64,000 bases of DNA. Source: Porphyrobacter sp. IPPAS B-1204. Its GTDB lineage: Bacteria; Pseudomonadota; Alphaproteobacteria; Sphingomonadales; Sphingomonadaceae. Shown in pieces: positions 1 to 64,000 of this stretch (position 1 is the stretch's first letter; the number at the start of each line of letters is the position of its first letter). A program made the position numbers and the translations under genes. Location: NCBI GenBank assembly GCA_003724185.1, contig RHGM01000003.1:310001-374000 (forward strand). Reading direction: 5' to 3'. The notes beneath the pieces are model-generated. The model did no database searches, had not been told where the DNA came from, and worked only from the letters and a program-made list of their open reading frames with translations.

Positions 1-309
1 ACTTTTGCCGGGTGGATGCGCACCGGGCTGGCGGCGGTCGGCATCGGGCTGGGCTTCAACGCCCTGTTCGGAAAGCTGGAACCAGCGTGGCTGCCCAAGG
101 CCTTGGCGACCGGTTTCATTCTTATCGCCATCGCGATTTTCTATGCCGCGCAAGGCAAGGCGGCGGCGGTGGCGCGGCGGCTGGAATGTCACAAGTCCGA
201 GCCGATGCGCGGCCTCACCATGCGGTTGGTGGCGGCGGGCCTGATCGCGGCAAGCGTGGGTCTGGCGGGGGCCATCTGGTGGCTGGACGCATCAAGCCCA
301 CCCGCCTGA
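1..309 (+). CDS. DUF202 family inner-membrane protein (5' end outside window)
   Basis: The reading frame is open from base 1 and ends in TGA at 307-309, so the N-terminus lies outside the window. The visible 102 residues begin TFAGWMRTGLAAVGIGLGF, which fits the conserved first helix of DUF202 (YidH-like) proteins. A second hydrophobic segment (LATGFILIAIAIFYAA) follows, and a third lies near the C-terminus (MRLVAAGLIAASVGLAGAIW). Three membrane helices and short length match the family. DUF202 function is not established, and nothing in the convergent neighbours suggests one. The ATG at 16 should not be taken as the start, because the conserved motif begins before it. Confidence 0.75.
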   Translation, partial: TFAGWMRTGLAAVGIGLGFNALFGKLEPAWLPKALATGFILIAIAIFYAAQGKAAAVARRLECHKSEPMRGLTMRLVAAGLIAASVGLAGAIWWLDASSPPA

Positions 310-313
310 CGGG

Positions 314-649
314 CTACATCCGCCGCGCGTCGCTCGCCTCGCCCGGCACGCTGACGCTGAGACCGTCAAGCGCCTCCGTCACCTCGATCTGGCACGACAG
401 CCTGCTGGTCCGCCGCGCCCCGGCGGCGAAATCGAGCATGTCCTCCTCCTCTTCCGAGGCGGGGGGCAGGCGGTCAAACCACTCGGGCGCAACGATCACG
501 TGGCAGGTGGAACAGGCCATCTGGCCTTCACAGGTGCCCTCCAGCGGCAACCCTGCCGCCTGCCCTGCGCGCAGCAGATTGTCGCCCGGTTCGGCGGCCA
601 CTTCGACCGGCTTGCCACGCGGATCGAGGAAGGTGATGGTGATCGTCAC
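314..649 (-). CDS. 2Fe-2S ferredoxin, adrenodoxin type
   Basis: A 111-residue ferredoxin with cysteines at 40, 46, 49 and 86. The spacing C-x5-C-x2-C-x36-C is the adrenodoxin/ISC-ferredoxin pattern, ligating one [2Fe-2S] cluster. It is a soluble electron carrier, probably supplying electrons for Fe-S cluster assembly or to an oxygenase. The start is a GTG that overlaps the TGA stop of the upstream cysteine desulfurase (GTGA). The frame stays open further upstream inside that gene, but the extra residues are antisense-like and not ferredoxin. Translational coupling to a cysteine desulfurase supports a role in cluster biogenesis (inference). Confidence 0.9.
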   Translation of the reverse strand: MTITITFLDPRGKPVEVAAEPGDNLLRAGQAAGLPLEGTCEGQMACSTCHVIVAPEWFDRLPPASEEEEDMLDFAAGARRTSRLSCQIEVTEALDGLSVSVPGEASDARRM

Positions 650-1755
650 AAGCCCTGCTCCCTGGCCGCGGCGGTGATGATGGCCGCGGCGTCTGCAATA
701 TCCTGAAGGCTTGTATAGCGCCCGAATCCGAGGCGGATAGAGGACTTTGCTTGCGCATCGGTCAGTCCGATGGCGCGCAGCACGTGGCTGGGCCTGCCCG
801 ATCCGCTGGCGCAGGCGCTGCCGGCGGAAAACATCACGTTGCGGCAGTCGCTCATCAGCCGGGCGACGTCCAAGCCCCCATGCTCGTTGGCGCGCCGGAT
901 GTTGAGATTGCCCTTCCAGCGGTCCACCGCGCTGCCGTTCAATTCCCAGCCTGCGAAGGCCTCCCGCGCCATGTTCCACAAATGTTCCACGTGAAACATT
1001 TGCTCCGAAAAGCTCTCCTGCGCCACCTGAGCCGCCGCGCCAAAGCCTGCGCAAAGGGCGGGCGAGAGGGTGCCTGACCTGAGGCTAGCCTCCTGTCCGC
1101 CGCCCCAAAGCAAGGGTGCGGGCGCATCTGCGTCCGGCCCGATCCACAGCGCACCGATGCCCTTGGGCCCGTGGCATTTGTGGGCCGAGATCGCGATGTA
1201 ATCCGCGGCCACCTCTACCGGCACCCTGCCATAGGCCTGAACCGCATCTACCAGCACTCTGGCCCCCACCTGGCGGGCGATAGCGACCACCGGGGCGAGC
1301 GGGTTGCGCACCCCGATTTCATTGTTGATCGCCATCACCGCGATGAGGCCCGTGGCGGGCGTGATCGCGGCCTGCAATGCGTCCAGATCGGCGCGGCCAT
1401 CGGGGGTGACGGGCAGGATGGTGAAACGCCGCCCCTGCGCTTCGACCACCCGCTGGCAATCGAGCACGGCGGCGTGTTCGGTGGCGAAGGTGATGACATC
1501 GCCGGGCGTGCCTTGCAGCACCATGTTGATCGCTTCAGTGGCGCCGGAGGTGAAGATCAGCTTGCCCCCGTCAGGCAGCAGCGCCGCGACCCGTTCGCGG
1601 GCGGTCTCCACTGCGGCGGCGGCCATCCGGCCCATGCGGTGCGGTGAATGCGGGTTGCCGAAAGTGTCGCTGTCCGGCCCGCCCAGCCAGCGCATCATTG
1701 CCTCCCGCGCTTCGGGGCACAGGGGCGTGGTGGCCTGATAGTCGAGGTAGATCAT
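646..1755 (-). CDS. Cysteine desulfurase (NifS/IscS-like), PLP-dependent
   Basis: A 369-residue class V aminotransferase-fold enzyme that takes sulfur from cysteine as an enzyme persulfide, leaving alanine. Recognisable parts are the N-terminal YLDYQATTPL, the FTSGATEAIN cofactor loop, H94 (ATEHAAV), the PLP lysine K193 in SAHKCHGPKG and the catalytic cysteine C315 in SAGSACASGS. Length is within the usual range for short NifS-like enzymes. It lies downstream of a second desulfurase on the same strand, separated only by a palindromic repeat, and overlaps the ferredoxin start by 4 bp. There is no iscU or suf scaffold gene beside it, so which assembly system it serves cannot be told from the window. 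Confidence 0.93.
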   Translation of the reverse strand: MIYLDYQATTPLCPEAREAMMRWLGGPDSDTFGNPHSPHRMGRMAAAAVETARERVAALLPDGGKLIFTSGATEAINMVLQGTPGDVITFATEHAAVLDCQRVVEAQGRRFTILPVTPDGRADLDALQAAITPATGLIAVMAINNEIGVRNPLAPVVAIARQVGARVLVDAVQAYGRVPVEVAADYIAISAHKCHGPKGIGALWIGPDADAPAPLLWGGGQEASLRSGTLSPALCAGFGAAAQVAQESFSEQMFHVEHLWNMAREAFAGWELNGSAVDRWKGNLNIRRANEHGGLDVARLMSDCRNVMFSAGSACASGSGRPSHVLRAIGLTDAQAKSSIRLGFGRYTSLQDIADAAAIITAAAREQGL

Positions 1756-1773
1756 GGGTTCATGCCCTCACCC

Positions 1774-1875
1774 TCGTCATTGCGAGGAGCGAAGCAACGC
1801 GGCAATCCATGGCCTGCCGTCGCATCGCGCTGCAAGGTCAATCCATGGGTTGCTTCGCTGCGCTCGCAATGACGA
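1774..1875. repeat. Intergenic palindromic repeat, GTCATTGCGAG type
   Basis: The gap between the two cysteine desulfurase genes is almost wholly one imperfect palindrome. Its ends are a perfect 13-bp inverted repeat, TCGTCATTGCGAG at 1774-1786 and its complement at 1863-1875. Inside each end are related GAAGCAA / TTGCTTC and AATCCATGG segments. This looks like a dispersed REP-like intergenic element. In RNA it would form a long hairpin that could separate expression of the two genes. Confidence 0.8.
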
Positions 1876-1876
1876 A

Positions 1877-2881
1877 TTAGCATAGCGAAGCCCAAGCCTC
1901 GCTAAACCGCTCCAGCTCGTCAGGCGTGGTGGACCACCCCAAACTGACCCGGATCGTGCGCGCCGCGACATCATCCGCCACGCCGAAGGCATCGAGCACC
2001 CGGCTTTTCTTGAGCGTGCCCGATGAACAGGCGCTCCCTGCCGAGACGGCAAAGCCTTGTCCGTCGAGCCGGATCAGGAGGGCCTGCGCGCTCATGGTGG
2101 GGTGTGTGAGCGCGAAAATGTAATCGACCTGCTCCCCGATGGTCAGCCGCTGGCCTGCCACCTGCCCCGCAAAGGCGACGCGCTGTTCGGGCGTGGTCGC
2201 CCAGTCGCCCGCTTCCAGCGCCGCCGCCATCCCCAGCGCGCCGGGCAGGTTTTCGGTCCCCTGACGGTAGCCGCGCTCGTGCCCGCCCACAGGTTCGAGC
2301 AGCGCATAATCGCGCACCAACAGTGCCCCCACCCCGATTGGCCCGCCAAACTTGTGCGCCGAGATCACCAGCATGTCCGCCTCGGGCAATGCCAGCTTGC
2401 CGGCACTTTGCGCGCAGTCTGAAAGCACCAGCGCGCCGCCGCCCTGCACGGTCTGCGCCATCGCGCTCACGGGATTGATCGTGCCGGTTTCGGAATTGAC
2501 GTGCTGCACGGCCAACAGCGTGCCTTCGCCGATTGCCGTATCATCGGTGAACACCTCGGCATCCGGCGCCGCGCGGAACACCGCATCATGCTCGACCGCG
2601 CTGACAATCTGCCGCTCCGCCTTAGCCCGGTTCAGTGCAATCCACAGCGCCTCGCTCGCGCCGGAGGTGAAGATCAACTCGTAATTCTTGTCTCCTTGGC
2701 CCAACCCCAGCACCGCCTTGATCCGCTCCCGCGCATCCTCCAGCGCGGCCCGCGCCTTCCTCCCCTCCGCATGGGGGCTGGACGGGTTCGCCCACAGCGC
2801 AAAGCCCTCCTCCATTGCCGCCTTTGCCTCGGGGCGCAGGGGGCTGGTGGCGGCGTGATCGAGGTAGACCCGTTCGGGAAT
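1877..2881 (-). CDS. Second cysteine desulfurase, apparent ATT start
   Basis: A class V PLP enzyme of 334 residues if read from the ATT at 2881-2879. The first ATG is at 2815, but starting there would remove the conserved opening segment (VYLDHAATSPLRPEAK), which is encoded in frame upstream. In-frame translation meets a TAG soon after, and the only plausible initiator between is ATT, with AGGA 8 nt before it. Catalytic features are the PLP lysine in SAHKFGGP (about K177) and the cysteine in SAGSACSSG (about C285). It is diverged from the desulfurase downstream of it and is probably a paralogue. A sequencing error converting ATG to ATT is the main alternative. Confidence 0.85.
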   Translation of the reverse strand: MPERVYLDHAATSPLRPEAKAAMEEGFALWANPSSPHAEGRKARAALEDARERIKAVLGLGQGDKNYELIFTSGASEALWIALNRAKAERQIVSAVEHDAVFRAAPDAEVFTDDTAIGEGTLLAVQHVNSETGTINPVSAMAQTVQGGGALVLSDCAQSAGKLALPEADMLVISAHKFGGPIGVGALLVRDYALLEPVGGHERGYRQGTENLPGALGMAAALEAGDWATTPEQRVAFAGQVAGQRLTIGEQVDYIFALTHPTMSAQALLIRLDGQGFAVSAGSACSSGTLKKSRVLDAFGVADDVAARTIRVSLGWSTTPDELERFSEAWASLC

Positions 2882-2902
2882 GGCGCGGTTCCTCGTAAAA
2901 AA

Positions 2903-2930
2903 TTGCGATTCTGGCGAGGGTGCCTATATA
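2903..2930 (+). promoter_or_regulatory. Candidate sigma-70 promoter for the alpha/beta hydrolase
   Basis: TTGCGA (2903-2908) and TATATA (2925-2930) are separated by 16 bp and lie about 70 bp before the hydrolase start. The segment also sits within the region divergent to the second cysteine desulfurase, and CTATATAG is itself palindromic. Confidence 0.45.
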
Positions 2931-2999
2931 GGCCGCGCAAATTCCAGCGCCACCCGGCGCGGTTTCCCGATCGCACTTCTCGTTCATAAGGTTTGTCCG

Positions 3000-3656
3000 A
3001 TGCCCTCAGTCATCTTCCCCGGTCCGGAAGGCCGTCTCGAAGGCCGTTTCTCGCCCCCGCCGCGCCCGCGTGCGCCGGTGGCGATGATCTTGCACCCTCA
3101 CCCCGAAGGCGGCGGGACGATGAACGACCGCATCGTGCAGCGGCTTTACAAGACCTTTGCCGACCGCGGCTTTGCCACCCTGCGCTTCAACTTCCGCGGT
3201 GTGGGCCGTTCGCAAGGCAGCTTCGACAGCGGGATCGGCGAGCTTTCCGACGCAGCCTCCGCGCTCGACTGGGTGCAGTCCGTCCACCCCGAAGCGCAGA
3301 GCACCTGGATTGCAGGCTACAGCTTTGGCGCGCTGATCGGGATGCAATTGCTGATGCGTCGCCCCGAAGTGCGCGGCTTCATCTCGGTCGCGCCGCCCGC
3401 CAACATGTACGATTTCAGCTTCCTTGCCCCCTGCCCCGCCAGCGGCATCTTCGTGCAGGGCGCGGCCGATACGGTGGTGCAGCCCAATGCGGTGCAGAAG
3501 CTGGTCGACAAGCTGCGCACCCAGAAGCACATCACCATCCACCACGACGAAATCCCGCGGGCGAACCATTTCTTCGAGAACGAGCTTGAGGACATGATGA
3601 AGTCGGTCGACAATTATCTGGATTTCCGCCTCAGCCCGGATTGCCCGATCAAATAG
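3000..3656 (+). CDS. Alpha/beta hydrolase
   Basis: A 218-residue hydrolase with the oxyanion-region HPHPEGGGTM, the nucleophile elbow GYSFGA (serine near residue 104) and a C-terminal histidine in RANHFF. It resembles the short cytosolic hydrolases often annotated as dienelactone-hydrolase-like or conserved alpha/beta hydrolases; the substrate is unknown. The start ATG at 3000 has AAGG 8 nt upstream. The frame is open further upstream but runs into the promoter region. It is divergent from the cysteine desulfurase genes. Confidence 0.88.
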   Translation: MPSVIFPGPEGRLEGRFSPPPRPRAPVAMILHPHPEGGGTMNDRIVQRLYKTFADRGFATLRFNFRGVGRSQGSFDSGIGELSDAASALDWVQSVHPEAQSTWIAGYSFGALIGMQLLMRRPEVRGFISVAPPANMYDFSFLAPCPASGIFVQGAADTVVQPNAVQKLVDKLRTQKHITIHHDEIPRANHFFENELEDMMKSVDNYLDFRLSPDCPIK

Positions 3657-3660
3657 TCTC

Positions 3661-3740
3661 GTCATCCCCGCGCAGGCGGGGATCCAGCTTCTTTTCCGAC
3701 TGGCAAAACCCAGCTGGACCCCCGCCTTCGCGGGGGTGAC
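3661..3740. repeat. Intergenic palindromic repeat, GTCATCCCCGC type
   Basis: Starts GTCATCCCCGCGCAGGCGGG, passes through GATCCAGCT, and returns through AGCTGGA to a CCCCCGCC...GGGGGTGAC end. It therefore holds two small hairpins within a larger imperfect palindrome. Related elements lie at 19622, 45799 and 47496. It follows the hydrolase stop by 4 bp and could act as its transcript 3' structure. Confidence 0.75.
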
Positions 3741-3899
3741 GGGTAGTGGGCTCTGGATTCCCATCCTGAATCGCAACGCGAAACCGCTTCGCCCCTAGTA
3801 AAAGTCATAGTATTGTCGCCAGTGAGCGGGGCCGGAGGTCCAGCTTGCGACAAGGTGCTCCGGCTCCGCTCCCACGATGATGGAGAGAGGAGCCCCTGC

Positions 3900-4586
3900 A
3901 TGACCTACGCTTCTGCCAATCGCCGCCCCAACCCTGCTGCCCTTGTCGGCGCACTCGGCATCCCCGGTGCGTTCGGCGCGCTGCTGGTGGTGGGCCTTGC
4001 GGTCACCGCCGTGACCCAGCCTGCCGGACCGCGGATAAAGGGGGTGGAGGTCAATGATTTCATCCTGCCCCCGCCACCGCCCAAGACGGACGAACCGGTG
4101 CTGGTGGAAAACCCCGCTGGGCCGACAACCACGATTCCCACCACACCCTCGCGCCCGGAAACCCTGCCGGTTGATCTCGGCCTCGGCGATCCGATCGCGG
4201 CCTTCCCCGGCACCGGCGATATCAGCGGCACCGGCACCGGCCCGGTCGATTTCGGCATCCCTGACCCCGGCCCCAGCGCATCGCCCTTCGATCCCGTCGG
4301 CGCCCGGCCCAAGGGCAACCCCGGCAAGTGGGTGACGAATGACGATTACCGCCCGCGCTGGATCCGCGAGGACATGGCGGGCACTGCGCGCTTCTCCCTG
4401 TCCATTGATGCCAGCGGCAAGGTGACCGGCTGCACGATCACCCGTTCGACGGGCCACGCCCCGCTCGATGCGGCGACCTGCGATCTGGTCAAGCAGCGCT
4501 CCCGCTTCGAAGCCGCACGCGACGGCAACGGCAAGGCTGTCACCGGCAGCTACAGCGGCACGATAACGTGGAGAATCCCCGAGTAA
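3900..4586 (+). CDS. TonB-like energy transducer
   Basis: A 228-residue protein with a cytoplasmic N-terminus, one membrane helix (about residues 17-40), a long Pro/Gly/Thr-rich periplasmic linker and a C-terminal TonB-like domain (about 150-228, including ARFSLSIDASGKVTGCTI and a closing TITWRIPE). It probably transfers proton-motive energy to outer-membrane receptors. ExbB/ExbD genes are not adjacent. The start chosen is the ATG at 3900, which has GAGAGGAG just upstream; the frame extends further upstream without a good site. The C-terminal domain has a pair of cysteines (in TGCTI and ATCDL) that may form a disulfide. Confidence 0.85.
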   Translation: MTYASANRRPNPAALVGALGIPGAFGALLVVGLAVTAVTQPAGPRIKGVEVNDFILPPPPPKTDEPVLVENPAGPTTTIPTTPSRPETLPVDLGLGDPIAAFPGTGDISGTGTGPVDFGIPDPGPSASPFDPVGARPKGNPGKWVTNDDYRPRWIREDMAGTARFSLSIDASGKVTGCTITRSTGHAPLDAATCDLVKQRSRFEAARDGNGKAVTGSYSGTITWRIPE

Positions 4587-4611
4587 TCGGGCGCCGCCGG
4601 GGAGGGAGCCT

Positions 4612-4824
4612 CTAACCCTCTCCGGCGGTCTTCAACTGCTCGATCGGGGCCTCACCGCTTTCGGTGGGGATTGTCCAGATCAGCACGTTGAGCACCGCGA
4701 TCACGGCCAGCACCACCATCAGCGCCGGCTGCTTCACCTGCCCGGTGCGCCGCCACAGCACAAAGGCCCCCGCCAGCAGCGCCAGCGCGGCCAGCATCAC
4801 GATCGAAAGAACGATGTCGGTCAT
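4612..4824 (-). CDS. Small two-helix membrane protein
   Basis: A 70-residue protein with two hydrophobic helices (about residues 4-23 and 33-51) separated by a basic loop RRTGQVKQ, and an acidic C-terminal tail. No family is recognised. The start is placed at the ATG at 4824, since the upstream extension is Cys/Gln-rich and unlike a leader. It is convergent with the TonB-like gene and divergent from the DUF885 gene. Confidence 0.65.
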   Translation of the reverse strand: MTDIVLSIVMLAALALLAGAFVLWRRTGQVKQPALMVVLAVIAVLNVLIWTIPTESGEAPIEQLKTAGEG

Positions 4825-4898
4825 GGGCTGTGCCTTAGCCTGCGATCCGGCCCCCGTGCAATTGACTTGGGGTGCCGGCCTCGCCAAACCTGTCTGCC

Positions 4899-6749
4899 AT
4901 GAGAGAGATATTTGCAGACTTCACCCGCCGCCGGACGCTTGCCGCGCTGGGCGGTGTGTCCACCCTTGCCCTGCTGCCCGCCGGCCTGCGCGCCGCCAGC
5001 AACGCGCCGCAATCCAGCGGCCCGATTGCCGGGCTTGATCCTGATGCCGCGCTGGAACGGATCGCTTACCGGATGCTCGCGCATGAACCGGGTCGCGCCA
5101 CCGGCCTTGGCGTCGACACCGGCGATTACGCTGCCTGGCGTTCAACCTTCGGCCTGCCGGGCGAAGCGGGCCGCGCATCTTATGCCGCGGCGCTTGGCGA
5201 AATGGTGGCCGAGGTCAAAGCCTACCCCAAGGAAGGCCTCACAAGCGACCAGCAGATCGGGTTCGAGGTGGTCGAAACCGCCTTTACCCGCGCTGCCGAG
5301 GGCATGGCCCTGCCCTATGGCGATGTCGCGGTTGGCAGCTGGCGCAACGCGCCTTACGTGGTGATCCAGAATGTCGGCGGCTATATCGACATGCCGCGCT
5401 TCTTCAGCTCGACCCAGCCGTTGAACGCAGCCGATGATGTCGGCCCCTATCTTGACCGCCTGATCGAAGTCCCCGCCGTTCTCGATGGCGAGCGTGAGCG
5501 CATCCGCGCTGCCCGCGCTATGGGCGTGGTGCCGCCCGCTTTCCTGATCGACAAGGCAATCGCCCAGATGGAGGCGAGCATTGCGGGCGCGAAGGAGTCC
5601 TATGCAGGGCCGCTCGATGCGTCGGGCATGGCAGAGGCCAAGGCTGCCGCCGCGCAGGCGGAGCGCATCACCGCGCGCGGCATCGTCCCCGCGCTGGAAC
5701 GCCAGCTTGCCGAACTGCGCACCCAGCGCGCCGCCGCCAAGGATTCCGCCGGAATCTGGGCGCAGCCGATGGGCGAGGAGTATTACGCCTGGGCGCTGGG
5801 CGCTTCCACCACCACCAACCTCAGCCCCGCTGAAATCCACCGTCAGGGCCTTGCCGAGCTCGACGAGCTCCACGGCCAGATGGACCCTATCCTGCGCAAG
5901 ATCGGCTACACCAAGGGCAGCGTCGGCGAGAGGATGCGCGGGCTGGCAGACGATCCGCGCTACAAATTTGCCGAAGGCGATGCGGGCCGCAAGGAGATCT
6001 TCGCCTTCATCGACGAACGCCTGACGTGGATCAAGGCGCAGATGCCGCGCGCTTTCACGCAGGTCGTCAACCCGCGCATGGAAGTGGTGCGCCTGCCGCT
6101 TTCCGAAGAGCCCGGCGCCCCCGGAGCATATGGCGGGGCGGGCAGCAAGGATGGCAGCATCCCCGGACGGTTCTGGATCAACCTTCGCACCACCGATCTG
6201 CACCGCAAATATGATCTGGCCGATCTTGCCTTCCACGAGGCGATCCCCGGCCACGTGTGGGAGGGCGAGTTCAGCAACCGCCTGCCACTGATCCGCTCGA
6301 TCCTCGCCTTCAACGCCTTCAGCGAAGGCTGGGCGCTGTACGCCGAACAGCTCGCCGATGAGCTGGGAGCCTACAAGGGCTTCGAGGTCGGGCGGCTTGG
6401 CTTCCTGCAATCGCTCGCCTTCCGCGCCTGCCGACTGGTGGTCGACACCGGCCTGCATTCCAAGCAGTGGACGCGCGAACAGGGCCGCCAGTTCTTTGTC
6501 GAAAGGAACGGCTCCAAGGTCGAGGAAGTCGCCTCCGAGGTCGATCGTTATTGCAGCTGGCCCGGGCAGGCCTGCGGTTACAAGATCGGCCACAGCGAAA
6601 TCCTGCGCCAGCGCGAGCGGGCGAAGGCGGAACTGGGGCGCAAGTACGATTTCCGCGCCTTCAACACCGCGCTGGTGCTGGGTGGCAATGCTCCGCTCAG
6701 CGTCATGGCCAACACCGTCAGCCGCTATATCGCCGGGGCAAAAGGCTAG
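4899..6749 (+). CDS. DUF885 family protein with Tat signal
   Basis: A 616-residue DUF885 protein, a family related to M32/gluzincin-like metallopeptidases. The diagnostic FHEAIPGHVWEGEF motif supplies two metal-ligand histidines and the glutamate, around residue 445. The N-terminus MREIFADFTRRRTLAALGG carries a twin-arginine signal (TRRRTLAAL), so it is probably exported folded to the periplasm. The first ATG lies nine codons earlier, but the start at 4899 puts the Tat motif at the usual distance. Peptidase activity is a family-level guess; many DUF885 members are uncharacterised. Confidence 0.88.
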   Translation: MREIFADFTRRRTLAALGGVSTLALLPAGLRAASNAPQSSGPIAGLDPDAALERIAYRMLAHEPGRATGLGVDTGDYAAWRSTFGLPGEAGRASYAAALGEMVAEVKAYPKEGLTSDQQIGFEVVETAFTRAAEGMALPYGDVAVGSWRNAPYVVIQNVGGYIDMPRFFSSTQPLNAADDVGPYLDRLIEVPAVLDGERERIRAARAMGVVPPAFLIDKAIAQMEASIAGAKESYAGPLDASGMAEAKAAAAQAERITARGIVPALERQLAELRTQRAAAKDSAGIWAQPMGEEYYAWALGASTTTNLSPAEIHRQGLAELDELHGQMDPILRKIGYTKGSVGERMRGLADDPRYKFAEGDAGRKEIFAFIDERLTWIKAQMPRAFTQVVNPRMEVVRLPLSEEPGAPGAYGGAGSKDGSIPGRFWINLRTTDLHRKYDLADLAFHEAIPGHVWEGEFSNRLPLIRSILAFNAFSEGWALYAEQLADELGAYKGFEVGRLGFLQSLAFRACRLVVDTGLHSKQWTREQGRQFFVERNGSKVEEVASEVDRYCSWPGQACGYKIGHSEILRQRERAKAELGRKYDFRAFNTALVLGGNAPLSVMANTVSRYIAGAKG

Positions 6750-6817
6750 GCCGGACGACGAATTGCAATTTCCGTCCCTGACCCCATCTTGCAACCTTCG
6801 CGTCGCAGGAGGGCAGC

Positions 6818-8443
6818 ATGGAAACATTGGGACAAGACCTTGAAACCATGCGCCGCGTGCCGCTTGCGCCCGCGCATGTCGATGCCATCTGCGCCATCGG
6901 CGGCGAGCGGCATTACAAGGCTGGCGACATCGTCATGGACATCGGCGAGGCGATGGATCGCTTCGTCTATGTTGTCGAAGGCGAGATCGAGGTGGCCGAT
7001 CCCCACACCGGCGAGCGGCTGTTGCCGTCCAGCCTTGGGCCGACGCAGTTTCTGGGCGAGATCGGCTTCCTCAACGGCGGCACCAACATCATGCGGATGC
7101 GCGCCGCGGTCGATACGACCGTAATCGAAGCCCCGCGTGAAGCCATGCTCGCGCTGATGGGCCGCGTGCCGGAATTGTCCGATCACCTCATCACCGTGTT
7201 TGCGGCAAGGCGGCGCAAGCAGTTTGAAACGCGCAACGACACGATCAAGGTGATCGGCGCGGACCGCGATCCTCAGGTGCAGGCGGTCGAACGGTTTCTG
7301 TCGAGGAATCGCATCCCCTTCCAAAGCTACGACATGGACGCATCCGACCGCGAGACGGCCCAGATGTGCAGCCTGATGGGCCACAAGCCCGGCGTGATCG
7401 TCGGCGCGGACACGCGGCTGGATGATCCGACCCCGCGTAAGGTGGCGCAATATCTCGGGCTCGATCTCGGGATCTGTTCGCAGCGGACCTATGACCTTCT
7501 GATCGTCGGCGGCGGGCCTGCGGGGGTGGCGGCGGCGGTCTATGCCGGAAGCGAAGGCATCGAGGCACTGGTGATCGAGGATACCGCCGTGGGCGGGCAG
7601 GCGGGCACATCCAGCCGGATCGAGAATTACATGGGCTTTCCCACCGGCATCAGCGGCACCGACCTGACCTTTCGCGGGCAGGTGCAGGCGATGAAGTTCG
7701 GCACGCGCTTCGTGATGCCGCGCCGGGTGGAGGGTGTGTCGCACCGCGAGGACGGGGCGTTCTGCGCGGTGCTCGATGATGGCGACGAAATCTGTGCCCG
7801 CGCGCTGCTGGTCGCCACCGGCGTGCAATATCGCCGCCTGCCGCTTGACCGGCTGGAGGCGCTGGAAGGCGCAGGCATCTTCTATTCCGCCACAGAGATG
7901 GAGGCGCGCTTCTGCTCCAACACGCAGGCCGTGGTGATCGGCGGCGGCAATTCGGCGGGGCAGGCGGCGATGTTCCTTTCCCGTGCGGCGGCCCATGTGC
8001 ATCTGGTGGTGCGCGGCAGCAGCCTTGCGGCGTCCATGTCCAGTTATCTGTCGCAGCGGCTGGAGGCCGATCCGCGCATTACCATCCACTATCACAGCGA
8101 AGTCACCGCTTTGCACGGGGACACGTGGCTGGACGCCATCACGCTCAAGACCAAGGACACCGAACAGCGCATCGACGCCCGCGCCCTGTTCATCATGATC
8201 GGCGCCGCGCCCAACACCGGCTGGCTGTCCGGCCTTGCCCAAACCGACGAGAAAGGCTTCGTCCTGACCGGCGCTGCTGCGGGCCAGGGCGATGATTACG
8301 CCACCACCGCGCCCGGCATCTTTGCCGTGGGCGATGTGCGCGCCGGATCGGTGAAGCGGGTGGCGAGCGCAGTGGGCGAGGGATCGGTGGTGGTCAGCCG
8401 GATCTGGCAATATCTCGAAGACACGCGCCCGGCCGGCGGCTGA
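6818..8443 (+). CDS. cNMP-binding / thioredoxin-reductase-like FAD oxidoreductase
   Basis: A 541-residue three-part protein. Residues about 15-130 form a cyclic-nucleotide-binding fold (GDIVMDIGE, VVEGEIEV, FLGEIGFLNGG). Residues about 140-220 look like a glutaredoxin-type fold without its cysteines. Residues 225-541 form a class II pyridine nucleotide-disulfide reductase with the FAD site GGGPAG (231-236) and the NADPH site GGGNSAGQAA (375-384). The active-site CxxC of thioredoxin reductase, expected near residue 357, is replaced by FYSATEME, so it is unlikely to reduce a disulfide in the standard way. The RBS is AGGAGG. The natural substrate and the ligand of the cNMP domain are unknown. 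Confidence 0.88.
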   Translation: METLGQDLETMRRVPLAPAHVDAICAIGGERHYKAGDIVMDIGEAMDRFVYVVEGEIEVADPHTGERLLPSSLGPTQFLGEIGFLNGGTNIMRMRAAVDTTVIEAPREAMLALMGRVPELSDHLITVFAARRRKQFETRNDTIKVIGADRDPQVQAVERFLSRNRIPFQSYDMDASDRETAQMCSLMGHKPGVIVGADTRLDDPTPRKVAQYLGLDLGICSQRTYDLLIVGGGPAGVAAAVYAGSEGIEALVIEDTAVGGQAGTSSRIENYMGFPTGISGTDLTFRGQVQAMKFGTRFVMPRRVEGVSHREDGAFCAVLDDGDEICARALLVATGVQYRRLPLDRLEALEGAGIFYSATEMEARFCSNTQAVVIGGGNSAGQAAMFLSRAAAHVHLVVRGSSLAASMSSYLSQRLEADPRITIHYHSEVTALHGDTWLDAITLKTKDTEQRIDARALFIMIGAAPNTGWLSGLAQTDEKGFVLTGAAAGQGDDYATTAPGIFAVGDVRAGSVKRVASAVGEGSVVVSRIWQYLEDTRPAGG

Positions 8444-8550
8444 TCCGGCGCGCATCGATTCGTCGCAAGCCTCTGGTCAGGCGCGAAAAAGCGGATAGTC
8501 TGAGGCCCATTCGCGTTGCAATCGCAGGCAAGGCGAAGGAGAGCATTGTC

Positions 8551-10110
8551 ATGGTGTCCCCGATTTTCCGCCTGATCGCAGCAGCCCTCGCCCTGCTAGC
8601 AGCGCAGCCCGCGTGGGCGGACTGGCATGAGGCATCAAGCGATCACTTCGTCATCTATGCCGACGACAAGGAAGCGGACCTGCGCAAGTTCGCGGAGAAC
8701 CTTGAACGCTATCACAGCGCGATGGCGTTTCTGGAAGGCCAGACCCTTGATAAACCCAGCCCGTCCAACCGGGTGACGATTTTCGTCGTCGGAGACCGGC
8801 GCGACATCCGCGAGCTTGCAGGGGGCAACCGCAATATCGGCGGCTTCTACATCCCCCGGGCCGGGGGCAGCCGTGCCTTTGTGCAGGATATCCGCAACCA
8901 GAAAGGCTATCCCCATTATTCCACCATCGTGCTGCTGCACGAATATGCGCACCACTTCCTGATCGGGTCCTCGCGCTTTCCCATGCCGCGCTGGCTCAAT
9001 GAAGGCGCGGCGGAGTTCTACGCGGCGGCAACCTTCAAGGATGATGGCGGCCTGCTGATCGGCCGCGCCGCGCAGCACCGCGGGGGCGAACTGGCCTTTG
9101 CCAAGCCGGTGCACGTGCGCGAACTGCTGGAAGCACCAGGCTATTCCGCCGACAGCAATGCCCGCACCGCCTTTTACGGCAAGAGCTGGCTGCTCTATCA
9201 CTACCTCACCTTTTCCGAGGAACGCGGCACCCAGATCGCGCAATACAAGATCAATCTCTACAACGGCATGACCTCGCTCGCCGCGGGAGAGGCGGCCTTT
9301 GGCGATCTTGATAAGCTCGAAAGCGAGTTGGCAGCCTATCTGCGCGGGGGCCGCTTCATGATGGTGCCGCTGTCGGCCGACAAGCTCAGCAGCGGCAGCC
9401 CCATCACTGTGCGCAAGCTTCCGGCGGGAGAGGCGGCCGTCATGCCGCTTGTGATCCGCTCACAGCGCGGGGTGGGCCGGGATGAGGCGCTTGAAATCCT
9501 GCCCGAGGTGCGCGCCATTGCCGCACGTTATCCCGATGATGCGGGCGTGCTCACCGCGCTGGCCGAGGCGGAGTATGACGCGGGCAATGATGCCGAGGCG
9601 ACCGCCGCTGCCGACCGCGCCATCGCGGCCGATCCGTCACGCACCAATGCCTACGTCCAGAAAGGCTTTGCGCTGTTCCGGCAAGCGGCCGAGGCCGAGG
9701 ACAAGCAGGCCGCCTACGAAGCTGCGATGAAGCCGTTCGAGGCGCTTAACGCCATCGAGAACGATCATCCGCTGCCGCTGATCCATTATTACCGCAGCTT
9801 TGCCGAGCGCGGTGCAAAGCCCACCGAAACCGCGCGCGCGGCGCTGTTGCAAGCATCGCAGCTTGCGCCTTTCGATCAGGGCTTGCAGCTGAATACGGGT
9901 TTGATGCTGTTGCAAGAGGGCAAATTCGACCTCGCCCGCCAGATCCTCAATCCGGTTGCGGCCAATCCGCATGGCGGCGGTGCGGCGGAACGGGCGAAGC
10001 AGCTGCTTGAAAGGCTGGCCAATGCGCCGCTTGATGGCCCGATCAAGATCCGCACCCAGCCGGACGCGGATAACGCGGCTTCGTCCGCCGCACCCGAAGC
10101 GGGGGAGTAA
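8551..10110 (+). CDS. Secreted gluzincin-type metallopeptidase with TPR-like repeats
   Basis: A 519-residue protein with a signal peptide (cleavage after AWA, residue 23). The zinc motif HEYAHH lies at 130-135, followed about 17 residues on by NEGAAEF, whose glutamate would be the third ligand. This is the HExxH + E pattern of gluzincins, resembling DUF1570-type peptidases. From about residue 310 the sequence becomes helical and alanine-rich with TPR-like periodicity. It is expected in the periplasm. Substrate unknown; it stands alone between the cNMP-reductase and a convergent DUF937-like gene. Confidence 0.82.
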   Translation: MVSPIFRLIAAALALLAAQPAWADWHEASSDHFVIYADDKEADLRKFAENLERYHSAMAFLEGQTLDKPSPSNRVTIFVVGDRRDIRELAGGNRNIGGFYIPRAGGSRAFVQDIRNQKGYPHYSTIVLLHEYAHHFLIGSSRFPMPRWLNEGAAEFYAAATFKDDGGLLIGRAAQHRGGELAFAKPVHVRELLEAPGYSADSNARTAFYGKSWLLYHYLTFSEERGTQIAQYKINLYNGMTSLAAGEAAFGDLDKLESELAAYLRGGRFMMVPLSADKLSSGSPITVRKLPAGEAAVMPLVIRSQRGVGRDEALEILPEVRAIAARYPDDAGVLTALAEAEYDAGNDAEATAAADRAIAADPSRTNAYVQKGFALFRQAAEAEDKQAAYEAAMKPFEALNAIENDHPLPLIHYYRSFAERGAKPTETARAALLQASQLAPFDQGLQLNTGLMLLQEGKFDLARQILNPVAANPHGGGAAERAKQLLERLANAPLDGPIKIRTQPDADNAASSAAPEAGE

Positions 10111-10131
10111 CCCCCGCCCCGGCGCGCAGGG

Positions 10132-10455
10132 TCAGCTCTTGCCGAACAGGCCCTTGGCCATGTCCATGATGTCATTGATCGGATTGCCGTCCCCGTCACG
10201 GTCGAGGATCGAGGCAAAATTGGTCAGCGAACCCTCACCGCCGATCGCGCCGACGATCTGGTTGAGGATATCGGGGCTGAGGCCGGTCTTCTCCGCCGCC
10301 AGCGTGACCGTGTCGCCGTCCATCTGATGGGTCTGGCCAAGCGCGGCAATCGCCTTTTCCGCCATCGCCGGATCGATCCCGATCTTGGCCGCAAGGTTCA
10401 CCACATCGTCCGGCGCGCCGCCGATGTTCTTCAGAATTCCGTCAAGAATGCTCAT
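10132..10455 (-). CDS. DUF937 (YidB-like) protein
   Basis: A 107-residue protein with two related segments: LAAKIGIDPAMAEKAIAALG (about 18-37) and AAEKTGLSPDILNQIVGAIG (about 52-71). It ends in LDRDGDGNPINDIMDMAKG, the acidic DxDGDG tail seen in DUF937 proteins. The start at 10455 has GGAGGA 7 nt upstream. Function unknown. The DRDGDG segment resembles a calcium-binding loop but is too short a match to assign binding. Confidence 0.72.
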   Translation of the reverse strand: MSILDGILKNIGGAPDDVVNLAAKIGIDPAMAEKAIAALGQTHQMDGDTVTLAAEKTGLSPDILNQIVGAIGGEGSLTNFASILDRDGDGNPINDIMDMAKGLFGKS

Positions 10456-10516
10456 GCTCGTTCCTCCTTCGAATCGCACTTATCGCGACTGTGGGCCAAC
10501 TGCGCGACAGTTCAAC

Positions 10517-10554
10517 GAAAAAGCCCCGCGCCGGTCTTGCGCCGGGCGGGGCTT
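10517..10554 (-). terminator. Rho-independent terminator of pckA
   Basis: On the minus strand a perfect 9-bp stem AAGCCCCGC / GCGGGGCTT, with a GC-rich inner loop, is followed by TTTTT (10518-10522). It lies 26 bp after the pckA stop. Confidence 0.9.
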
Positions 10555-10579
10555 CTCCCTCTCCAACCTGTGATGCGCG

Positions 10580-12193
10580 TCAGGCCGCGATGGGCGCGGG
10601 CGCGGCCTTTTTCACGCCTTCGTCGACATGGGCTTCGAACTGGGCGAAGTTGTCGATGAACAATTGCACCAGTTTCTTGGCGGTCGCGTCATACTCGGCC
10701 GCGTCAGCCCAGGTGCTGCGCGGATCGAGGATCGTCTGGTCGATCCCGGCTTCGGCCAGCACCGGTACATGCACCGGCACGTCGAACCCGAAATTGGGAT
10801 CCTTGCGGAACTCGACCTCGTCCATATTACCATCGAGCACCGCGTTCAGCAGCGCGCGGGTCGCCTTGATCGGCATGCGGCTGCCGGTGCCATACTTGCC
10901 GCCGGTCCAGCCCGTGTTGACCAGCCAGCACTCCACACCGCCCTTGGCGATGCGTTCTTTCAGCAGGTTGCCGTAGACGCTCGGGTGGCGCGGCATGAAG
11001 GCGGCGCCGAAGCAGGTGCTGAAGGTGGCTTCCGGCTCGGTCACGCCGATTTCAGTGCCGGCGACCTTGGCGGTGTAGCCGCTGAGGAAGTAATACATCG
11101 CCTGATCCGCCGTCAGCCGCGCAATCGGAGGCAGCACGCCGAAGGCATCGGCGGTCAGCATGATGACGTTCGACGGCGCGGGGCCGAGGTTCTTTTCCGA
11201 AGTGTTGGGGATCGATTCGATGGGGTACGCGCCGCGGGTGTTTTCCGTCTTGCTGCTGTCAGTGAAGTCCAGCTCGCGGGTATCCTCGTCCATCGCCACG
11301 TTTTCGAGGATCGTGCCGAACATCTTGGTGGTGGCGTAGATTTCCGGCTCACCCTCAGCCGAAAGGTTGATCATCTTGGCGTAGCAGCCGCCTTCGAAAT
11401 TGAACACGGCGGTGTCCGACCAGCCATGTTCATCATCGCCGATCAAGGTGCGGCTGGCGTCGGCGGAAAGCGTGGTCTTGCCGGTGCCCGACAGGCCGAA
11501 GAAAATCGCGCTCTTGCCGTCCGCGCCGATATTGGCGCTGCAGTGCATCGGCATCACGCCCTGCGCGGGAAGCAGGTAGTTCAACAGGCCGAACACGCCC
11601 TTCTTCATCTCGCCCGAATATTCGGTGTTGCCGATCAGGATCAGCTTTTCGGTGAAGCTCACCGCGATCACCGTGTCGCTGCGGCAGCCGTGGCGTTCCG
11701 GGTCCGCCTTGAAGCTGGGCAGGTTGATGATGGTGTATTCGGGCACGAAGCTTGCGAGCTCTTCCGCCGTCGGACGCACCAGCAGGGTGCGGATGAACAG
11801 GTTGTGCCACGCCATCTGGTTGATGACGCGCACGTTCACCCGGTATTCGGGCTGCGAACCGCCGAACAGATCGGCGACGTATAGCTCGTCCTGCCCTTCG
11901 AGCTCCTTCAGGAAATCGGCCTTCAGCGCGGCGAAGTGTTCCTCGCTCATCGGCTGGTTGATGGCGCCCCAGTTGATTGTGTTTTCCGTCTCGGCATCGC
12001 GGACGATGTACTTGTCCTTGACGCTGCGGCCCGTGAAGCGGCCGGTATCGACCAGCAGCGCGCCATGCTTGGTGAGCTTGCCTTCACCCTTCGCCAGCGC
12101 ATGTTCAACCAGCGCAGCCGTGCCAAGATTGGCGTGCAGCCGCGCAGCGGTGGTGAGGTTCTGGGCGGCCAGCGGGGTTGCAAGCGAGGTCAC
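10580..12193 (-). CDS. pckA: Phosphoenolpyruvate carboxykinase (ATP)
   Basis: A 537-residue ATP-dependent PEP carboxykinase converting oxaloacetate to PEP, the first committed step of gluconeogenesis. Signatures include the substrate-binding RSVKDKYIV region near the N-terminus, the [12 protein letters not shown] segment, the kinase-1a P-loop GLSGTGKTT, the LIGDDEHGW metal-binding segment and the C-terminal [12 protein letters not shown]. The start is GTG at 12193 with AGGAG 7 nt upstream; the frame runs further upstream but with no family similarity. Divergent from chvI, as in many alphaproteobacteria, where ChvI is known to influence pckA expression. It ends in a strong terminator. Confidence 0.96.
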
Positions 12194-12324
12194 GATACGT
12201 CTCCTGGGCGAAGGCGGCAAAGCAAGGATCGGCACATCTTCGAATTGCCGAACGATGAGCGGCGGGGACAGGCCAGCGGCAACCAGCGAATCCCCACCCC
12301 CGTCAATCGCTCCGTAGCACTTGC

Positions 12325-12336
12325 GCATACGTATGC
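12325..12336. promoter_or_regulatory. Palindromic operator candidate GCATACGTATGC
   Basis: A perfect 12-bp palindrome with central CG, 132 bp upstream of the pckA start codon. Even palindromes with a central CG are typical of LacI/GalR-type operators. The regulator is not in the window. Confidence 0.5.
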
Positions 12337-12463
12337 AACCTTGGGCGGACAATCCGGTGTCACTGCCATTCGATCCCTGATCGCGCCCTTAGTCAGCGGC
12401 CCTTCCCGCGTCAAACCGGCAGCGGCAAAGCAATTGTGGAGGGCACCCAATTCCAGCTTTTTG

Positions 12464-12484
12464 CGCAATGGCCGCGCCATTGCG
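12464..12484. promoter_or_regulatory. Inverted repeat upstream of chvI
   Basis: CGCAATGGC (12464-12472), a 3-nt CGC loop and GCCATTGCG (12476-12484) make a perfect 9-bp inverted repeat ending 62 bp before the chvI start. It could be a leader hairpin or a dimeric regulator site. Confidence 0.45.
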
Positions 12485-12546
12485 ATAGGTGACGCAAGCC
12501 GCTACCCAAGCGCCATGAACGCGCCGGGGCAACAAGGATAAAGGCC

Positions 12547-13323
12547 ATGTCCGAAGGCACCACCGATCCTGAAGATCCGTCCGCTCCCGTGATGGCGGAC
12601 AGCGACACCCGCAAGCTGCAGATCGCGCTGGTGGATGATGATCGCAATATCCTAACCACCGTCTCCATCGCGCTTCAGGCCGAAGGCTTTGCCACGCGGC
12701 TCTATTCCGATGGCGAAACTGCGCTGAAGGCGTTGCTGGACAATCCGCCCGATCTTGCCGTGTTCGACATCAAGATGCCCAAGATGGACGGCATGGAACT
12801 GCTGCGCCACCTGCGCGCACAATCGGCGCTGCCGGTGATCTTCCTCACCAGCAAGGACGATGAAAGCGACGAGGAAGCCGGGCTGCAACTTGGCGCGGAT
12901 GATTACATCGCCAAGCCGTTCAGTCTGCGCCTGCTGATCGCCCGCATCCGCGCGATCCTGCGCCGCGCCGAGCCGCTGGCGGCGGGCGCCAGCGCCGCCA
13001 CCCAGGCCGAATCCGCGCCCGCCAACCTCACCCGCGGGCGGTTGTTCATGGACCCGGCGCGCCATCAGGTGACATGGGGCGGCGAAGCGGTCAGCCTGAC
13101 GGTGACCGAGTTCCTGATCCTCGAAGCGCTCGCCATCCGCCCCGGCGTCATCAAGAGCCGCAACCAGCTGATGGACGCGGCCTATCCCGACGATGTGTTC
13201 GTCGATGATCGCACCGTCGATAGCCATATCAAGCGGATGCGGCGCAAGTTCCGGCTGGTCGATCCCACCTTCGATGGCATCGAAACCCTGTATGGCGCGG
13301 GCTACAGCTTCACCGATGGCTAA
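12547..13323 (+). CDS. chvI: Response regulator ChvI, OmpR family
   Basis: A 258-residue OmpR/PhoB-type regulator. The receiver domain (about 24-142) has the acidic pair VDDD, the phosphoacceptor D74 in [11 protein letters not shown], the threonine of FLTSKDDE and the lysine in DDYIAKPFS. The winged-helix output domain (about 160-255) follows an alanine-rich linker. It lies in the pckA/chvI/chvG/hprK order typical of alphaproteobacteria, where this pair responds to acid or envelope stress and metabolic state. A second in-frame ATG at codon 16 is an alternative start. The stop overlaps the chvG start by 8 bp. Confidence 0.93.
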
Positions 13324-14863
13324 AGGCGCCGGCCGCGAGCAGCTGACCGCAACCGGACGCTTTGCGCTGACGGGGCGCATCCTCGCGGTCAACATCCTGC
13401 CGCTGCTGGTTCTGGGAGGGGGGCTGTTCTACCTCGACAGCTATCGCACCCAGCTGATCAACGAACGCTTCAAGCTCGCCCGGATCGAAGCCCAGATCAC
13501 CGCCGAAGCGCTGGCAGGCGCCACCCGCCAGCGGCAGGAGGCGCTGCTGGTGCAGATCGGCAAGGAGCAGCGGATGCGCCTGCGCATGTTCGATGCGAAA
13601 GGCAAACTGACCGCCGACAGCTTTGCGCTGGCCGATCCCTCTTTCCGCTTCAACGACATCACCGACGATGACTGGGAACAGGAATTCGCCCGCTGGCTCG
13701 ATCGCACGGTGGATACCATCGTCAGCGCCGAGCCGGTGCAGGACTATACCGAGCCCGAGGCTGAGGACGCCAACGCCTGGCCAGAACTCGCCCGCGCGCG
13801 CGAGCTGGGGCTGTCGCAAGTACGGCTCTATGACTGGAGCGACGGCACCCCGGTCATCACCGCCGCTGTGCCGGTGGGCCTGCAAGGCGCGACGCTGCTG
13901 ACCGTGCGCAACGCGGTCGACATCACCGAAAGCGTGCGTGCGGCACGATCAACACTGTTTGTCGCCATGCTGCTGGTGATGGCGGCATCGGCGCTGTTGT
14001 CGCTGTTTCTGGCGCGCACCATCGTCACCCCGCTGCGGCAGTTGGCCAAGGCGGCGGTGCGGGTGAAGCAGGGCCGCGACCGCGAGGTGGAGGTGCCGCG
14101 CCTGCCCCAGCGCAGCGATGAAATCGGCCTGCTCGCCCGTGCGGTGTCGGACATGACGGCTGCGCTCAGGCAGCGGATCGACGCGGTTGACAGCTTTGCC
14201 GCCGATGTGGCGCATGAAATCAAGAACCCGCTGGCATCCCTGCGCAACGCGGTGGACACGCTGCCGCGGGTGGACGATCCGGAATTGCGGCGGCAGCTGA
14301 TCGACATCGCCGCCCATGACGTGCGCCGGATCGACCGGTTGGTGACCGAAATCGCCGCCGCCAGCCGGGTCGATGCCGAAATCAGCCGCGCCAAGCTGGA
14401 GCGGGTCGATCTGGCAGGCCTGTTCGCCAACCTGATCCGCAGCCGCGAGGACAGGGGCATGAATGGCGGGCGTCAGCTGGTGCTCGACGCTGCTGCCGGG
14501 GGTCACACGGTCATGGGCGTGCCAACCCAGCTGGAACGCGTGGCGGAAAATCTGATCGATAACGCCGTGTCCTTCAGCCCGCCCGATGGCGTGGTCCGCG
14601 TGACAATCCGCCCATCGGGCCGCCAGATCGTCACCGAGGTCTGTGATGAAGGCCCCGGCATCGCTCCCGAACGGCGCGAGCATGTGTTCCGGCGGTTCCA
14701 CTCGGACCGGCCCGAGGGCGAAAGCTTCGGCAACCACTCCGGCCTCGGCCTTGCGATTGGCCGCGCCATTGCCGAGGCGCATGACGGCACGCTCACCGCA
14801 GAAGCCCGTCCCGATGGCGCCCCCGGCGCGTGCCTGCGTCTGGCGCTGCCGACCGCGTCATGA
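13316..14863 (+). CDS. chvG: Sensor histidine kinase ChvG
   Basis: A 515-residue membrane kinase. TM1 is at about 21-41, a periplasmic sensor region of roughly 165 residues follows, and TM2 is at about 211-233. A HAMP segment ([16 protein letters not shown]) leads to the HisKA domain with phosphorylated H300 in [16 protein letters not shown], then the ATPase domain with N box [11 protein letters not shown] and G boxes DEGPGI and GLGLAI. Partner of ChvI. The start at 13316 overlaps the end of chvI; upstream in-frame sequence is inside chvI. Its stop overlaps the hprK start (ATGA), so kinase, regulator and PTS genes form one transcriptional unit. Confidence 0.93.
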
Positions 14864-15321
14864 ATGATATCGTGATGCAAGCGAGCGCGGTGTCGATCGG
14901 CGGCCGGGCGCTGCTGATCGAAGGCCCTCCCGGCAGCGGCAAATCCAGCCTCGCGCTGGCGCTGGTGGATCGCGGTGCGGGGCTGATCGGGGATGACGCC
15001 GTGACGCTTGCGCGCACGGGCGAGGCGCTGATTGCCAGCCCGCCGCCCCGGATCGACGGTCTGATGGAGGTGCGCGGCGTCGGCCTTGTCCGCCTCCCCG
15101 CCGCGCCGCCCGCCCCGGTGGCGCTGATCCTCACCCTCGGCGGCCCGGCCCCTGCGCGCCTGCCCGAAACACCGCTGCCCATGCGGGTGATTGCCGGGGT
15201 GGCGGTGCCGGTGCTCGCTTTCGATCCCGGCACCATCGCACCCGGCCCCCGCGCCGAATGGGCGCTGCGGGAACATGGGCTGGCCTTCACCGCCGCTTGT
15301 CGGCAAGATGGTGCACCATGA
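14860..15321 (+). CDS. hprK: HPr kinase/phosphorylase, short alphaproteobacterial type
   Basis: A 153-residue protein with Walker A GPPGSGKSS (22-30) and a following LIGDDAVTL. It lacks the N-terminal domain of the Firmicutes enzyme, as usual in alphaproteobacteria. It would phosphorylate the regulatory serine of HPr and dephosphorylate it again. The start ATG at 14860 overlaps the chvG stop (ATGA), and its own stop overlaps the rapZ start the same way. Its substrate HPr is encoded 1.5 kb downstream. Confidence 0.9.
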   Translation: MNDIVMQASAVSIGGRALLIEGPPGSGKSSLALALVDRGAGLIGDDAVTLARTGEALIASPPPRIDGLMEVRGVGLVRLPAAPPAPVALILTLGGPAPARLPETPLPMRVIAGVAVPVLAFDPGTIAPGPRAEWALREHGLAFTAACRQDGAP

Positions 15322-16238
15322 CCACGCCTGACACCTCCGCCTCGGCCCCGCCGCGCCAACTTCTGCTGGTTACCGGCCTTGCCGGCGCGGGCAAATCGAC
15401 TGCGCTCGCCGTGCTGGAGGATCTCGGCTGGGAGACGATCGACAATTTTCCGGTGCGGATGCTCAAGCGGCTGGTCACCATGCCCGACGAAGCGCGCGGT
15501 CCGCTCGCCATCGGCTTCGATTCGCGCACCCGCGGCTTTGTGCCCGCCGACATCATCGCGCTGGTGAAGGAACTCAGCCAGCGGCCTGACATCGCGCTGA
15601 CCTTCCTGTTCCTCGACTGTGCGGGCGGGGAACTGGAACGCCGCTTCAACGAAACCCGCCGCCGTCACCCGATGGCTGCCGGACGCCCGGTGCAGGAGGG
15701 CATCGCGGCCGAACGCGAGCTGCTCGAACCCCTGCGCCGCTGGGCCGAGGTGATGATCGACACCACGGCGATGACCAGTAACGATCTGCAAACCCGGATG
15801 CGCGAGCTGTTCGCCCCGGTCAGCGACGATGCCGCGCTGACGCTGACCGTGTCGAGCTTCGGCTTTGCCCGCGGCATGCCGCCGCTGGCGGATCTGGTGT
15901 TCGACATGCGTTTTCTGGACAACCCGCACTGGGTGCCGGACTTGCGCGATCAGACCGGACAGGATGCCCCCGTGGGCGAACACATCATGCGCGATCCGGC
16001 CTTCGGGGAGGCCTTCACCCAGATCCGCGACCTGCTGCTGACCCTGCTTCCGCGCTACGGAGCGCAGGGCAAGCCCTATGTGCACATCGCTTTTGGCTGC
16101 ACCGGCGGGAGACACCGCTCGGTGTTCACCGCAGAACGAATGGCGCAGGCCTTGCGCGAGGCGGGATTTTCGCCCACTGTCCGTCACCGCAATCTGGGCT
16201 CACGCGCGGCAGATGCCATCGAACGGGAGCGGCGCTAG
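15318..16238 (+). CDS. rapZ: RNase adapter protein RapZ (YvcJ family)
   Basis: A 306-residue P-loop protein with Walker A GLAGAGKST (20-28), the conserved ETIDNFPVRML and GFDSRTRGF segments, and the C-terminal GCTGGRHRSV signature. In enterobacteria RapZ directs RNase E to a regulatory RNA controlling amino-sugar synthesis; in alphaproteobacteria its role is less clear, and it travels with PTS genes as here. The start overlaps the hprK stop (ATGA). Confidence 0.92.
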   Translation: MTTPDTSASAPPRQLLLVTGLAGAGKSTALAVLEDLGWETIDNFPVRMLKRLVTMPDEARGPLAIGFDSRTRGFVPADIIALVKELSQRPDIALTFLFLDCAGGELERRFNETRRRHPMAAGRPVQEGIAAERELLEPLRRWAEVMIDTTAMTSNDLQTRMRELFAPVSDDAALTLTVSSFGFARGMPPLADLVFDMRFLDNPHWVPDLRDQTGQDAPVGEHIMRDPAFGEAFTQIRDLLLTLLPRYGAQGKPYVHIAFGCTGGRHRSVFTAERMAQALREAGFSPTVRHRNLGSRAADAIERERR

Positions 16239-16344
16239 TCCGGGTTCGGGAAATTCCCCGGCAATGCACCCCGCGCATTGTCGGTTAAGGTAGAAACGCG
16301 TAAGGCAGCCCGCCAATCGGGCAGTTAACGGACCCCAACCACGC

Positions 16345-16770
16345 ATGATCGGCTTGATCCTGGTAACCCATGGCCGCCTCGCGGACCAGTTTGTCGAGGC
16401 TATGGAGCACGTTGTCGGCCCCCAGGAAGGGATCGTCACAGTCTGCATCGGCCCCAATGACGATATGGAGCAGCGCCGCGCCGACATCGCCGATGCGATT
16501 GCGGCGGTCGATGCGGGCAGCGGCGTCATCATCCTGACCGATCTGTTCGGCGGCACCCCGTCCAATCTGGCAATCTCGCTGCTCGATGCAGGCCAGGTCG
16601 AAGTGATCGCGGGCATCAACCTGCCGATGCTGATCAGGCTGGCCGGCGCGAGGAAGGCGATGGACGTTACCGCTGCGGTTCACGCCGCGCAGACCGCCGG
16701 ACGCAATTACATCACCATCGCCAGCGAATTGCTCGGGCAGGACACTGCCCCGGCGCGGGCCAAGGCCTGA
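16345..16770 (+). CDS. PTS EIIA component, mannose type (regulatory)
   Basis: A 141-residue EIIA(Man)-like domain with phosphorylated H9 in ILVTHGRLA and the conserved LTDLFGGTPSN segment. There is no IIB, IIC or IID sugar permease nearby, so this is likely a regulatory phosphoacceptor of an incomplete PTS rather than a transporter part. It is separated from rapZ by 106 bp, a gap that may hold an internal promoter, and followed closely by HPr. Confidence 0.92.
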   Translation: MIGLILVTHGRLADQFVEAMEHVVGPQEGIVTVCIGPNDDMEQRRADIADAIAAVDAGSGVIILTDLFGGTPSNLAISLLDAGQVEVIAGINLPMLIRLAGARKAMDVTAAVHAAQTAGRNYITIASELLGQDTAPARAKA

Positions 16771-16783
16771 AGGCTCGCCGCAC

Positions 16784-17062
16784 GTGGGGGAAGCAAGGCA
16801 GAGCGTCACCATCGTCAACCGCCGGGGCCTGCACGCCCGGGCGAGCGCGAAGTTCGTGGGCGCGGTCGCCGCCCTGCCTGATGGCGTGAAAGTGACCGTT
16901 AGCAAGGCGCCGCACAGCGCGGCGGGCGGATCAATCCTCGGGCTGATGATGCTCGGCGCGGCCAAGGGCGATACGGTTGAAGTTGCGGTCGAGGGCGAGA
17001 ACGCCGAGGCAGTGCTCGCCGATCTGATCGCGCTGATCGCTGACGGCTTCGGGGAAGATTAG
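16784..17062 (+). CDS. ptsH: Phosphocarrier protein HPr
   Basis: A 92-residue HPr with the PEP-dependent phosphorylation site H17 in NRRGLHARASAKFV and the regulatory serine S50 in GGSILGLMMLG, the expected HprK target. It starts with GTG 14 bp after the EIIA stop, with AAGG at about the right distance. Enzyme I is not in the window. Confidence 0.92.
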   Translation: MGEARQSVTIVNRRGLHARASAKFVGAVAALPDGVKVTVSKAPHSAAGGSILGLMMLGAAKGDTVEVAVEGENAEAVLADLIALIADGFGED

Positions 17063-17072
17063 CGCCGCCGCC

Positions 17073-17885
17073 ATGCGCAAGCACATCACCGGCTTTTCCA
17101 ATCCGACCGTCAAATATCTGCGGAGCTTACGCGACAAGAAGCATCGCAAGCGCAGCGGGCAGTTTCTGGTCGAGGGGCTGCGCCTGATCGAAGACGCGCG
17201 CGCTTCGGGCCGGGTGCCGCAAACACTGGTCATGGCCGAGGGGCGCGAGCACGCACTGCTGGCGCGGCTGGAGGCTGACGTCGTGGCAGCGGGCGGCGAG
17301 GTGATCGCCACAACGCCCGACATCCTCTCCAAGATCACCGGCAAGGACAACGCGCAGAGCGTGGCGGGGGTGTTCGATGAGTGGGACACCTCGCTTTCGG
17401 CGTTGAACCGCGCCGCCGCGCCGATCTGGCTGGTGGCGCAGGCTTTGCGCGATCCGGGCAATCTCGGCACGATGCTGCGCACCTGTGATGCGGTGGGCGC
17501 AGGCGGGCTGATCCTGATCGACGATTGCGCCGATCCCTTCAGCGCCGAAGCCGTGCGCGCCAGTATGGGCGCGGTCTTCACCGTCGGCGTGGCGCAGGCG
17601 CGGTGGGAGGAGTTTCTGCCATGGCTGCGCAATGGAGCGGGCCAGCTTGTCGCCGCCTCGCTGAGGGATGCCGTGCCCTATCGCGGGGCGCCATATGCTG
17701 CGCCGTGCTTCATCCTCGTCGGCAACGAATCGCAAGGGCTGCCCGAGGAATACGAGGCGGCGTGCGACCTGCGGGTGACAATGCCGATGAAGGGCCGCGC
17801 GGATTCGCTCAATGCGGCGGTTGCGGGCGCTGTGCTGGCCTATGAAGTGCTGGCGGGATTGGAACCACAAAGCGGACAAAGGTGA
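17073..17885 (+). CDS. TrmH/SpoU family RNA methyltransferase
   Basis: A 270-residue SPOUT methyltransferase. It has an N-terminal substrate-binding domain (KKHRKRSGQFLVEGLRLIED) and a C-terminal knotted SpoU domain with the motifs RDPGNLGTMLRTCDAVG, LVGNESQGLPEE and MPMKGRADSLNAAVAGAV. It likely makes a 2'-O-methyl modification in rRNA or tRNA; the exact position cannot be told. It starts 10 bp after ptsH and may be read through from it. Confidence 0.9.
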   Translation: MRKHITGFSNPTVKYLRSLRDKKHRKRSGQFLVEGLRLIEDARASGRVPQTLVMAEGREHALLARLEADVVAAGGEVIATTPDILSKITGKDNAQSVAGVFDEWDTSLSALNRAAAPIWLVAQALRDPGNLGTMLRTCDAVGAGGLILIDDCADPFSAEAVRASMGAVFTVGVAQARWEEFLPWLRNGAGQLVAASLRDAVPYRGAPYAAPCFILVGNESQGLPEEYEAACDLRVTMPMKGRADSLNAAVAGAVLAYEVLAGLEPQSGQR

Positions 17886-17900
17886 CACGCTGTCAACTTT
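17878..17900 (+). terminator. Possible hairpin terminator after the TrmH-type gene
   Basis: AAAGGTGACA and TGTCAACTTT flank a CGC loop, nine of ten positions pairing. A T-rich run (17921-17928) follows only about 20 nt later, so the termination claim is weak. The gap to rmuC (17886-18087) is unusually A/T-rich here and holds no gene. Confidence 0.3.
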
Positions 17901-18087
17901 GAATGACGCCATGTTCTTTATTTTTTTTCAGAATTTTACAGCGCTCCGCCTGAACCGGACGGACAGGGGAACGGGGCCTATAACTGGCCAAAGCCTGAGT
18001 GCAGGGGTCCGGACGATGGGAAAGAGCCGGATGCGATGATGGCTGCGGGCACCAAAGTAGGAAAGCCCGCGTCCGCGCTTGGCCGGC

Positions 18088-19548
18088 TTACTCCGCCGCG
18101 TCCTTGCGGGCTTCCAGCGCCGGATATTCCGCCTCGACCGCATCGCCATCGGCAGCATTGTAACGCGGCGCGCTTTCCACCAGCGAGACGGCTTCGATCT
18201 CGCGCTTGCCGATTTCGACGCCCTTTTCCGCGAGCCGCCTCCCCGACGACAGCACGTTGCGTTCAAAGCTGCCGACGAACTTGTTGTAATTGTTGACCGC
18301 GCTTTCGAGCCCCCCGCCAACGCGCTTGAGGTGCTCGGCTGCGGTGGCAAGGCGGTCATACAATTCCGCGCCCATCCGCCCGATTTCTGCCGCTTCGCTC
18401 GCCATCTTGTCCTGCCGCCAGACCTGCGCGACGGTGCGGGCGATGGCGACCAGATTGGTCGGGGTCGCCAGCAGCACCTTGTTGCGGAAGGCGAAATCCC
18501 ACAGCTCAGGATCATGTTCGAGCGCGGCGGCGACGAAGTGTTCGCCCGGCACGAACATCACGACATAATCGGGCGCATCGTCGAACTGGCTCTGGTAGCT
18601 TTTGGAACCCAGCGTCTGCACATGGCCGCGCATCGACTTCGCATGGAGATCGAGGTGCCGCTTGCGCTCGCCTTCGTCATCCGCCTCGAAGGCGGCCTGA
18701 TAGGCATTCAATGACACCTTGGCATCGATCACCAACTTCTTCTGCCCCGGCACATTGACGATGGCATCAGGGCGCAGGCGCCCCTCTTCGGTGTCCATCG
18801 ACTGTTCGAGATGGAAGTCGGTATGTTCGGCCAACCCGCATTGTTCGAGCACGTTTTGCAGCGCCCGCTCCCCCCAGCGCCCGCGCGCCTTGGGGGCGTT
18901 GGTCAGCGAATTGCCGAGCCTGCGGGCTTCCTTGCGGATTTCTTCCTGCCCTTCGCGCATGGACTGGATCACACCGGTGAGCTGCCCGAAGGCATCGGTG
19001 CGCTTCGCTTCCAGTTCGGCGACCTGCTTTTCGTAACTCGCCAGCCGCTCGCCCACCGGCGAGAGCAGCGCCTTCAGTTTGGCCTCGCCCGCTTCCTCGG
19101 ACTGGCGGAAACGCGCGTCGGCGCGTTCCAGAAAGGCCTTCTGCGCCTGTTCGAGCACCCGGCTTCCGGCGTTTTCAAATTCCTTGCGCAGGCTCTCCTG
19201 CGCGGCGAGCAGGCCCGCCTTCTGTTCGGCAAAGGCTTTCTCGCGCTCGGCCGAGGCGCTTTCCAGCGCTGCGAGCCGTTCGGCCAGCGCCGCACGTTCG
19301 ACCTGCACGCCATCGAGCCGCACGGCCAGGCCATCGGCCTGCGAAGCGCGCTCTTTCAGCCCGGCCACCTCGATCCGCGCTTCGCCCAGCTCGGCAATGG
19401 CGCGGGCGAACTTCGCCTCCCCCTCAGCCCCGCTGGCTTCCGCCGCCGCCAGCCGCTCTCGCAGATCGGCAAGCGGGCGTGAGGCGAGAAACCAGCCAAG
19501 TGCGGCACCGATAACGAGGGCGAGGATCGAGAGAATCGCAGGGTCCAT
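18088..19548 (-). CDS. rmuC: DNA recombination protein RmuC
   Basis: A 486-residue RmuC. An N-terminal membrane anchor (about 4-22) is followed by a long Ala/Glu-rich coiled coil (about 25-210) and the nuclease-like RmuC domain, with signatures GRWGERALQNVLEQ, DAIVNVPGQKKLVIDAKVSL, FVPGEHFVAAAL and VLLATPTNLVAIARTVA. In E. coli it limits inversion at short inverted repeats. It stands alone, convergent with the methyltransferase. Confidence 0.95.
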   Translation of the reverse strand: MDPAILSILALVIGAALGWFLASRPLADLRERLAAAEASGAEGEAKFARAIAELGEARIEVAGLKERASQADGLAVRLDGVQVERAALAERLAALESASAEREKAFAEQKAGLLAAQESLRKEFENAGSRVLEQAQKAFLERADARFRQSEEAGEAKLKALLSPVGERLASYEKQVAELEAKRTDAFGQLTGVIQSMREGQEEIRKEARRLGNSLTNAPKARGRWGERALQNVLEQCGLAEHTDFHLEQSMDTEEGRLRPDAIVNVPGQKKLVIDAKVSLNAYQAAFEADDEGERKRHLDLHAKSMRGHVQTLGSKSYQSQFDDAPDYVVMFVPGEHFVAAALEHDPELWDFAFRNKVLLATPTNLVAIARTVAQVWRQDKMASEAAEIGRMGAELYDRLATAAEHLKRVGGGLESAVNNYNKFVGSFERNVLSSGRRLAEKGVEIGKREIEAVSLVESAPRYNAADGDAVEAEYPALEARKDAAE

Positions 19549-19621
19549 GCGGCGGGCTTACACGGAACGAATGGAGAACGCTAGGGTCCGCGACACGCTT
19601 TCCAACAAGAAAGAAGGCCTA

Positions 19622-19645
19622 GCCCCGGATCAAGTCCGGGGTGAC
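19622..19645. repeat. Half element of the GTCATCCC repeat family
   Basis: GCCCCGGATCAAGTCCGGGG followed by TGAC is a short hairpin matching one arm of the longer repeats at 45799 and 47496. It lies between rmuC and def. Confidence 0.6.
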
Positions 19646-19747
19646 GAGGGTGGGCTGTTTGGCACAAATATCGGCGCGCAGCGCCGCGAGGCCACGCGGC
19701 CGAGCCGCAGGTGCCCGAGCCTGCAAGGCTCGGATCAGCGCCGAGGA

Positions 19748-19769
19748 CGTGCCCGCGGAAGCGGGCACG
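19748..19769 (-). terminator. Hairpin just after def, possible terminator
   Basis: CGTGCCCGC (19748-19756), a GGAA loop and GCGGGCACG make a perfect 9-bp stem, 8 bp beyond the def stop. No T-run follows on the minus strand, so it may be a transcript-stabilising 3' end instead. Confidence 0.4.
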
Positions 19770-19777
19770 CAAACAGA

Positions 19778-20350
19778 TCACGCCGCCCGGCGGATTTTTT
19801 CCAGCTTCTTCAGAGCCATCGCCTTCTTCAACCGCGACAGGTGGTCGATGAACAGGATGCCTTCCAAATGGTCCATCTCGTGCTGCAGGCAGGTCGCCAT
19901 CAGGCCCGTGAGGTGTTCCTCGTGGCTGTTGCCGTCCAGATCCTGATAGCGCACCGTGCAGGTCGCCGGGCGATCGACATCGGCGTAGATCTCGGGGACC
20001 GAGAGGCAGCCTTCCTGATAGGTCGAAAGCTCCTTGGCCGGATCGATGATCACCGGATTGATGAAGATGCGCGGGTCGTTCTTCGTGGCCGGATGGGTGT
20101 GCTTGTGGCCGTCATGGCTGCACTCCACCGGCTCAGCGTCCGGGTCTTCGGGCTGAAGGTCGATCACCAGCACCCGCTTGGGCACGCCGACCTGAATGGC
20201 GGCGAGGCCGATGCCGGGGGCATCATACATCGTCTCGAACATGTCTTCGACCAGCGTGCGCAGGTCGGCATTGAACTCGTGGGGTTCAACCGGGGTCGAG
20301 ACGACTTTGAGCCGGGGGTCCGGCACTTCAAGGATTTCACGGATAGCCAT
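19778..20350 (-). CDS. def: Peptide deformylase
   Basis: A 190-residue deformylase removing the N-formyl group from nascent proteins. The three motifs are GIGLAAIQVG (46-55), EGCLSVP with metal ligand C115 and HEMDH with ligands H157 and H161 and catalytic E158. Residues about 72-92 form a hydrophilic insertion rich in histidine (CSHDGHKHTH), which some sphingomonad-type deformylases carry. It is close to fmt, the formyltransferase acting earlier in the same cycle. Confidence 0.96.
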   Translation of the reverse strand: MAIREILEVPDPRLKVVSTPVEPHEFNADLRTLVEDMFETMYDAPGIGLAAIQVGVPKRVLVIDLQPEDPDAEPVECSHDGHKHTHPATKNDPRIFINPVIIDPAKELSTYQEGCLSVPEIYADVDRPATCTVRYQDLDGNSHEEHLTGLMATCLQHEMDHLEGILFIDHLSRLKKAMALKKLEKIRRAA

Positions 20351-20391
20351 GCGCGCTATTTAGGCGAGAGCCGCGCGGATTTCAACGCGGC

Positions 20392-20988
20392 TTAACTGAC
20401 GGGCCTTCGTGCCCGCAAGGCCTGGGCCAGTGTGCCCTCGTCAAGATAATCGAGTTCGCCCCCCACCGGCAAGCCGTGGGCAAGCTGGGTGACGCGCACC
20501 GGATGGGCCTCCAGCCGTTCGGCGAGGTAATGCGCGGTGGTCTGGCCTTCCAGCGTCGCGTTCATGGCGAGCACCACCTCGTCCACCTCGCCCCCTTCTA
20601 CGCGGGCGAGCAGACTGGCGATGTTGAGGTTTTCCGGCGCGATCCCGTCCAGCGCGGACAGTCTGCCACCAAGCACATGGTAACGCCCCGGAAACAGCCG
20701 CGAACGGTCCAGCGCCCAGACGTCGGAGACCTCCTCCACCACGCACAGCGCGCGGGCGTCGCGGCGCGGATCGGCGCAGATCGCGCAAGGATCACGCGTG
20801 TCGACATTGCCGCAGGTCTGGCATTCCACCAGCGTTTCGGCGACCCCTGCCAAGGCTTCGAGCAGCGCCGGCAGCGCAGATTCGCGGTGCTTGACCAGCC
20901 ACAGCACCGCCCGCCGCGCAGAACGCGGCCCCAGGCCCGGCAGGCGGGCGAGCGCGGAACTCAAAGCCTCGATCTCTTGCGATGCCAT
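20392..20988 (-). CDS. recR: Recombination mediator RecR
   Basis: A 198-residue RecR with an N-terminal helix-hairpin-helix ([19 protein letters not shown]), a four-cysteine zinc finger ([16 protein letters not shown]) and a Toprim domain ([15 protein letters not shown] onward). It acts with RecF and RecO in gap repair. The start is the ATG at 20988 before SQEIEAL; the frame continues upstream without family similarity. Transcribed toward def, divergent from fmt. Confidence 0.95.
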
Positions 20989-21041
20989 GGGGGGAGAGAT
21001 AGGGGCTGCGCTTCGCTTCACAAAGGCTAGCGGCACAGCTT

Positions 21042-21947
21042 ATGCGCATCATCTTCATGGGGACGCCCGATTTCGCGGTTCCGGCGCTGCGCGCGCTGCA
21101 CGCCGCGGGGCATGATGTGGTGTGCGTCTACACCCAGCCACCGCGTCCGGCGGGGCGGGGGAAGAAGCTCAGCCCCTCGCCGGTGCAGGTGGCAGCGGAG
21201 GCATTGGGATTGCCGGTACGCTCGCCCGTGTCGCTGCGGAATGCCGAGGCGCAGGCTGAGTTTGCAGGGCTCGGCGCGGATGTGGCGGTGGTTGCGGCCT
21301 ATGGCCTGATCCTGCCGCAGCCGGTGCTGGATGCGCCCAAGCATGGCTGCCTCAATATTCACGCCTCGCTGCTGCCGCGCTGGCGCGGGGCGGCGCCGAT
21401 CCACCGGGCGGTGATGGCGGGCGATGCCGAAACGGGCGTCACCATCATGCAGATGGAGGCGGGGCTCGATACCGGGCCGATGCTGCACAAGGTCACCGTG
21501 CCGGTCGGACGCAAGACCACGGGCGCGTTGTTCGATGAACTGGGCGCGGCAGGCGCGGCGGCGATGGTCGAGGTGCTGGCCGATCTCGCCGCCTTCCCGC
21601 CCGAGGCGCAGGATGACAGCGCGGCGATCTACGCCCCCAAGATCGACAAGGCCAAGGCAAAGATCGACTGGTCCGCGCCCGCCGAGATGATCGAACGCCT
21701 CGTTCGCGGCCTTGCCCCCTTCCCCGGCGCATGGTTCGAGCTTGAGGGAGAGCGTGTAAAACTGCTGCTGGCCGACGCGGTGGATGGCACGGGCACCCCC
21801 GGCACAGTGCTTGACGACGACTTCACCATCGCCTGCGGGAATGGCGCGATCCGTCCCTTGCGGCTCCAGCGCGCTGGCAAGCCGGCGATGGAGCGCGCCG
21901 AGTTCCTGCGCGGACGGGCAGTGGCGGCGGGGACGGTTCTCGCTTGA
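21042..21947 (+). CDS. fmt: Methionyl-tRNA formyltransferase
   Basis: A 301-residue enzyme that formylates initiator Met-tRNA using 10-formyl-THF. Signatures are [16 protein letters not shown], the catalytic segment [20 protein letters not shown] and [11 protein letters not shown], plus a C-terminal tRNA-binding domain (about 205-300). Its stop overlaps the truA start (TTGA), so the two are coupled. def lies 0.7 kb away on the other strand. Confidence 0.96.
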
Positions 21948-22705
21948 CCCGCTTCGCCCTCACCCTCGAATTTGACGGAACGCCGTTCTTCGGGCTGCAA
22001 CGCCAGAGCCACGGGCCGAGCGTGCAGCAAAGCATAGAGGACGCGCTGCACCGCATCACGGGCGAGACTGTCACGCTCCACTCCGCCGGGCGCACCGATG
22101 CGGGCGTGCATGCGCTGGCGATGCGCAGCCATGTCGATATCGCCAAGCCCTTCGACCCGCTCCGGCTGCTGGCCGCGCTTAATGCGCAGCTTCGCCCCGA
22201 TCCCATTGCGGTGACCGCGTGCGAAGTCGTGCCGGATGATTGGCACGCGCGGTTTTCCTGCACCGGGCGGCGGTACCTCTACCGCATCGTCAACCGCCGT
22301 GCACCGCTGACCCTGCTGCGTGACAAGGCATGGCACGTACCGCAGCCTCTGGACGCAGAGGCGATGCACCGCGCCGCACAGGCCCTTGTCGGGCGGCACG
22401 ACTTCACCACATTCCGTTCAGTCCATTGTCAGGCCGCCGATCCGGTGAAGTCGCTTGATCTGCTGAACGTGGAGAAGGTGGACGAGGAGATCCACATTCA
22501 CGCCGCCGCGCGCAGCTTCCTGCATCATCAGGTGCGATCCATGGTCGGCTGCCTCAAGCTGGTCGGCGCAGGCACGTGGCCCGAGGCCCGCATGGCCGAG
22601 GCTCTGGCCGCGCGGGACCGCAACGCTTTGGGGCTTAACGCGCCCCCTCATGGCCTCTACTTCGTCGAGGCAACCTACCCGGATTTCAGAGAGGAATCAC
22701 AATGA
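21944..22705 (+). CDS. truA: tRNA pseudouridine(38-40) synthase
   Basis: A 253-residue TruA with the catalytic aspartate in [12 protein letters not shown], the RYLYRI segment and the C-terminal [11 protein letters not shown]. It starts at TTG overlapping the fmt TGA; upstream sequence in frame belongs to fmt. The stop overlaps the ATG of the next gene (ATGA), so fmt, truA and the oxidoreductase form an operon. Confidence 0.95.
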
Positions 22706-23814
22706 CCACCACCGGAAAGCAGCTTTTCACCACCCTCACCGCCGATGGCAAGCTGACGCTGGAGGTGGCGGAAAGCCAGTTCCCCGCCCCCACCGGCAAT
22801 CAGGTGCTGGTGAAAATGGAAGCCGCGCCGATCAACCCGTCGGACCTCGCGATCCTGACCAGCGCGGCCGATTTCGAGACGGCGGAATACACCCCGGGCA
22901 AGGTCGTCGCCACGATGCCGGAACCCTTCCTCACCGGCAACAAGGGCCGCCACGGCCAGCGCCTGCCCGCCGGTAACGAAGGCGCGGGCACTGTGATTGC
23001 CACGGGCGATTCCGACATGGCGAAAGCCCTGATGGGCAAGCGCGTCGCCTGCGTGCCGGGCAATGCCTTCAGCCAATATGCCATCGCCGATGCGATGATG
23101 TGCATTCCGCTGGGCGATCATTCGTCCGAAACCGGGGCATCCAGCTTTGTCAACCCGATGACCGCGCTGGGCTTTGTCGAGACCGCCAAGATGGAAGGCC
23201 ACTCGGCAATCATCCACCTCGCCGCCGCGTCGAACCTCGGCCAGATGCTCAACCGCATCTGCGTGGAAGACGGGATGAAGCTGGTCAACATCGTGCGCAA
23301 GGACGAGCATGTTGAGCTGCTGAAATCGCAGGGCGCGACCTATGTGGTGAACTCTTCGGCCCCCACCTACATGGCCGATCTGCGCGCCGCGATTGCAGAA
23401 ACCGGCGCTTATCTGGGCTTCGATCCGATCGGCGGCGGGCAGGCTTCTGACGGCGTGCTGAAGGCGATGGAACAGGTCGCATCGAGCCAGATGGGCGAGT
23501 TTTCGCGTTATGGGTCAAACCAGCAGAAGAAGATGTACATCTACGGGCGCCTCGACCTCAGCCCGACGATCCTGACGCCCTCCTACGGCCTGCAATGGAG
23601 CATCGCCGGCTGGCTGCTGACGCCCTTCCTCCAGCGCGCAGGGATGGAAACCGTGGTGCGGATGCGCAGCCGCGTGCAGGCCAACCTCACCACCACTTTC
23701 GCCAGCCATTACAAGGCCAAGGTGACGCTGGAAGGGATGCTGAAGAAGGACGCGATCTGCGATTACCGCCAGATGAAGACCGGCGAGAAGTATCTGGTCA
23801 CGCCCTGGGGGTAA
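22702..23814 (+). CDS. Zinc-type alcohol dehydrogenase-like MDR oxidoreductase
   Basis: A 370-residue medium-chain dehydrogenase/reductase. The N-terminal GroES-like part has NPSDLAILT and [12 protein letters not shown]; the Rossmann part contains [18 protein letters not shown] in place of the canonical GxGxxG. The cysteine ligands of zinc-dependent alcohol dehydrogenases are not evident, so it is probably a zinc-free NAD(P)H reductase of the quinone/enoyl reductase branch. Translationally coupled to truA, which may simply be co-location. Substrate unknown. Confidence 0.82.
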
Positions 23815-23819
23815 GGCAT

Positions 23820-23833
23820 CTCCCCTCGGGGAG
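23820..23833 (+). terminator. Short hairpin after the MDR gene
   Basis: CTCCCC TC GGGGAG lies 6 bp after the stop at 23814. The stem is strong for its length but no T-run follows, so termination is only a suggestion. Confidence 0.25.
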
Positions 23834-23899
23834 AGCGCGGGGGTGCGGCGTCAGCGAAAGCGCGCCGCCCCTTGCCCGCCTGACAGTTGATGGCCGCGT

Positions 23900-24373
23900 C
23901 TAGCTGCGCCCCAGCGACGGCAGCGGCCCTGCGGCAAGGTGCGCCAGGATGCGTTCCAGCGCTGCGAGGCTGGCCTGATCCTCGGTCGTCTCGAGCGCGT
24001 TTTCCAGCACCTCGCGCAGATCATCGGCCGCGACCGGTTCCATTTCCCAATGCGGGTAAAGACGCTCGCGCAGGTCAACGCTCCGGTCGAGCGTGACGAT
24101 GTCATGGTGACGGGGATCGCCATGCAGGTTGGCGATCAGAGTCCGCACTTCGGCAGGCGGCCCTTCGATCCACTGGAAAAACACGCCGCTGCCGAACACC
24201 AGCACCCCGGTGATCCCGCGCGCGACATTGCGCTTTTGCGAGAATGCGACCAGCCGGCTGACCTCATCCGCGTCGACATCGGCAGCGGCGCGGCTGCAAT
24301 AAACGAAGGTTTCCAGCATGGTGGCAGCCGGATCCAGATCGGCATCGTCTGAGAAACCGGGTTCGTCGAACAT
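23900..24373 (-). CDS. BLUF-domain blue-light photoreceptor
   Basis: A 157-residue protein. Residues about 19-111 are a BLUF domain binding FAD. The photocycle residues are present: Y25 (FVYCSRA), N49 (KRNVARGITG), Q67 (FFQWIEG), and W109 and M111 in LYPHWEM. The RHHDIV strand is also typical. A helical tail of about 45 residues follows, as in short BLUF proteins that act through a partner. The start at 24373 is provisional; ATG at 24319 would begin directly at the domain. No EAL, GGDEF or regulator partner is adjacent, so its output is unknown. Confidence 0.92.
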   Translation of the reverse strand: MFDEPGFSDDADLDPAATMLETFVYCSRAAADVDADEVSRLVAFSQKRNVARGITGVLVFGSGVFFQWIEGPPAEVRTLIANLHGDPRHHDIVTLDRSVDLRERLYPHWEMEPVAADDLREVLENALETTEDQASLAALERILAHLAAGPLPSLGRS

Positions 24374-24489
24374 GGGAAAGCTCACTTTATCTATGACGGG
24401 TGGAGTGTGCCTCCCGGTTTCTCGCTGCGGGGTTAGCGCATCTGATTGTATTATGTAAGGAAGAGGTGGAGTGCCCGGCAAAGTTCGGG

Positions 24490-25479
24490 TCACGCCCCGT
24501 CGAACGCTGCCTGCACCGCTGCCGCATCGCAAATCCCGTTCGCGATCAGCACCATCAGCAGCACCCGCGCACGGGCCGGGCCAAGGGCGCGGGCAGCGAC
24601 AAGGCCTTGGCCATCATCATCGACTTCCACGTTGCGATCAACCAGCCCTTCATCCACGCGGGTGGAGCGCACCACCGGGATGCCTGATCGCGCGGCCTCT
24701 GAAAGCGCCGCGATCACGCTGGCAGGGGCATTGCCCTGCCCCATCCCGGCCAGCACCACGCCCCTGCAGCCAATCCCGAGGAGCGCCTCGACCGGCTTTT
24801 CGTCCATCCCCGCGCCCGCGGTAAGGATCGCCACCCGCGGCAGCGCCTGCGGGAAGGGATAGCGCGCCTGCTGCTTGGGGCGGTGCGGGGGGCCGAACCA
24901 GTCGATGCCGGCCGGCGTGACGCGGGCGAGCGGCCCTCTTGGAAAGCTGCGGAAGGCGTCGATCGCCGAGGTCGCGGCCTTCCTCGCATCGCGGGCGGCA
25001 AGCACCGCATCGCCCATCACCAGCATCACCCCGCGCCCGGCGGCGGCAGGTTCGCTCGCCACCTTCACCGCATTGGCGAAGTTCCTCATCCCGTCCGCGC
25101 CCACCGCATCGGCGGGCCGCATCGCGCCGACCAGCACGACGGGCTTGGTCGTCGGCAGCGTCAGATCGAGCAGGAAGCCGGTCTCCTCCGCGGTGTCGGT
25201 GCCATGGGTGATGATGACGCCATCAATCGCCGGATCGCCGAGTGCCCCCGCGCAGGCCGCATGAAGAGCCTGCCATTCGGCAAAGCCGATATCCTGCGAT
25301 CCGATCCGCGCCACTTCCTGCGGCACGATTTCGGCGACGAGGCCAAGGGCGGCAAGGTGCCCGACCAGCACCTCCAGCGCCAGCCCGCCGGGGCGATAGG
25401 CGGCGTCGGTGGCGCTCCCGGCAGCGCCTGCGATCGTGCCGCCGGTGCCAAGGACGAGAATGCGTGGGGGTTTGTTCAT
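24490..25479 (-). CDS. L-asparaginase, type II-like
   Basis: A 329-residue asparaginase hydrolysing asparagine to aspartate and ammonia. Both catalytic threonine motifs are clear: LGTGGTIAG (residues 10-18) and THGTDTAEET (about 89-98), with AMRPADAVGADG after. No signal peptide is seen, so it may be cytoplasmic despite the type II-like sequence. A GNAT acetyltransferase lies 20 bp upstream on the same strand and is probably co-transcribed. Confidence 0.9.
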   Translation of the reverse strand: MNKPPRILVLGTGGTIAGAAGSATDAAYRPGGLALEVLVGHLAALGLVAEIVPQEVARIGSQDIGFAEWQALHAACAGALGDPAIDGVIITHGTDTAEETGFLLDLTLPTTKPVVLVGAMRPADAVGADGMRNFANAVKVASEPAAAGRGVMLVMGDAVLAARDARKAATSAIDAFRSFPRGPLARVTPAGIDWFGPPHRPKQQARYPFPQALPRVAILTAGAGMDEKPVEALLGIGCRGVVLAGMGQGNAPASVIAALSEAARSGIPVVRSTRVDEGLVDRNVEVDDDGQGLVAARALGPARARVLLMVLIANGICDAAAVQAAFDGA

Positions 25480-25498
25480 GCCCCGCCCCTAGTGCCTG

Positions 25499-26089
25499 TC
25501 AGGCTGCGGGGGAAGCATCGAACCGGGCGAACACTGCGGCAAGTCCCGGCACATCGGGTTCAATCCGCAGCGCCGAAAGCGCCTCGGGAATGTCGATCTC
25601 CAGCACCGAAACGCCCCCTTCATATCCCACCCCTTCGGCCCCCAGCGAACGCGCCAGCGCCAGCGCGGGACGGTTTTCGGGGAGGATGTGGACAATGAAA
25701 TGCTCCAGCCCCTCGCGTGCGCAGTCCAGCAGCAGCACCGCTGTCAGCAGCCGCGCCAGCCCGCGTCCGTGATAATCGTCCACCACCGCGACCGAATATT
25801 CGGCGCGGTCAGGATCATCGGCATCACGGAAGGCGTGGACAACGCCCAGCGCCGGGGTGCCGGACAGATCGCTGCGCAGCGCCCCCCACGCGATGTGATC
25901 GTGCCCGTCAGCGCTCGCCAGCGCGCGCAAGACCTGCGGCGGCGCCTCACGCATGCCCGAAAAGAACCGCAGGTAGCGCGATTGCGGCGATAATTGCGCA
26001 ATCCCGTCCCTGAGGCGCTGTTCGTCTTCGGGGCGCACCCGGCGGATGCAGACCGGGGTGCCGTCATTGAGATGCGTCTCGATGATCAC
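25499..26089 (-). CDS. GNAT family N-acetyltransferase
   Basis: A 196-residue GNAT protein; the acetyl-CoA binding motif A is at DDYHGRGLARLLTAVLL. The N-terminal IRRVRPEDEQRLRDGIAQLS and SRYLRFF segments match the acetyltransferase domain found fused to acyl-CoA synthetases and in protein lysine acetyltransferases such as Pat. Substrate unknown. The start GTG at 26089 has GAGG about 7 nt upstream; an in-frame ATG 20 codons earlier would add a poorly conserved arginine-rich leader. Confidence 0.85.
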   Translation of the reverse strand: MIIETHLNDGTPVCIRRVRPEDEQRLRDGIAQLSPQSRYLRFFSGMREAPPQVLRALASADGHDHIAWGALRSDLSGTPALGVVHAFRDADDPDRAEYSVAVVDDYHGRGLARLLTAVLLLDCAREGLEHFIVHILPENRPALALARSLGAEGVGYEGGVSVLEIDIPEALSALRIEPDVPGLAAVFARFDASPAA

Positions 26090-26212
26090 ATGTGCCTCGC
26101 TGTTGCTGCGATGTCGCCGCCATTCTAGCAGCTTGGCCGCCGGGGCCAAATGAACAAAGGCAGCTTGACCGCAAGGCCAAGCCCGCTAAATCGCGTCCCA
26201 CCCGCATGGCGG

Positions 26213-26288
26213 GGGCGGTTAGCTCAGTTGGTAGAGCATCTCGTTTACACCGAGAGGGTCAGCGGTTCGAGCCCGTTACCGCCCACCA
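26213..26288 (+). tRNA. tRNA-Val (anticodon UAC)
   Basis: A 76-nt cloverleaf. The acceptor stem is GGGCGGT/ACCGCCC, the D arm has AGCTCAGTTGGTAGAGC, the anticodon stem TCTCG/CGAGA carries loop TTTACAC with anticodon TAC, the T arm is GGTTCGAGCC and CCA is encoded. No integrase or attachment duplicate was found downstream. Confidence 0.97.
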
Positions 26289-26360
26289 TTTTCCAGACAC
26301 CCGCTATGGCAGGCGGCGCCCCTGGAACCGGGGTGCTCCGCAAGTAATCTCCTGTCCGTT

Positions 26361-26390
26361 GGTCCGCGGCGGCCCAAGCCTTGGCGGACC
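26361..26390 (+). terminator. Inverted repeat downstream of tRNA-Val
   Basis: GGTCCGC (26361-26367) and GCGGACC (26384-26390) form a 7-bp stem with a 16-nt loop, about 70 bp after the tRNA. It is followed by GCATTTGCATTTGCAT rather than a T-run. It may end the tRNA transcript or be a site for the next gene. Confidence 0.3.
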
Positions 26391-26457
26391 GGGCGCATTT
26401 GCATTTGCATGAATGCCCATTCGACTGCAAAACGCGGTTGGGGGGAAAATCGCGGGC

Positions 26458-28440
26458 ATGCTGCCAGACCATCAGGAACAGGCTCTGAACGATACCGCGA
26501 TAAGGGCCCGCGCCACGCTGGCCGGTGCTTTCCGCCTGTATCAGCCCGATGGCCGCGAAATCCTGATTTCCAGCCGGCGTGCACGCGCCCTTTTGGCGAT
26601 CTTGTGCCTTTCGGGTGGCGAGCCGGTTGAGCGCGACACGATACGCAAGCTTCTGTGGCCGGGCCGCTATCCTGCGCAGGGACAGGCCAGTCTGCGGCAA
26701 TGCTTGCTCAATCTGGGCAGGCTGCTCGCGCCATTGGGGCCGGATATCCTGGTGATCACCCGAAGCAGCCTAGCTCTCAGGACAGAGGCGATCACGGTGG
26801 ACCTGCAGGAAGTGACCGCACCCGACCGGCCGATTCTGGCGGAGCTCGATCTGGGTGAACCGTTTTTCCAGTGGGTGGCCGCCAGACGGCTTGAGCTTGC
26901 GCGCGGCAGCCAGCCGAGCGAGGTGACCCCGATCGTGCCGCTTGAAACCAAGCCCCCGGCCAACCGGCGCGGCGTTGCGATCCTTCCGTTCAGCACTGGC
27001 TCGGCGGCGGGGGACAACGAATATTTTGCCGATGGCATGGTCGATGAACTGATCACGGCGCTGAACGGGGTGCCGGGGCTGCAGGTGGCGGGGCGGACAT
27101 CATCCTTCCACTATCGCAGCAGCGCGCTTGCGCCCGGGCAGATTGCGGCACAGCTGGGGGTATCGCATCTGGTCGAAGGATCGGTGCAGCGGCAGGGCGA
27201 ACAGGTCCGCATCCATGTCCATCTGATCGACGGGGCGACCGGTTTCGAACTGTGGGGCAACCGGTTCGACGGGGTGCTCGACAACATCTTCGACCTTCAG
27301 GAAGCCGTCGCGCGGGGCGTCACTGAGGCGCTGTCAGGTGCCCTGGGCATGGCGCTCCAGCCCCCGGTGGTCGGCAATCTTACCCACAGCAAGGAGGCGT
27401 ATGACCTCTATCTGCAGGGCCGCGCCCTGAATGCGCGCCTGTTCGGCGATGGGGTGCTGACCCGGGCGGCCGAATTGATCGAACAGGCGGTCACGCTTGA
27501 TCCCGGCTTTGCCGAGGCGTGGGTGCTGCTTGGCGATGTTCACCAGCGCATGGGCATCTATCTGGCAGGAACCGATCAGACCGAAGCTTCCGCGAAGATG
27601 GCCGATTGCGTCCGCAAGGCGATGGCGATCAAGCCCAATCTGGGGCAGGCCTATGGCTTGCTGGCGTTACACGAATTCACCCGCAACAATATCGTCGGTT
27701 CGCTTGATCTGGCATTCGAGGCCATCGAAGTCGAACCCAACAACCCGGCCGTGGCGGTGCGGATCGGCGGGCTGCTGCTGTTCTGCGGTCTTACGCAGCA
27801 GGGCATGCAGTTTCTTGATCGCGCGATTGATCAGGACCCGGTCGATGGCAGGCACTACATGGTGCGCTCTGCAGGCCAGCTCAATCTTGGCGATGTCGAT
27901 GCAGCGATTGCCGATGCGCAACGCTGCGTGGATCTGGGTTTTCCCTCGGTCTGGCTGGGCGTCGCGCTGACCGCTGCGGGGGAGCATGAGCGGGCGGTCG
28001 AGGCCTACCAGCAGACGCGCTATGCGATTGCAAACAGCATTCCCCCGCCCCGTGGCACCGGGCCGATGCCGCCCGCGATGATCGATGCCTATTGGGATGT
28101 GGCCGCAAGGGGCGTGTGCAGCGGCAAGCCCGAAGAACGCGAGGCCTATTGCCGCACGCTCGATTTCCTGCACCTGTCGATGCTGGACAAGGAGCATCAG
28201 GCGATCACGCTGCCGGCGGTGTTCATGGGCTATGCCGACATGCTGTTCAAAACCATCGGTACGCGCATCACCTTGCAGAACCTTGCCTGCCTGATGTCGA
28301 TCTGGACCGAGATCGAACCCATGTGCCGGATCTGGCAGCACCCCGAATTCATCCCGTTTGCCCAGCGCATCGGCATGGCCGAAGCGTGGGACAAGTATGG
28401 CTGGCCCGATCTTCTGCCGCGCCCCACCAATCGCCTCTGA
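26458..28440 (+). CDS. Winged-helix activator with TolB-like and TPR regions (CadC/SARP-like)
   Basis: About 660 residues from the ATG at 26458, which follows GGGGGGAA; an ATG at 26413 is an alternative. The N-terminal ~100 residues (FRLYQPDGREILISSRRARA...LLWPG) look like a SARP/OmpR-type winged-helix DNA-binding domain. The middle part (VAILPFSTGSAAGDNEYFADGMVDELI...HLVEGSVQRQGEQVRIHVHLID) matches the TolB-like/adenylate-cyclase-associated module. The C-terminal half is TPR-like. No obvious transmembrane segment separates the parts, unlike CadC. It probably controls nearby genes; direct repeats follow its stop. Confidence 0.85.
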   Translation: MLPDHQEQALNDTAIRARATLAGAFRLYQPDGREILISSRRARALLAILCLSGGEPVERDTIRKLLWPGRYPAQGQASLRQCLLNLGRLLAPLGPDILVITRSSLALRTEAITVDLQEVTAPDRPILAELDLGEPFFQWVAARRLELARGSQPSEVTPIVPLETKPPANRRGVAILPFSTGSAAGDNEYFADGMVDELITALNGVPGLQVAGRTSSFHYRSSALAPGQIAAQLGVSHLVEGSVQRQGEQVRIHVHLIDGATGFELWGNRFDGVLDNIFDLQEAVARGVTEALSGALGMALQPPVVGNLTHSKEAYDLYLQGRALNARLFGDGVLTRAAELIEQAVTLDPGFAEAWVLLGDVHQRMGIYLAGTDQTEASAKMADCVRKAMAIKPNLGQAYGLLALHEFTRNNIVGSLDLAFEAIEVEPNNPAVAVRIGGLLLFCGLTQQGMQFLDRAIDQDPVDGRHYMVRSAGQLNLGDVDAAIADAQRCVDLGFPSVWLGVALTAAGEHERAVEAYQQTRYAIANSIPPPRGTGPMPPAMIDAYWDVAARGVCSGKPEEREAYCRTLDFLHLSMLDKEHQAITLPAVFMGYADMLFKTIGTRITLQNLACLMSIWTEIEPMCRIWQHPEFIPFAQRIGMAEAWDKYGWPDLLPRPTNRL

Positions 28441-28447
28441 AGGCGGA

Positions 28448-28499
28448 TTGACGCTTTTTTCACGGTTTATTGACGCAGCGCCGGATTGACGCTTGACGC
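28448..28499. repeat. Four direct repeats of TTGACGC
   Basis: TTGACGC begins at 28448, 28470, 28486 and 28493. The wider GGATTGACGCTT occurs twice (28445, 28483). The cluster lies just after the winged-helix regulator gene and 160 bp upstream of the next start. Spaced direct repeats suit OmpR-type winged-helix proteins, so it may be this regulator's site (inference). Confidence 0.5.
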
Positions 28500-28661
28500 T
28501 ACGGAACCGCATTCTCCTGGCCGAGACTTAGCGCAGAATTGAAGGGTTTGGAGTGGCCGGAACCATGCGTTCCGGCACGCACCACGCGTCGTCCCGGCTG
28601 CCGCATAAGCCTTGCGAAAGTTCCGCTCATTCCTGAGCGGACGGATTGGGGGAGAACAACA

Positions 28662-29105
28662 ATGAAGCTGGTCAAATCACTCACCATCGGGGCCGCACTG
28701 GTGGCTGCGGCGCTGGCAAGCCCGGCGATGGCGGAAGAAACGCCCTATACGCTCGGCACCGTGTGGGAGGCGAGCCGCATTGATGTGCTGCCCGGCCAAG
28801 GCCCGGACTATATCCAATACCTCGCCACGACCTGGAAAAGGAACATGGAGACGTTGAAGGCCGAAGGCTACGTCGTCAGCTATCGTGTGCTGGCAACCAA
28901 CCATCGCCGCGGGGGCGAGCCCGATCTGATCCTGCTCATCGAATTCAAGGACTATCAGACGGTCGCCCAGATCGAAGCCCGCCGTGCCCGGATGAATGAA
29001 CTGACGGGGCAGACGAACCGCAGCGCCGCAGCTGCCGCCGCCGAGCGCGGCAAGATGCGCGAGGAACTGGGCACCACCCAGTATCAGGAATTGGTTCTGA
29101 AATAA
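28662..29105 (+). CDS. Small secreted protein of unknown function
   Basis: A 147-residue protein with a clear signal peptide (MKLVKSLTIGAALVAAALASPAMA, cleavage after residue 24). The mature part alternates strand and helix (LGTVWEASRIDVLPGQG, DLILLIEFKDYQTV) in a way that resembles dimeric alpha/beta-barrel (NIPSNAP/EthD-like) domains, but no family is claimed. The start has GGGGGAG 8 nt upstream. The preceding 220 bp hold the TTGACGC repeats. The ending has an Ala-rich helix. Confidence 0.75.
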   Translation: MKLVKSLTIGAALVAAALASPAMAEETPYTLGTVWEASRIDVLPGQGPDYIQYLATTWKRNMETLKAEGYVVSYRVLATNHRRGGEPDLILLIEFKDYQTVAQIEARRARMNELTGQTNRSAAAAAAERGKMREELGTTQYQELVLK

Positions 29106-29205
29106 GCGACCCGGTTTCAGGATCATGGCGGGCGGCGCGCTTTCGGGGGGAGCGCCGCCTGCCACACTTTTGTCGGCGACAATCCCCGCAACCGGAGACT
29201 TCCCG

Positions 29206-30501
29206 ATGGCAACCCACGCTTTGCCGATGTTTCCGGCCAAGGCCTTTGCGCTGACAGAACACCGCAATTTGCGCATCACTACGCTGTTCCTGCTCTATTT
29301 CGCGCAAGGCCTGCCATTTGGCTTCATCGAATTTGCGATGCTGGCATGGCTCGCACAAAATGGCGTGTCGGCAGCAGCGATCGGTTCCGTTCTTGCAACC
29401 CTCGCGCTGCCATGGACGTTCAAGCTCGCCTACGGGTTTGTCATGGACCGTTATGCGTTCCTGCACATGGGACGCAGGCGGCCATGGATCATCATTGGCC
29501 AATTGGGTCTTGTGGCAGCCTTCGCCGCGATGGCCATCGCCGACCCATCCCCCACCCAGATCGGCCTGATTGCAAGCCTTGCCTTCTTCATCGGATTGTC
29601 ATCCGCGACGCAGGATGTCGCGGTGGATGGCCTGGCGGTCGATATCCTGCCGGAAGACGAGATCGAAAAGGCCAATGGCTATATGTTCGGCGGTCAGGCC
29701 TTGGGCATGGCCGCAGGCGGCGGTGTGGGCGGCTTTCTGATTGCCTATTACGGTCTTGCGGCGGCAGCCGCGACATTGGCTAGCCTGGTTGCCGCGATCC
29801 TCATCCTGGTCATCGCGCTTCGTGAACGTCCCGGTGAACGGCTGTTGCCTTGGACAACCGGGCAAGCGTCCCAGCGCAATCTCGACATCCATCTCGGCGC
29901 CTTCATGCCGATCATCCGCAACCTGTTCCGTGAGATGTTCACTCGGCAAACCTTGATCCTTATGCCCGCCCTGATTGCCGTTTGCGGTGCGACGGGCATT
30001 TTTCTGGGGCTTGCTCCGCTGTTCTCCGCCAACATCCTTGATTGGGAGAAATCAACCTACAGCGGCTGGGCCAGCACCGCCTCGCTTGTGGCCGGCCTTG
30101 CGGCCATGATCCTGTTTGGTCATGCCGCATCGTGGCTGGGGGCAAGACGCAGCTTCATCCTGTGTGCCATTGCGACAGCAGCCATCGCGCTGGCCATGCT
30201 GGCCCTGCAATCCGCATGGTCCAGTGCGGCGGTGTTCATCGGTTCGATCTTCGCTTTCAAGGCGATGTTCGTGTTGCGCGGCGTGACAGGAGGCGCTCTG
30301 GCCATGCGGCTGTGCGCGCCAGCGGTGGCAGCCACACAGTTCGCGGTGTTCATGGCCATCGCCAATCTGGGACGCGCCATGGGCTCCGCCTCGCTCGGCT
30401 GGCTGGATGGCTTGGGCGGCATCCCTGCGATGTTCACCGCGATGGCAGTCTGCGGTGTGGTAGCGGCGGCATTTGCGACCGCCGCGAAAGTGGGGCGATG
30501 A
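29206..30501 (+). CDS. MFS transporter, AmpG/siderophore-permease-like
   Basis: A 431-residue protein with about 12 hydrophobic segments. LLYFAQGLPFGFIEFAML and the segment SATQDVAVDGLAVDIL are characteristic of the AmpG/PAT branch of the major facilitator superfamily, which also includes inner-membrane siderophore permeases of the RhtX/FptX kind. Placement directly upstream of a TonB-dependent receptor favours siderophore import over muropeptide import, but this is inference. The start at 29206 has GGAGA upstream; in-frame ATG at 29125 gives an unlikely Ala/Gly leader. Confidence 0.85.
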   Translation: MATHALPMFPAKAFALTEHRNLRITTLFLLYFAQGLPFGFIEFAMLAWLAQNGVSAAAIGSVLATLALPWTFKLAYGFVMDRYAFLHMGRRRPWIIIGQLGLVAAFAAMAIADPSPTQIGLIASLAFFIGLSSATQDVAVDGLAVDILPEDEIEKANGYMFGGQALGMAAGGGVGGFLIAYYGLAAAAATLASLVAAILILVIALRERPGERLLPWTTGQASQRNLDIHLGAFMPIIRNLFREMFTRQTLILMPALIAVCGATGIFLGLAPLFSANILDWEKSTYSGWASTASLVAGLAAMILFGHAASWLGARRSFILCAIATAAIALAMLALQSAWSSAAVFIGSIFAFKAMFVLRGVTGGALAMRLCAPAVAATQFAVFMAIANLGRAMGSASLGWLDGLGGIPAMFTAMAVCGVVAAAFATAAKVGR

Positions 30502-30570
30502 CGCTCCGTTCTTCAAATGGGTTGGATGCTTCGTTGACCGGCCGTTGACGGCCAGATGGCTGCTTGCAAA

Positions 30571-30585
30571 TGCGAATGACTCGCA
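30571..30585. promoter_or_regulatory. Fur-like operator candidate TGCGA-N5-TCGCA
   Basis: A 5-5-5 inverted repeat, TGCGAATGACTCGCA, 41 bp before the receptor start. The core GCGAATGAC-TCGC resembles Fur boxes of iron-uptake genes. Position and partner genes support iron control; the match is by eye only. Confidence 0.5.
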
Positions 30586-30626
30586 CTATCGCGGATTCAC
30601 TCTCCTAATCCGCCCGCGGGAAACAC

Positions 30627-32771
30627 ATGCGCAACCAGTTCTGCGACTCCACGGCGATCCTCGCCGCTCTCTTCACGCTTGCTGCGGTCCCCGCTGCCGC
30701 ACAGGAACAGGTGGACGAACCTGAAGGCGAGGTCGCCGCAGTACAGGGCGGCGCCATCATCGTCACCGCCACCCGCGCAGGCACAGCGCTCGAAAACCTC
30801 CCGCTTTCGGTTTCCCTCGTCAGCGAGGAGGAATTGCAGCAGCAGCTGCGCCAGAACCGCAACATCCTCTCCGCGCTCGAATTCACCGTTCCCGGCCTCA
30901 GCATTCAGGCACCCGAGGACCGGTCATCCTGTGGCAGCCAGATCCGCGGTCGCACCGCATCCTTCCAGATCAATGGCGTGCCCGTGAACGAAGATCTGCG
31001 CCCCGGTTCCTGCACCGGCCCCTTCGCGATCAGTCCGTTTGCCATCGAAAGCGTCGAGGTGGTTCGCGGCGGCACTGCGCTTTACGGAGCGGGCGCACCG
31101 GGCGGCATCATCAACCTCCAGACCCGCCGAGCCAAGGGCCGCGAACTGGAAATCGACGTTACCGCCCAGACCAGCTTCAACACCGCCGTGGCGCGCGATA
31201 CCTTCATCACCGATCTCTATGTCGGCGCCGGACAGGATCTGGGTGCGTTCGATTACTATGTCGGTGCGGGCTACACGGACAGCGGCAACCAGCGCAGCGG
31301 AAATGGCAGGCCCGTCTTCAGCAGCGCGTTCGAAGCGGTCGACCTCATCGGGTCTTTCGGGCTCGACATCGGCGAGGCACGGATCGCCTTTACCGGGACC
31401 TTCCATGACGAGAACAGGGGCCGCGACTTCTATCCCGAGGGCGCATTCCTCCCCGGCAGCGACGAGGTTGCCAGCGTCATCGAAGTCGCGCCCCACCCGC
31501 AGGTCGGCGAGGCGGGCGATCGCAGCATCACCGGCATCCTCAGCTTCAATCATCCCGATCTGCTGGCCCATGACGTGACCTTTGCCCTGTTCTTTCAGGA
31601 TCAGGAGATCATCCAGCGCGACAACTTCTTCGACATCGCCTTTGGCGGTGACAGCTTCTTCGCCTCCAACCGCGAGAATTCCCGCCTTGGCCTGCGCAGC
31701 ACCTTCGTGCGGTCCTACGATCTTGGCGGCGGCAGTCTGAAGACCAGCTACGGGCTGGATTTCACCCGCAACGATTTCCTGCGCTTCACCGTTGATCCCG
31801 TGGGTGAGGACCGGATCATCGGCTACATCACCCCGGCCTTCTACCTCGAAACGCTTGCCCCCTTTGCGCAGGCCGAATTCACCACCGGTGCGCTGACCCT
31901 GACCGGCGGGGTGCGGCACGAATGGTATTCGGGCGCGGTCGAGGAGGAGGGGTTTGATCCCGCCCTGCCCCGCGCCGCAACCCCCGGCGCCTTTGCCGAT
32001 AGCGAGCTGACCCTGTGGAACGCCGGCGCAGTGTATCAGGTGACCGATGCGATGCAGGTCTATGCCGGGTTCAGCCAGGGAGCAGAACTTTCGCAGCTCG
32101 GCCGGGCGGCACGCGGGGCGCTTGATCCGGGTGCGATCTCCAACGAGCCGGCGACCTCTGACCAGTATGAGCTCGGCCTGCGCGGCAGCGGCGGCGATCT
32201 CAGTTACGGGGCGGCGGTCTATTACGCACGGTCGGATGCCTCATCGCAGATCCAGCCGGACCCCACCTGCGCGCCGGGCACGTTCTGCCCGCTGATCCCG
32301 CTGCGCATCCCCGAGCGCGGATGGGGCCTCGAAGCGCAGGCGCAGTGGCAGGCGATGGAAAACCTGCAACTTTCGGGCGTCTTCACGCTCCAGCGGGGCG
32401 AAGTGTTCGACGAGGACGCGGGCGAGTGGATCAACTTCTCGACCGACCGGGCCGTGCCGCTGCGCATCACTGCGCGGGCCGATTGGCAGCCGATCGACAA
32501 GCTGGGACTGGGCCTGCAAGTCACGCATTACGGCGCGTCGAGCTTCTTCTCACCAACCCAGCAGGCGATCGGCTTCGTCGAGAGCGATGCGGTGACGCTG
32601 GCAGCGGCGAATATCTCCTATGACCTCGGCCCGGTGCGGATTTTTGCTGCGGCCGACAACCTGCTCGACGAGGTCTATGTGAATCCGGCCGCGCAGGGCG
32701 ACGGGCTGGATTTCTTCAACTACGAAGCGCCCGGCCGGCGTGTGACATTCGGCATCAGTGGACGTTTCTGA
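30627..32771 (+). CDS. TonB-dependent outer-membrane receptor (siderophore type)
   Basis: A 714-residue receptor with a signal peptide (cleavage after AAA, about residue 25) and a TonB box region near GAIIVTATRAG. The plug domain (about 50-165) includes SVEVVRGGTALYGAGAPGGIINLQTRR, and the rest is a 22-strand beta barrel ending NYEAPGRRVTFGISGRF with the terminal phenylalanine of outer-membrane proteins. Two cysteine pairs occur in the plug (SSCGSQ, GSCTGP). The next gene starts inside its 3' end. With the MFS and PepSY genes it makes a probable iron-siderophore uptake operon. Confidence 0.93.
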   Translation: MRNQFCDSTAILAALFTLAAVPAAAQEQVDEPEGEVAAVQGGAIIVTATRAGTALENLPLSVSLVSEEELQQQLRQNRNILSALEFTVPGLSIQAPEDRSSCGSQIRGRTASFQINGVPVNEDLRPGSCTGPFAISPFAIESVEVVRGGTALYGAGAPGGIINLQTRRAKGRELEIDVTAQTSFNTAVARDTFITDLYVGAGQDLGAFDYYVGAGYTDSGNQRSGNGRPVFSSAFEAVDLIGSFGLDIGEARIAFTGTFHDENRGRDFYPEGAFLPGSDEVASVIEVAPHPQVGEAGDRSITGILSFNHPDLLAHDVTFALFFQDQEIIQRDNFFDIAFGGDSFFASNRENSRLGLRSTFVRSYDLGGGSLKTSYGLDFTRNDFLRFTVDPVGEDRIIGYITPAFYLETLAPFAQAEFTTGALTLTGGVRHEWYSGAVEEEGFDPALPRAATPGAFADSELTLWNAGAVYQVTDAMQVYAGFSQGAELSQLGRAARGALDPGAISNEPATSDQYELGLRGSGGDLSYGAAVYYARSDASSQIQPDPTCAPGTFCPLIPLRIPERGWGLEAQAQWQAMENLQLSGVFTLQRGEVFDEDAGEWINFSTDRAVPLRITARADWQPIDKLGLGLQVTHYGASSFFSPTQQAIGFVESDAVTLAAANISYDLGPVRIFAAADNLLDEVYVNPAAQGDGLDFFNYEAPGRRVTFGISGRF

Positions 32772-34020
32772 GCGCCTCCTTGATGCGTCCGGCAGCGGCG
32801 GCGGGGCTTCGGCTTCGGCGGCTGATCCGCTCGCCAAGCCGGGACGCCGAAAACCCCGGCCAGTCGCCTTCTGGCTGCACAACCTGTTCGGGCTGAAGCT
32901 CAGCCTGTTCCTCGCCTTTGTCTGCCTTACCGGCACCATCGCCAGCGTCGCGCACGAGATCGAGTGGCTATACAAGCCGGAGGTGCGCGCCAGCAGCTTT
33001 ACGCCCGGCACCGAGGATTGGGGCGCCATGTGGGCGGCAGCACAACGCGCTTACCCCGACGCAACCTTGGCCGGGATCGGATCCTACGACCGTTCGCATG
33101 CGGCCTATTTCGCCAAAAGCATCGCTGCCCGCGATGCGGCGGGACAGGACTTCACCATTTACTCCGATCCCGGCAGCGGCCGGGTGACGGGCCACGAATA
33201 TGGGCGCAGCCTGCAGGATGCGATGCGGGCGCTGCACTATTACCTCTTCGTGCCCAGAGATGTCGGGTTCTATCTGGTGACCAGCCTTGGTTTCGTGCTG
33301 TTGGGCTCGCTGGTGACAGGGCTGATCGTCTACAAGAAGTTCTGGCGCGGCTTCTTCAAGCGGCCCCGGCTGAAGCGCAACCTGCGCACGCTGATCGGCG
33401 ATCTGCACAGGCTTGGCGGGGTTTGGTCGATCTGGTTCGTCGCAATCATATCGCTCACGTCGATCTATTACTTCTTCGAATGGAGCGGTCTGGACTGGAA
33501 CAGCGAAACCCCGCGTGTGCCCGAAACCCACTTCGTCGATACCGCGAGCGCGGCCGAAATCGCCCGCTGGACGGCGATGGCGCGCGCCGCCAAGCCGGGT
33601 CTTGCAATTACTGCGGTTGCGCTGCCCTATGAGGCGGGGGAGCCCGTTGTCGTGCAGGGGCATTGGCAAGCCGCGCTGGTGCGCGAGCGGGCCGATGCCG
33701 TGTTCATCGACCCTGTGACCAGCCAGATCGTTGGCGCTCGCACAGCCCACGAAATGGGCGCGGGAGAGCGCATCGTCCATACCGCCGATCCGCTGCATTT
33801 CGGCACCTTCGGCGGCCTTGTCACGCGGCTGATCTGGGCACTGTTCGGATTGATGCTGACCGGGCTCGCGGCGAGCGGAGCCTATATCTACGCCAAGCGG
33901 ACGACATCAGCGCTGGGCGGGCGGGCCCCCCTCGCAGCGCTCGATTACCTCGGCGCGTGGAAATGGCCGAGCGTTGCGCTCGTCACACTGGTGCCGGGGA
34001 TCGCATTCGCGTTCTGGTGA
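32758..34020 (+). CDS. PepSY-associated membrane protein, probable siderophore reductase
   Basis: A 420-residue PepSY_TM protein with four main hydrophobic segments: KLSLFLAFVCLTGTIASVAH, a segment at about 175-195 (YLVTSLGFVLLGSLVTGLIVY), another at about 227-242, and one near the C-terminus, followed by a last one at VALVTLVPGIAFAF. Conserved features include WLHNLFGLK and LHYYLFVP, with histidines fit for haem. Such proteins beside TonB receptors often act as inner-membrane ferric-siderophore reductases. It starts at GTG 14 bp before the receptor stop, so the two are coupled. Confidence 0.85.
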   Translation: MDVSERLLDASGSGGGASASAADPLAKPGRRKPRPVAFWLHNLFGLKLSLFLAFVCLTGTIASVAHEIEWLYKPEVRASSFTPGTEDWGAMWAAAQRAYPDATLAGIGSYDRSHAAYFAKSIAARDAAGQDFTIYSDPGSGRVTGHEYGRSLQDAMRALHYYLFVPRDVGFYLVTSLGFVLLGSLVTGLIVYKKFWRGFFKRPRLKRNLRTLIGDLHRLGGVWSIWFVAIISLTSIYYFFEWSGLDWNSETPRVPETHFVDTASAAEIARWTAMARAAKPGLAITAVALPYEAGEPVVVQGHWQAALVRERADAVFIDPVTSQIVGARTAHEMGAGERIVHTADPLHFGTFGGLVTRLIWALFGLMLTGLAASGAYIYAKRTTSALGGRAPLAALDYLGAWKWPSVALVTLVPGIAFAFW

Positions 34021-34126
34021 ATGGCGCACGAAGCGGCCAAGCCGGATCATCCGCCCATTTGATCAGGAGCGCAGGCTGTGAAATGCTGGCAGGCTGACGC
34101 AAATCCGACCGCGTGGGAGAACGACC

Positions 34127-34879
34127 GTGGATCTTGAGCTTGATGGGAAAACCGCACTGGTGCTGGGCGCGAGCAAGGGGTTGGGCCGGGCCATTGCCGA
34201 CTCGCTTGCGGCGGAAGGGGCCGAGGTCATCACGGTTGCCCGTACGCCGGGCGATGACGCCGGGCAGAGCCATATCATTGCCGATCTCGACGATCCGGGC
34301 GCGCCCGATGCCATCATCGCAGCCGTGCGTGCCGGTGGACGCTCGCCCGATATCCTGGTGCTCAACAGCGGCGGCCCTCCCACCGGAGCCGCAGCGACAA
34401 CCACGCCGGACGATTTTGCCGCCGTCATGGGGCGGATGTTCAACGCCCAGCTCGCGCTGGCGCAGGCGTTCCTGCCGGAGATGCGCACGCGTGGCTTCGG
34501 GCGGATCCTTGCGGTGGCTTCGACCAGCCTTGTCACCCCGATTCCAGGCCTCGTGCTGTCAAACGCGGTGCGGGCGATGCTGGCATCATGGTGCAAGACG
34601 CTGGCCGCAGAGGTTGCCGCTGACGGCGTGACGGTGAACCTGCTCCTCCCCGGCCAGATCGCCACCGACCGGTTGACCAGCCTCCACGGGATGATGGCGG
34701 CCGGTAGCGGCATGGCGGCAGAGCAAGTGACCGCCCGCGCGATCGCCGCGATCCCCGCAGGACGCCTCGGCAGGCCCGAGGAATTTGGCGACATCGCCGC
34801 TTTCCTTGCCTCCCCCCGCGCCGGGTTCATCACCGGCTCCGCGATCAAGGTCGACGGCGGCCAGACCGCAACGCTTTAG
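34127..34879 (+). CDS. SDR-fold oxidoreductase lacking the catalytic tyrosine
   Basis: A 250-residue SDR-like protein. The nucleotide motif is GASKGLGRAI (14-23), NSGGPP stands where NNAG is usual, and the C-terminal VDGGQTATL is typical. In place of YxxxK the sequence is LVLSNAVRAML, so the catalytic Tyr and Lys are missing. This is the pattern of the atypical beta-ketoacyl-reductase-like SDR subgroup. Start GTG with GGAGA upstream. Actual activity unknown. Confidence 0.85.
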   Translation: MDLELDGKTALVLGASKGLGRAIADSLAAEGAEVITVARTPGDDAGQSHIIADLDDPGAPDAIIAAVRAGGRSPDILVLNSGGPPTGAAATTTPDDFAAVMGRMFNAQLALAQAFLPEMRTRGFGRILAVASTSLVTPIPGLVLSNAVRAMLASWCKTLAAEVAADGVTVNLLLPGQIATDRLTSLHGMMAAGSGMAAEQVTARAIAAIPAGRLGRPEEFGDIAAFLASPRAGFITGSAIKVDGGQTATL

Positions 34880-34924
34880 CCCGCCCCGCTTGCGCCGCCT
34901 GCCGCTGGGCGGTAGCGCGGGCGG

Positions 34925-35770
34925 ATGTCATCAGCCTTCATCGCGCTCCAGCACATCCTGCCCCAGCACGCGCTGTCACGGTTTGCCGGGAGCCTTGCCG
35001 CCAGCACGTCCCCTTGGCTGCGTGATCGCCTGATCCGGCGCTTTGTCGCGGCCTACGGCGTCGATCTGTCCGAAGCCGCACGCGGGATCGGGGAGTTCAC
35101 CAGCTTCAACGACTTCTTCACCCGCGAGCTGAAGCCCGGCGCACGCCCGCTAGCAGACGCGGGGGAGTTCATCCTCTCGCCTGCCGATGGTGCGGTCAGC
35201 CAGCTTGGCCCCGTCACGGGCGGACGCATCATTCAGGCCAAGGGACGCGATTATTCGGTCGCGGAAATCCTCGGTTGCAGCGCCGCGGAGGCCGCGCGGT
35301 TCGAAGGCGGGCGGTTCATCACCATCTACCTCAGCCCCAAGGATTACCACCGCGTCCATATGCCCGCGGCAGGCATCTTGAGCGCGACCAGCTACATTCC
35401 GGGCGATCTCTATTCGGTCAATACGGCCACCGCCGAAGGGGTCGACCGGCTGTTCGCCCGCAACGAGCGCCTGTCGTGCCGGTTCGACGGGCCGGACGGG
35501 CATTTTGCCAGCGTCATGGTCGGCGCGATGATCGTTGCCGGGATCGATACGGTGTGGCCCAACGCTTTCCGCACACATGCCGCAGCTCCGGTGCATGAGG
35601 ACTTCGCGGGTGCAGGCCACGAATTTGCGGCGGGCGACGAGATGGGCCGGTTCTACCTCGGATCAACCGTGGTGCTGCTGTTCGAACCCGGACGGGTGGA
35701 ATGGCTGGAGGGCCTCAAGCCCGCCGATCCGCTGCGCATGGGGCAAGCCATCGCGCGGCGGATCGCCTAG
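34925..35770 (+). CDS. psd: Phosphatidylserine decarboxylase
   Basis: A 281-residue proenzyme that makes phosphatidylethanolamine from phosphatidylserine. It cleaves itself at LGST (245-248) to form the pyruvoyl group from S247. The catalytic-triad residues D88 (SPADGA) and H145 (YHRVHMPAAG) are present. It is of the long, Psd-I type. The stop codon overlaps that of the convergent TlpA-like gene in the shared CTAG at 35767-35770. Confidence 0.94.
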   Translation: MSSAFIALQHILPQHALSRFAGSLAASTSPWLRDRLIRRFVAAYGVDLSEAARGIGEFTSFNDFFTRELKPGARPLADAGEFILSPADGAVSQLGPVTGGRIIQAKGRDYSVAEILGCSAAEAARFEGGRFITIYLSPKDYHRVHMPAAGILSATSYIPGDLYSVNTATAEGVDRLFARNERLSCRFDGPDGHFASVMVGAMIVAGIDTVWPNAFRTHAAAPVHEDFAGAGHEFAAGDEMGRFYLGSTVVLLFEPGRVEWLEGLKPADPLRMGQAIARRIA

Positions 35771-36327
35771 CCCGCCGCCAGCGCCTCACGCACCAGCGTC
35801 GCCGCTTCCGGCGTGCTCCAGTCATAGCCGCCCGTCACCCGCAGCACTTCCTTGCCGGTCGCATCGAACAGGATTGTCAGCGGCAGGACGCCTTCCGGCG
35901 TGAACTGCGCCGACAGCTCCGCATCGGGATCGAGCCACGGTTCAAGCCGCGCATAGCCACCTTTTGCGAAGAACGGCGTCACCACCTCGGCCCCGCGCAC
36001 ATCCTGGCTGACGGTGATGACTCGCACCTCATCCCCAAGCGTCGCGGCCAATGCGTCAAGCTGCGGCATTTCCTTGACGCAGGGCGCGCACCATGTGGCC
36101 CACAGGTTGATCAGCACCGGGCCATCCTGCGCGGCCAGATCGAGTGTCTCGCCCGCCGGGTCGCTGAACTGCATCGCGGGGATCGGCGTGCCGGCAAACT
36201 TGCGCACCACTTCGCCCGCCGGCGTGCTCTCACCAGCGTCTGCCGGTTGCGCCGGGGCCTCTGCCGCCCTATCGCAACCCGCCAGCAGCAGGAGCGGTAT
36301 TGCCAGAATGAGCGACGAGCGGGACAT
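35767..36327 (-). CDS. TlpA-like thioredoxin-fold lipoprotein
   Basis: A 186-residue protein with a lipobox LLLAGC (C18), a Pro/Ala-rich spacer and a periplasmic thioredoxin fold with active site WATWCAPC (C80, C83) and the cis-proline segment LPLTILFD. It is a probable membrane-tethered disulfide reductase. Its start codon overlaps the argH start on the opposite strand (CATG at 36325-36328) and its stop overlaps the psd stop, so it shares both ends with neighbours. Confidence 0.9.
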
Positions 36328-37735
36328 GACAGGCTCCGATACGGGTGCAACCAACGCCATGTGGGGCGGGCGCTTCGCTGACGGCCCTAGCGCCATCATG
36401 CGCGAAATCAACGCCTCGATCCCGTTCGACAAGGCGCTGTGGCGGCAGGACATCGCCGCCAGCAAGGCGCATGTTGCCATGCTGGGCGCAGCGGGGATCA
36501 TCGCAGCCGAAGATGCGCTGGTGATCGCCAACGGCCTCGATGCGGTTGCCTCCGAATATGCAGCAGACGGCGTGCCCGAGGATTGGGACCGCGAAGACAT
36601 CCACATGACCACCGAAGCGCGGCTGGCCGAACTGATCGGCCCGGTCGCCGGACGTCTCCATACCGCGCGCAGCCGCAATGATCAGGTGGCGACCGATTTC
36701 CGCCTGTGGGTGCGCGATGCTCACGCGCAGATGGACGAAGGGCTCGCCGCGCTCCAGCGGGCGCTTGTGATACGCGCAGGAGAACATGCCGCCAGCATCA
36801 TGCCCGGCTTCACCCATTTGCAGACCGCGCAGCCGGTGACATTGGGCCACCACCTCATGGCCTATTACGAGATGTTCCGGCGTGACCGCGCACGGCTGGC
36901 CGATGCGCGCGAACGGATGAACGAATGCCCGCTCGGCTCTGCGGCGCTGGCGGGCACCGGCTTTCCGATTGATCGCGAGGCGACCGCGCAGGCGCTGGGC
37001 TTTGACCGTCCCACGGCCAATTCACTCGACGCCGTGTCCGACCGCGATTTCGCGCTCGATTTCCTGTGGAGCTGTTCGGCTACCGCGCTGCACCTGTCGC
37101 GCCTTGCCGAGGAACTGATCCTGTGGGCCAGCCAGCCCTTCGGCTTCATCCGCCTGCCCGACAGCCTCTCGACCGGCTCCTCGATCATGCCGCAGAAGAA
37201 GAACCCCGATGCCGCCGAATTGGTGCGCGGGCATAGCGGGCGGGTGATCGGCGCGCTGACCAGTCTGATGATCACCATGAAGGGCCTGCCGCTCGCCTAT
37301 TCCAAAGACATGCAGGACGATAAACCGCCGGTGTTCGAAGCCGCCAGCCTGATGGCGCTCAGCATTGCGGCGATGACCGGCATGATCGCAGGCGCCACCT
37401 TCAACACCGCCCGCATGCGCGCCGCCGCCGAACTCGGCTATGCCACCGCGACCGATCTGGCCGACTGGCTGGTGCGGGTGCGCGGCATCCCGTTCCGCGA
37501 GGCGCACCACATCACCGGCAGCGCGGTGAAACTGGCCGAAAGCCGCGGCATCGCGCTCGACCAGCTGCCGCTTGCCGATCTTCAGGCGATTGATGCGCGG
37601 ATTGATGAAAGCGTCTATGCCGCCCTGTCGGTCGATGCCTCGGTCGCCGCCCGCGCGTCCTATGGGGGAACCGCGCCCGATCAGGTCCGTTTGCAGGTCG
37701 CCCGGGCGCGTGCTGCGTTGGGCATGGAGGAATGA
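36326..37735 (+). CDS. argH: Argininosuccinate lyase
   Basis: A 469-residue fumarase-superfamily enzyme that splits argininosuccinate to arginine and fumarate. Signatures are [11 protein letters not shown], the TARSRNDQV segment, [13 protein letters not shown] and the flexible loop with catalytic serine [12 protein letters not shown]. The start is uncertain: ATG at 36326 is used; 36311 and 36359 are also in frame. Its end overlaps the next small lipoprotein gene. Order argH - small lipoprotein - lysA is common in proteobacteria. Confidence 0.95.
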
Positions 37736-37971
37736 TGCGCCATCTTGTCCTGTTCGGCCTTGCAGGCTTGCTCGCAGCTTGCGGCACCCAGGCGCCGCTG
37801 ACCCCGCCTGATGGCGCGAGCCTGCCCGATGCGCCCTACGGCGCACCCGACAAGCCGACTGCCGAGGAATTGCTGCGCCGCGATGCGCTGGCGGCGCCGG
37901 AACGCTCGGTGGAACTGCGCCGCCGCTCGGAAGAACGGCAAGACGATCCCTTTGACTTGCCCCCTGAATAG
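37732..37971 (+). CDS. Small lipoprotein between argH and lysA (LptM-like)
   Basis: A 79-residue lipoprotein with lipobox LLAAC (C17) and a Pro/Ala-rich acidic tail ending in DDPFDLPPE. Position between argH and lysA and small size match LptM (YifL), which in E. coli helps LptD assemble at the outer membrane. Sequence similarity beyond the lipobox is weak, so the name rests on context. The start ATGATG overlaps the argH stop, with GGAGGA upstream. Confidence 0.75.
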
Positions 37972-37983
37972 AAACGACGCCTC

Positions 37984-39243
37984 ATGGACCATTTTGCCTA
38001 TCGTGACGGCGTGATGCACGCCGAGGATGTGCCGCTGCCGCTTATCGCGGACGCGGTCGGCACGCCTGTTTATGTCTATTCGCGCGCCACGCTGGAACGC
38101 CATGCGCGGGTTTTCCGCGAGGCGCTGGAGGCGGTGCCGGACAAGCTGATCGCCTTTGCGGTCAAATCGAACCCCAATCTTGCCGTGCTCAAGGTGCTGG
38201 GCAAGCAGGGTATGGGCGCAGACGTGGTATCGGTGGGCGAGATGCGCCGGGCGCTGGCGGCGGGCATCGCGCCGGAAATGATCGTGTTTTCGGGCGTGGG
38301 CAAGACCGCCGCCGAGATGATCGCCGCGCTCGATGCAGGCATCGGCCAGTTCAATATTGAAAGCGAAGAAGAAGGTATCGAGCTTGCCGCCATCGCCGCA
38401 GCGCGCGGGATGACGGCGCAGTGCACGCTGCGGATCAACCCCGATGTCGACGCGGGCACCCATGACAAGATCTCGACCGGCAAGGCCGACAACAAGTTCG
38501 GTGTGCCGATCAGCGAGGCCGGGCAGATCTTCGGCGCTCTGGCGGGCTTGCCGGGGGTGAACCTGCGCGGGGTGGCCGTGCATATCGGCAGCCAGCTGGC
38601 GGATCTGGCGCCATTGGAGGCCGCGTTCGAAAAGCTGGGCGTGCTGGTGGGCGCGCTACGCAGCGCGGGGCATGTGATTACCCATGTCGACCTCGGCGGC
38701 GGTCTGGGCGTGCCCTACCGCGTCGGCGAAGTGCTGCCTGCCCCTGCCGAATATGGGGCGATGGTGGCGCGGGTGACGAAGGACTGGGGCGTGAAGCTGA
38801 TCTTCGAACCCGGCCGCGTGATCGCTGGCAATGCGGGCGTGCTGCTGACCCGCGTGGTGCGGGTGAAGCGCGGGATCAAAGATCCTTTCGTGATCGTTGA
38901 TGCCGCGATGAACGATCTGGCGCGGCCGGCGCTTTATGGTGCCTATCACCACTTCGAAGCGGTCAAGCCTTCGGGCGCGCAGATGACCGCGAACATCGTC
39001 GGCCCGATTTGCGAGACGGGGGACACCTTCGCAATGGGGCGCGAATGCGACGCGTTGGAAGCGGGCGATCTCGCCGTGTTCCGCACCGCGGGCGCTTACG
39101 GCGCGACGATGGCATCGTCCTACAACTCACGCGGCTTCGTGGCCGAAGTGCTGGTGGATGGCGACAGGTTTGCCGTGGTCGCCGACCGGATCGAAGCGGG
39201 CGCGATCATGGATGCCGAGCGCGTTCCTCAATGGCTCGCCTGA
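37984..39243 (+). CDS. lysA: Diaminopimelate decarboxylase
   Basis: A 419-residue fold-III PLP enzyme making lysine from meso-diaminopimelate. The PLP lysine is K61 in AVKSNPN; HIGSQL, DLGGGLGVPY and the C-terminal GPICETGDTFA cysteine are also present. It follows the small lipoprotein by 12 bp and is followed by a siroheme-type gene 7 bp later, in one operon from argH. Confidence 0.96.
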   Translation: MDHFAYRDGVMHAEDVPLPLIADAVGTPVYVYSRATLERHARVFREALEAVPDKLIAFAVKSNPNLAVLKVLGKQGMGADVVSVGEMRRALAAGIAPEMIVFSGVGKTAAEMIAALDAGIGQFNIESEEEGIELAAIAAARGMTAQCTLRINPDVDAGTHDKISTGKADNKFGVPISEAGQIFGALAGLPGVNLRGVAVHIGSQLADLAPLEAAFEKLGVLVGALRSAGHVITHVDLGGGLGVPYRVGEVLPAPAEYGAMVARVTKDWGVKLIFEPGRVIAGNAGVLLTRVVRVKRGIKDPFVIVDAAMNDLARPALYGAYHHFEAVKPSGAQMTANIVGPICETGDTFAMGRECDALEAGDLAVFRTAGAYGATMASSYNSRGFVAEVLVDGDRFAVVADRIEAGAIMDAERVPQWLA

Positions 39244-39250
39244 GGCTCTG

Positions 39251-40120
39251 ATGGGCCAGATTGCCAGCCTGCCGCTGTTTCACCAGATCACGGGACAGAG
39301 CGTGCTGGTGCTGGGCGATGGGCCAGCAGCAGAGCCAAAGCGGCGGCTGGTCGAACGCGCTGGCGGCGTGATTATCGACGACCTCGCCCGCGCGATTGAC
39401 GAGGGCGTGAGGCTGGCCTTCATCGCCTATGATGATGCCCGCGCCTGCGAGGTGGCGGCGATCAATGCGCGTTGTGCGGGGATGCTGGTCAATGTCGTTG
39501 ACCGCCCCGAATTGTGCGATTTTACAACGCCTTCCATCCTAGACCGTGATCCGCTGCTGGTGGCGATTGGCACCGGCGGCGCTTCAGCAGGGCTGGCCAA
39601 GCACCTGCGTTTGCGGCTGGAGCGGGTGCTGCCGGAAACGCTCGGCGCGCTGGCGCGGGCGCTGGAGGCGGCGCGGCCAAAGCTGCGGCAGCGGTTCCCC
39701 GAAGGGCCTGACCGGCGGCGCGCAGTGGATGCAGCCCTGCGTGAAGGGGGCGCGCTTGACCCCTTTGATCCTGCGTCTTTTCAGAAGGTTGATGATTGGG
39801 TTGCGGGCCCAGCTGACCCCTCCACCGGTTCCATCCACGAAATCACCCTTACCAGCGCAGATCCCGAAGACCTGACCTTGCGACAGGCCCGGCTGCTGGG
39901 CGAGGCTGATGTTCTGGTGATTGACGGGCCGGTTCCGCCCGCCATTCTGGCCCGTGCGAGGGCCGATGCCGAAAGGCGGGTGCTGGCCTCCGGCAAGGCG
40001 GGGGTAAACGGGGTCAAACCGAAGTCTGGCGAGGCCGAGGACGAGGCTGGCGGCCCTCCGTCCGGCCTCACGCTGATCCTGCGCTGGCGTCCCGCACCGC
40101 CAGCACCGGACGCGGCCTAG
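39251..40120 (+). CDS. Precorrin-2 dehydrogenase/ferrochelatase domain protein (CysG N-terminal-like)
   Basis: A 289-residue protein. The first ~150 residues match the NAD-binding siroheme synthase domain (QSVLVLGDGPAAEPKRRLV, then NVVDRPELCDFTTPSILDRDPLLVAIGTGGASAGLAKHLR). The methyltransferase half of CysG is not present; only a short Asp/Ala-rich tail that reaches into a truncated SUMT-like stretch (GEADVLVIDGPVP). It oxidises precorrin-2 and probably inserts iron for siroheme. The glycine motif is altered (LGDGPAA where GGG is usual). Its TAG overlaps the convergent regulator's stop in CTAG (40117-40120). Confidence 0.82.
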   Translation: MGQIASLPLFHQITGQSVLVLGDGPAAEPKRRLVERAGGVIIDDLARAIDEGVRLAFIAYDDARACEVAAINARCAGMLVNVVDRPELCDFTTPSILDRDPLLVAIGTGGASAGLAKHLRLRLERVLPETLGALARALEAARPKLRQRFPEGPDRRRAVDAALREGGALDPFDPASFQKVDDWVAGPADPSTGSIHEITLTSADPEDLTLRQARLLGEADVLVIDGPVPPAILARARADAERRVLASGKAGVNGVKPKSGEAEDEAGGPPSGLTLILRWRPAPPAPDAA

Positions 40121-41121
40121 GCCGCCTGCAGCACTGGCGAACGCAGGCTGGCGAAATAGGCCGACATGGCGGCAATCGCCTTGTCGCTGAGCGCGATAAA
40201 GGCGCGGCGGCGGTCGGCGGGATCAGGTACCCGCCGGAAGATCCCGCTTTCCACCATCTGCGTCAGCCAGCGCAGCGCGGTGGTGGCCGGGACGCCCGCG
40301 GCGATGCACAGCGACGTCACCGAAACCTGCGCGCCTTCACCATGCGCGGCAGTGAGATCAAGCAGCATATCCCATGCCGGATCGCCGAATAGCGCCGGAT
40401 CAAAAAATTTGGCGCGCGACTGACGGTTGGCGATGATCTGACGCACCATCTGCGGATCGGGCAGCGGCGTCTGAACGGCGCGGGCAGCGCCAAAGCCGCT
40501 TGCCACGCCGGAGTCCTCGCTGTGATAATCGCGCCTGAATTCACCGAAAGCCGAAGGCGCGCTGGCCGAGGCGTGGCCCATGCGGTCCAGCGAATGGGCA
40601 ATCGCTTCAACCTGCTGCGAAAGGCGCAGCAAGGCCACGCGGTCTTCCTCGCCCATTTCTCGCAATCGCGCCGCGCCCGCTTCGCCCATCACACGGCCCA
40701 CCGCAATCACCCGTTCGGCGCGGCTGGGCGACACCAGAATCTGCGGATTGGATTGATCGAGTACCGCGAACACATCGTCCAGCCCGGCGAGATTGGTCGC
40801 CACGATCAGCTTTGCCCCGGACCGTGCCACCCGCATATCGAGCCGCGCCAGCCCCGCCAGCATCATCCCGTCGATCCCGCGCGACCCCACGACCGCGCAA
40901 TCGACCACCACCACATCACCGAGCAAGGCAATCGGCCCTTCCAGCAACGCGCGCAGACTGCCGCCATCAATGCTGCGGAATCCCGCCCCGCCGAGGTCCG
41001 CACCGATCTGGCGGCGCTGGCCTTCATCCTCGGCAAAAATCGCCACACGGGCGGGCAGGCCCGCACCGTCATCAGCGAAGTCGTAGGAAAAATCGGCTTG
41101 TTTGGCAGCATCGTTCAACAT
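40117..41121 (-). CDS. MarR-type regulator with N-terminal receiver-like domain
   Basis: A 334-residue protein. Residues about 25-145 alternate strand and helix like a response-regulator receiver (RVAIFAEDEGQ, DVVVVDCAVV, AKLIVATNLAG, QILVSPSRAE), but the acidic pair and the lysine are not conserved, so it is probably a pseudoreceiver. After a linker, residues about 240-330 form a MarR winged helix (VSVTSLCIAAGVPATTALRWLTQMVESGIFRRVPDPADRR). The start is the ATG at 41121. A perfect palindrome sits just upstream, suggesting autoregulation. Targets unknown. Confidence 0.8.
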   Translation of the reverse strand: MLNDAAKQADFSYDFADDGAGLPARVAIFAEDEGQRRQIGADLGGAGFRSIDGGSLRALLEGPIALLGDVVVVDCAVVGSRGIDGMMLAGLARLDMRVARSGAKLIVATNLAGLDDVFAVLDQSNPQILVSPSRAERVIAVGRVMGEAGAARLREMGEEDRVALLRLSQQVEAIAHSLDRMGHASASAPSAFGEFRRDYHSEDSGVASGFGAARAVQTPLPDPQMVRQIIANRQSRAKFFDPALFGDPAWDMLLDLTAAHGEGAQVSVTSLCIAAGVPATTALRWLTQMVESGIFRRVPDPADRRRAFIALSDKAIAAMSAYFASLRSPVLQAA

Positions 41122-41130
41122 GAGTGCGAC

Positions 41131-41145
41131 TCCAACAATGTTGGA
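41131..41145. promoter_or_regulatory. Palindromic operator upstream of the MarR-type gene
   Basis: TCCAACAATGTTGGA is a perfect 7-1-7 inverted repeat ending 10 bp before the regulator's start codon. This is a likely autoregulatory site. Confidence 0.65.
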
Positions 41146-41189
41146 ACGTGTGTAGAACAAAAACGGATCAGGTCAAGTAACTATGCGTA

Positions 41190-41744
41190 TCAAGGGCGAA
41201 TTTCGATCACCGTGCCATCGGGGACAATCCGCCACAGCTCCTCGATCTCGTCGTTGGAGAAGGCGATGCAGCCATCGGTCCAGTCACCCGGCATCCGGCC
41301 CACCGGCAGGCCATTGGGCTGACCGTGGAGGAAGATATCGCCGCCAGGGGAGCGGCCATATTGGCGCGCAAAGGCCCTGTCCGCGGGGTTGGGATAGGAC
41401 ACTTTCAGGCTCAGGTGAAACTTGCTGCCGGGGTTGCGCCCTTCGATCACGTAGCGGCCTTCGGGCGTGCGTTCGTCGCCCTCGAACTGCTTGTGCCCCT
41501 GCGGCGCATCGCCAAATTGGAGCCCGCGCCATGCCTTGACCGGCTGCCCGCCGGAATAGGCGACCATCAGCCGTTCGGACTTGTCGACGATCAGGTAATC
41601 GACCGTGGTGAAACGCGGCTGCGGCGCAATCCGCGCCGCCTCCCGCGCCAGCTGGGGCTGGGAGGAGGGAGCCTGCGCCTGCTCGCGCGGGGGCGCGGCA
41701 CAGGCGGCGATCAGCAACACGGGCAGAAAGACGAGGCGTTTCAC
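41190..41744 (-). CDS. L,D-transpeptidase (YkuD) lipoprotein
   Basis: A 184-residue protein with lipobox LIAAC (C15) and a YkuD domain (about 46-184). The active site H140 (FLHGQPNG) and C159 in WTDGCIAF matches the SxGC consensus with threonine-aspartate in place of serine-histidine. It may cross-link peptidoglycan or attach proteins to it. Located between purA and the MarR gene on the same strand as both. Confidence 0.9.
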   Translation of the reverse strand: MKRLVFLPVLLIAACAAPPREQAQAPSSQPQLAREAARIAPQPRFTTVDYLIVDKSERLMVAYSGGQPVKAWRGLQFGDAPQGHKQFEGDERTPEGRYVIEGRNPGSKFHLSLKVSYPNPADRAFARQYGRSPGGDIFLHGQPNGLPVGRMPGDWTDGCIAFSNDEIEELWRIVPDGTVIEIRP

Positions 41745-41777
41745 AGGGGTGAGGTTAACGCACCCCGCCCCTTCCGA

Positions 41778-43067
41778 TCAATCCACAAACGGATCACGCA
41801 TCAGGATCGTGTCGTCGCGTTCGGGCGAGGTCGAAACCAGCGCCACCGGACATTCGATCAACTCCTGGATGCGCTGGATGTACTTGATCGCGTTGGCGGG
41901 CAGATCGGCATAGGAGCGCGCGCCTGCGGTGCTTTCGTGCCAGCCGGGCATGTCTTCATAAATCGGCTCGCACGCGGCCTGATCGGCGGCGTGGCTGGGG
42001 AGATAATCATAGACCTTCCCGTGCAGGCGGTATCCGGTGCAGATGCTCACCCGATCCAGCCCGTCGAGCACGTCGATCTTGGTGAGCGCGATGCCGGTGA
42101 CGCCGCTGATCGCGCAGGACTGGCGCACCAGCACGGCATCGAACCAGCCGACCCGGCGCTTGCGCCCGGTGACGGTGCCGAATTCATGGCCGCGTTCGCC
42201 CAGACGCTGGCCAATCTCATCCTCCAGCTCCGTCGGGAAGGGGCCGCTGCCGACGCGGGTGGTGTAGGCCTTGACGATCCCAAGCACGAAGCCGGTCGAA
42301 TTGGGCCCGAGGCCGGAACCGCTCGCCGCCGTGCCGCTGACCGTGTTGGACGAGGTGACGAAGGGATAGGTGCCGTGATCGACATCGAGCAGCACGCCCT
42401 GTGCGCCTTCGAACAGGATCTTGGCGCCAGCGCGGCGGACCTTCTTCAGGCGCTTCCACACCGGCTGGGCAAAACGCAGCACGAAGGGCGCGATTTCGCG
42501 CAGTTCTTCCAGCAGCGCGGCGCGGTCCACCGGCGGCTGGCCGAAGCCTGCGCGCAGCGCATCGTGGTGCGCGCACAGGCGGTCAAGCTGCGCATCGAGG
42601 CTTTCAAGATGCGCCAGATCGCACACGCGGATCGCGCGACGCCCTACCTTGTCTTCGTAAGCCGGGCCGATGCCGCGTCCGGTGGTGCCGATCTTGCCCT
42701 TGCCTGCTGCGGTTTCACGCAGCCCGTCGAGGTCGCGGTGCAGCGGCAGGATCAGCGGGCAATTGTCGGCGATGGCGAGGTTTTCGTCCGTGATGCTGAC
42801 GCCCTGCCCCTCGACCTTGGCGACCTCGTCCCGCAAGGCCCAGGGATCAAGCACCACGCCATTGCCGATCACCGACAGCGTGCCAGACACGATACCTGAA
42901 GGCAGCAGGCTGAGCTTGTAGGTCTTGCCGTCGATCACCAGCGTATGGCCGGCATTGTGCCCGCCCTGAAAGCGCACGACCACATCGGCGCGGCTGGCGA
43001 GCCAGTCGACGATCTTGCCCTTGCCCTCATCGCCCCACTGGGCGCCGATCACGGTGACGTTGGCCAT
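41778..43067 (-). CDS. purA: Adenylosuccinate synthetase
   Basis: A 429-residue GTP-dependent enzyme that joins IMP and aspartate on the way to AMP. Signatures are [14 protein letters not shown] (9-22), the catalytic histidine in [22 protein letters not shown] and [10 protein letters not shown]. The start at 43067 has AAGGAT upstream. In related genomes it follows hisZ; here an esterase gene on the other strand lies between. Confidence 0.96.
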
Positions 43068-43207
43068 TTCAATCCTTATCCGGTGGCGATCAAGTTGGTG
43101 GCGCTTGGCCGCGCGGGGCCTAGGCGTTCGCGGCGTGAGAGGCAAGCACGCGAAGGGTTGAACGTGGTCAGCCGTTGAGGCTTCATCACCGCTACAAGGA
43201 TTGCCCG

Positions 43208-44269
43208 ATGAACTCTGCCGCCAAAACCCTGATCGTGCTCGCCGCCGGAGCGGTTCTGGCCACCCCGATCCTCGCCCAGCAGCGGCGCGGAGGGGGCGAG
43301 CGGCTGCCTGAGCAATGCCGCGCCGAAATCGTCGAACTGTGCGGGAGCGACCGCGCCCAGATGCGCACCTGCCTACGCGCAAAGGCCGCAGATCTGTCTG
43401 AAGGCTGCCGCACCGCCTTGCGTGAACGGATGGGCGGGCGCGAGGGCGCTGCCGGGCGGCGCGGAGGCGGCGGCGCCCAGACCGCCGCGCCCGCACCGCA
43501 GACGATGGCCTATGGCAGCGATGCGCTTCAGGGGCTTGACCTGTGGGTGCCGGAAGGTGCCAGGCCCGCGCCGCTGGTCCTGTTCGTCCACGGCGGCGGG
43601 TGGAAGCGCGGGTCGAAAAGCAACGCGATTGGCCGCGCCATGCCCGGTCATATGCTGGCGCAGGGCTATGCCTTTGCCTCGATCGATTACCGGCTGGTGC
43701 CCGCCGCTACGGTGGAACAGCAGGCGGCGGATGTCGCGGCGGCGCTCGCCTACCTGCTGAAGCGGGCCGACGACCTCGGCATTGATCGCAGCCGCGTGGT
43801 GCTGACCGGGCATTCTGCGGGCGCGCATCTGGTGGCGCTGGTGGGGACGGACGAGCGTTACCTGCGCGCCGTTGGCCTCAGCTTTGCCGATGTCGACGGG
43901 GTGATGCCCAATGACGGCGCGGCCTATGATGTGCCGAAGCAGATGGCGCAGGCAGGCCCGATGATGGGCGGCACCTACAAGGAGGCGTTCGGCACCGATC
44001 CCGCGCGCCAGCAGGCGCTATCGCCCACCTTCCACGCCGCTGCGCCCAACGCGCCCGCTTTCCTGCTGATCCATGTCCAGCGCGAGGATGGGGTGGCGCA
44101 GAACAAGGCTCTGGCCGAAGCCCTGCGCCGCGCAGGCACGGCGGTGGAGGTCGGCAGCTTCCCCGGCGAGGGGCTGCAGGGCCATATGGAGATCAACCGC
44201 AAGCTGGGGGAGCCGGATTATCCCGCCACCCCGGTAATGGATGCATGGCTGAAGAAGGTGCTGGGCTAG
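43208..44269 (+). CDS. Secreted carboxylesterase with N-terminal Cys-rich segment
   Basis: A 353-residue protein with a signal peptide (cleavage after ILA, about 23). Residues 35-75 hold four cysteines ([29 protein letters not shown]) in a short helical Cys-rich repeat, then a Gly/Ala/Gln linker and an alpha/beta hydrolase with HGGGW oxyanion motif and GHSAGAH nucleophile. It is of the BD-FAE / HSL-like kind. It is the only plus-strand gene among minus-strand biosynthetic genes. Confidence 0.85.
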
Positions 44270-44273
44270 GCTG

Positions 44274-44663
44274 TCAAACGCTCGCGATCACGTCGATCTC
44301 GACCAGCAGTTCCGGCAGCGCAAGGCTGCGCACCTCCAGCGTCGTATCCGCCGGATAGGGCGGGCTGAACCAGCGCTTCCGTGCCTCGACGATCTTGGGG
44401 AAGTTCGCCATGTCGGTGAGGTAGATCGTCACCTTGACCACCTTGGACAGGTCGCTCCCGCCCTCCGCCAGCACGCGTTCGATATTGGCGAAGGTCTGCG
44501 CCAGCTGTGCATCAAAGTCGCCTGCGCCCACGATGCTGCCATCTTCGCCGATGCTCGCCTGACCGGACAGGAACAGCAGCCCGCCAACCTGCCACGCGGG
44601 CGCGATGCAATAGGGGGCGAGCGGGTCGTTTTCGAGGGTGATTGCCTTGGGCGCGTCGGTCAT
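44274..44663 (-). CDS. RidA family protein (YjgF/YER057c)
   Basis: A 129-residue RidA-type trimer protein, probably deaminating reactive enamine/imine intermediates. GLLFLSGQASIGEDG is present and the C-terminal LALPELLVEIDVIASV matches; the usual substrate arginine R(x)PG motif is replaced by LPEL, so it may be an Rid subgroup with a different activity. The start overlaps the hisZ stop (ATGA). Confidence 0.88.
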   Translation of the reverse strand: MTDAPKAITLENDPLAPYCIAPAWQVGGLLFLSGQASIGEDGSIVGAGDFDAQLAQTFANIERVLAEGGSDLSKVVKVTIYLTDMANFPKIVEARKRWFSPPYPADTTLEVRSLALPELLVEIDVIASV

Positions 44664-45787
44664 GAGCGTGGCTCCAGTTCGGCAGTCACGCCGGCCATCA
44701 AGATATGCGTGCAACCCAACAACGCGGGGTCTTCATCCTCGGCCAGCTGTGCGACCGTGCGCCATCCCTCGGCCCGCAAGGCCGCTGCCGCCGCCCGGTC
44801 ATGACCGAGCGGGAGATACACCAGCCGCGCCGCTTCGGGCTGCGGCGCTGCATCAGCGAGGCGATCAAGATAGAGCGTGAAGCCCGTCGCCGCCTCGTCG
44901 CTGCCCGCGATTCGGTAGGTGCCGCCCCGCCCAGCGGCGCGGCGCAGGCCCTCGGCATAGAGGGTAAAGCCGAACCACGACTGGTATTCGAACCCATGCC
45001 GTTCGGTCGGATCAAGCGTGATGCGCGCCGCATCGCCAATGTGCGCAGCAATCTGCTCCAGCCCGTCGAGACGCGACTTGAGCGCGCCGCCCGCATCCAC
45101 GGCGCGCAAGGCCGCCAGCGCCTCGGCGAACGGCCCTGTGGCATAAAGCAGCGGCAGATAGGCCGCGCCGCCCGCCGCCTTCAACCCGCCGGCGTCCTTG
45201 GTATCCAGCTCGCGCCGCACCGCCGCGATCTGCTCGGGGGCAAGCGGGAACGCCTTTGCGCTGAGCGTGTCGACCAGATCGGGCAGCGTGAAATCGACCG
45301 AAATGCCGGTCAGCCCCGCCGCTTGCAAAGCATCGACAGCCAGCATCACCGCCTCGCTTGCCGCCGCCACGCTGTCGCTGCCGATCAGCTCGGCGCCCAG
45401 TTGCAGGCGTTCACGCGCAGGGTCGAGCTGGCTTGCCTTGATCACCACCGTATCGCCGCAATAGGCCAGCCGTAGCGGGCGGGCGGCATTGGCGAGGCTG
45501 GTGGAAGCGATCCGCCCGACCTGCGGGGTCATGTCGCTGCGCAGCGCAAGGGTGCGCAGAGATGCGGGATCAACGAAACGGAACATCGCGCTGGTCTCGC
45601 CAGCCGTCACCCCCGCCATCCGGCCCGCCAGCGAGGCTTCGAATTCCAGCAGCGGCGGCCGCACGCGGTCATAGCCGTGGGCGTCCAGCACATCGAGGCA
45701 CGCGCGCATCATCGCCGTGATCCGCACCGCCTCTGCGGGCAGGCGGTCTTCGAGGCCTTCGGGAAGGAGATCGTTGGGTTGGGTCAT
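44660..45787 (-). CDS. hisZ: ATP phosphoribosyltransferase regulatory subunit
   Basis: A 375-residue class II tRNA-synthetase-like protein. Motif 2/3-like segments are present (ALRSDMTPQVGRIA, LRLAYCGDTV, GAELIGSD), but the C-terminal anticodon-binding domain of HisRS is absent, so it fits HisZ, which activates the short HisG. A HisG gene is not in the window. It is upstream of ridA and downstream of serA on the same strand. Confidence 0.9.
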   Translation of the reverse strand: MTQPNDLLPEGLEDRLPAEAVRITAMMRACLDVLDAHGYDRVRPPLLEFEASLAGRMAGVTAGETSAMFRFVDPASLRTLALRSDMTPQVGRIASTSLANAARPLRLAYCGDTVVIKASQLDPARERLQLGAELIGSDSVAAASEAVMLAVDALQAAGLTGISVDFTLPDLVDTLSAKAFPLAPEQIAAVRRELDTKDAGGLKAAGGAAYLPLLYATGPFAEALAALRAVDAGGALKSRLDGLEQIAAHIGDAARITLDPTERHGFEYQSWFGFTLYAEGLRRAAGRGGTYRIAGSDEAATGFTLYLDRLADAAPQPEAARLVYLPLGHDRAAAAALRAEGWRTVAQLAEDEDPALLGCTHILMAGVTAELEPRS

Positions 45788-45798
45788 TTTTGCTCACA

Positions 45799-45882
45799 CG
45801 TCATCCCGGGCCTGACCCGGGATCGCTATCGTCCGGCACCCGACTGTGCGGATAGCGGCCCCGGGTCAAGCCCGGGGCGACG
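45799..45882. repeat. Intergenic hairpin repeat, GTCATCCCGGG type
   Basis: CGTCATCCCGGGCCTGACCC GGGATCGCTATC opens the element and GATAGCGGCCCCGGGTCAAG CCCGGGGCGACG closes it. It fills the serA-hisZ gap with two hairpins joined by GATCGCTATC / GATAGCGG arms. Same family as 3661 and 47496. Confidence 0.75.
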
Positions 45883-45891
45883 CCATCTTGA

Positions 45892-47478
45892 TCAGAACGC
45901 CAAGGCCTTGACCAGCTTCACGCCTTCGACCTTCTCGGCCTCGGCGATGACTTCGGGGGTGAGGGCTTCGTCAAGGCTCAGCAGCAGCACCGCTTCCCCG
46001 CCCGCTTCGCGCCGGCCGAGGTTGAAGGTGCCGATGTTGATGCCGTGGCTGCCCAGCAGCGTGCCGATGCGACCGATGAAGCCAGGCTTGTCGTCGTTGA
46101 CGATGTAGAGCATGTGCCCGGACAGTTCCGCCTCGATGCCGATGCCGAAGATTTCAACCAGACGCGGCGATTCCGTCCCGAACAGCGTGCCCGCGACCGA
46201 ACGCGGCCCCTGCGCGGTTTCCACCGTCACGCGCACCAGGGTGTTGAACGCGCCATCACGGTCATGGCGGATTTCGCTGACATCCAGCCCGCGCTCTTTC
46301 GCCAGGAACGGCGCGTTGACCATGTTCACCGTGTCGGAATAGCGGCGCATGAAGCCTGACAGCACGGCAGCGGTGATCGGCTTGCCGTTCAGTTCAGCCG
46401 CCGCGCCTTCACGTTCGATGCTGATGTGGGTGAGGTTGCCATGCGCAAGCTGGCCGACAAGGCTGCCGAGCTTTTCTGCGAGCGACATGTAGGGGCGCAG
46501 CTTGGGCGCTTCCTCGGCGCTCAGCGAAGGCACGTTGAGCGCGTTGGTGACGCCGCCGTTGACGAGGTAATCGGCCAGCTGTTCGGCCACCTGCAAGGCG
46601 ACATTGACCTGCGCTTCGGTGGTCGATGCGCCAAGGTGCGGGGTGCAGATGAAGTTCGGCGCACCGAACAGCGGGTGATCGGCAGCGGGCGGCTCGGTTT
46701 CGAACACGTCCAATGCCGCACCGGCGACCTGACCGCTTTCGAGGCAATCCTTCAGCGCCGCTTCGTCGATCAGCCCGCCGCGCGCGCAGTTGATGATGCG
46801 GATGCCCTTCTTGGCATTCTCCAGCCGTTCGCGGCTGAGGATGTTGCGGGTCTCGTCGGTCAGCGGGGTGTGCAGCGTGACGAAATCGGCGCGGCTGAGC
46901 AGCGTGTCGAGATCGACCTTCTCGACGCCCATTTCGACAGCGCGTTCTTCGGTCAGGAAGGGATCATAGGCGATGACCTTCATGCGCAGGCCCAAAGCGC
47001 GGGTGGCGACGATCGAGCCGATATTGCCCGCGCCGATCAGGCCCAAGGTCTTGGCGGTGAGTTCGACGCCCATGAACCCGCTTTTGGGCCATTTGCCCGC
47101 CTGCGTCTGCGCGTTGGCTTCGGGAATCTGGCGGGCCAGCGCGAACATCAGCGCGATGGCGTGTTCGGCGGTGGTGATCGAGTTGCCGAACGGGGTGTTC
47201 ATCACCACCACGCCCTTGGACGAGGCATAGGGGATGTCGACGTTGTCGACACCGATCCCGGCGCGGCCGATCACCTTCAGATTGGTGGCGGCATCAAGGA
47301 TCGCCTTGGTCACCTTGGTCGAGGACCGGATCGCGAGGCCATCATACTCGCCGATGCGGGCGATCAATTGCTCGGGCGTTTCGCCGGTGATGACATCAAC
47401 ATCGCAGCCGCGCTCTTCGAAAATGCGCGCGGCGTTGGGGTCCATCTTGTCGGAAATGAGAACTTTGGGACGGGTCAT
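45892..47478 (-). CDS. serA: D-3-phosphoglycerate dehydrogenase
   Basis: A 528-residue enzyme, the first step of serine synthesis. Substrate domain, NAD domain with GLIGAGNIGSIVA, catalytic R (INCARGGLID), E and H (HLGAST) are all present, followed by the intervening domain and a C-terminal ACT-like domain (HMLYIVNDDKPGFIGRIGTL). Full length for the long type. The start is the ATG at 47478; repeats flank it on both sides. Upstream gene serC supplies the next step. Confidence 0.96.
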   Translation of the reverse strand: MTRPKVLISDKMDPNAARIFEERGCDVDVITGETPEQLIARIGEYDGLAIRSSTKVTKAILDAATNLKVIGRAGIGVDNVDIPYASSKGVVVMNTPFGNSITTAEHAIALMFALARQIPEANAQTQAGKWPKSGFMGVELTAKTLGLIGAGNIGSIVATRALGLRMKVIAYDPFLTEERAVEMGVEKVDLDTLLSRADFVTLHTPLTDETRNILSRERLENAKKGIRIINCARGGLIDEAALKDCLESGQVAGAALDVFETEPPAADHPLFGAPNFICTPHLGASTTEAQVNVALQVAEQLADYLVNGGVTNALNVPSLSAEEAPKLRPYMSLAEKLGSLVGQLAHGNLTHISIEREGAAAELNGKPITAAVLSGFMRRYSDTVNMVNAPFLAKERGLDVSEIRHDRDGAFNTLVRVTVETAQGPRSVAGTLFGTESPRLVEIFGIGIEAELSGHMLYIVNDDKPGFIGRIGTLLGSHGINIGTFNLGRREAGGEAVLLLSLDEALTPEVIAEAEKVEGVKLVKALAF

Positions 47479-47495
47479 GGGAAATTCCTTCCAGT

Positions 47496-47581
47496 CGTCA
47501 TCCCGGACTTGATCCGGGATCGTGCGCGACACGCGCTAGGGAATAGGGGAAAGCGGCCCCGGCTCTGAGGCCGGGGCGACG
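47496..47581. repeat. Intergenic hairpin repeat, GTCATCCCGGA type
   Basis: CGTCATCCCGGACTTGATCC GGGATC at the start and GCGGCCCCGGCTCTGAGGCC GGGGCGACG at the end. It fills most of the serC-serA gap, so the serA mRNA leader would carry these hairpins. Confidence 0.75.
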
Positions 47582-47600
47582 CAAACACTAACGGCGCAAA

Positions 47601-48779
47601 TCAGCCGTTCTTGACCTTTTCATAGGCCCACTCGATCCACGGCAGCAGGCGCTTGATGTCCTCCTGCTCGACGGTCGAACCGCACCAGATACGCAGGGAC
47701 GGCGGCGCGTCGCGGTAGCCGTTGAAGTCGAAGCCGACATTGCGTTCTTCGAGCAGCTTGACGATCTTCTTGGGCACGGCGGCCTTGTCGTCATCCGAAA
47801 GCGCGTCGTACCATTCGCCCTGAAACACCATGCAGACGCCGGTGTTGGTCTGCTGCGCCGGATCCGACGCCATGTTGCGCAGCCACGGGGTCGTCTCGAT
47901 CCAGTCCTTGACGATCTGCGCGTTGGCGTTGGCCCGCTCGACCAGCGCCTTACGCCCGCCGATCGACTTGGCCCATTCCAGCGCCGCGATGTAATCTTCG
48001 GTCGCCAGCATCGAAGGCGTGTTGATCGTCTCACCCGCGAAGATGCCGAGGTTGAGCTTGTTGCCCTTCTTCATCCGGAACAGCTTGGGCATCGGCCACG
48101 GCGGATCGTAGCTTTCGATCCGGGCGACAGCCTTGGGGCTGAGGATCAGCATCCCGTGCTGCGCTTCGCTGCCCATCACCTTCTGCCACGAGTAGGTCGT
48201 GGCATCGAGCTTCGACCAGTCCATCTCCTGCGCGAAGATCGCGCTGGTAGCATCGTTAATGGTGATCCCTTCACGGCCCGGCTCCAGCCAGTCGGTGTTG
48301 GGGATCATCGCGCCGCTGGTCGTACCGTTCCAGGTGAACACCACGTCATTGCGCTGCGGGATGGTGGTGAGATCGGGGATTTCGCCATAATCGGCGGTCA
48401 GCACCTGCAGGTTGGGCAGCTTGAGCTGCTTCACCGCGTCCTGGATCCAGATATTGCCGAAGCTTTCCCACGCGGCGACCGTGACCGGGCGCGCCGGATC
48501 GAGCATCGCCCACATCGCGGCTTCGATCGCGCCGGTGTCGGACGCGGGCATGATGCCGATCAGGTAATCATCGGGGATGCCGAGCAACTCGCGGCTCAGG
48601 TCGATCGCGTACTTCAGACGCGCCTTGCCCAGCGCCGAACGGTGCGAGCGGCCAAGCGATTCGGTCTTGAGCTTGTCCAGCGACCAGCCGGGGAATTTCG
48701 CCGTGGGGCCCGAGGAAAAGAAGGGGCGTTCAGGCTTAAGCGTCGGCTCGTGCGCGAGCCCGCGTGTGTACTCAGTCAT
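47601..48779 (-). CDS. serC: Phosphoserine aminotransferase
   Basis: A 392-residue fold-I PLP enzyme. The PLP lysine is in TYSWQKVMGSEAQHGM; FSSGPTAKFPG at the N-terminus is typical of the proteobacterial/archaeal-type SerC (about 390 residues). The start ATG at 48779 has AAGGAG upstream. It is the first gene of the serC-serA-hisZ-ridA series. Confidence 0.95.
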   Translation of the reverse strand: MTEYTRGLAHEPTLKPERPFFSSGPTAKFPGWSLDKLKTESLGRSHRSALGKARLKYAIDLSRELLGIPDDYLIGIMPASDTGAIEAAMWAMLDPARPVTVAAWESFGNIWIQDAVKQLKLPNLQVLTADYGEIPDLTTIPQRNDVVFTWNGTTSGAMIPNTDWLEPGREGITINDATSAIFAQEMDWSKLDATTYSWQKVMGSEAQHGMLILSPKAVARIESYDPPWPMPKLFRMKKGNKLNLGIFAGETINTPSMLATEDYIAALEWAKSIGGRKALVERANANAQIVKDWIETTPWLRNMASDPAQQTNTGVCMVFQGEWYDALSDDDKAAVPKKIVKLLEERNVGFDFNGYRDAPPSLRIWCGSTVEQEDIKRLLPWIEWAYEKVKNG

Positions 48780-48835
48780 GTATTCTCTCCTTGCAGAGAG
48801 CTCGCGCGGCGTTGGGACCGCGTGGCCCGCTGGCT

Positions 48836-48863
48836 GCTCTAGGGGCCGCCGGTGACAAGTCAA
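48836..48863 (-). promoter_or_regulatory. Candidate promoter for serC
   Basis: On the minus strand TTGACT (48863-48858), a 16-bp spacer and TAGAGC (48841-48836) lie about 60 bp before the serC start. The -10 match is weak. Confidence 0.35.
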
Positions 48864-48938
48864 TGACTTTGATCCTTCCGCGCGTCGGAAGGATAGGCTC
48901 TCGCAATATTTGCAGACCTCGCTTAACAGGGCGGCTCC

Positions 48939-50114
48939 ATGGAAACGTCCGATCTGCGCATTGCCCTGTTCAGCGGCAACTACAACTACACCCGCGACGG
49001 GGCCAATCAGGCCCTGAATCGCCTTGTCGGCTCGCTGCTGGCCAAGGGGGCGAAGGTGCGCGTCTATTCGCCCAAGGTCGCCCACCCCGATTTCGCGCCG
49101 ACCGGCGATCTGGTGGGCGTGCCCAATGTGCCGATGCCGGTGAAGGGGCGCGGCGAATACCGGATGCCTACCCATCTGGGCGCCGAAGTGAAGCGCGATC
49201 TGGAGGCCTTTGCGCCCAACATCGTCCACCTGTCCTCACCCGATCCTGCGGCCCACGCGGCGCTGCGCTGGGCCCGTGCGCGCAGCATCCCGGTGCTCGC
49301 CAGCGTCCACACCCGGTTCGAGACCTACCCGCGCTATTACAACATGGCGTTCCTTGAACCGCTGATCGTCAAGGGCCTGCGCCGGTTCTACAACCGCTGC
49401 GATGCGTTGGTGGCGCCATCGCAATCGATGATCGACGAACTGGCAGCGATGGGGATGCACGGCGATATCGGGTTGTGGAGCCGGGGCGTGGACCGCACGA
49501 TCTTCTCCAGCGCACGGCGCGATCCCGAATGGCGCCGTAGCCTTGGCTTAGCCGATGACGATGTGGCCATCGTGTTCCTCGGTCGGCTCGTCATGGAAAA
49601 GGGCCTCGACGTCTTCGCCGAGACGATCGAGCGCCTGCGCGCAACAGGTGCGGCGCACAAGGTGCTGGTGATCGGGGATGGCCCGGCACGCGGCTGGTTC
49701 GAGGCGAACCTGCAGGGCGGAATCTTTGCCGGTTTCAAAACCGGTGAGGCACTGGGTCAGGCGCTCGCCAGCGGCGATGTGTTCTTTAACCCCAGCGTCA
49801 CCGAAACCTTCGGCAATGTGACCCTTGAAGCGATGGCGAGCGGTCTTCCGGTGGTCGCCGCCGGAGCCACCGGCAGCGCCAGTCTGGTGGCCGACGGGGT
49901 GACCGGACGGTTGGTGGCGCCTTCGGGCAGCACAGATGGTGACGCCGCCACCTTTGCCGCAGCCCTCGCCCCCTATTGCAGCGATCCGGCCCTGCGCGCC
50001 GCCCACGGCGCAGCGGGCGAGACGCGGGCCTGCGAATACAGCTGGGAGGCGATCAACGCCGTGGTCGCCGACACCTATATCCGGTTGATCAAGGCGCGCC
50101 GCAACGCGGGTTAG
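48939..50114 (+). CDS. Glycosyltransferase family 4 (mannosyltransferase-like)
   Basis: A 391-residue GT-B enzyme. The N-terminal domain has FSGNYNYTRDGANQAL; the C-terminal domain has FLGRLVMEKGLDVF and the nucleotide-sugar ExxxxxxxE motif in VTETFGNVTLEAMASGLPVV. It resembles GDP-mannose-dependent alpha-mannosyltransferases of the MgtA / PimB kind used in glycolipid synthesis. Acceptor unknown. Its TAG overlaps the convergent neighbour's TAA in TTAG (50111-50114). Confidence 0.88.
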   Translation: METSDLRIALFSGNYNYTRDGANQALNRLVGSLLAKGAKVRVYSPKVAHPDFAPTGDLVGVPNVPMPVKGRGEYRMPTHLGAEVKRDLEAFAPNIVHLSSPDPAAHAALRWARARSIPVLASVHTRFETYPRYYNMAFLEPLIVKGLRRFYNRCDALVAPSQSMIDELAAMGMHGDIGLWSRGVDRTIFSSARRDPEWRRSLGLADDDVAIVFLGRLVMEKGLDVFAETIERLRATGAAHKVLVIGDGPARGWFEANLQGGIFAGFKTGEALGQALASGDVFFNPSVTETFGNVTLEAMASGLPVVAAGATGSASLVADGVTGRLVAPSGSTDGDAATFAAALAPYCSDPALRAAHGAAGETRACEYSWEAINAVVADTYIRLIKARRNAG

Positions 50115-50545
50115 CGCAGCACGCCCGCAGCGGTCATGCGCCGCGCATAAACCAGCAGGAACAGCGTCACCACCCAGATCGCCAGATCAAGTCCGGGGGA
50201 CTGCATGTCCGCCGGCACTGTGATCATCCCGTAGTGATAGAACGTGACCACCGCCAAACCGACAAGCGCGGCAACCATCGCTGCCACGGCCCATTTCGAT
50301 CGCAGCAGAATCAGCACCGAACCGGCAAAGGCGCCCCACACGCCCAGCGCCCAGAAGGCACTGACCCAAGCCGGGTAGCTTTCCATGAAGGCGATCTGGC
50401 TTGGCGAAAGCCCCATCTCGGCAAGCATCCCGAGCTTGGTGGTCAGGTAACTGATGATGCCCATTGCGTTGAACAGCAGCGTCACCAGCCCGACGAGCCA
50501 CAGATGCGACGGCGCTCTTTTTCGGCTGTTGCCAACAATGGTCAT
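50111..50545 (-). CDS. Four-helix membrane protein of unknown function
   Basis: A 144-residue protein with four predicted helices (about 14-33, 58-80, 85-105, 118-137). The FMESYPAWVSAFWALGVWGAFAGS segment is the most characteristic part and also occurs in small sugar-transporter-like annotated membrane proteins of sphingomonads. No family function known. Confidence 0.7.
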   Translation of the reverse strand: MTIVGNSRKRAPSHLWLVGLVTLLFNAMGIISYLTTKLGMLAEMGLSPSQIAFMESYPAWVSAFWALGVWGAFAGSVLILLRSKWAVAAMVAALVGLAVVTFYHYGMITVPADMQSPGLDLAIWVVTLFLLVYARRMTAAGVLR

Positions 50546-50628
50546 GGGCTGTGCCCCCGTCCAGCGCGACCCGAACGGGGGGGACTATATTCCTAACTTG
50601 CGTTAATCGCAATCAGGCGGGCGCCGCG

Positions 50629-51279
50629 TCACAGCCGTTCGATGCGCTTGGCCATCTCGTCGATCATGTCGACGATTTCGTTGATGGTGCGCTCGTCCAG
50701 CTTGCCCGCCCGCGCACGGTTCTTCAGCACGCTTCCAAGGTTGCCCATCGCGCGGAACACATCATGCGAGCGAACCGTGCTGGTGCGTTCACCGTGCCGG
50801 CCAAGGCGGCGCATCAGTTCTTCGACCTCGTCCTTGCGGGTGTCGAGTTCGTCCTGGCCCTGCTGGGTTGCGGCAAAGGGCTTTTTCGCGCCCTCGGCCT
50901 CGGCTTGCTGGATCGCGCCTTCATCCTCCAGCAGTTGCAGCGTCGGATAGACCGCGCCGGGGCTCGGCGCGTAATCGCCGCCGGTCATTTCCTCGATCGC
51001 CTTGATCAGTTCGTATCCGTGCGAGGGGTTTTCCGCGATCAGCGCCAGCAGCGCGAGACGCAGTTCACCCTGTGCGAACATCCGCCCGCGCCGGCCACGG
51101 CGGCCGGGTCCACGATCTTCGCCTTCGCCCTCGGCATCGCCGTCAGTGCGCCAGCGCGCCTTGAAGCCCTTGTCGAAGCCCGGCCCGGCGAAGTTCATGT
51201 TGCCGTTCATCGCCATTGTCGCCATCGCTTCGGCGAACTTTTCCCAGCCGCCGCCGCGGCCATATCTGTTCCAGCTCAT
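50629..51279 (-). CDS. PadR family transcriptional regulator
   Basis: A 216-residue PadR protein. The N-terminal ~70 residues are Gly/Met/Asn/Arg-rich and of low complexity (GRGGGWEKFAEAMATM, GPGRRGRRGRMF). The winged helix follows (GELRLALLALIAENPSHGYELIKAIEEMTGGDYAPSPGAVYPTLQLLEDEGAI), then a C-terminal helix pair. The start has AGGAG upstream. A palindrome lies 29 bp before the start, likely its own operator. Confidence 0.9.
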   Translation of the reverse strand: MSWNRYGRGGGWEKFAEAMATMAMNGNMNFAGPGFDKGFKARWRTDGDAEGEGEDRGPGRRGRRGRMFAQGELRLALLALIAENPSHGYELIKAIEEMTGGDYAPSPGAVYPTLQLLEDEGAIQQAEAEGAKKPFAATQQGQDELDTRKDEVEELMRRLGRHGERTSTVRSHDVFRAMGNLGSVLKNRARAGKLDERTINEIVDMIDEMAKRIERL

Positions 51280-51307
51280 ATCAGTCTCCTTGTCTTGAGA
51301 TACATCC

Positions 51308-51319
51308 AAGATATATCTT
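51308..51319. promoter_or_regulatory. Palindrome upstream of the PadR gene
   Basis: AAGATATATCTT is a perfect 12-bp palindrome; the flanking GTATCTC and AGGTCTAAG give partial further copies of TATCT. It could serve both the PadR gene and the divergent rarA. Confidence 0.5.
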
Positions 51320-51391
51320 AGACCTATCTTCGCAAGAGGTGCGCTCGCCTGAGGTTTTCTTTTCCGCCCGAAGCCCTATCACGCCCGACGA

Positions 51392-52711
51392 ATGGCTGAC
51401 CTGTTCGGACAAGACGCCCCCGAGGCTTCGCGCGGCGATGGTGCGCCCGCTGCTGATGCGCCGCTGGCCGACCGGCTGCGCCCGCAGTCGCTCACCGAGG
51501 TGGTGGGGCAGGAACACCTGACCGGCCCCGAAGGCGCGATCGGGCGGATGGTGGCGGCAGGCCGCCTTGCCAGCATGATCCTGTGGGGCCCGCCCGGCAC
51601 CGGCAAGACCAGCATCGCCCGCCTGCTCGCCGACGCGGTGGGGATGCGTTACGCCGCGATCAGCGCGGTGTTTTCCGGCGTGGCGGACCTCAAACAGGCC
51701 TTCGCCGAGGCGGAGAAGATGGCCAAGGCGGGCCGCAAGACCCTGCTGTTTGTGGACGAAATCCACCGCTTCAACCGCGCGCAGCAGGACGGTTTCCTGC
51801 CCTATGTCGAACGCGGGGTGGTGACGCTGGTCGGCGCGACGACCGAGAACCCGAGCTTTGCCCTCAACGCCGCGCTCCTCAGCCGGGCACAGGTGCTGGT
51901 GCTGAACCGGCTGGACGAACCCGCGCTGGCGGCGCTGCTGGCGAAGGCGGAAAGCCTGGAAGGCCCCCTCCCCCTCAGCCCCGACGCCCGCACCGCGTTG
52001 ATCGCGCAGGCCGACGGCGACGGGCGGTTCCTGCTGGGGCAGGCCGAGACTTTGTATGCGGCAGGGTTGTCAGAACCGCTCGACCCGGCAGCGCTCGGCC
52101 ATTTTCTGCAACGCCGCGTGGCCGTGTATGACAAGGACCGCGACGGGCACTACAACCTGATCAGCGCCCTGCACAAAGCTGTGCGCGGGAGCGATCCGCA
52201 GGCGGCGCTGTACTACCTCGCACGGATGCTGACCGCTGGCGAAGAGCCGCTGTTCCTCGCCCGGCGGCTGGTGCGCATGGCGGTCGAGGACATCGGCATG
52301 GCCGATCCCCACGCCCTGCCGCAATGCATGGCGGCAATGGAAGCATATCGCTTCCTCGGCAGCCCCGAAGGCGAATTGGCGCTGGCGCAGGCGTGTCTTT
52401 ACCTCGCCACCGCGCCCAAATCGAACGCGGTCTACATGGCGCAGAAGGCCGCATGGAAAAGCGCCAAGGAAACGGGCAGCCTGATGCCGCCGATGAACAT
52501 CGTCAATCCGGCGACCGGCCTGATGGAAAGCCTCGGCTACGGCAAGGGCTACACCTACGATCACGACACAAGCGAGGGCTTTTCGGGCGACAATTACTGG
52601 CCGGAAGACATGGCCCCCCAGACCTTCTACGCGCCCGTGGAACGCGGGTTCGAGCGCGAGGTGAAGAAGCGGCTGGAATATTGGGACAAGCTGCGGGCGG
52701 AGCGCGGGTGA
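51392..52711 (+). CDS. rarA: Replication-associated recombination protein RarA
   Basis: A 439-residue AAA+ ATPase of the RarA/MgsA/WRNIP1 family with Walker A GPPGTGKTS, Walker B LLFVDEIHRF and sensor GATTENPSF. It has the C-terminal tetramerisation region (YDKDRDGHYNLISALHKAVRGSDPQAALYYLARML). It works at stalled replication forks. The stop overlaps the start of the next gene (GTGA). Confidence 0.95.
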   Translation: MADLFGQDAPEASRGDGAPAADAPLADRLRPQSLTEVVGQEHLTGPEGAIGRMVAAGRLASMILWGPPGTGKTSIARLLADAVGMRYAAISAVFSGVADLKQAFAEAEKMAKAGRKTLLFVDEIHRFNRAQQDGFLPYVERGVVTLVGATTENPSFALNAALLSRAQVLVLNRLDEPALAALLAKAESLEGPLPLSPDARTALIAQADGDGRFLLGQAETLYAAGLSEPLDPAALGHFLQRRVAVYDKDRDGHYNLISALHKAVRGSDPQAALYYLARMLTAGEEPLFLARRLVRMAVEDIGMADPHALPQCMAAMEAYRFLGSPEGELALAQACLYLATAPKSNAVYMAQKAAWKSAKETGSLMPPMNIVNPATGLMESLGYGKGYTYDHDTSEGFSGDNYWPEDMAPQTFYAPVERGFEREVKKRLEYWDKLRAERG

Positions 52712-53592
52712 CCCGCTTCACCCAATTCCTCGCTGTCGACTGGTCGGGTGCAAAAGGCGCGCGGCAAAAGGGCATTGCGCTGGCAGTCGCGCTGGCGGAA
52801 GGCGGACCGCCGGTGCTGGTCGCCCCGCCCGATCCCAAAGGCTGGGCGCGCAGCGAGGTGCTGGCAATAGTGCGGAACTTGAAGCAGCCGACGCTCGTGG
52901 GGCTCGATCTCGGGATCGGTCTGCCATTCCATGATGCGGGTGCCTTCTTTCCCGGCTGGGACGCCACTCCCGCTGACGCCCGTTCGTTGTGGGCGTTGAT
53001 CGACGCGCTGTGCGAAGGCGATCCCAATCTTGAGGCGGGCGGTTTTGTCACCCACGCAGAGGCCTCGCGCTATTTCCGCCACGGCGCCGGGCTGGAGGGC
53101 GACCGCTTCATGCTCCCCGGCGCGGCCACCCGCGAAGGCCGCTTTCGCGTCGCCGAGACCGCGCAGCGCCAGCAGGGCGTGCGGCCGGTGAGCAATTTCA
53201 ACCTCGTCGGCGCGGCGCAGGTCGGCAAGTCGAGCCTGACGGGGATGCGGATGCTCCACCGCCTGGGCGGAAAAGTGCCGGTGTGGCCCATCGATCCGCT
53301 GCCGGAAACGGGCCCCGTGGTGACCGAGATTTACACCTCGATGGCGGCACGACTCGGCGGGGTGACGGGGACGGCGACGAAGATCAGAACCTACGCGGCG
53401 CTTAATGAGGCGCTCGATCTGCTCGGCTCTGCCCCGGTCACGGGATCGGGTGCTATCGACGATCATTCGTCAGACGCGCTGCTGACGGCGGCGTGGCTGC
53501 GCCGCGTCCACACCAACCGCGACCTGTGGCACCCTCCCGGCCTCACTGCAGAGGTCGCGCGCACCGAAGGCTGGACTTTCGGCGCGGTTTAA
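52708..53592 (+). CDS. Conserved hypothetical protein, possible RNase H-like fold
   Basis: A 294-residue protein starting at GTG overlapping the rarA TGA. The opening FLAVDWSGAKG and the later VGLDLGIGLPF give an aspartate on a first strand followed by a second, as in RNase H-like nuclease folds such as DUF429. A further DDHSSDALLTAAWL near the C-terminus adds acidic residues. Function unknown; coupling to rarA hints at DNA repair (inference). Confidence 0.75.
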   Translation: MTRFTQFLAVDWSGAKGARQKGIALAVALAEGGPPVLVAPPDPKGWARSEVLAIVRNLKQPTLVGLDLGIGLPFHDAGAFFPGWDATPADARSLWALIDALCEGDPNLEAGGFVTHAEASRYFRHGAGLEGDRFMLPGAATREGRFRVAETAQRQQGVRPVSNFNLVGAAQVGKSSLTGMRMLHRLGGKVPVWPIDPLPETGPVVTEIYTSMAARLGGVTGTATKIRTYAALNEALDLLGSAPVTGSGAIDDHSSDALLTAAWLRRVHTNRDLWHPPGLTAEVARTEGWTFGAV

Positions 53593-53614
53593 GACTAATG
53601 CGCCGCCACGGTCA

Positions 53615-53690
<76 letters not shown>

Positions 53691-53772
53691 TTTTTGCACC
53701 GCCGCTTTCTTCCTGCGCAGCAAAAGCGATGCTGTGCCGATCGTCCGGTCTGATCGGTTGGTTCGGCAATTC

Positions 53773-55431
53773 TTACCGGGCAGCAGCGCCTGCGTGACAA
53801 CTGCGGGCCTCGGCAGCGCCGAGGCTTAGCGCCACGGCTTCGGCAATCTTGATACCATCCACCGCCGCCGACAGGATGCCCCCGGCATAACCGGCCCCCT
53901 CGCCCGCAGGGAACAGCCCCGCCGTGTTCAGGCTTTGAAAATCCTTGCCGCGGGTGAAACGGACCGGTGATGACGTGCGGGTTTCGACGCCGGTCATCAA
54001 CACATTGGGGTGATCATAGCCCGGGATCTGTCGGCCGAAAACGGGCAGCGCCTCCCGCATCGCGGTCACAGCATAATCGGGCAGGCATTGCGCCAGATCG
54101 GTCATATGCACCCCGGGCTTGTAGGATGGTGTCACCGAACCAAGCGCCTCCGAGGGGCGCCCGGCGAGAAAGTCTCCCAGTCTTTGCGCGGGAGCCTTGT
54201 AGCTCGATCCGCCGGCAACATAGGCCATCGATTCCCAATGACGTTGCAGCGCGATCCCGGCGAGCGGATCGCCGGGGAAGTCCCGCGCCGGATCAATCGC
54301 GACAACAAGGCCCGAGTTGGCGTTACGCTCGTTGCGCGAATACTGGCTCATGCCGTTGGTGGCGACGCGCCCTTCCTCGGATGTCGCGGCGACGACCGTG
54401 CCGCCCGGGCACATGCAGAAGCTGTAGACTGTGCGATCATTCTTGCAGTGGTGCGAGATGTGATACTCGGCCGCGCCTAGGATCTTGTTGCCGGCATCAA
54501 TGCCGAACCGCGACTTGTCGATCCACGACTGCGGATGTTCGATCCTGACCCCGATCGAAAACGGCTTGGCCTCGACATGGACTCCGGCGGCATGGAGCAT
54601 GGCAAACGTGTCGCGCGCGCTGTGACCGATGGCGAGCACGACATGGTCTGCCTCCAGATACTCGCCAGTGCTCAGATGGAGCCCGCGAACGCGGCGATTC
54701 CCTTGGGCATCGGTGGTGATATCAATGCCATCGACCCGGTTCGAGAAGCGATATCTTCCGCCGAGCGCCTCGATGCTCTTGCGCATGCTCTCGACCATCG
54801 TCACCAGCCGGAAGGTTCCGATATGCGGATGCGCCTCGGTGAGGATTTCGGACGGCGCGCCGGCCTTCACGAATTCGGTCAGCACCTTGCGGTCGCGGTT
54901 GTTCGGATCCTTGATCCGGCTGTAGAGCTTCCCATCGGAAAATGTGCCCGCGCCGCCTTCGCCGAACTGGGCGTTGGATTCCGGGTTGAGCACCCCCTGT
55001 CGCCACAGCCCCCAGGTGTCCTTGGTCCGCTCACGAACCACTTTCCCCCGGTCAAGGATGATCGGGCGGAACCCCATCTGGGCGAGGATCAGGCCCGCAA
55101 ACAGCCCGCATGGCCCCGCTCCGATAACGATGGGCCGTTTGTGCGTGCCCCCTTCGGGCGCGGTGGCAACCAGATGGTAGCGCGGGTCGGGGGCGGGAAA
55201 GACGTTACGATCCTTGCGGAAGCGCTGGAGCACCGCCGCCTCGTTCTTCACGTTCACATCGACCGAATAGACCAGCTGAATGTTCGTCTTGTCGCGCGCA
55301 TCATGGCCGCGGCGGGCCACGACAAAACGAACCAGATCGCGCGGGGTGATCCGCAGCCGCTTGCAGATCGCAGCAGGCAGGGCCTCATCCGGATGATGGA
55401 GCGGCAGGGTCAGTTCGGTGATGCGCAGCAT
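53773..55431 (-). CDS. FAD-dependent dehydrogenase (COG2509-like)
   Basis: A 552-residue flavoprotein with an N-terminal ~90-residue lead domain and the dinucleotide motif VIGAGPCGLFAGL. Other conserved parts are QFGEGGAGTFSDGKLYSR, VLAIGHSARDTF, SFCMCPGGTVVAATSE and GEGAGYAGGILSAAVDG. This belongs to the widespread, uncharacterised FAD-dependent dehydrogenases. It is divergent from the carboxylesterase gene. Confidence 0.88.
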   Translation of the reverse strand: MLRITELTLPLHHPDEALPAAICKRLRITPRDLVRFVVARRGHDARDKTNIQLVYSVDVNVKNEAAVLQRFRKDRNVFPAPDPRYHLVATAPEGGTHKRPIVIGAGPCGLFAGLILAQMGFRPIILDRGKVVRERTKDTWGLWRQGVLNPESNAQFGEGGAGTFSDGKLYSRIKDPNNRDRKVLTEFVKAGAPSEILTEAHPHIGTFRLVTMVESMRKSIEALGGRYRFSNRVDGIDITTDAQGNRRVRGLHLSTGEYLEADHVVLAIGHSARDTFAMLHAAGVHVEAKPFSIGVRIEHPQSWIDKSRFGIDAGNKILGAAEYHISHHCKNDRTVYSFCMCPGGTVVAATSEEGRVATNGMSQYSRNERNANSGLVVAIDPARDFPGDPLAGIALQRHWESMAYVAGGSSYKAPAQRLGDFLAGRPSEALGSVTPSYKPGVHMTDLAQCLPDYAVTAMREALPVFGRQIPGYDHPNVLMTGVETRTSSPVRFTRGKDFQSLNTAGLFPAGEGAGYAGGILSAAVDGIKIAEAVALSLGAAEARSCHAGAAAR

Positions 55432-55553
55432 GGTGCATGCATTAGAGAGTCATGGCGCGGGTTGCCAATCGCTCATATGCCGTCAGCCGCAAACTTGCTG
55501 CGGCACATCGCCAACGAACACGCGGTTTTCAAAAAACAGGAAAGACCAATTCA

Positions 55554-56213
55554 TTGTCGAAGATTGTCAATGGCGCCAGCCTGAAGCCGCGCTCCGGAGC
55601 GCGGCCGCGGAACATCGTGCTGTTCCTCCACGGCTTTGGTTCAAGCGGAACCGACATGATTGCGCTTGCGCCCCACTGGCAGGACGCGCTTCCCGATACG
55701 CTGTTCCTTGCACCCCACGCACCCCAGCGGTGCGGGATGATGGGCATGGGCTATCAGTGGTGGGGTTTGTCAGGATTTGCGCCGTCGGCCCTGGCGGCGG
55801 GTGCAGCATCTGCGGCGCCTGCGATTGACGCCTTTATTGATCGCAAGCTGGCCGAGTATGATCTGACAGAGGCGGATCTGGCGCTGGTCGGCTTCAGCCA
55901 GGGCACGATGATGGCTTTGCATATCGGGCTGCGCCGACCGCGAGCGGTTGCTGCCGTGGTAGGCTATTCGGGAATGCTCACCGCAACGACAGGGCTTGCA
56001 CACGGTGAATTGGCAAAGCCACCCGTGTTGCTGGTGCACGGCACGGCTGATCCGGTTGTACCGATTGCGGCGCTGCATATGGCAGAAAGCGAGCTCAAAC
56101 GGCTTGGTGTCGAGGTCACGACACACATATCCCACGGGATACCTCACAGCGTGGATCCCGTTGGCTTGCGCCTCGGGCGGGACTTTGTGGCCAAGGCTTT
56201 TTCAGGCCATTGA
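55554..56213 (+). CDS. Phospholipase/carboxylesterase (COG0400)
   Basis: A 219-residue serine hydrolase from the TTG at 55554. The family N-terminus (IVNGASLKPRSG) and FLHGFGSSGTDM follow directly. Nucleophile elbow GFSQGT, acid in HGTADPVVP and histidine in GIPHSVDP complete the triad. An in-frame ATG at 55452 would add a basic stretch with no family similarity, so the later start is preferred but not certain. Substrate unknown. Confidence 0.82.
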   Translation: MSKIVNGASLKPRSGARPRNIVLFLHGFGSSGTDMIALAPHWQDALPDTLFLAPHAPQRCGMMGMGYQWWGLSGFAPSALAAGAASAAPAIDAFIDRKLAEYDLTEADLALVGFSQGTMMALHIGLRRPRAVAAVVGYSGMLTATTGLAHGELAKPPVLLVHGTADPVVPIAALHMAESELKRLGVEVTTHISHGIPHSVDPVGLRLGRDFVAKAFSGH

Positions 56214-56264
56214 CGACACGGCGCGCCGCCAGAGATATCGCTGATTCTGGGCACGAGCAGGCCA

Positions 56265-56948
56265 TCACCCCTCGTCGGCGAAGGTCACCTGCGCGGCATC
56301 GGTGACGTGCACCCAGACCTGATAATAGCCCACCTCGTGCTCGCCATAGAAGTTTGCGAGCGGTTTGGGGGTGCCGATCGGAGAATCGATCCAGTTCCGG
56401 CGCACTTCGCCCTCGACGATGATGCGCCGCCCGCCGAGCCGCTGCATCATCGTGAACATGTTGAGATCGGGCACCGCCTCGCCATAGCAAGCCTTCACGG
56501 TGATCTGCCCGTCGATCACATCGGCGCCGCCGCAGCTGCGCGCACGCCGCAGAAGCGCGTGCAGGGCATCGGGTTCGAAGGCGATGGTCAGCGTCCCGAG
56601 CGTGGCATAATCGCGCCGCGAATTGACGAACATCATCGTGCCAAGCTGGCCCTGGAAGCTCTGCCCGCCGCCCTGAATATCGAGCAGGAAACGCCCGGTG
56701 CGGCCCTCGCCCTCCGCCGCTGCGAGGGCCATCGCGGTCGCCTCGCCCGGCGTGATGCAGCCGGTTTCGCAGTCGGCCAACGCGGGGCGCGCGGCCTTCA
56801 GCGAAGCGTCGGCATCGGCAAGGGTAGCAAGGTGAGCGGCCAGCTGCGGATCAATGGCCGCATCATCGGCATGGACCGGAACGCCGATGAGCGGCGCGAA
56901 AGCGAGCAGTGTGACCGCCCCGCACCGCACAGCCTTTTTCCCTAGCAT
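56265..56948 (-). CDS. Secreted protein of unknown function
   Basis: A 227-residue protein with signal peptide (cleavage after VHA, about residue 27). The mature protein has two close cysteines (DCETGCI) and two more later (SCGGAD, KACYGE), probably disulfides. The second half is beta-rich. No family recognised. It lies 68 bp after accA on the same strand but need not be functionally linked. Confidence 0.7.
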   Translation of the reverse strand: MLGKKAVRCGAVTLLAFAPLIGVPVHADDAAIDPQLAAHLATLADADASLKAARPALADCETGCITPGEATAMALAAAEGEGRTGRFLLDIQGGGQSFQGQLGTMMFVNSRRDYATLGTLTIAFEPDALHALLRRARSCGGADVIDGQITVKACYGEAVPDLNMFTMMQRLGGRRIIVEGEVRRNWIDSPIGTPKPLANFYGEHEVGYYQVWVHVTDAAQVTFADEG

Positions 56949-57016
56949 CGTGAAGCCCTGCGCATCGCCTGGCACCCTTTGCGAGGTGCCCTGAACCACG
57001 CGTGAATCTTTCGTGC

Positions 57017-57943
57017 CTAACCCAGCCGGAGAAAGAACTCCTCTCGTTCGCGGCGCAGTTCGGCGGGCGTCATCGCTGTCAGTGCGGCGAGTTCGGCGCG
57101 CAGCGCCAGCGTCAAACGCTTGACCGTCTCGGCGTGATCGCGGTGTGCCCCGCCCCGTGGTTCATAGACGATGCGGTGGATCACGCCGAGCTTCAGTAAG
57201 TCCCCCGCAGTCACCCGCATGGCCTCGGCAGCGGTGGCCGCCTGCGCGGCGCTGCGCCACAGGATCGAAGCGCAGCCTTCGGGGCTGATCACCGAATAGA
57301 CCGCGTGTTCCAGCATCAGCACCCGGTTCGCCGCCGCCAGCGCCACCGCCCCGCCCGATCCGCCTTCGCCGATGATCACCGCAATCAGCGGCACGCCCAG
57401 CGCAAGGCACGCCTCGGTCGAACGGGCGATGGCTTCGGCCTGCCCGCGCGCTTCGGCATCGATGCCGGGGAAGGCACCGGGGGTATCGACCAACGTGACC
57501 ACGGGAAGGCCAAAGCGGTCCGCAAGTTCCATCAGCCGGATCGCCTTGCGGTAGCCTTCGGGCCGGGCCATGCCGAAATTGTGCTTCAGCCGCCCGGGCG
57601 TGTCTTCGCCCTTCACGTGGCCGATCACCACCACCTTGCGGCCTTCGAACCGCGCAAAGCCGCCGATGATCGCCTGATCATCGCCGAACACGCGGTCGCC
57701 TGCGATGGGCAGGAAGCCCTCGAACAATCCCGCGACCAGCTTTTCAAAGCGAGGTCGCTGGGGGTGGCGGGCCACCAGCGTGCGCTCCCACGGGGTGAGC
57801 CGGGCGTAGGTGTCGGCCAGCAGACGCTCGGCCCGCTCGGCCAGCATCCGCGCCTCGGCCACGCCTTCGGGGAGCGCCGCCAGTTCGGCAACGTGCCGGT
57901 CCAGCGCCTCGATCGGCTTTTCGAAAGGCAGGTACTGGATCAT
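57017..57943 (-). CDS. accA: Acetyl-CoA carboxylase carboxyltransferase subunit alpha
   Basis: A 308-residue AccA. It forms the carboxyltransferase with AccD, transferring CO2 from biotin to acetyl-CoA to make malonyl-CoA. Signatures are YLPFEKPIEAL at the start, ARHPQRPRFEKLVAGL, the LKHNFGMARPEGYRKA loop and GEGGSGGAVALAAANRVLM. It begins 16 bp after the malonyl-CoA reductase stop on the same strand, so they are almost certainly co-transcribed. Whether this is the sole accA or a pathway-dedicated copy cannot be known from the window. Confidence 0.94.
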   Translation of the reverse strand: MIQYLPFEKPIEALDRHVAELAALPEGVAEARMLAERAERLLADTYARLTPWERTLVARHPQRPRFEKLVAGLFEGFLPIAGDRVFGDDQAIIGGFARFEGRKVVVIGHVKGEDTPGRLKHNFGMARPEGYRKAIRLMELADRFGLPVVTLVDTPGAFPGIDAEARGQAEAIARSTEACLALGVPLIAVIIGEGGSGGAVALAAANRVLMLEHAVYSVISPEGCASILWRSAAQAATAAEAMRVTAGDLLKLGVIHRIVYEPRGGAHRDHAETVKRLTLALRAELAALTAMTPAELRREREEFFLRLG

Positions 57944-57959
57944 CCCCCCGCGATGCCCC

Positions 57960-60900
57960 TCAGACCGTCATCGACATGCCGCGATAGATCCGCGCACGAT
58001 AGCGCGAATCCTCGGCGTCGGGCAGCGGCGCACCAACCAGCAGTACGGCGCGGGCGAAGCGGCGCACCTCTTCCAGATGCTCGTCGAGATCGCGTGGTTC
58101 CTCGGATTGCACGCGGCGGGTGAGGTTGATCTGGTTGACCGGCACATCATGCACCAACCGCTCGTTCTCCACGGCGAGAGTCGCGGTGAAGGCGTGCAGC
58201 GTGGTCTTGATGAAGTTCGCCAGCGCGAAGGCCGGGGACTTGTCGCCCATCGGCACATCGGGGCTGGTCAGCACCAGCTGGCAATCATCATACAGCGATG
58301 CGCGGCGGGAAACGCGGAAGTGATGGGTGAGGTTGTCGGCCACCACGGTGCGGAACTCCTCCGGGGTGAGCGGATCGTCCTGACCGAACAGCTTGCCGGG
58401 AAGCGCGGCGAACGGTGTCGAGAGGATCGTGGTCGGCTTGCCCCAAGCCATCAGCGCCTCGTCCATCGCGGCTTCGATATCGGTGGTCTTGACCAGGGAT
58501 GTGAGCGAGGCGGCGGTGTCGGGATCAAGCTGCGACTTGATCGCCTCGAAGCCTTCGGCGGTGCGGGTGATCAGCACCACGTTGGCGGCATGGCAATCCT
58601 CGATGAAGGCGCGCGCGGTTTCGGCGAGGTAATCGACGAGATGTTCGCCGATGATCCACACCGTCTTGCCGCGCATCTGGTCAAGCCGTTCCTGCTTGGG
58701 CGAGCCGAACAGTTCGCGCTCAGTGGTGGAGCGTTCCACGCTGAGCCCGCCCGAGGGCATGAAGGTCTCGCCGGAAACCGCACGATCGGCAAGGAAGAAC
58801 ACTGTTGCCTGGGCCACGTCATGCTCGGTCGGCATCTTGCCGAGATAGAGCTTGGACAGCACCCCGGTGCCGACCTTCTTGGCCTCGACCGCGATCTTGT
58901 CGGCGGGGAGGAAGGGCGCGTCTTCCGGCGGCACGCGCAGCAGCCAGTCGGCGTCGGCCGCGGGCGTGGCCGGGCGGTCGTTCCACTCGGGCGCGTCAAG
59001 GAACAGCCCCGCCTGCCGCAGACGCGACACCAGCGCGGCGGCGATGGTGGGGGTGAGCAGATACTGGTCCCAAGTGCAGGCCCCATCGCCCTCGCGCGCG
59101 CAGGCCAGCGCCAACTCGCGCAGTTCGCGCGGGTTGTTGGTGTCGTGGCTCATCTTGGTGGTGTCATTGCGGGCAAGCCGCGCCAGCACCGCCTCGACCC
59201 GCACCCCGCGCCGGATCGCCTTGATCGCGGCGGCGTGGACGGCGTTGAGCCGCTTGTTTTCAAGGATCAGCTTGCCGCGCCGTTCGAACAGGCCCGGCTT
59301 GCCGCCGGTGCCCGACAGGCGGTCGCCATCCACCGGGCCCGGCGCGATCGCGTTGAACTGGACTTCGGGGCCGAGGTAACGCGCCATCGATTCAACCATC
59401 GCACGCTGGCCGGCCTTGGACACGGCGTAATCCGCACGGTTCGGGTAAGCCACCGCAAGATATTTCTCGCCGCCGAAATAGGACGAGACGTTGAGGATGT
59501 AGCCCGATCCTTGCGCCTTCATCAGCGGCGCGACGTGATGCATCAGGAAGTAATTCGACACGAGGTTGGCATCGAGCGTGTAGTTCCACGCGTCCACGCC
59601 CATGTCGACGACCATGTCCTCCGCACCTGCGACGCCCGCGTTGTTGATGAGGTAGTCGATCCGCCCGAAGGCCTTGAGCGTAGCGTCGACGGCGCCTTTC
59701 AGGCTCTCGAAATTGCTGACGTCCACGTTGGCGAGGGTCTGCACCCGGCGCTCGACACCGGCAAAGCCGATGTCCTCAAGCTCGGAGACGATCCGCGCCC
59801 GCGCCACCGCCAGCTCGCTTTCGCGCCGGGCGACCATCATCACCTTGCCGCCTGCAAGCGCGAGCAGCCGCGCGACCTGTCCGCCGATCCCGGCCGAACC
59901 GCCGGTGATCAGCGCCACCTTGCCCAGATGCAGCCCGGTGATGTTCTCGCTGAAGCCCGGCATCGCCTTGCGCGCCCCGGTCGCCTCGCCGATGTTCGAC
60001 GGGACGTAGAGCGTGATTTCGCCGAGCTTGCTTTCCTTCAGCAGAATGCGCGCTGCGTGGCCTGCGGTGAAGCGGATGTTCTCCGCTTCGGTGTTGGTGA
60101 AGCGCACGATCTGGTTGCCCCACTCGGCCTGACGACGGCGGCCATGGGCGGTGTCGATCTCGCTCTCGTCGCGCCAGATGCGGATGAGCTGTTCGGTCGC
60201 GGCGCGCAGGATGTGGCCGTAGATGTCGCCCTTCCCGTCGCTGGCATGGCTCACGAACACGAAGCGCGGCGGTTGCAGCAGGTTGTCGTGCCGCTTCCAG
60301 TAACGGCTGAGGGTGCGGGCGAGCGCCATGTTGCCTGCCAATTCGGCGTCCATCAGCGCCTCAATGACGCTGTCATCCGCTTCGGTGATCGCGCCTGCCA
60401 GTTCGCCTGCGCTCAAGGCGGGCAGGAACAGCGCGCCGCTGACGGGGGTGCCGCCCTTGGTGTAATCCTCCAGCGCCTCTTCCATCCCTGCCGGGTCTTT
60501 CCGGCTGAAGCGGATGATCGCGAGCTTGTCCGAAAGGCCCAGCGCCTTGCAGCGCTTTTCGGCGATGGCAACGTCGGCAGCGCGTGGCAGGCCGAGCACG
60601 ACCTCGGCCCCGCAGGCCAACTGCACCTGCGCGATTTCCAGCGCCTCTTCGAAATTGTCGCCTGCCGCGATCAGCACGGCAAGGCCCGTGCCGTCCATCG
60701 AACGCATGGTGGGACGTGCAAGGTAGGTGGAGCGCTGCTCCTTGCGCACGCTCATCCCGTGGGTAACTTCGAAATCATGGCCGTTGTAAGCCGCGCTCTC
60801 GTCACTGCCGAGGAAAACGCAGGTGGTGGCGATATCGGTCGGCGTGGGGAAGGTCTTGGCCTTGTCGTTTCCGCCCGTCGCCCGCTCAAGGCTCATCATG

Positions 60901-61658
60901 TCGAAGAACTGCGTGGCGGTGGTGCCGGCTGCATCGCCGCGCGCGGTGTCCATCGCGGCAAAGACGTTGCGGATGCGCTCGCTCTCGATCGGGCCGGGGT
61001 AGACGAGGTTGACGCGGATGCCCTTGGGGCCAAGCTCCAGCGACAATTCGCGGCTCCACGCGTTCATCGCTGCCTTCGGGACGACATAGGCCGCGCGCGC
61101 ATAATAGGGCGTGCGGCTGAAAATGGTCGACACGTTGATGATCGAGCCGCCTTCGGGGATGTGTTCGGCGGCAACGCGGGCGACATTCCAGGCGACGCCG
61201 AAGATGTTGCGCAGCGCATCGCCCACGGTCTCGCTGTCGGTCGAGCCCTGCTTCTGGAGCGCGGCGAGTTCTTCCCCCGACAGCGGCAGGTTTTCGATCG
61301 GTTGCTTGGGCCCGGCGCTACCGGCGTTGTTCACCAGAATGTCGATCCGCCCGAACTGCTTGACCACCTCGGCAATCGCGGCGCGCACCGAGGCGATGTC
61401 TCCGCCGTCCAATGCCACGGTCGCCAGCCGCGCCGGGTCTGCACCGGTCGCCTTGAGCAGCGCCTCGGCGGCGGCCTTGGTGCGATCAGGCGTGCGGCCC
61501 GTCATCACCACGGTTGCGCCTTCTGCAAGGTAATGGGTGACGATGTGCCCGCCCAGATTGCCCGCAGCGCCGGTGACGACGGCGATCTTGCCCGCCAGAC
61601 GGCCCGGAACATCGCCTTGCAGAGCGGGCGCAGCAGCAACGGCCTTCGACTTAGCCAT
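57960..61658 (-). CDS. mcr: Malonyl-CoA reductase, bifunctional (3-hydroxypropionate forming)
   Basis: A 1232-residue protein with two SDR halves, matching the ~1220-residue Mcr of Chloroflexus. N-terminal SDR (about 20-310): TGAAGNLGG (29-37), S177, Y191 and K195; in the family this half reduces malonate semialdehyde to 3-hydroxypropionate. C-terminal SDR (about 575-840): TGGSAGIGG (585-593), S725, Y744, K748; this half reduces malonyl-CoA to malonate semialdehyde, followed by a third SDR-like, non-classical region to 1232. Both half-sites are intact, with NADPH the expected donor. RBS GGAGAG. It lies between propionyl-CoA synthase and accA, supporting the assignment. Confidence 0.93.
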   Translation of the reverse strand: MAKSKAVAAAPALQGDVPGRLAGKIAVVTGAAGNLGGHIVTHYLAEGATVVMTGRTPDRTKAAAEALLKATGADPARLATVALDGGDIASVRAAIAEVVKQFGRIDILVNNAGSAGPKQPIENLPLSGEELAALQKQGSTDSETVGDALRNIFGVAWNVARVAAEHIPEGGSIINVSTIFSRTPYYARAAYVVPKAAMNAWSRELSLELGPKGIRVNLVYPGPIESERIRNVFAAMDTARGDAAGTTATQFFDMMSLERATGGNDKAKTFPTPTDIATTCVFLGSDESAAYNGHDFEVTHGMSVRKEQRSTYLARPTMRSMDGTGLAVLIAAGDNFEEALEIAQVQLACGAEVVLGLPRAADVAIAEKRCKALGLSDKLAIIRFSRKDPAGMEEALEDYTKGGTPVSGALFLPALSAGELAGAITEADDSVIEALMDAELAGNMALARTLSRYWKRHDNLLQPPRFVFVSHASDGKGDIYGHILRAATEQLIRIWRDESEIDTAHGRRRQAEWGNQIVRFTNTEAENIRFTAGHAARILLKESKLGEITLYVPSNIGEATGARKAMPGFSENITGLHLGKVALITGGSAGIGGQVARLLALAGGKVMMVARRESELAVARARIVSELEDIGFAGVERRVQTLANVDVSNFESLKGAVDATLKAFGRIDYLINNAGVAGAEDMVVDMGVDAWNYTLDANLVSNYFLMHHVAPLMKAQGSGYILNVSSYFGGEKYLAVAYPNRADYAVSKAGQRAMVESMARYLGPEVQFNAIAPGPVDGDRLSGTGGKPGLFERRGKLILENKRLNAVHAAAIKAIRRGVRVEAVLARLARNDTTKMSHDTNNPRELRELALACAREGDGACTWDQYLLTPTIAAALVSRLRQAGLFLDAPEWNDRPATPAADADWLLRVPPEDAPFLPADKIAVEAKKVGTGVLSKLYLGKMPTEHDVAQATVFFLADRAVSGETFMPSGGLSVERSTTERELFGSPKQERLDQMRGKTVWIIGEHLVDYLAETARAFIEDCHAANVVLITRTAEGFEAIKSQLDPDTAASLTSLVKTTDIEAAMDEALMAWGKPTTILSTPFAALPGKLFGQDDPLTPEEFRTVVADNLTHHFRVSRRASLYDDCQLVLTSPDVPMGDKSPAFALANFIKTTLHAFTATLAVENERLVHDVPVNQINLTRRVQSEEPRDLDEHLEEVRRFARAVLLVGAPLPDAEDSRYRARIYRGMSMTV

Positions 61659-61681
61659 AGAACTCTCCTCACAGAATTACC

Positions 61682-61698
61682 GCGAAGCCGTGCTTCGC
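61682..61698 (-). other. Inverted repeat between pcs and mcr
   Basis: GCGAAGC, a 3-nt CGT and GCTTCGC form a perfect 7-bp stem 24 bp upstream of the mcr start, in the 104-bp gap after pcs. It may be an mRNA processing or stability hairpin or an attenuator; no T-run follows. Confidence 0.4.
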
Positions 61699-61762
61699 TT
61701 TGTGTTTCGTTCAAACCCTGGGGAGGAGAGCTAAGAACGTTTCAAAAATCGCAACGCACGTG

Positions 61763-64000
61763 TCAGCCTTCCGGTTCCCCGAGACTTGCAGCCGACCACG
61801 CTTCAAGCAGCGCATCGCGGCTGCGCAGGCCCATTTCGGGGAGCGCATGGTTGACCACATAGGTCGATCCGGTGTGCCGGTTGTCCCACATCGCCTGATG
61901 CGCTTCTGGCAGCCCGTCCCACGGCACAACCTCAGGCTCGGTCACTTCGAGCAAGCCCGCCGCGATCATGTCGTTCATCCGTGCGACTTCGTAGGCATTG
62001 CACAGGTGCGTGCCGAAGATCTGAGCGGTCGGCATGAAGATGCGGCGCTGGCGGGTCCAGACCTGCGGGGCGTAGAAGGTGAAGCGGCAACCGGTCAGAT
62101 CCTCGGCGAAGATCACACGGCCCGTGAAGGGCTTCACCAGCGAGGTCGAGATGCCGAGCGTGTCCTGCCCGGCGCGCTCGAACACCAGATCGGGGCTACC
62201 GCGGGGATTGTCGGGCGAGCGCAGGATCTTGCCTACCGCCGAACCGAAGGGCTTCATCACCCGGTCCTGATAATCGCGCACCGCCGCCTTGAAGACCTCG
62301 ATATCCGCCTTGGCATCGGGCAGGCGCGGCATGGTGCCCGGCCAGTAGAAATTCGCGCCCTCCCGCCTGCGGATCGCTTCAAGGCTGACGATGCCTTCAA
62401 TCGCGTCTTCCAGCCCCAGCGATTGCAGGAATTCGCGCTGGCCATCGGTAGTGGTGGCGATGACAGAACGGGCGTTGAAGCGGCGTGCGGCTTCGATCAT
62501 CTGCAGCCCGGTTTCGTCGAGCAGTTCGGACGATCCGGGGCCATAGAAGATCAGCACCGCCTCCCCGCCCCGCAGCGCGGCGCGGCGGAGCATGTCTTCC
62601 GGGCTTGCCGTGCCCGGCTTGCCCATGAAGCTGAAGTGATAGCCGGACGATGCGCCGTAAAACGCCAGCGTCCCGCCTTCCGCGAGCAACTGGAACGAGC
62701 GCGGAAAGGCGGTTTCGCCGGCATGGCTCACCACGTAATCGGCAAGCTTGCCGCCGTTCAGGGCCTTGTATTCCTCGACCAGCGGCGCGCCTGCGGCCTC
62801 CCACGCAATCGCCTCGGCCTTGTCCTCCGGCACTACGCTGTAAAGGCCTGCAAAGCGCGCATCCTTGCGGTTGATCGCCCCGACCGCGCCCTGCACTTGC
62901 GTGATGAAACTGGCGCGCTCCTCCGAGGACACCAGCCCCGTCACCTGCAAGCCGGTGCGCACCGACGACCGCAGCGCATCGAGCCCCGTCCCCGTCGCCG
63001 CGCCTTCAACGAACAGAGTCCGTCCGGGCGCGATCTGCAACGTGGTGAAGAGGCAGCGCGCAATCGTGCCGAGATTGAGCACATAGCTCCCTGCCTGCTC
63101 CAGTGTCAGATCGGGCGGCACCTTGTGCATCTGCGGGGCCTGCACAGTGAGGAACTGCGCATGGCTGCCAGTTTCGGTTTCGTAGCCCTGAATGCTGAAA
63201 TCGGCATACATCGGATCATTGCCGACCAGCGGGCTGAGAAGGTCATTGGTGCCCGAATAGACCGTCACCAGATCGCCAACCTTGATCCGCCCCTGCGCCC
63301 GCGTTTCGGACCCCAGCGCCGCTACCAAGGCGATGCCGCCTGATCCGGTGATCTGGACGTCTTCTTCGTGGCTGTCGAAGGGCGAGACGGGGATGCCGGT
63401 CAGCGCCCAGATGTCGTTGAAGTTGACCTCGCTGGTCAGCATGTAGAGCAGCGCCTCATTGGGCGCAGGCTCTGGCACGGCGACGATCAGCTCCTTCTCG
63501 TGGCTCGCAGGCGGGCCAAACCGCGGCGCGCCGGTGTCGGGATCGCGGGCGATGCCGAAGGCGTATTGGTGACGCGGGATCGGGGTCACGCCGGGATAAA
63601 ACGGCGCTCCCACAGGAAGCAGATCGCCTGCTGCCTCCAACGCCTGCGCACGCCTTTCGTGCTCGGCATCAATCCACACGCCATCGCGCCGCACCGGGAG
63701 CGGGGGCGCAACCTTGTCCATGAACTGGCGGATACCGGTCTTCCCGCCTTCGGGATCGACGATGGCATCGGCGAACAGCGCGGCTTCCTTGGCAAGGCCA
63801 GCGGTCATGCCCTGTTCAAGGCCCACGCGCACCGCTTCCAGCGCCCGCTCGCCCGCGCCGCCACGCCCGGCCCAATCGAGCTGGCGCAGGATGCGCTGGA
63901 GGAAGTGATCCTCCATCACCGCATCGAGCGACACCTCCGCCGCCGTATCCCAACGCTCCACCGCTGCCTGCCTTTCGGCAAAGGCCGCGCCCAGCGGGCT
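61763..64000 (-). CDS. pcs: Propionyl-CoA synthase, C-terminal part (5' end outside window)
   Basis: Only the last 745 residues are inside the window; the frame is open to base 64000. The first ~80 residues (GLEQGMTAGLAKEAALFADA, TGIRQFMDK) look like the end of an enoyl-CoA hydratase domain. The rest is a medium-chain reductase with SEVNFNDIWALTG and cofactor motif EGAATGTGLDAL, related to crotonyl-CoA carboxylase/reductase. ECH followed by such a reductase is the end of trifunctional propionyl-CoA synthase (~1820 residues; acyl-CoA synthetase, hydratase, acrylyl-CoA reductase), which turns 3-hydroxypropionate into propionyl-CoA. The mcr neighbour strongly supports this. A lone CCR is excluded by the hydratase part. 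Confidence 0.9.
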   Translation of the reverse strand, partial: SPLGAAFAERQAAVERWDTAAEVSLDAVMEDHFLQRILRQLDWAGRGGAGERALEAVRVGLEQGMTAGLAKEAALFADAIVDPEGGKTGIRQFMDKVAPPLPVRRDGVWIDAEHERRAQALEAAGDLLPVGAPFYPGVTPIPRHQYAFGIARDPDTGAPRFGPPASHEKELIVAVPEPAPNEALLYMLTSEVNFNDIWALTGIPVSPFDSHEEDVQITGSGGIALVAALGSETRAQGRIKVGDLVTVYSGTNDLLSPLVGNDPMYADFSIQGYETETGSHAQFLTVQAPQMHKVPPDLTLEQAGSYVLNLGTIARCLFTTLQIAPGRTLFVEGAATGTGLDALRSSVRTGLQVTGLVSSEERASFITQVQGAVGAINRKDARFAGLYSVVPEDKAEAIAWEAAGAPLVEEYKALNGGKLADYVVSHAGETAFPRSFQLLAEGGTLAFYGASSGYHFSFMGKPGTASPEDMLRRAALRGGEAVLIFYGPGSSELLDETGLQMIEAARRFNARSVIATTTDGQREFLQSLGLEDAIEGIVSLEAIRRREGANFYWPGTMPRLPDAKADIEVFKAAVRDYQDRVMKPFGSAVGKILRSPDNPRGSPDLVFERAGQDTLGISTSLVKPFTGRVIFAEDLTGCRFTFYAPQVWTRQRRIFMPTAQIFGTHLCNAYEVARMNDMIAAGLLEVTEPEVVPWDGLPEAHQAMWDNRHTGSTYVVNHALPEMGLRSRDALLEAWSAASLGEPEG

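Follow-up and report, generated by a model that had tools for sequence, protein, structure and literature searches.

The genes pcs, mcr and accA of Porphyrobacter sp. IPPAS B-1204 form a cassette in a genome with photosynthesis genes. Judged by sequence, the cassette most likely serves to convert acetyl-CoA and bicarbonate to propionyl-CoA via malonyl-CoA and 3-hydroxypropionate, with onward conversion to succinyl-CoA. Surface waters commonly harbour aerobic anoxygenic phototrophs, and the cassette bears on the extent of their CO2 fixation. CO2 co-assimilation by this pathway has already been proposed for a related phototroph (PMC10674011, in the part of the text available to us); the new part is the probable capture of accA and the apparent displacement of the housekeeping copy in one genus.

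Gene layout and enzyme identities

The window, the whole stretch of 64,000 nucleotides analysed here (RHGM01000003.1 positions 310,001 to 374,000; G000:C8:310001-374000), carries three consecutive genes on the minus strand, at the place and on the strand given in the initial annotation. These are accA (57017..57943, 308 aa), an operon-type paralogue of the acetyl-CoA carboxylase carboxyltransferase alpha gene; mcr (57960..61658, 1,232 aa), for a bifunctional malonyl-CoA reductase (MCR); and pcs (61763..64000), for a propionyl-CoA synthase (PCS), with the C-terminal part, 745 of 1,826 aa, in the window. The pcs gene had been described as cut by the window edge, and its reading frame indeed runs on and is complete in the fetched continuation of the contig (L007:7763-13243, minus strand, 1,826 aa; window-equivalent end 67243). 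The genes are arranged head to tail, with gaps of 104 bp between pcs and mcr and 16 bp between mcr and accA, and would presumably be co-transcribed as one transcript. Five terminator-like sites were found, versus 5.3 in shuffles. A 244-aa ORF (56265..56999, minus strand), 17 bp behind accA, was rejected as a fourth cassette gene and is regarded as a neighbour outside the conserved cassette: it had no tblastn match at 1e-8 in 31 other loci and no NCBIfam or Pfam profile match, and it is not found behind accA in the genus-mate G260.

The enzyme identities first assigned were borne out by NCBIfam cut-offs and by alignments with solved MCR and PCS structures, and the existence of these solved homologues agrees with the earlier remark that the families are not new. 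AccA passed the curated equivalog models NF004344 (418 bits, cut-off 357) and TIGR00513 (360 bits, cut-off 319) and has the GEGGSGGA motif. MCR was nearly identical to the chains 6k8s and 6k8v, which we take to be the enzyme of Porphyrobacter dokdonensis, and its residues 18/20-1232 aligned nearly end to end with the solved bifunctional MCRs 8hjw and 8hi4. The catalytic residues named for the bifunctional MCR of Roseiflexus, Thr-Tyr-Lys in SDR1 and Ser-Tyr-Lys plus Arg in SDR3 (PMC10470521, in the part of the text available), were placed by motif and offset, without aligning the published protein itself. In the 33-row MCR alignment, T178/Y191/K195 of SDR1 were kept in 32/32 rows covering them, and S726/R741/Y744/K748 of SDR3 in 33/33. 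Active-site loss in the SDR halves of mcr and a missing PCS synthetase domain had been considered as points against the route; both active SDR domains keep their catalytic residues, and the synthetase domain was found in the fetched continuation. PCS residues 15-1820 aligned continuously with residues 25-1843 of 6eqo, presumably the PCS of Erythrobacter sp. NAP1, and the predicted synthetase, enoyl-CoA hydratase and enoyl-CoA reductase domains are fused in one chain of 1,826 aa.

The reaction order proposed earlier, from acetyl-CoA to malonyl-CoA, 3-hydroxypropionate and propionyl-CoA, is consistent with these assignments. AccA would likely pair with putative AccB, AccC and AccD encoded elsewhere to supply malonyl-CoA, which MCR would reduce with two NADPH to 3-hydroxypropionate. 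PCS would then use ATP and one NADPH to form propionyl-CoA, and propionyl-CoA carboxylase (PCC), epimerase and mutase, encoded elsewhere, could carry it to succinyl-CoA. Two bicarbonates would be co-assimilated for each acetyl-CoA taken that far.

The accA gene joined to the cassette

A second, housekeeping-type accA was found at G000:C9:95171-96109. In a survey that covered every mcr-bearing genome of the family (30) and 10 of the 268 without mcr, accA was joined to pcs-mcr in 9 of the 29 family genomes open to judgement. The suggestion that the attached accA marks a dedicated module holds in so far as the cassette copy comes on top of the housekeeping-type one, with which it shares 64% identity; it is weakened by the restriction of the joined state to these nine genomes and by the lack of accB, accC and accD alongside accA at the cassette.

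The ten mcr-adjacent accA genes, including that of Aerophototrophica crusticola, formed one clade distinct from housekeeping accA, with only moderate support (88/52; in 86% of bootstrap trees). The first AccA tree held all 48 rows, and the second was calculated without the long branches G679 and G005. G072, counted as joined in the first tree, fell there with the housekeeping-type copies and was moved out of the joined group afterwards. On the MCR tree, the accA label needs two changes. In four of the five genomes of genus g31, the joined copy was the only accA found. Probably, accA was captured by one cassette lineage; here an essential enzyme seems to have had one of its subunits taken over by a side pathway.

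It is unlikely, though worth weighing, that a chance rearrangement simply placed a spare housekeeping subunit next to mcr. The gene stands there alone, without its partner subunits, and across the 48 AccA rows 75 columns are invariant and no single residue is common to all joined copies and absent from the rest. Against chance, the joined copies not only cluster but are all without Glu110 (Ala in seven, Val in two, Gln in one), a residue present in 37 of the 38 other rows, the exception being Gln in a gammaproteobacterial MAG. They also start less than 100 bp from the mcr end, even in A. crusticola, which belongs to another order. A true chance neighbour has the look of the accA in G072, which lies 2,078 bp from mcr and is of the housekeeping type.

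Phototrophy, distribution and probable movement of the cassette

By gene content, the host appears to be a phototroph with a type II reaction centre and bacteriochlorophyll. Its genome had pufL, pufM, bchC, bchY and bchZ over cut-offs, together with a bchG/chlG-type synthase and ppsR, so that the initial annotation was wrong, in terms of gene content, to see what looked like a heterotroph. Among 298 genomes of the family, pufLM was over cut-off in 55 (G118, with a Photo_RC match below cut-off, was excluded) and mcr was present in 30. Of these 30, 28 also had pufLM, and the two without it are both incomplete assemblies. The co-occurrence was significant by genome (one-sided Fisher 8e-22) and by genus (mcr in 10/27 puf-bearing genera versus 1/69 others, Fisher 6.7e-6), in tests without full phylogenetic control. 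As 27 of the 55 pufLM genomes were without mcr, phototrophy is possible in its absence. Because pcs-mcr is almost confined to genomes with pufLM, the carbon side of photoheterotrophy becomes open to test, with genus-mates that have or lack the cassette as natural controls.

Outside the family, all three mcr-bearing genomes (G419, A. crusticola and the gammaproteobacterial MAG) had pufLM. For ten genomes in which mcr and pufLM share a contig, the spacing between them was calculated; in G419, a DUF3422 gene sits in the 1.6 kb separating pcs-mcr from pufM. A PpsR-type TGT-N12-ACA box was found in none of 29 loci within 400 bp before the pcs start, with 1.3 expected by letter shuffle, in a search without positive control and with estimated starts (poorly so in G260 and G272). 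In Porphyrobacter sp. ULC335, a strain likened to NAP1, genes of the 3-hydroxypropionate bicycle were upregulated by day and CO2 co-assimilation was proposed (PMC10674011, same part of the text). The cassette of IPPAS B-1204 would carry flux and may depend on light: judging from the co-occurrence of mcr with pufLM, light-driven ATP probably makes the costly route affordable.

In 28 of the 30 mcr-bearing family genomes, pcs immediately precedes mcr, with only the pcs end on the contig in G256; G231 and G022, the remaining two, have a contig end at the pcs position. The arrangement is not due to chance, and pcs-mcr is the standard pair in the family. This bears on another reading, which we consider quite improbable, that the cassette mainly handles imported 3-hydroxypropionate through PCS or works as an NADPH redox valve, CO2 fixation being a side effect. 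By the known chemistry of its family, PCS alone turns 3-hydroxypropionate into propionyl-CoA, and the whole route would use three NADPH per acetyl-CoA. However, the constant pairing with mcr and the accA joined in one lineage fit a supply of malonyl-CoA rather than import of 3-hydroxypropionate.

Flanking proteins recurring in at least three genomes (25 largest clusters) recurred within one genus. Movement of the cassette from one lineage to another is probable, both the transfer and its direction being inferred. A scan of named genomes with loose patterns kept 80 loci, two of which had a full-length-like MCR, in A. crusticola (L015) and in the gammaproteobacterial MAG (L014); the other 78 were dropped, as only SDR segments matched MCR. 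Fifteen of the matches listed (120 of 1,221 in one homologue search) were aligned with the protein of the window. Plasmid carriage of mcr was rejected, with zero matches at E 1e-100 in 72,556 plasmid records. Three of 30 loci had a tRNA no more than 1 kb away from the cassette (G260, 50 bp; G169, 98 bp; G173, 996 bp), which is suggestive at most, and integration at a tRNA site was not retained. In the window, a tRNA-Thr (TGT; 53615..53690, plus strand; ARAGORN, Rfam) lies on the 3' side of the cassette, 3.3 kb behind accA, and the fetched locus L007 stops short of it; its counterpart in G260 is the tRNA 50 bp behind accA (blastn of the window against L156). An empty-site comparison with genus-mates gave no result: of seven genomes, only IPPAS B-1204 and G260 had the flanking gene sought.

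A further reading, offered tentatively, is that a mobile, phototrophy-bound, carbon-fixing cassette captured a subunit of an essential fatty-acid enzyme, with the specialised AccA swapping into the acetyl-CoA carboxylase that feeds MCR and the housekeeping accA displaced in one genus. If true, lipid synthesis would be tied to light-linked CO2 assimilation.

Predicted onward route and nearest known systems

A search for further bicycle genes in the genome, as had been advised, was successful in part. The epimerase and methylmalonyl-CoA mutase were over model cut-offs. For a PCC-beta-like protein, a subfamily model gave the best match but fell short of its cut-off (768 of 999 bits), and a PCC-alpha-like biotin carboxylase was below the cut-offs of its models. 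All four genes are clustered on contig C9, and the parts for a route from acetyl-CoA to succinyl-CoA thus seem to be present, the substrate of PCC being predicted. Isocitrate lyase is encoded as well, as in 257 of the 298 family genomes, so acetate anaplerosis does not depend on the route, and replacement of the glyoxylate shunt by the cassette was rejected for IPPAS B-1204.

The sole HpcH/HpaI-family protein of the genome came closest to RipC and citE models without attaining either cut-off, and scored 62 of 500 bits with a haloarchaeal malyl-CoA lyase model. A clear malyl-CoA lyase was not found in the genome by equivalog models and comparison with solved structures, which makes the route to succinyl-CoA likelier than a full bicycle. 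A host that operates the complete 3-hydroxypropionate bicycle and is capable of autotrophic growth is highly improbable. In favour of this reading, genes for the first half and for the succinyl-CoA branch are there, and the HpcH/HpaI protein aligns along its full length with solved malyl-CoA lyases (5ugr, 107 bits; 4l9y, 96 bits). Against it, CitE-type chains give the same protein a slightly better score (118 bits); the protein stays under every equivalog cut-off, and its best match to the aldolase 4l7z/4l80, presumably the malyl-CoA lyase of Chloroflexus, covers residues 27-182 at 68 bits.

The predicted route to succinyl-CoA is closest to the partial bicycle of the aerobic anoxygenic phototrophs Erythrobacter sp. 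NAP1 and Porphyrobacter, with the same enzymes in the same kind of host. It differs in the accA paralogue behind mcr, a contrast drawn from the family genomes (20 of the 29 open to judgement are without it). The bicycle of Chloroflexus and Roseiflexus shares its first half, a trifunctional PCS after a bifunctional MCR; unlike there, the genome studied here has no clear malyl-CoA lyase, and the host is an alphaproteobacterium with isocitrate lyase. The ethylmalonyl-CoA pathway of Rhodobacterales phototrophs is another route that co-assimilates CO2 from acetyl-CoA, with different enzymes.

Genes and enzymes of the cassette

The last 7 kb of the window carried, on the minus strand, accA (57017–57943), encoding the carboxyltransferase alpha subunit of acetyl-CoA carboxylase, and mcr (57960–61658), encoding a bifunctional malonyl-CoA reductase (MCR). 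At the window end was the 3' part of pcs (61763–64000, minus strand), for propionyl-CoA synthase (PCS). The parent contig has 1.1 Mb and the genome 3.55 Mb. Reading past the window edge gave a complete PCS of 1,826 aa and, upstream of pcs, a divergently oriented PAS-GGDEF-EAL gene. A PpsR-like box was searched for before pcs and not found.

Gene identities and domain make-up were clear. AccA passed the curated AccA models. PCS aligned without a break to 6eqo, presumably the enzyme of Erythrobacter NAP1. Along both of its halves, MCR was nearly identical to 6k8s and 6k8v, solved chains that we take to be Porphyrobacter dokdonensis MCR. One study reports solved structures for both halves of the P. 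dokdonensis enzyme and names the catalytic residues of Roseiflexus MCR, our reference set (PMC10470521). Transferred by motif and offset, T178-Y191-K195 and S726-R741-Y744-K748 were all kept in the window MCR, and in every covering row among 33 MCR rows.

Onward pathway and host life style

On another contig (C9), the genome encoded a cluster of a propionyl-CoA carboxylase (PCC) beta-like protein (under its model's cut-off), methylmalonyl-CoA epimerase, methylmalonyl-CoA mutase and a 686-aa biotin-carboxylase protein. An isocitrate lyase gene was also present. A single HpcH/HpaI family protein was found, with RipC and citE as top names, under every equivalog cut-off; it scored 107 and 96 bits against solved malyl-CoA lyases, versus 118 bits against CitE-like chains. 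The initial annotation saw what looked like a heterotroph, which is contradicted by pufL, pufM, bchC, bchY, bchZ, a bchG/chlG-type synthase and ppsR. By its gene content this organism is a phototroph; most likely its pathway leads to succinyl-CoA without closing the bicycle.

By established chemistry, acetyl-CoA would be carboxylated to malonyl-CoA at the expense of ATP, MCR would perform two NADPH-dependent reductions, and PCS would use ATP and NADPH for its conversion step. PCC, epimerase and mutase would then carry the product to succinyl-CoA.

The joined accA

Pcs lay directly before mcr in 28 of the 30 mcr-bearing Sphingomonadaceae genomes (the remaining two were contig ends), and in all three mcr-bearing genomes outside the family. 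An accA starting within 100 bp of the mcr end (“joined”) was found in 9 of 29 judgeable family genomes, G250 being left out because its contig ends there, and in Aerophototrophica crusticola (Rhodospirillales). G072, labelled joined in the first AccA tree, was later not counted among these ten: its accA lies 2 kb behind mcr and clustered with housekeeping-type copies in that tree.

In two trees (90/63 and 88/52), the ten joined copies clustered together and separately from every other copy, with moderate support. Position 110 was non-Glu in all ten, and Glu in 37 of 38 other rows, the exception being Gln in a gammaproteobacterial MAG. The window AccA has Val there, flanked by His109 and Lys111. 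The copies from the window, its genus-mate G260, A. crusticola and G022 clustered for AccA (95/91 in the first tree, 90/89 in the second). Since the same four genomes cluster for MCR (99/99), accA and mcr seem to have moved between lineages as a unit.

Both a joined and a housekeeping-type accA were kept in the window's genome, G260, G284, G173 and A. crusticola. In the window's genome the second copy (64% identity to the joined one) is on C9, behind a xerC/D-type tyrosine recombinase gene. The joined copy was the sole match at E 1e-60 in the draft assemblies of G030, G113, G219 (99–100% complete), G256 (82%) and G022 (67%). G030, G113, G219 and G256 are members of genus g31; G173, the only other g31 genome with mcr, has both types of accA. 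The simplest reading of these copy numbers, in draft assemblies, is that in g31 the joined accA took over the essential role, and would therefore be functional.

The pathway and its enzymes are already known; new are the accA-bearing version of the cassette and its single lineage. Among the titles and abstracts that searches of the open literature brought up, with subscription journals mostly outside, none describes accA joined to mcr, or a joined accA displacing the housekeeping gene.

Between tRNA-Thr and accA, the window (53690–57015) encodes a FAD-dependent protein, an esterase-like protein and a 244-aa orphan ORF. In G260, tRNA-Thr is 50 bp behind accA, and the homologue of the FAD-dependent protein sits elsewhere.

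Distribution and association with reaction-centre genes

MCR was encoded in 30 of 298 sampled family genomes, and reaction-centre genes were over the cut-off in 55 of the 298. Both occurred together in 28 of the 30, the exceptions without pufLM being G022 (67% complete, 420 contigs) and G190 (88% complete, 330 contigs). One-sided Fisher tests gave 8e-22 when genomes were counted and 6.7e-6 when genera were counted; neither amounts to a full phylogenetic control. In the window's own genus, mcr was found in two of seven genomes; all three genomes without pufLM also lacked mcr, as did two of the four with pufLM. The class sample had mcr in 2 of 385 genomes, the window's own and G419, from another family, in which 1.6 kb, with a DUF3422 gene in it, separates pcs-mcr from pufM. 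The mcr-bearing A. crusticola and gammaproteobacterial MAG also had pufLM.

This tie of mcr to pufLM suggests that ATP made by light covers the cost of the pathway. For Porphyrobacter sp. ULC335, an earlier paper proposes CO2 co-assimilation, likens the strain to NAP1 and reports 3-hydroxypropionate bicycle genes upregulated by day (PMC10674011).

In the G419 locus (L201, C13:17001–37000), pcs-mcr adjoins pufM-pufL and nitrogenase-like reductase-type genes (PF00148 twice, PF00142). The pufLM–mcr distance was 63–123 kb on one contig in G001, G095, G134, G207 and G272, and 0.45–1.65 Mb in G260, G038, G140 and G236. Genomes of genus g7 (G006, G100, G162, G211) had four Photo_RC matches each, not two, at two places, and thus apparently carry two sets of reaction-centre genes.
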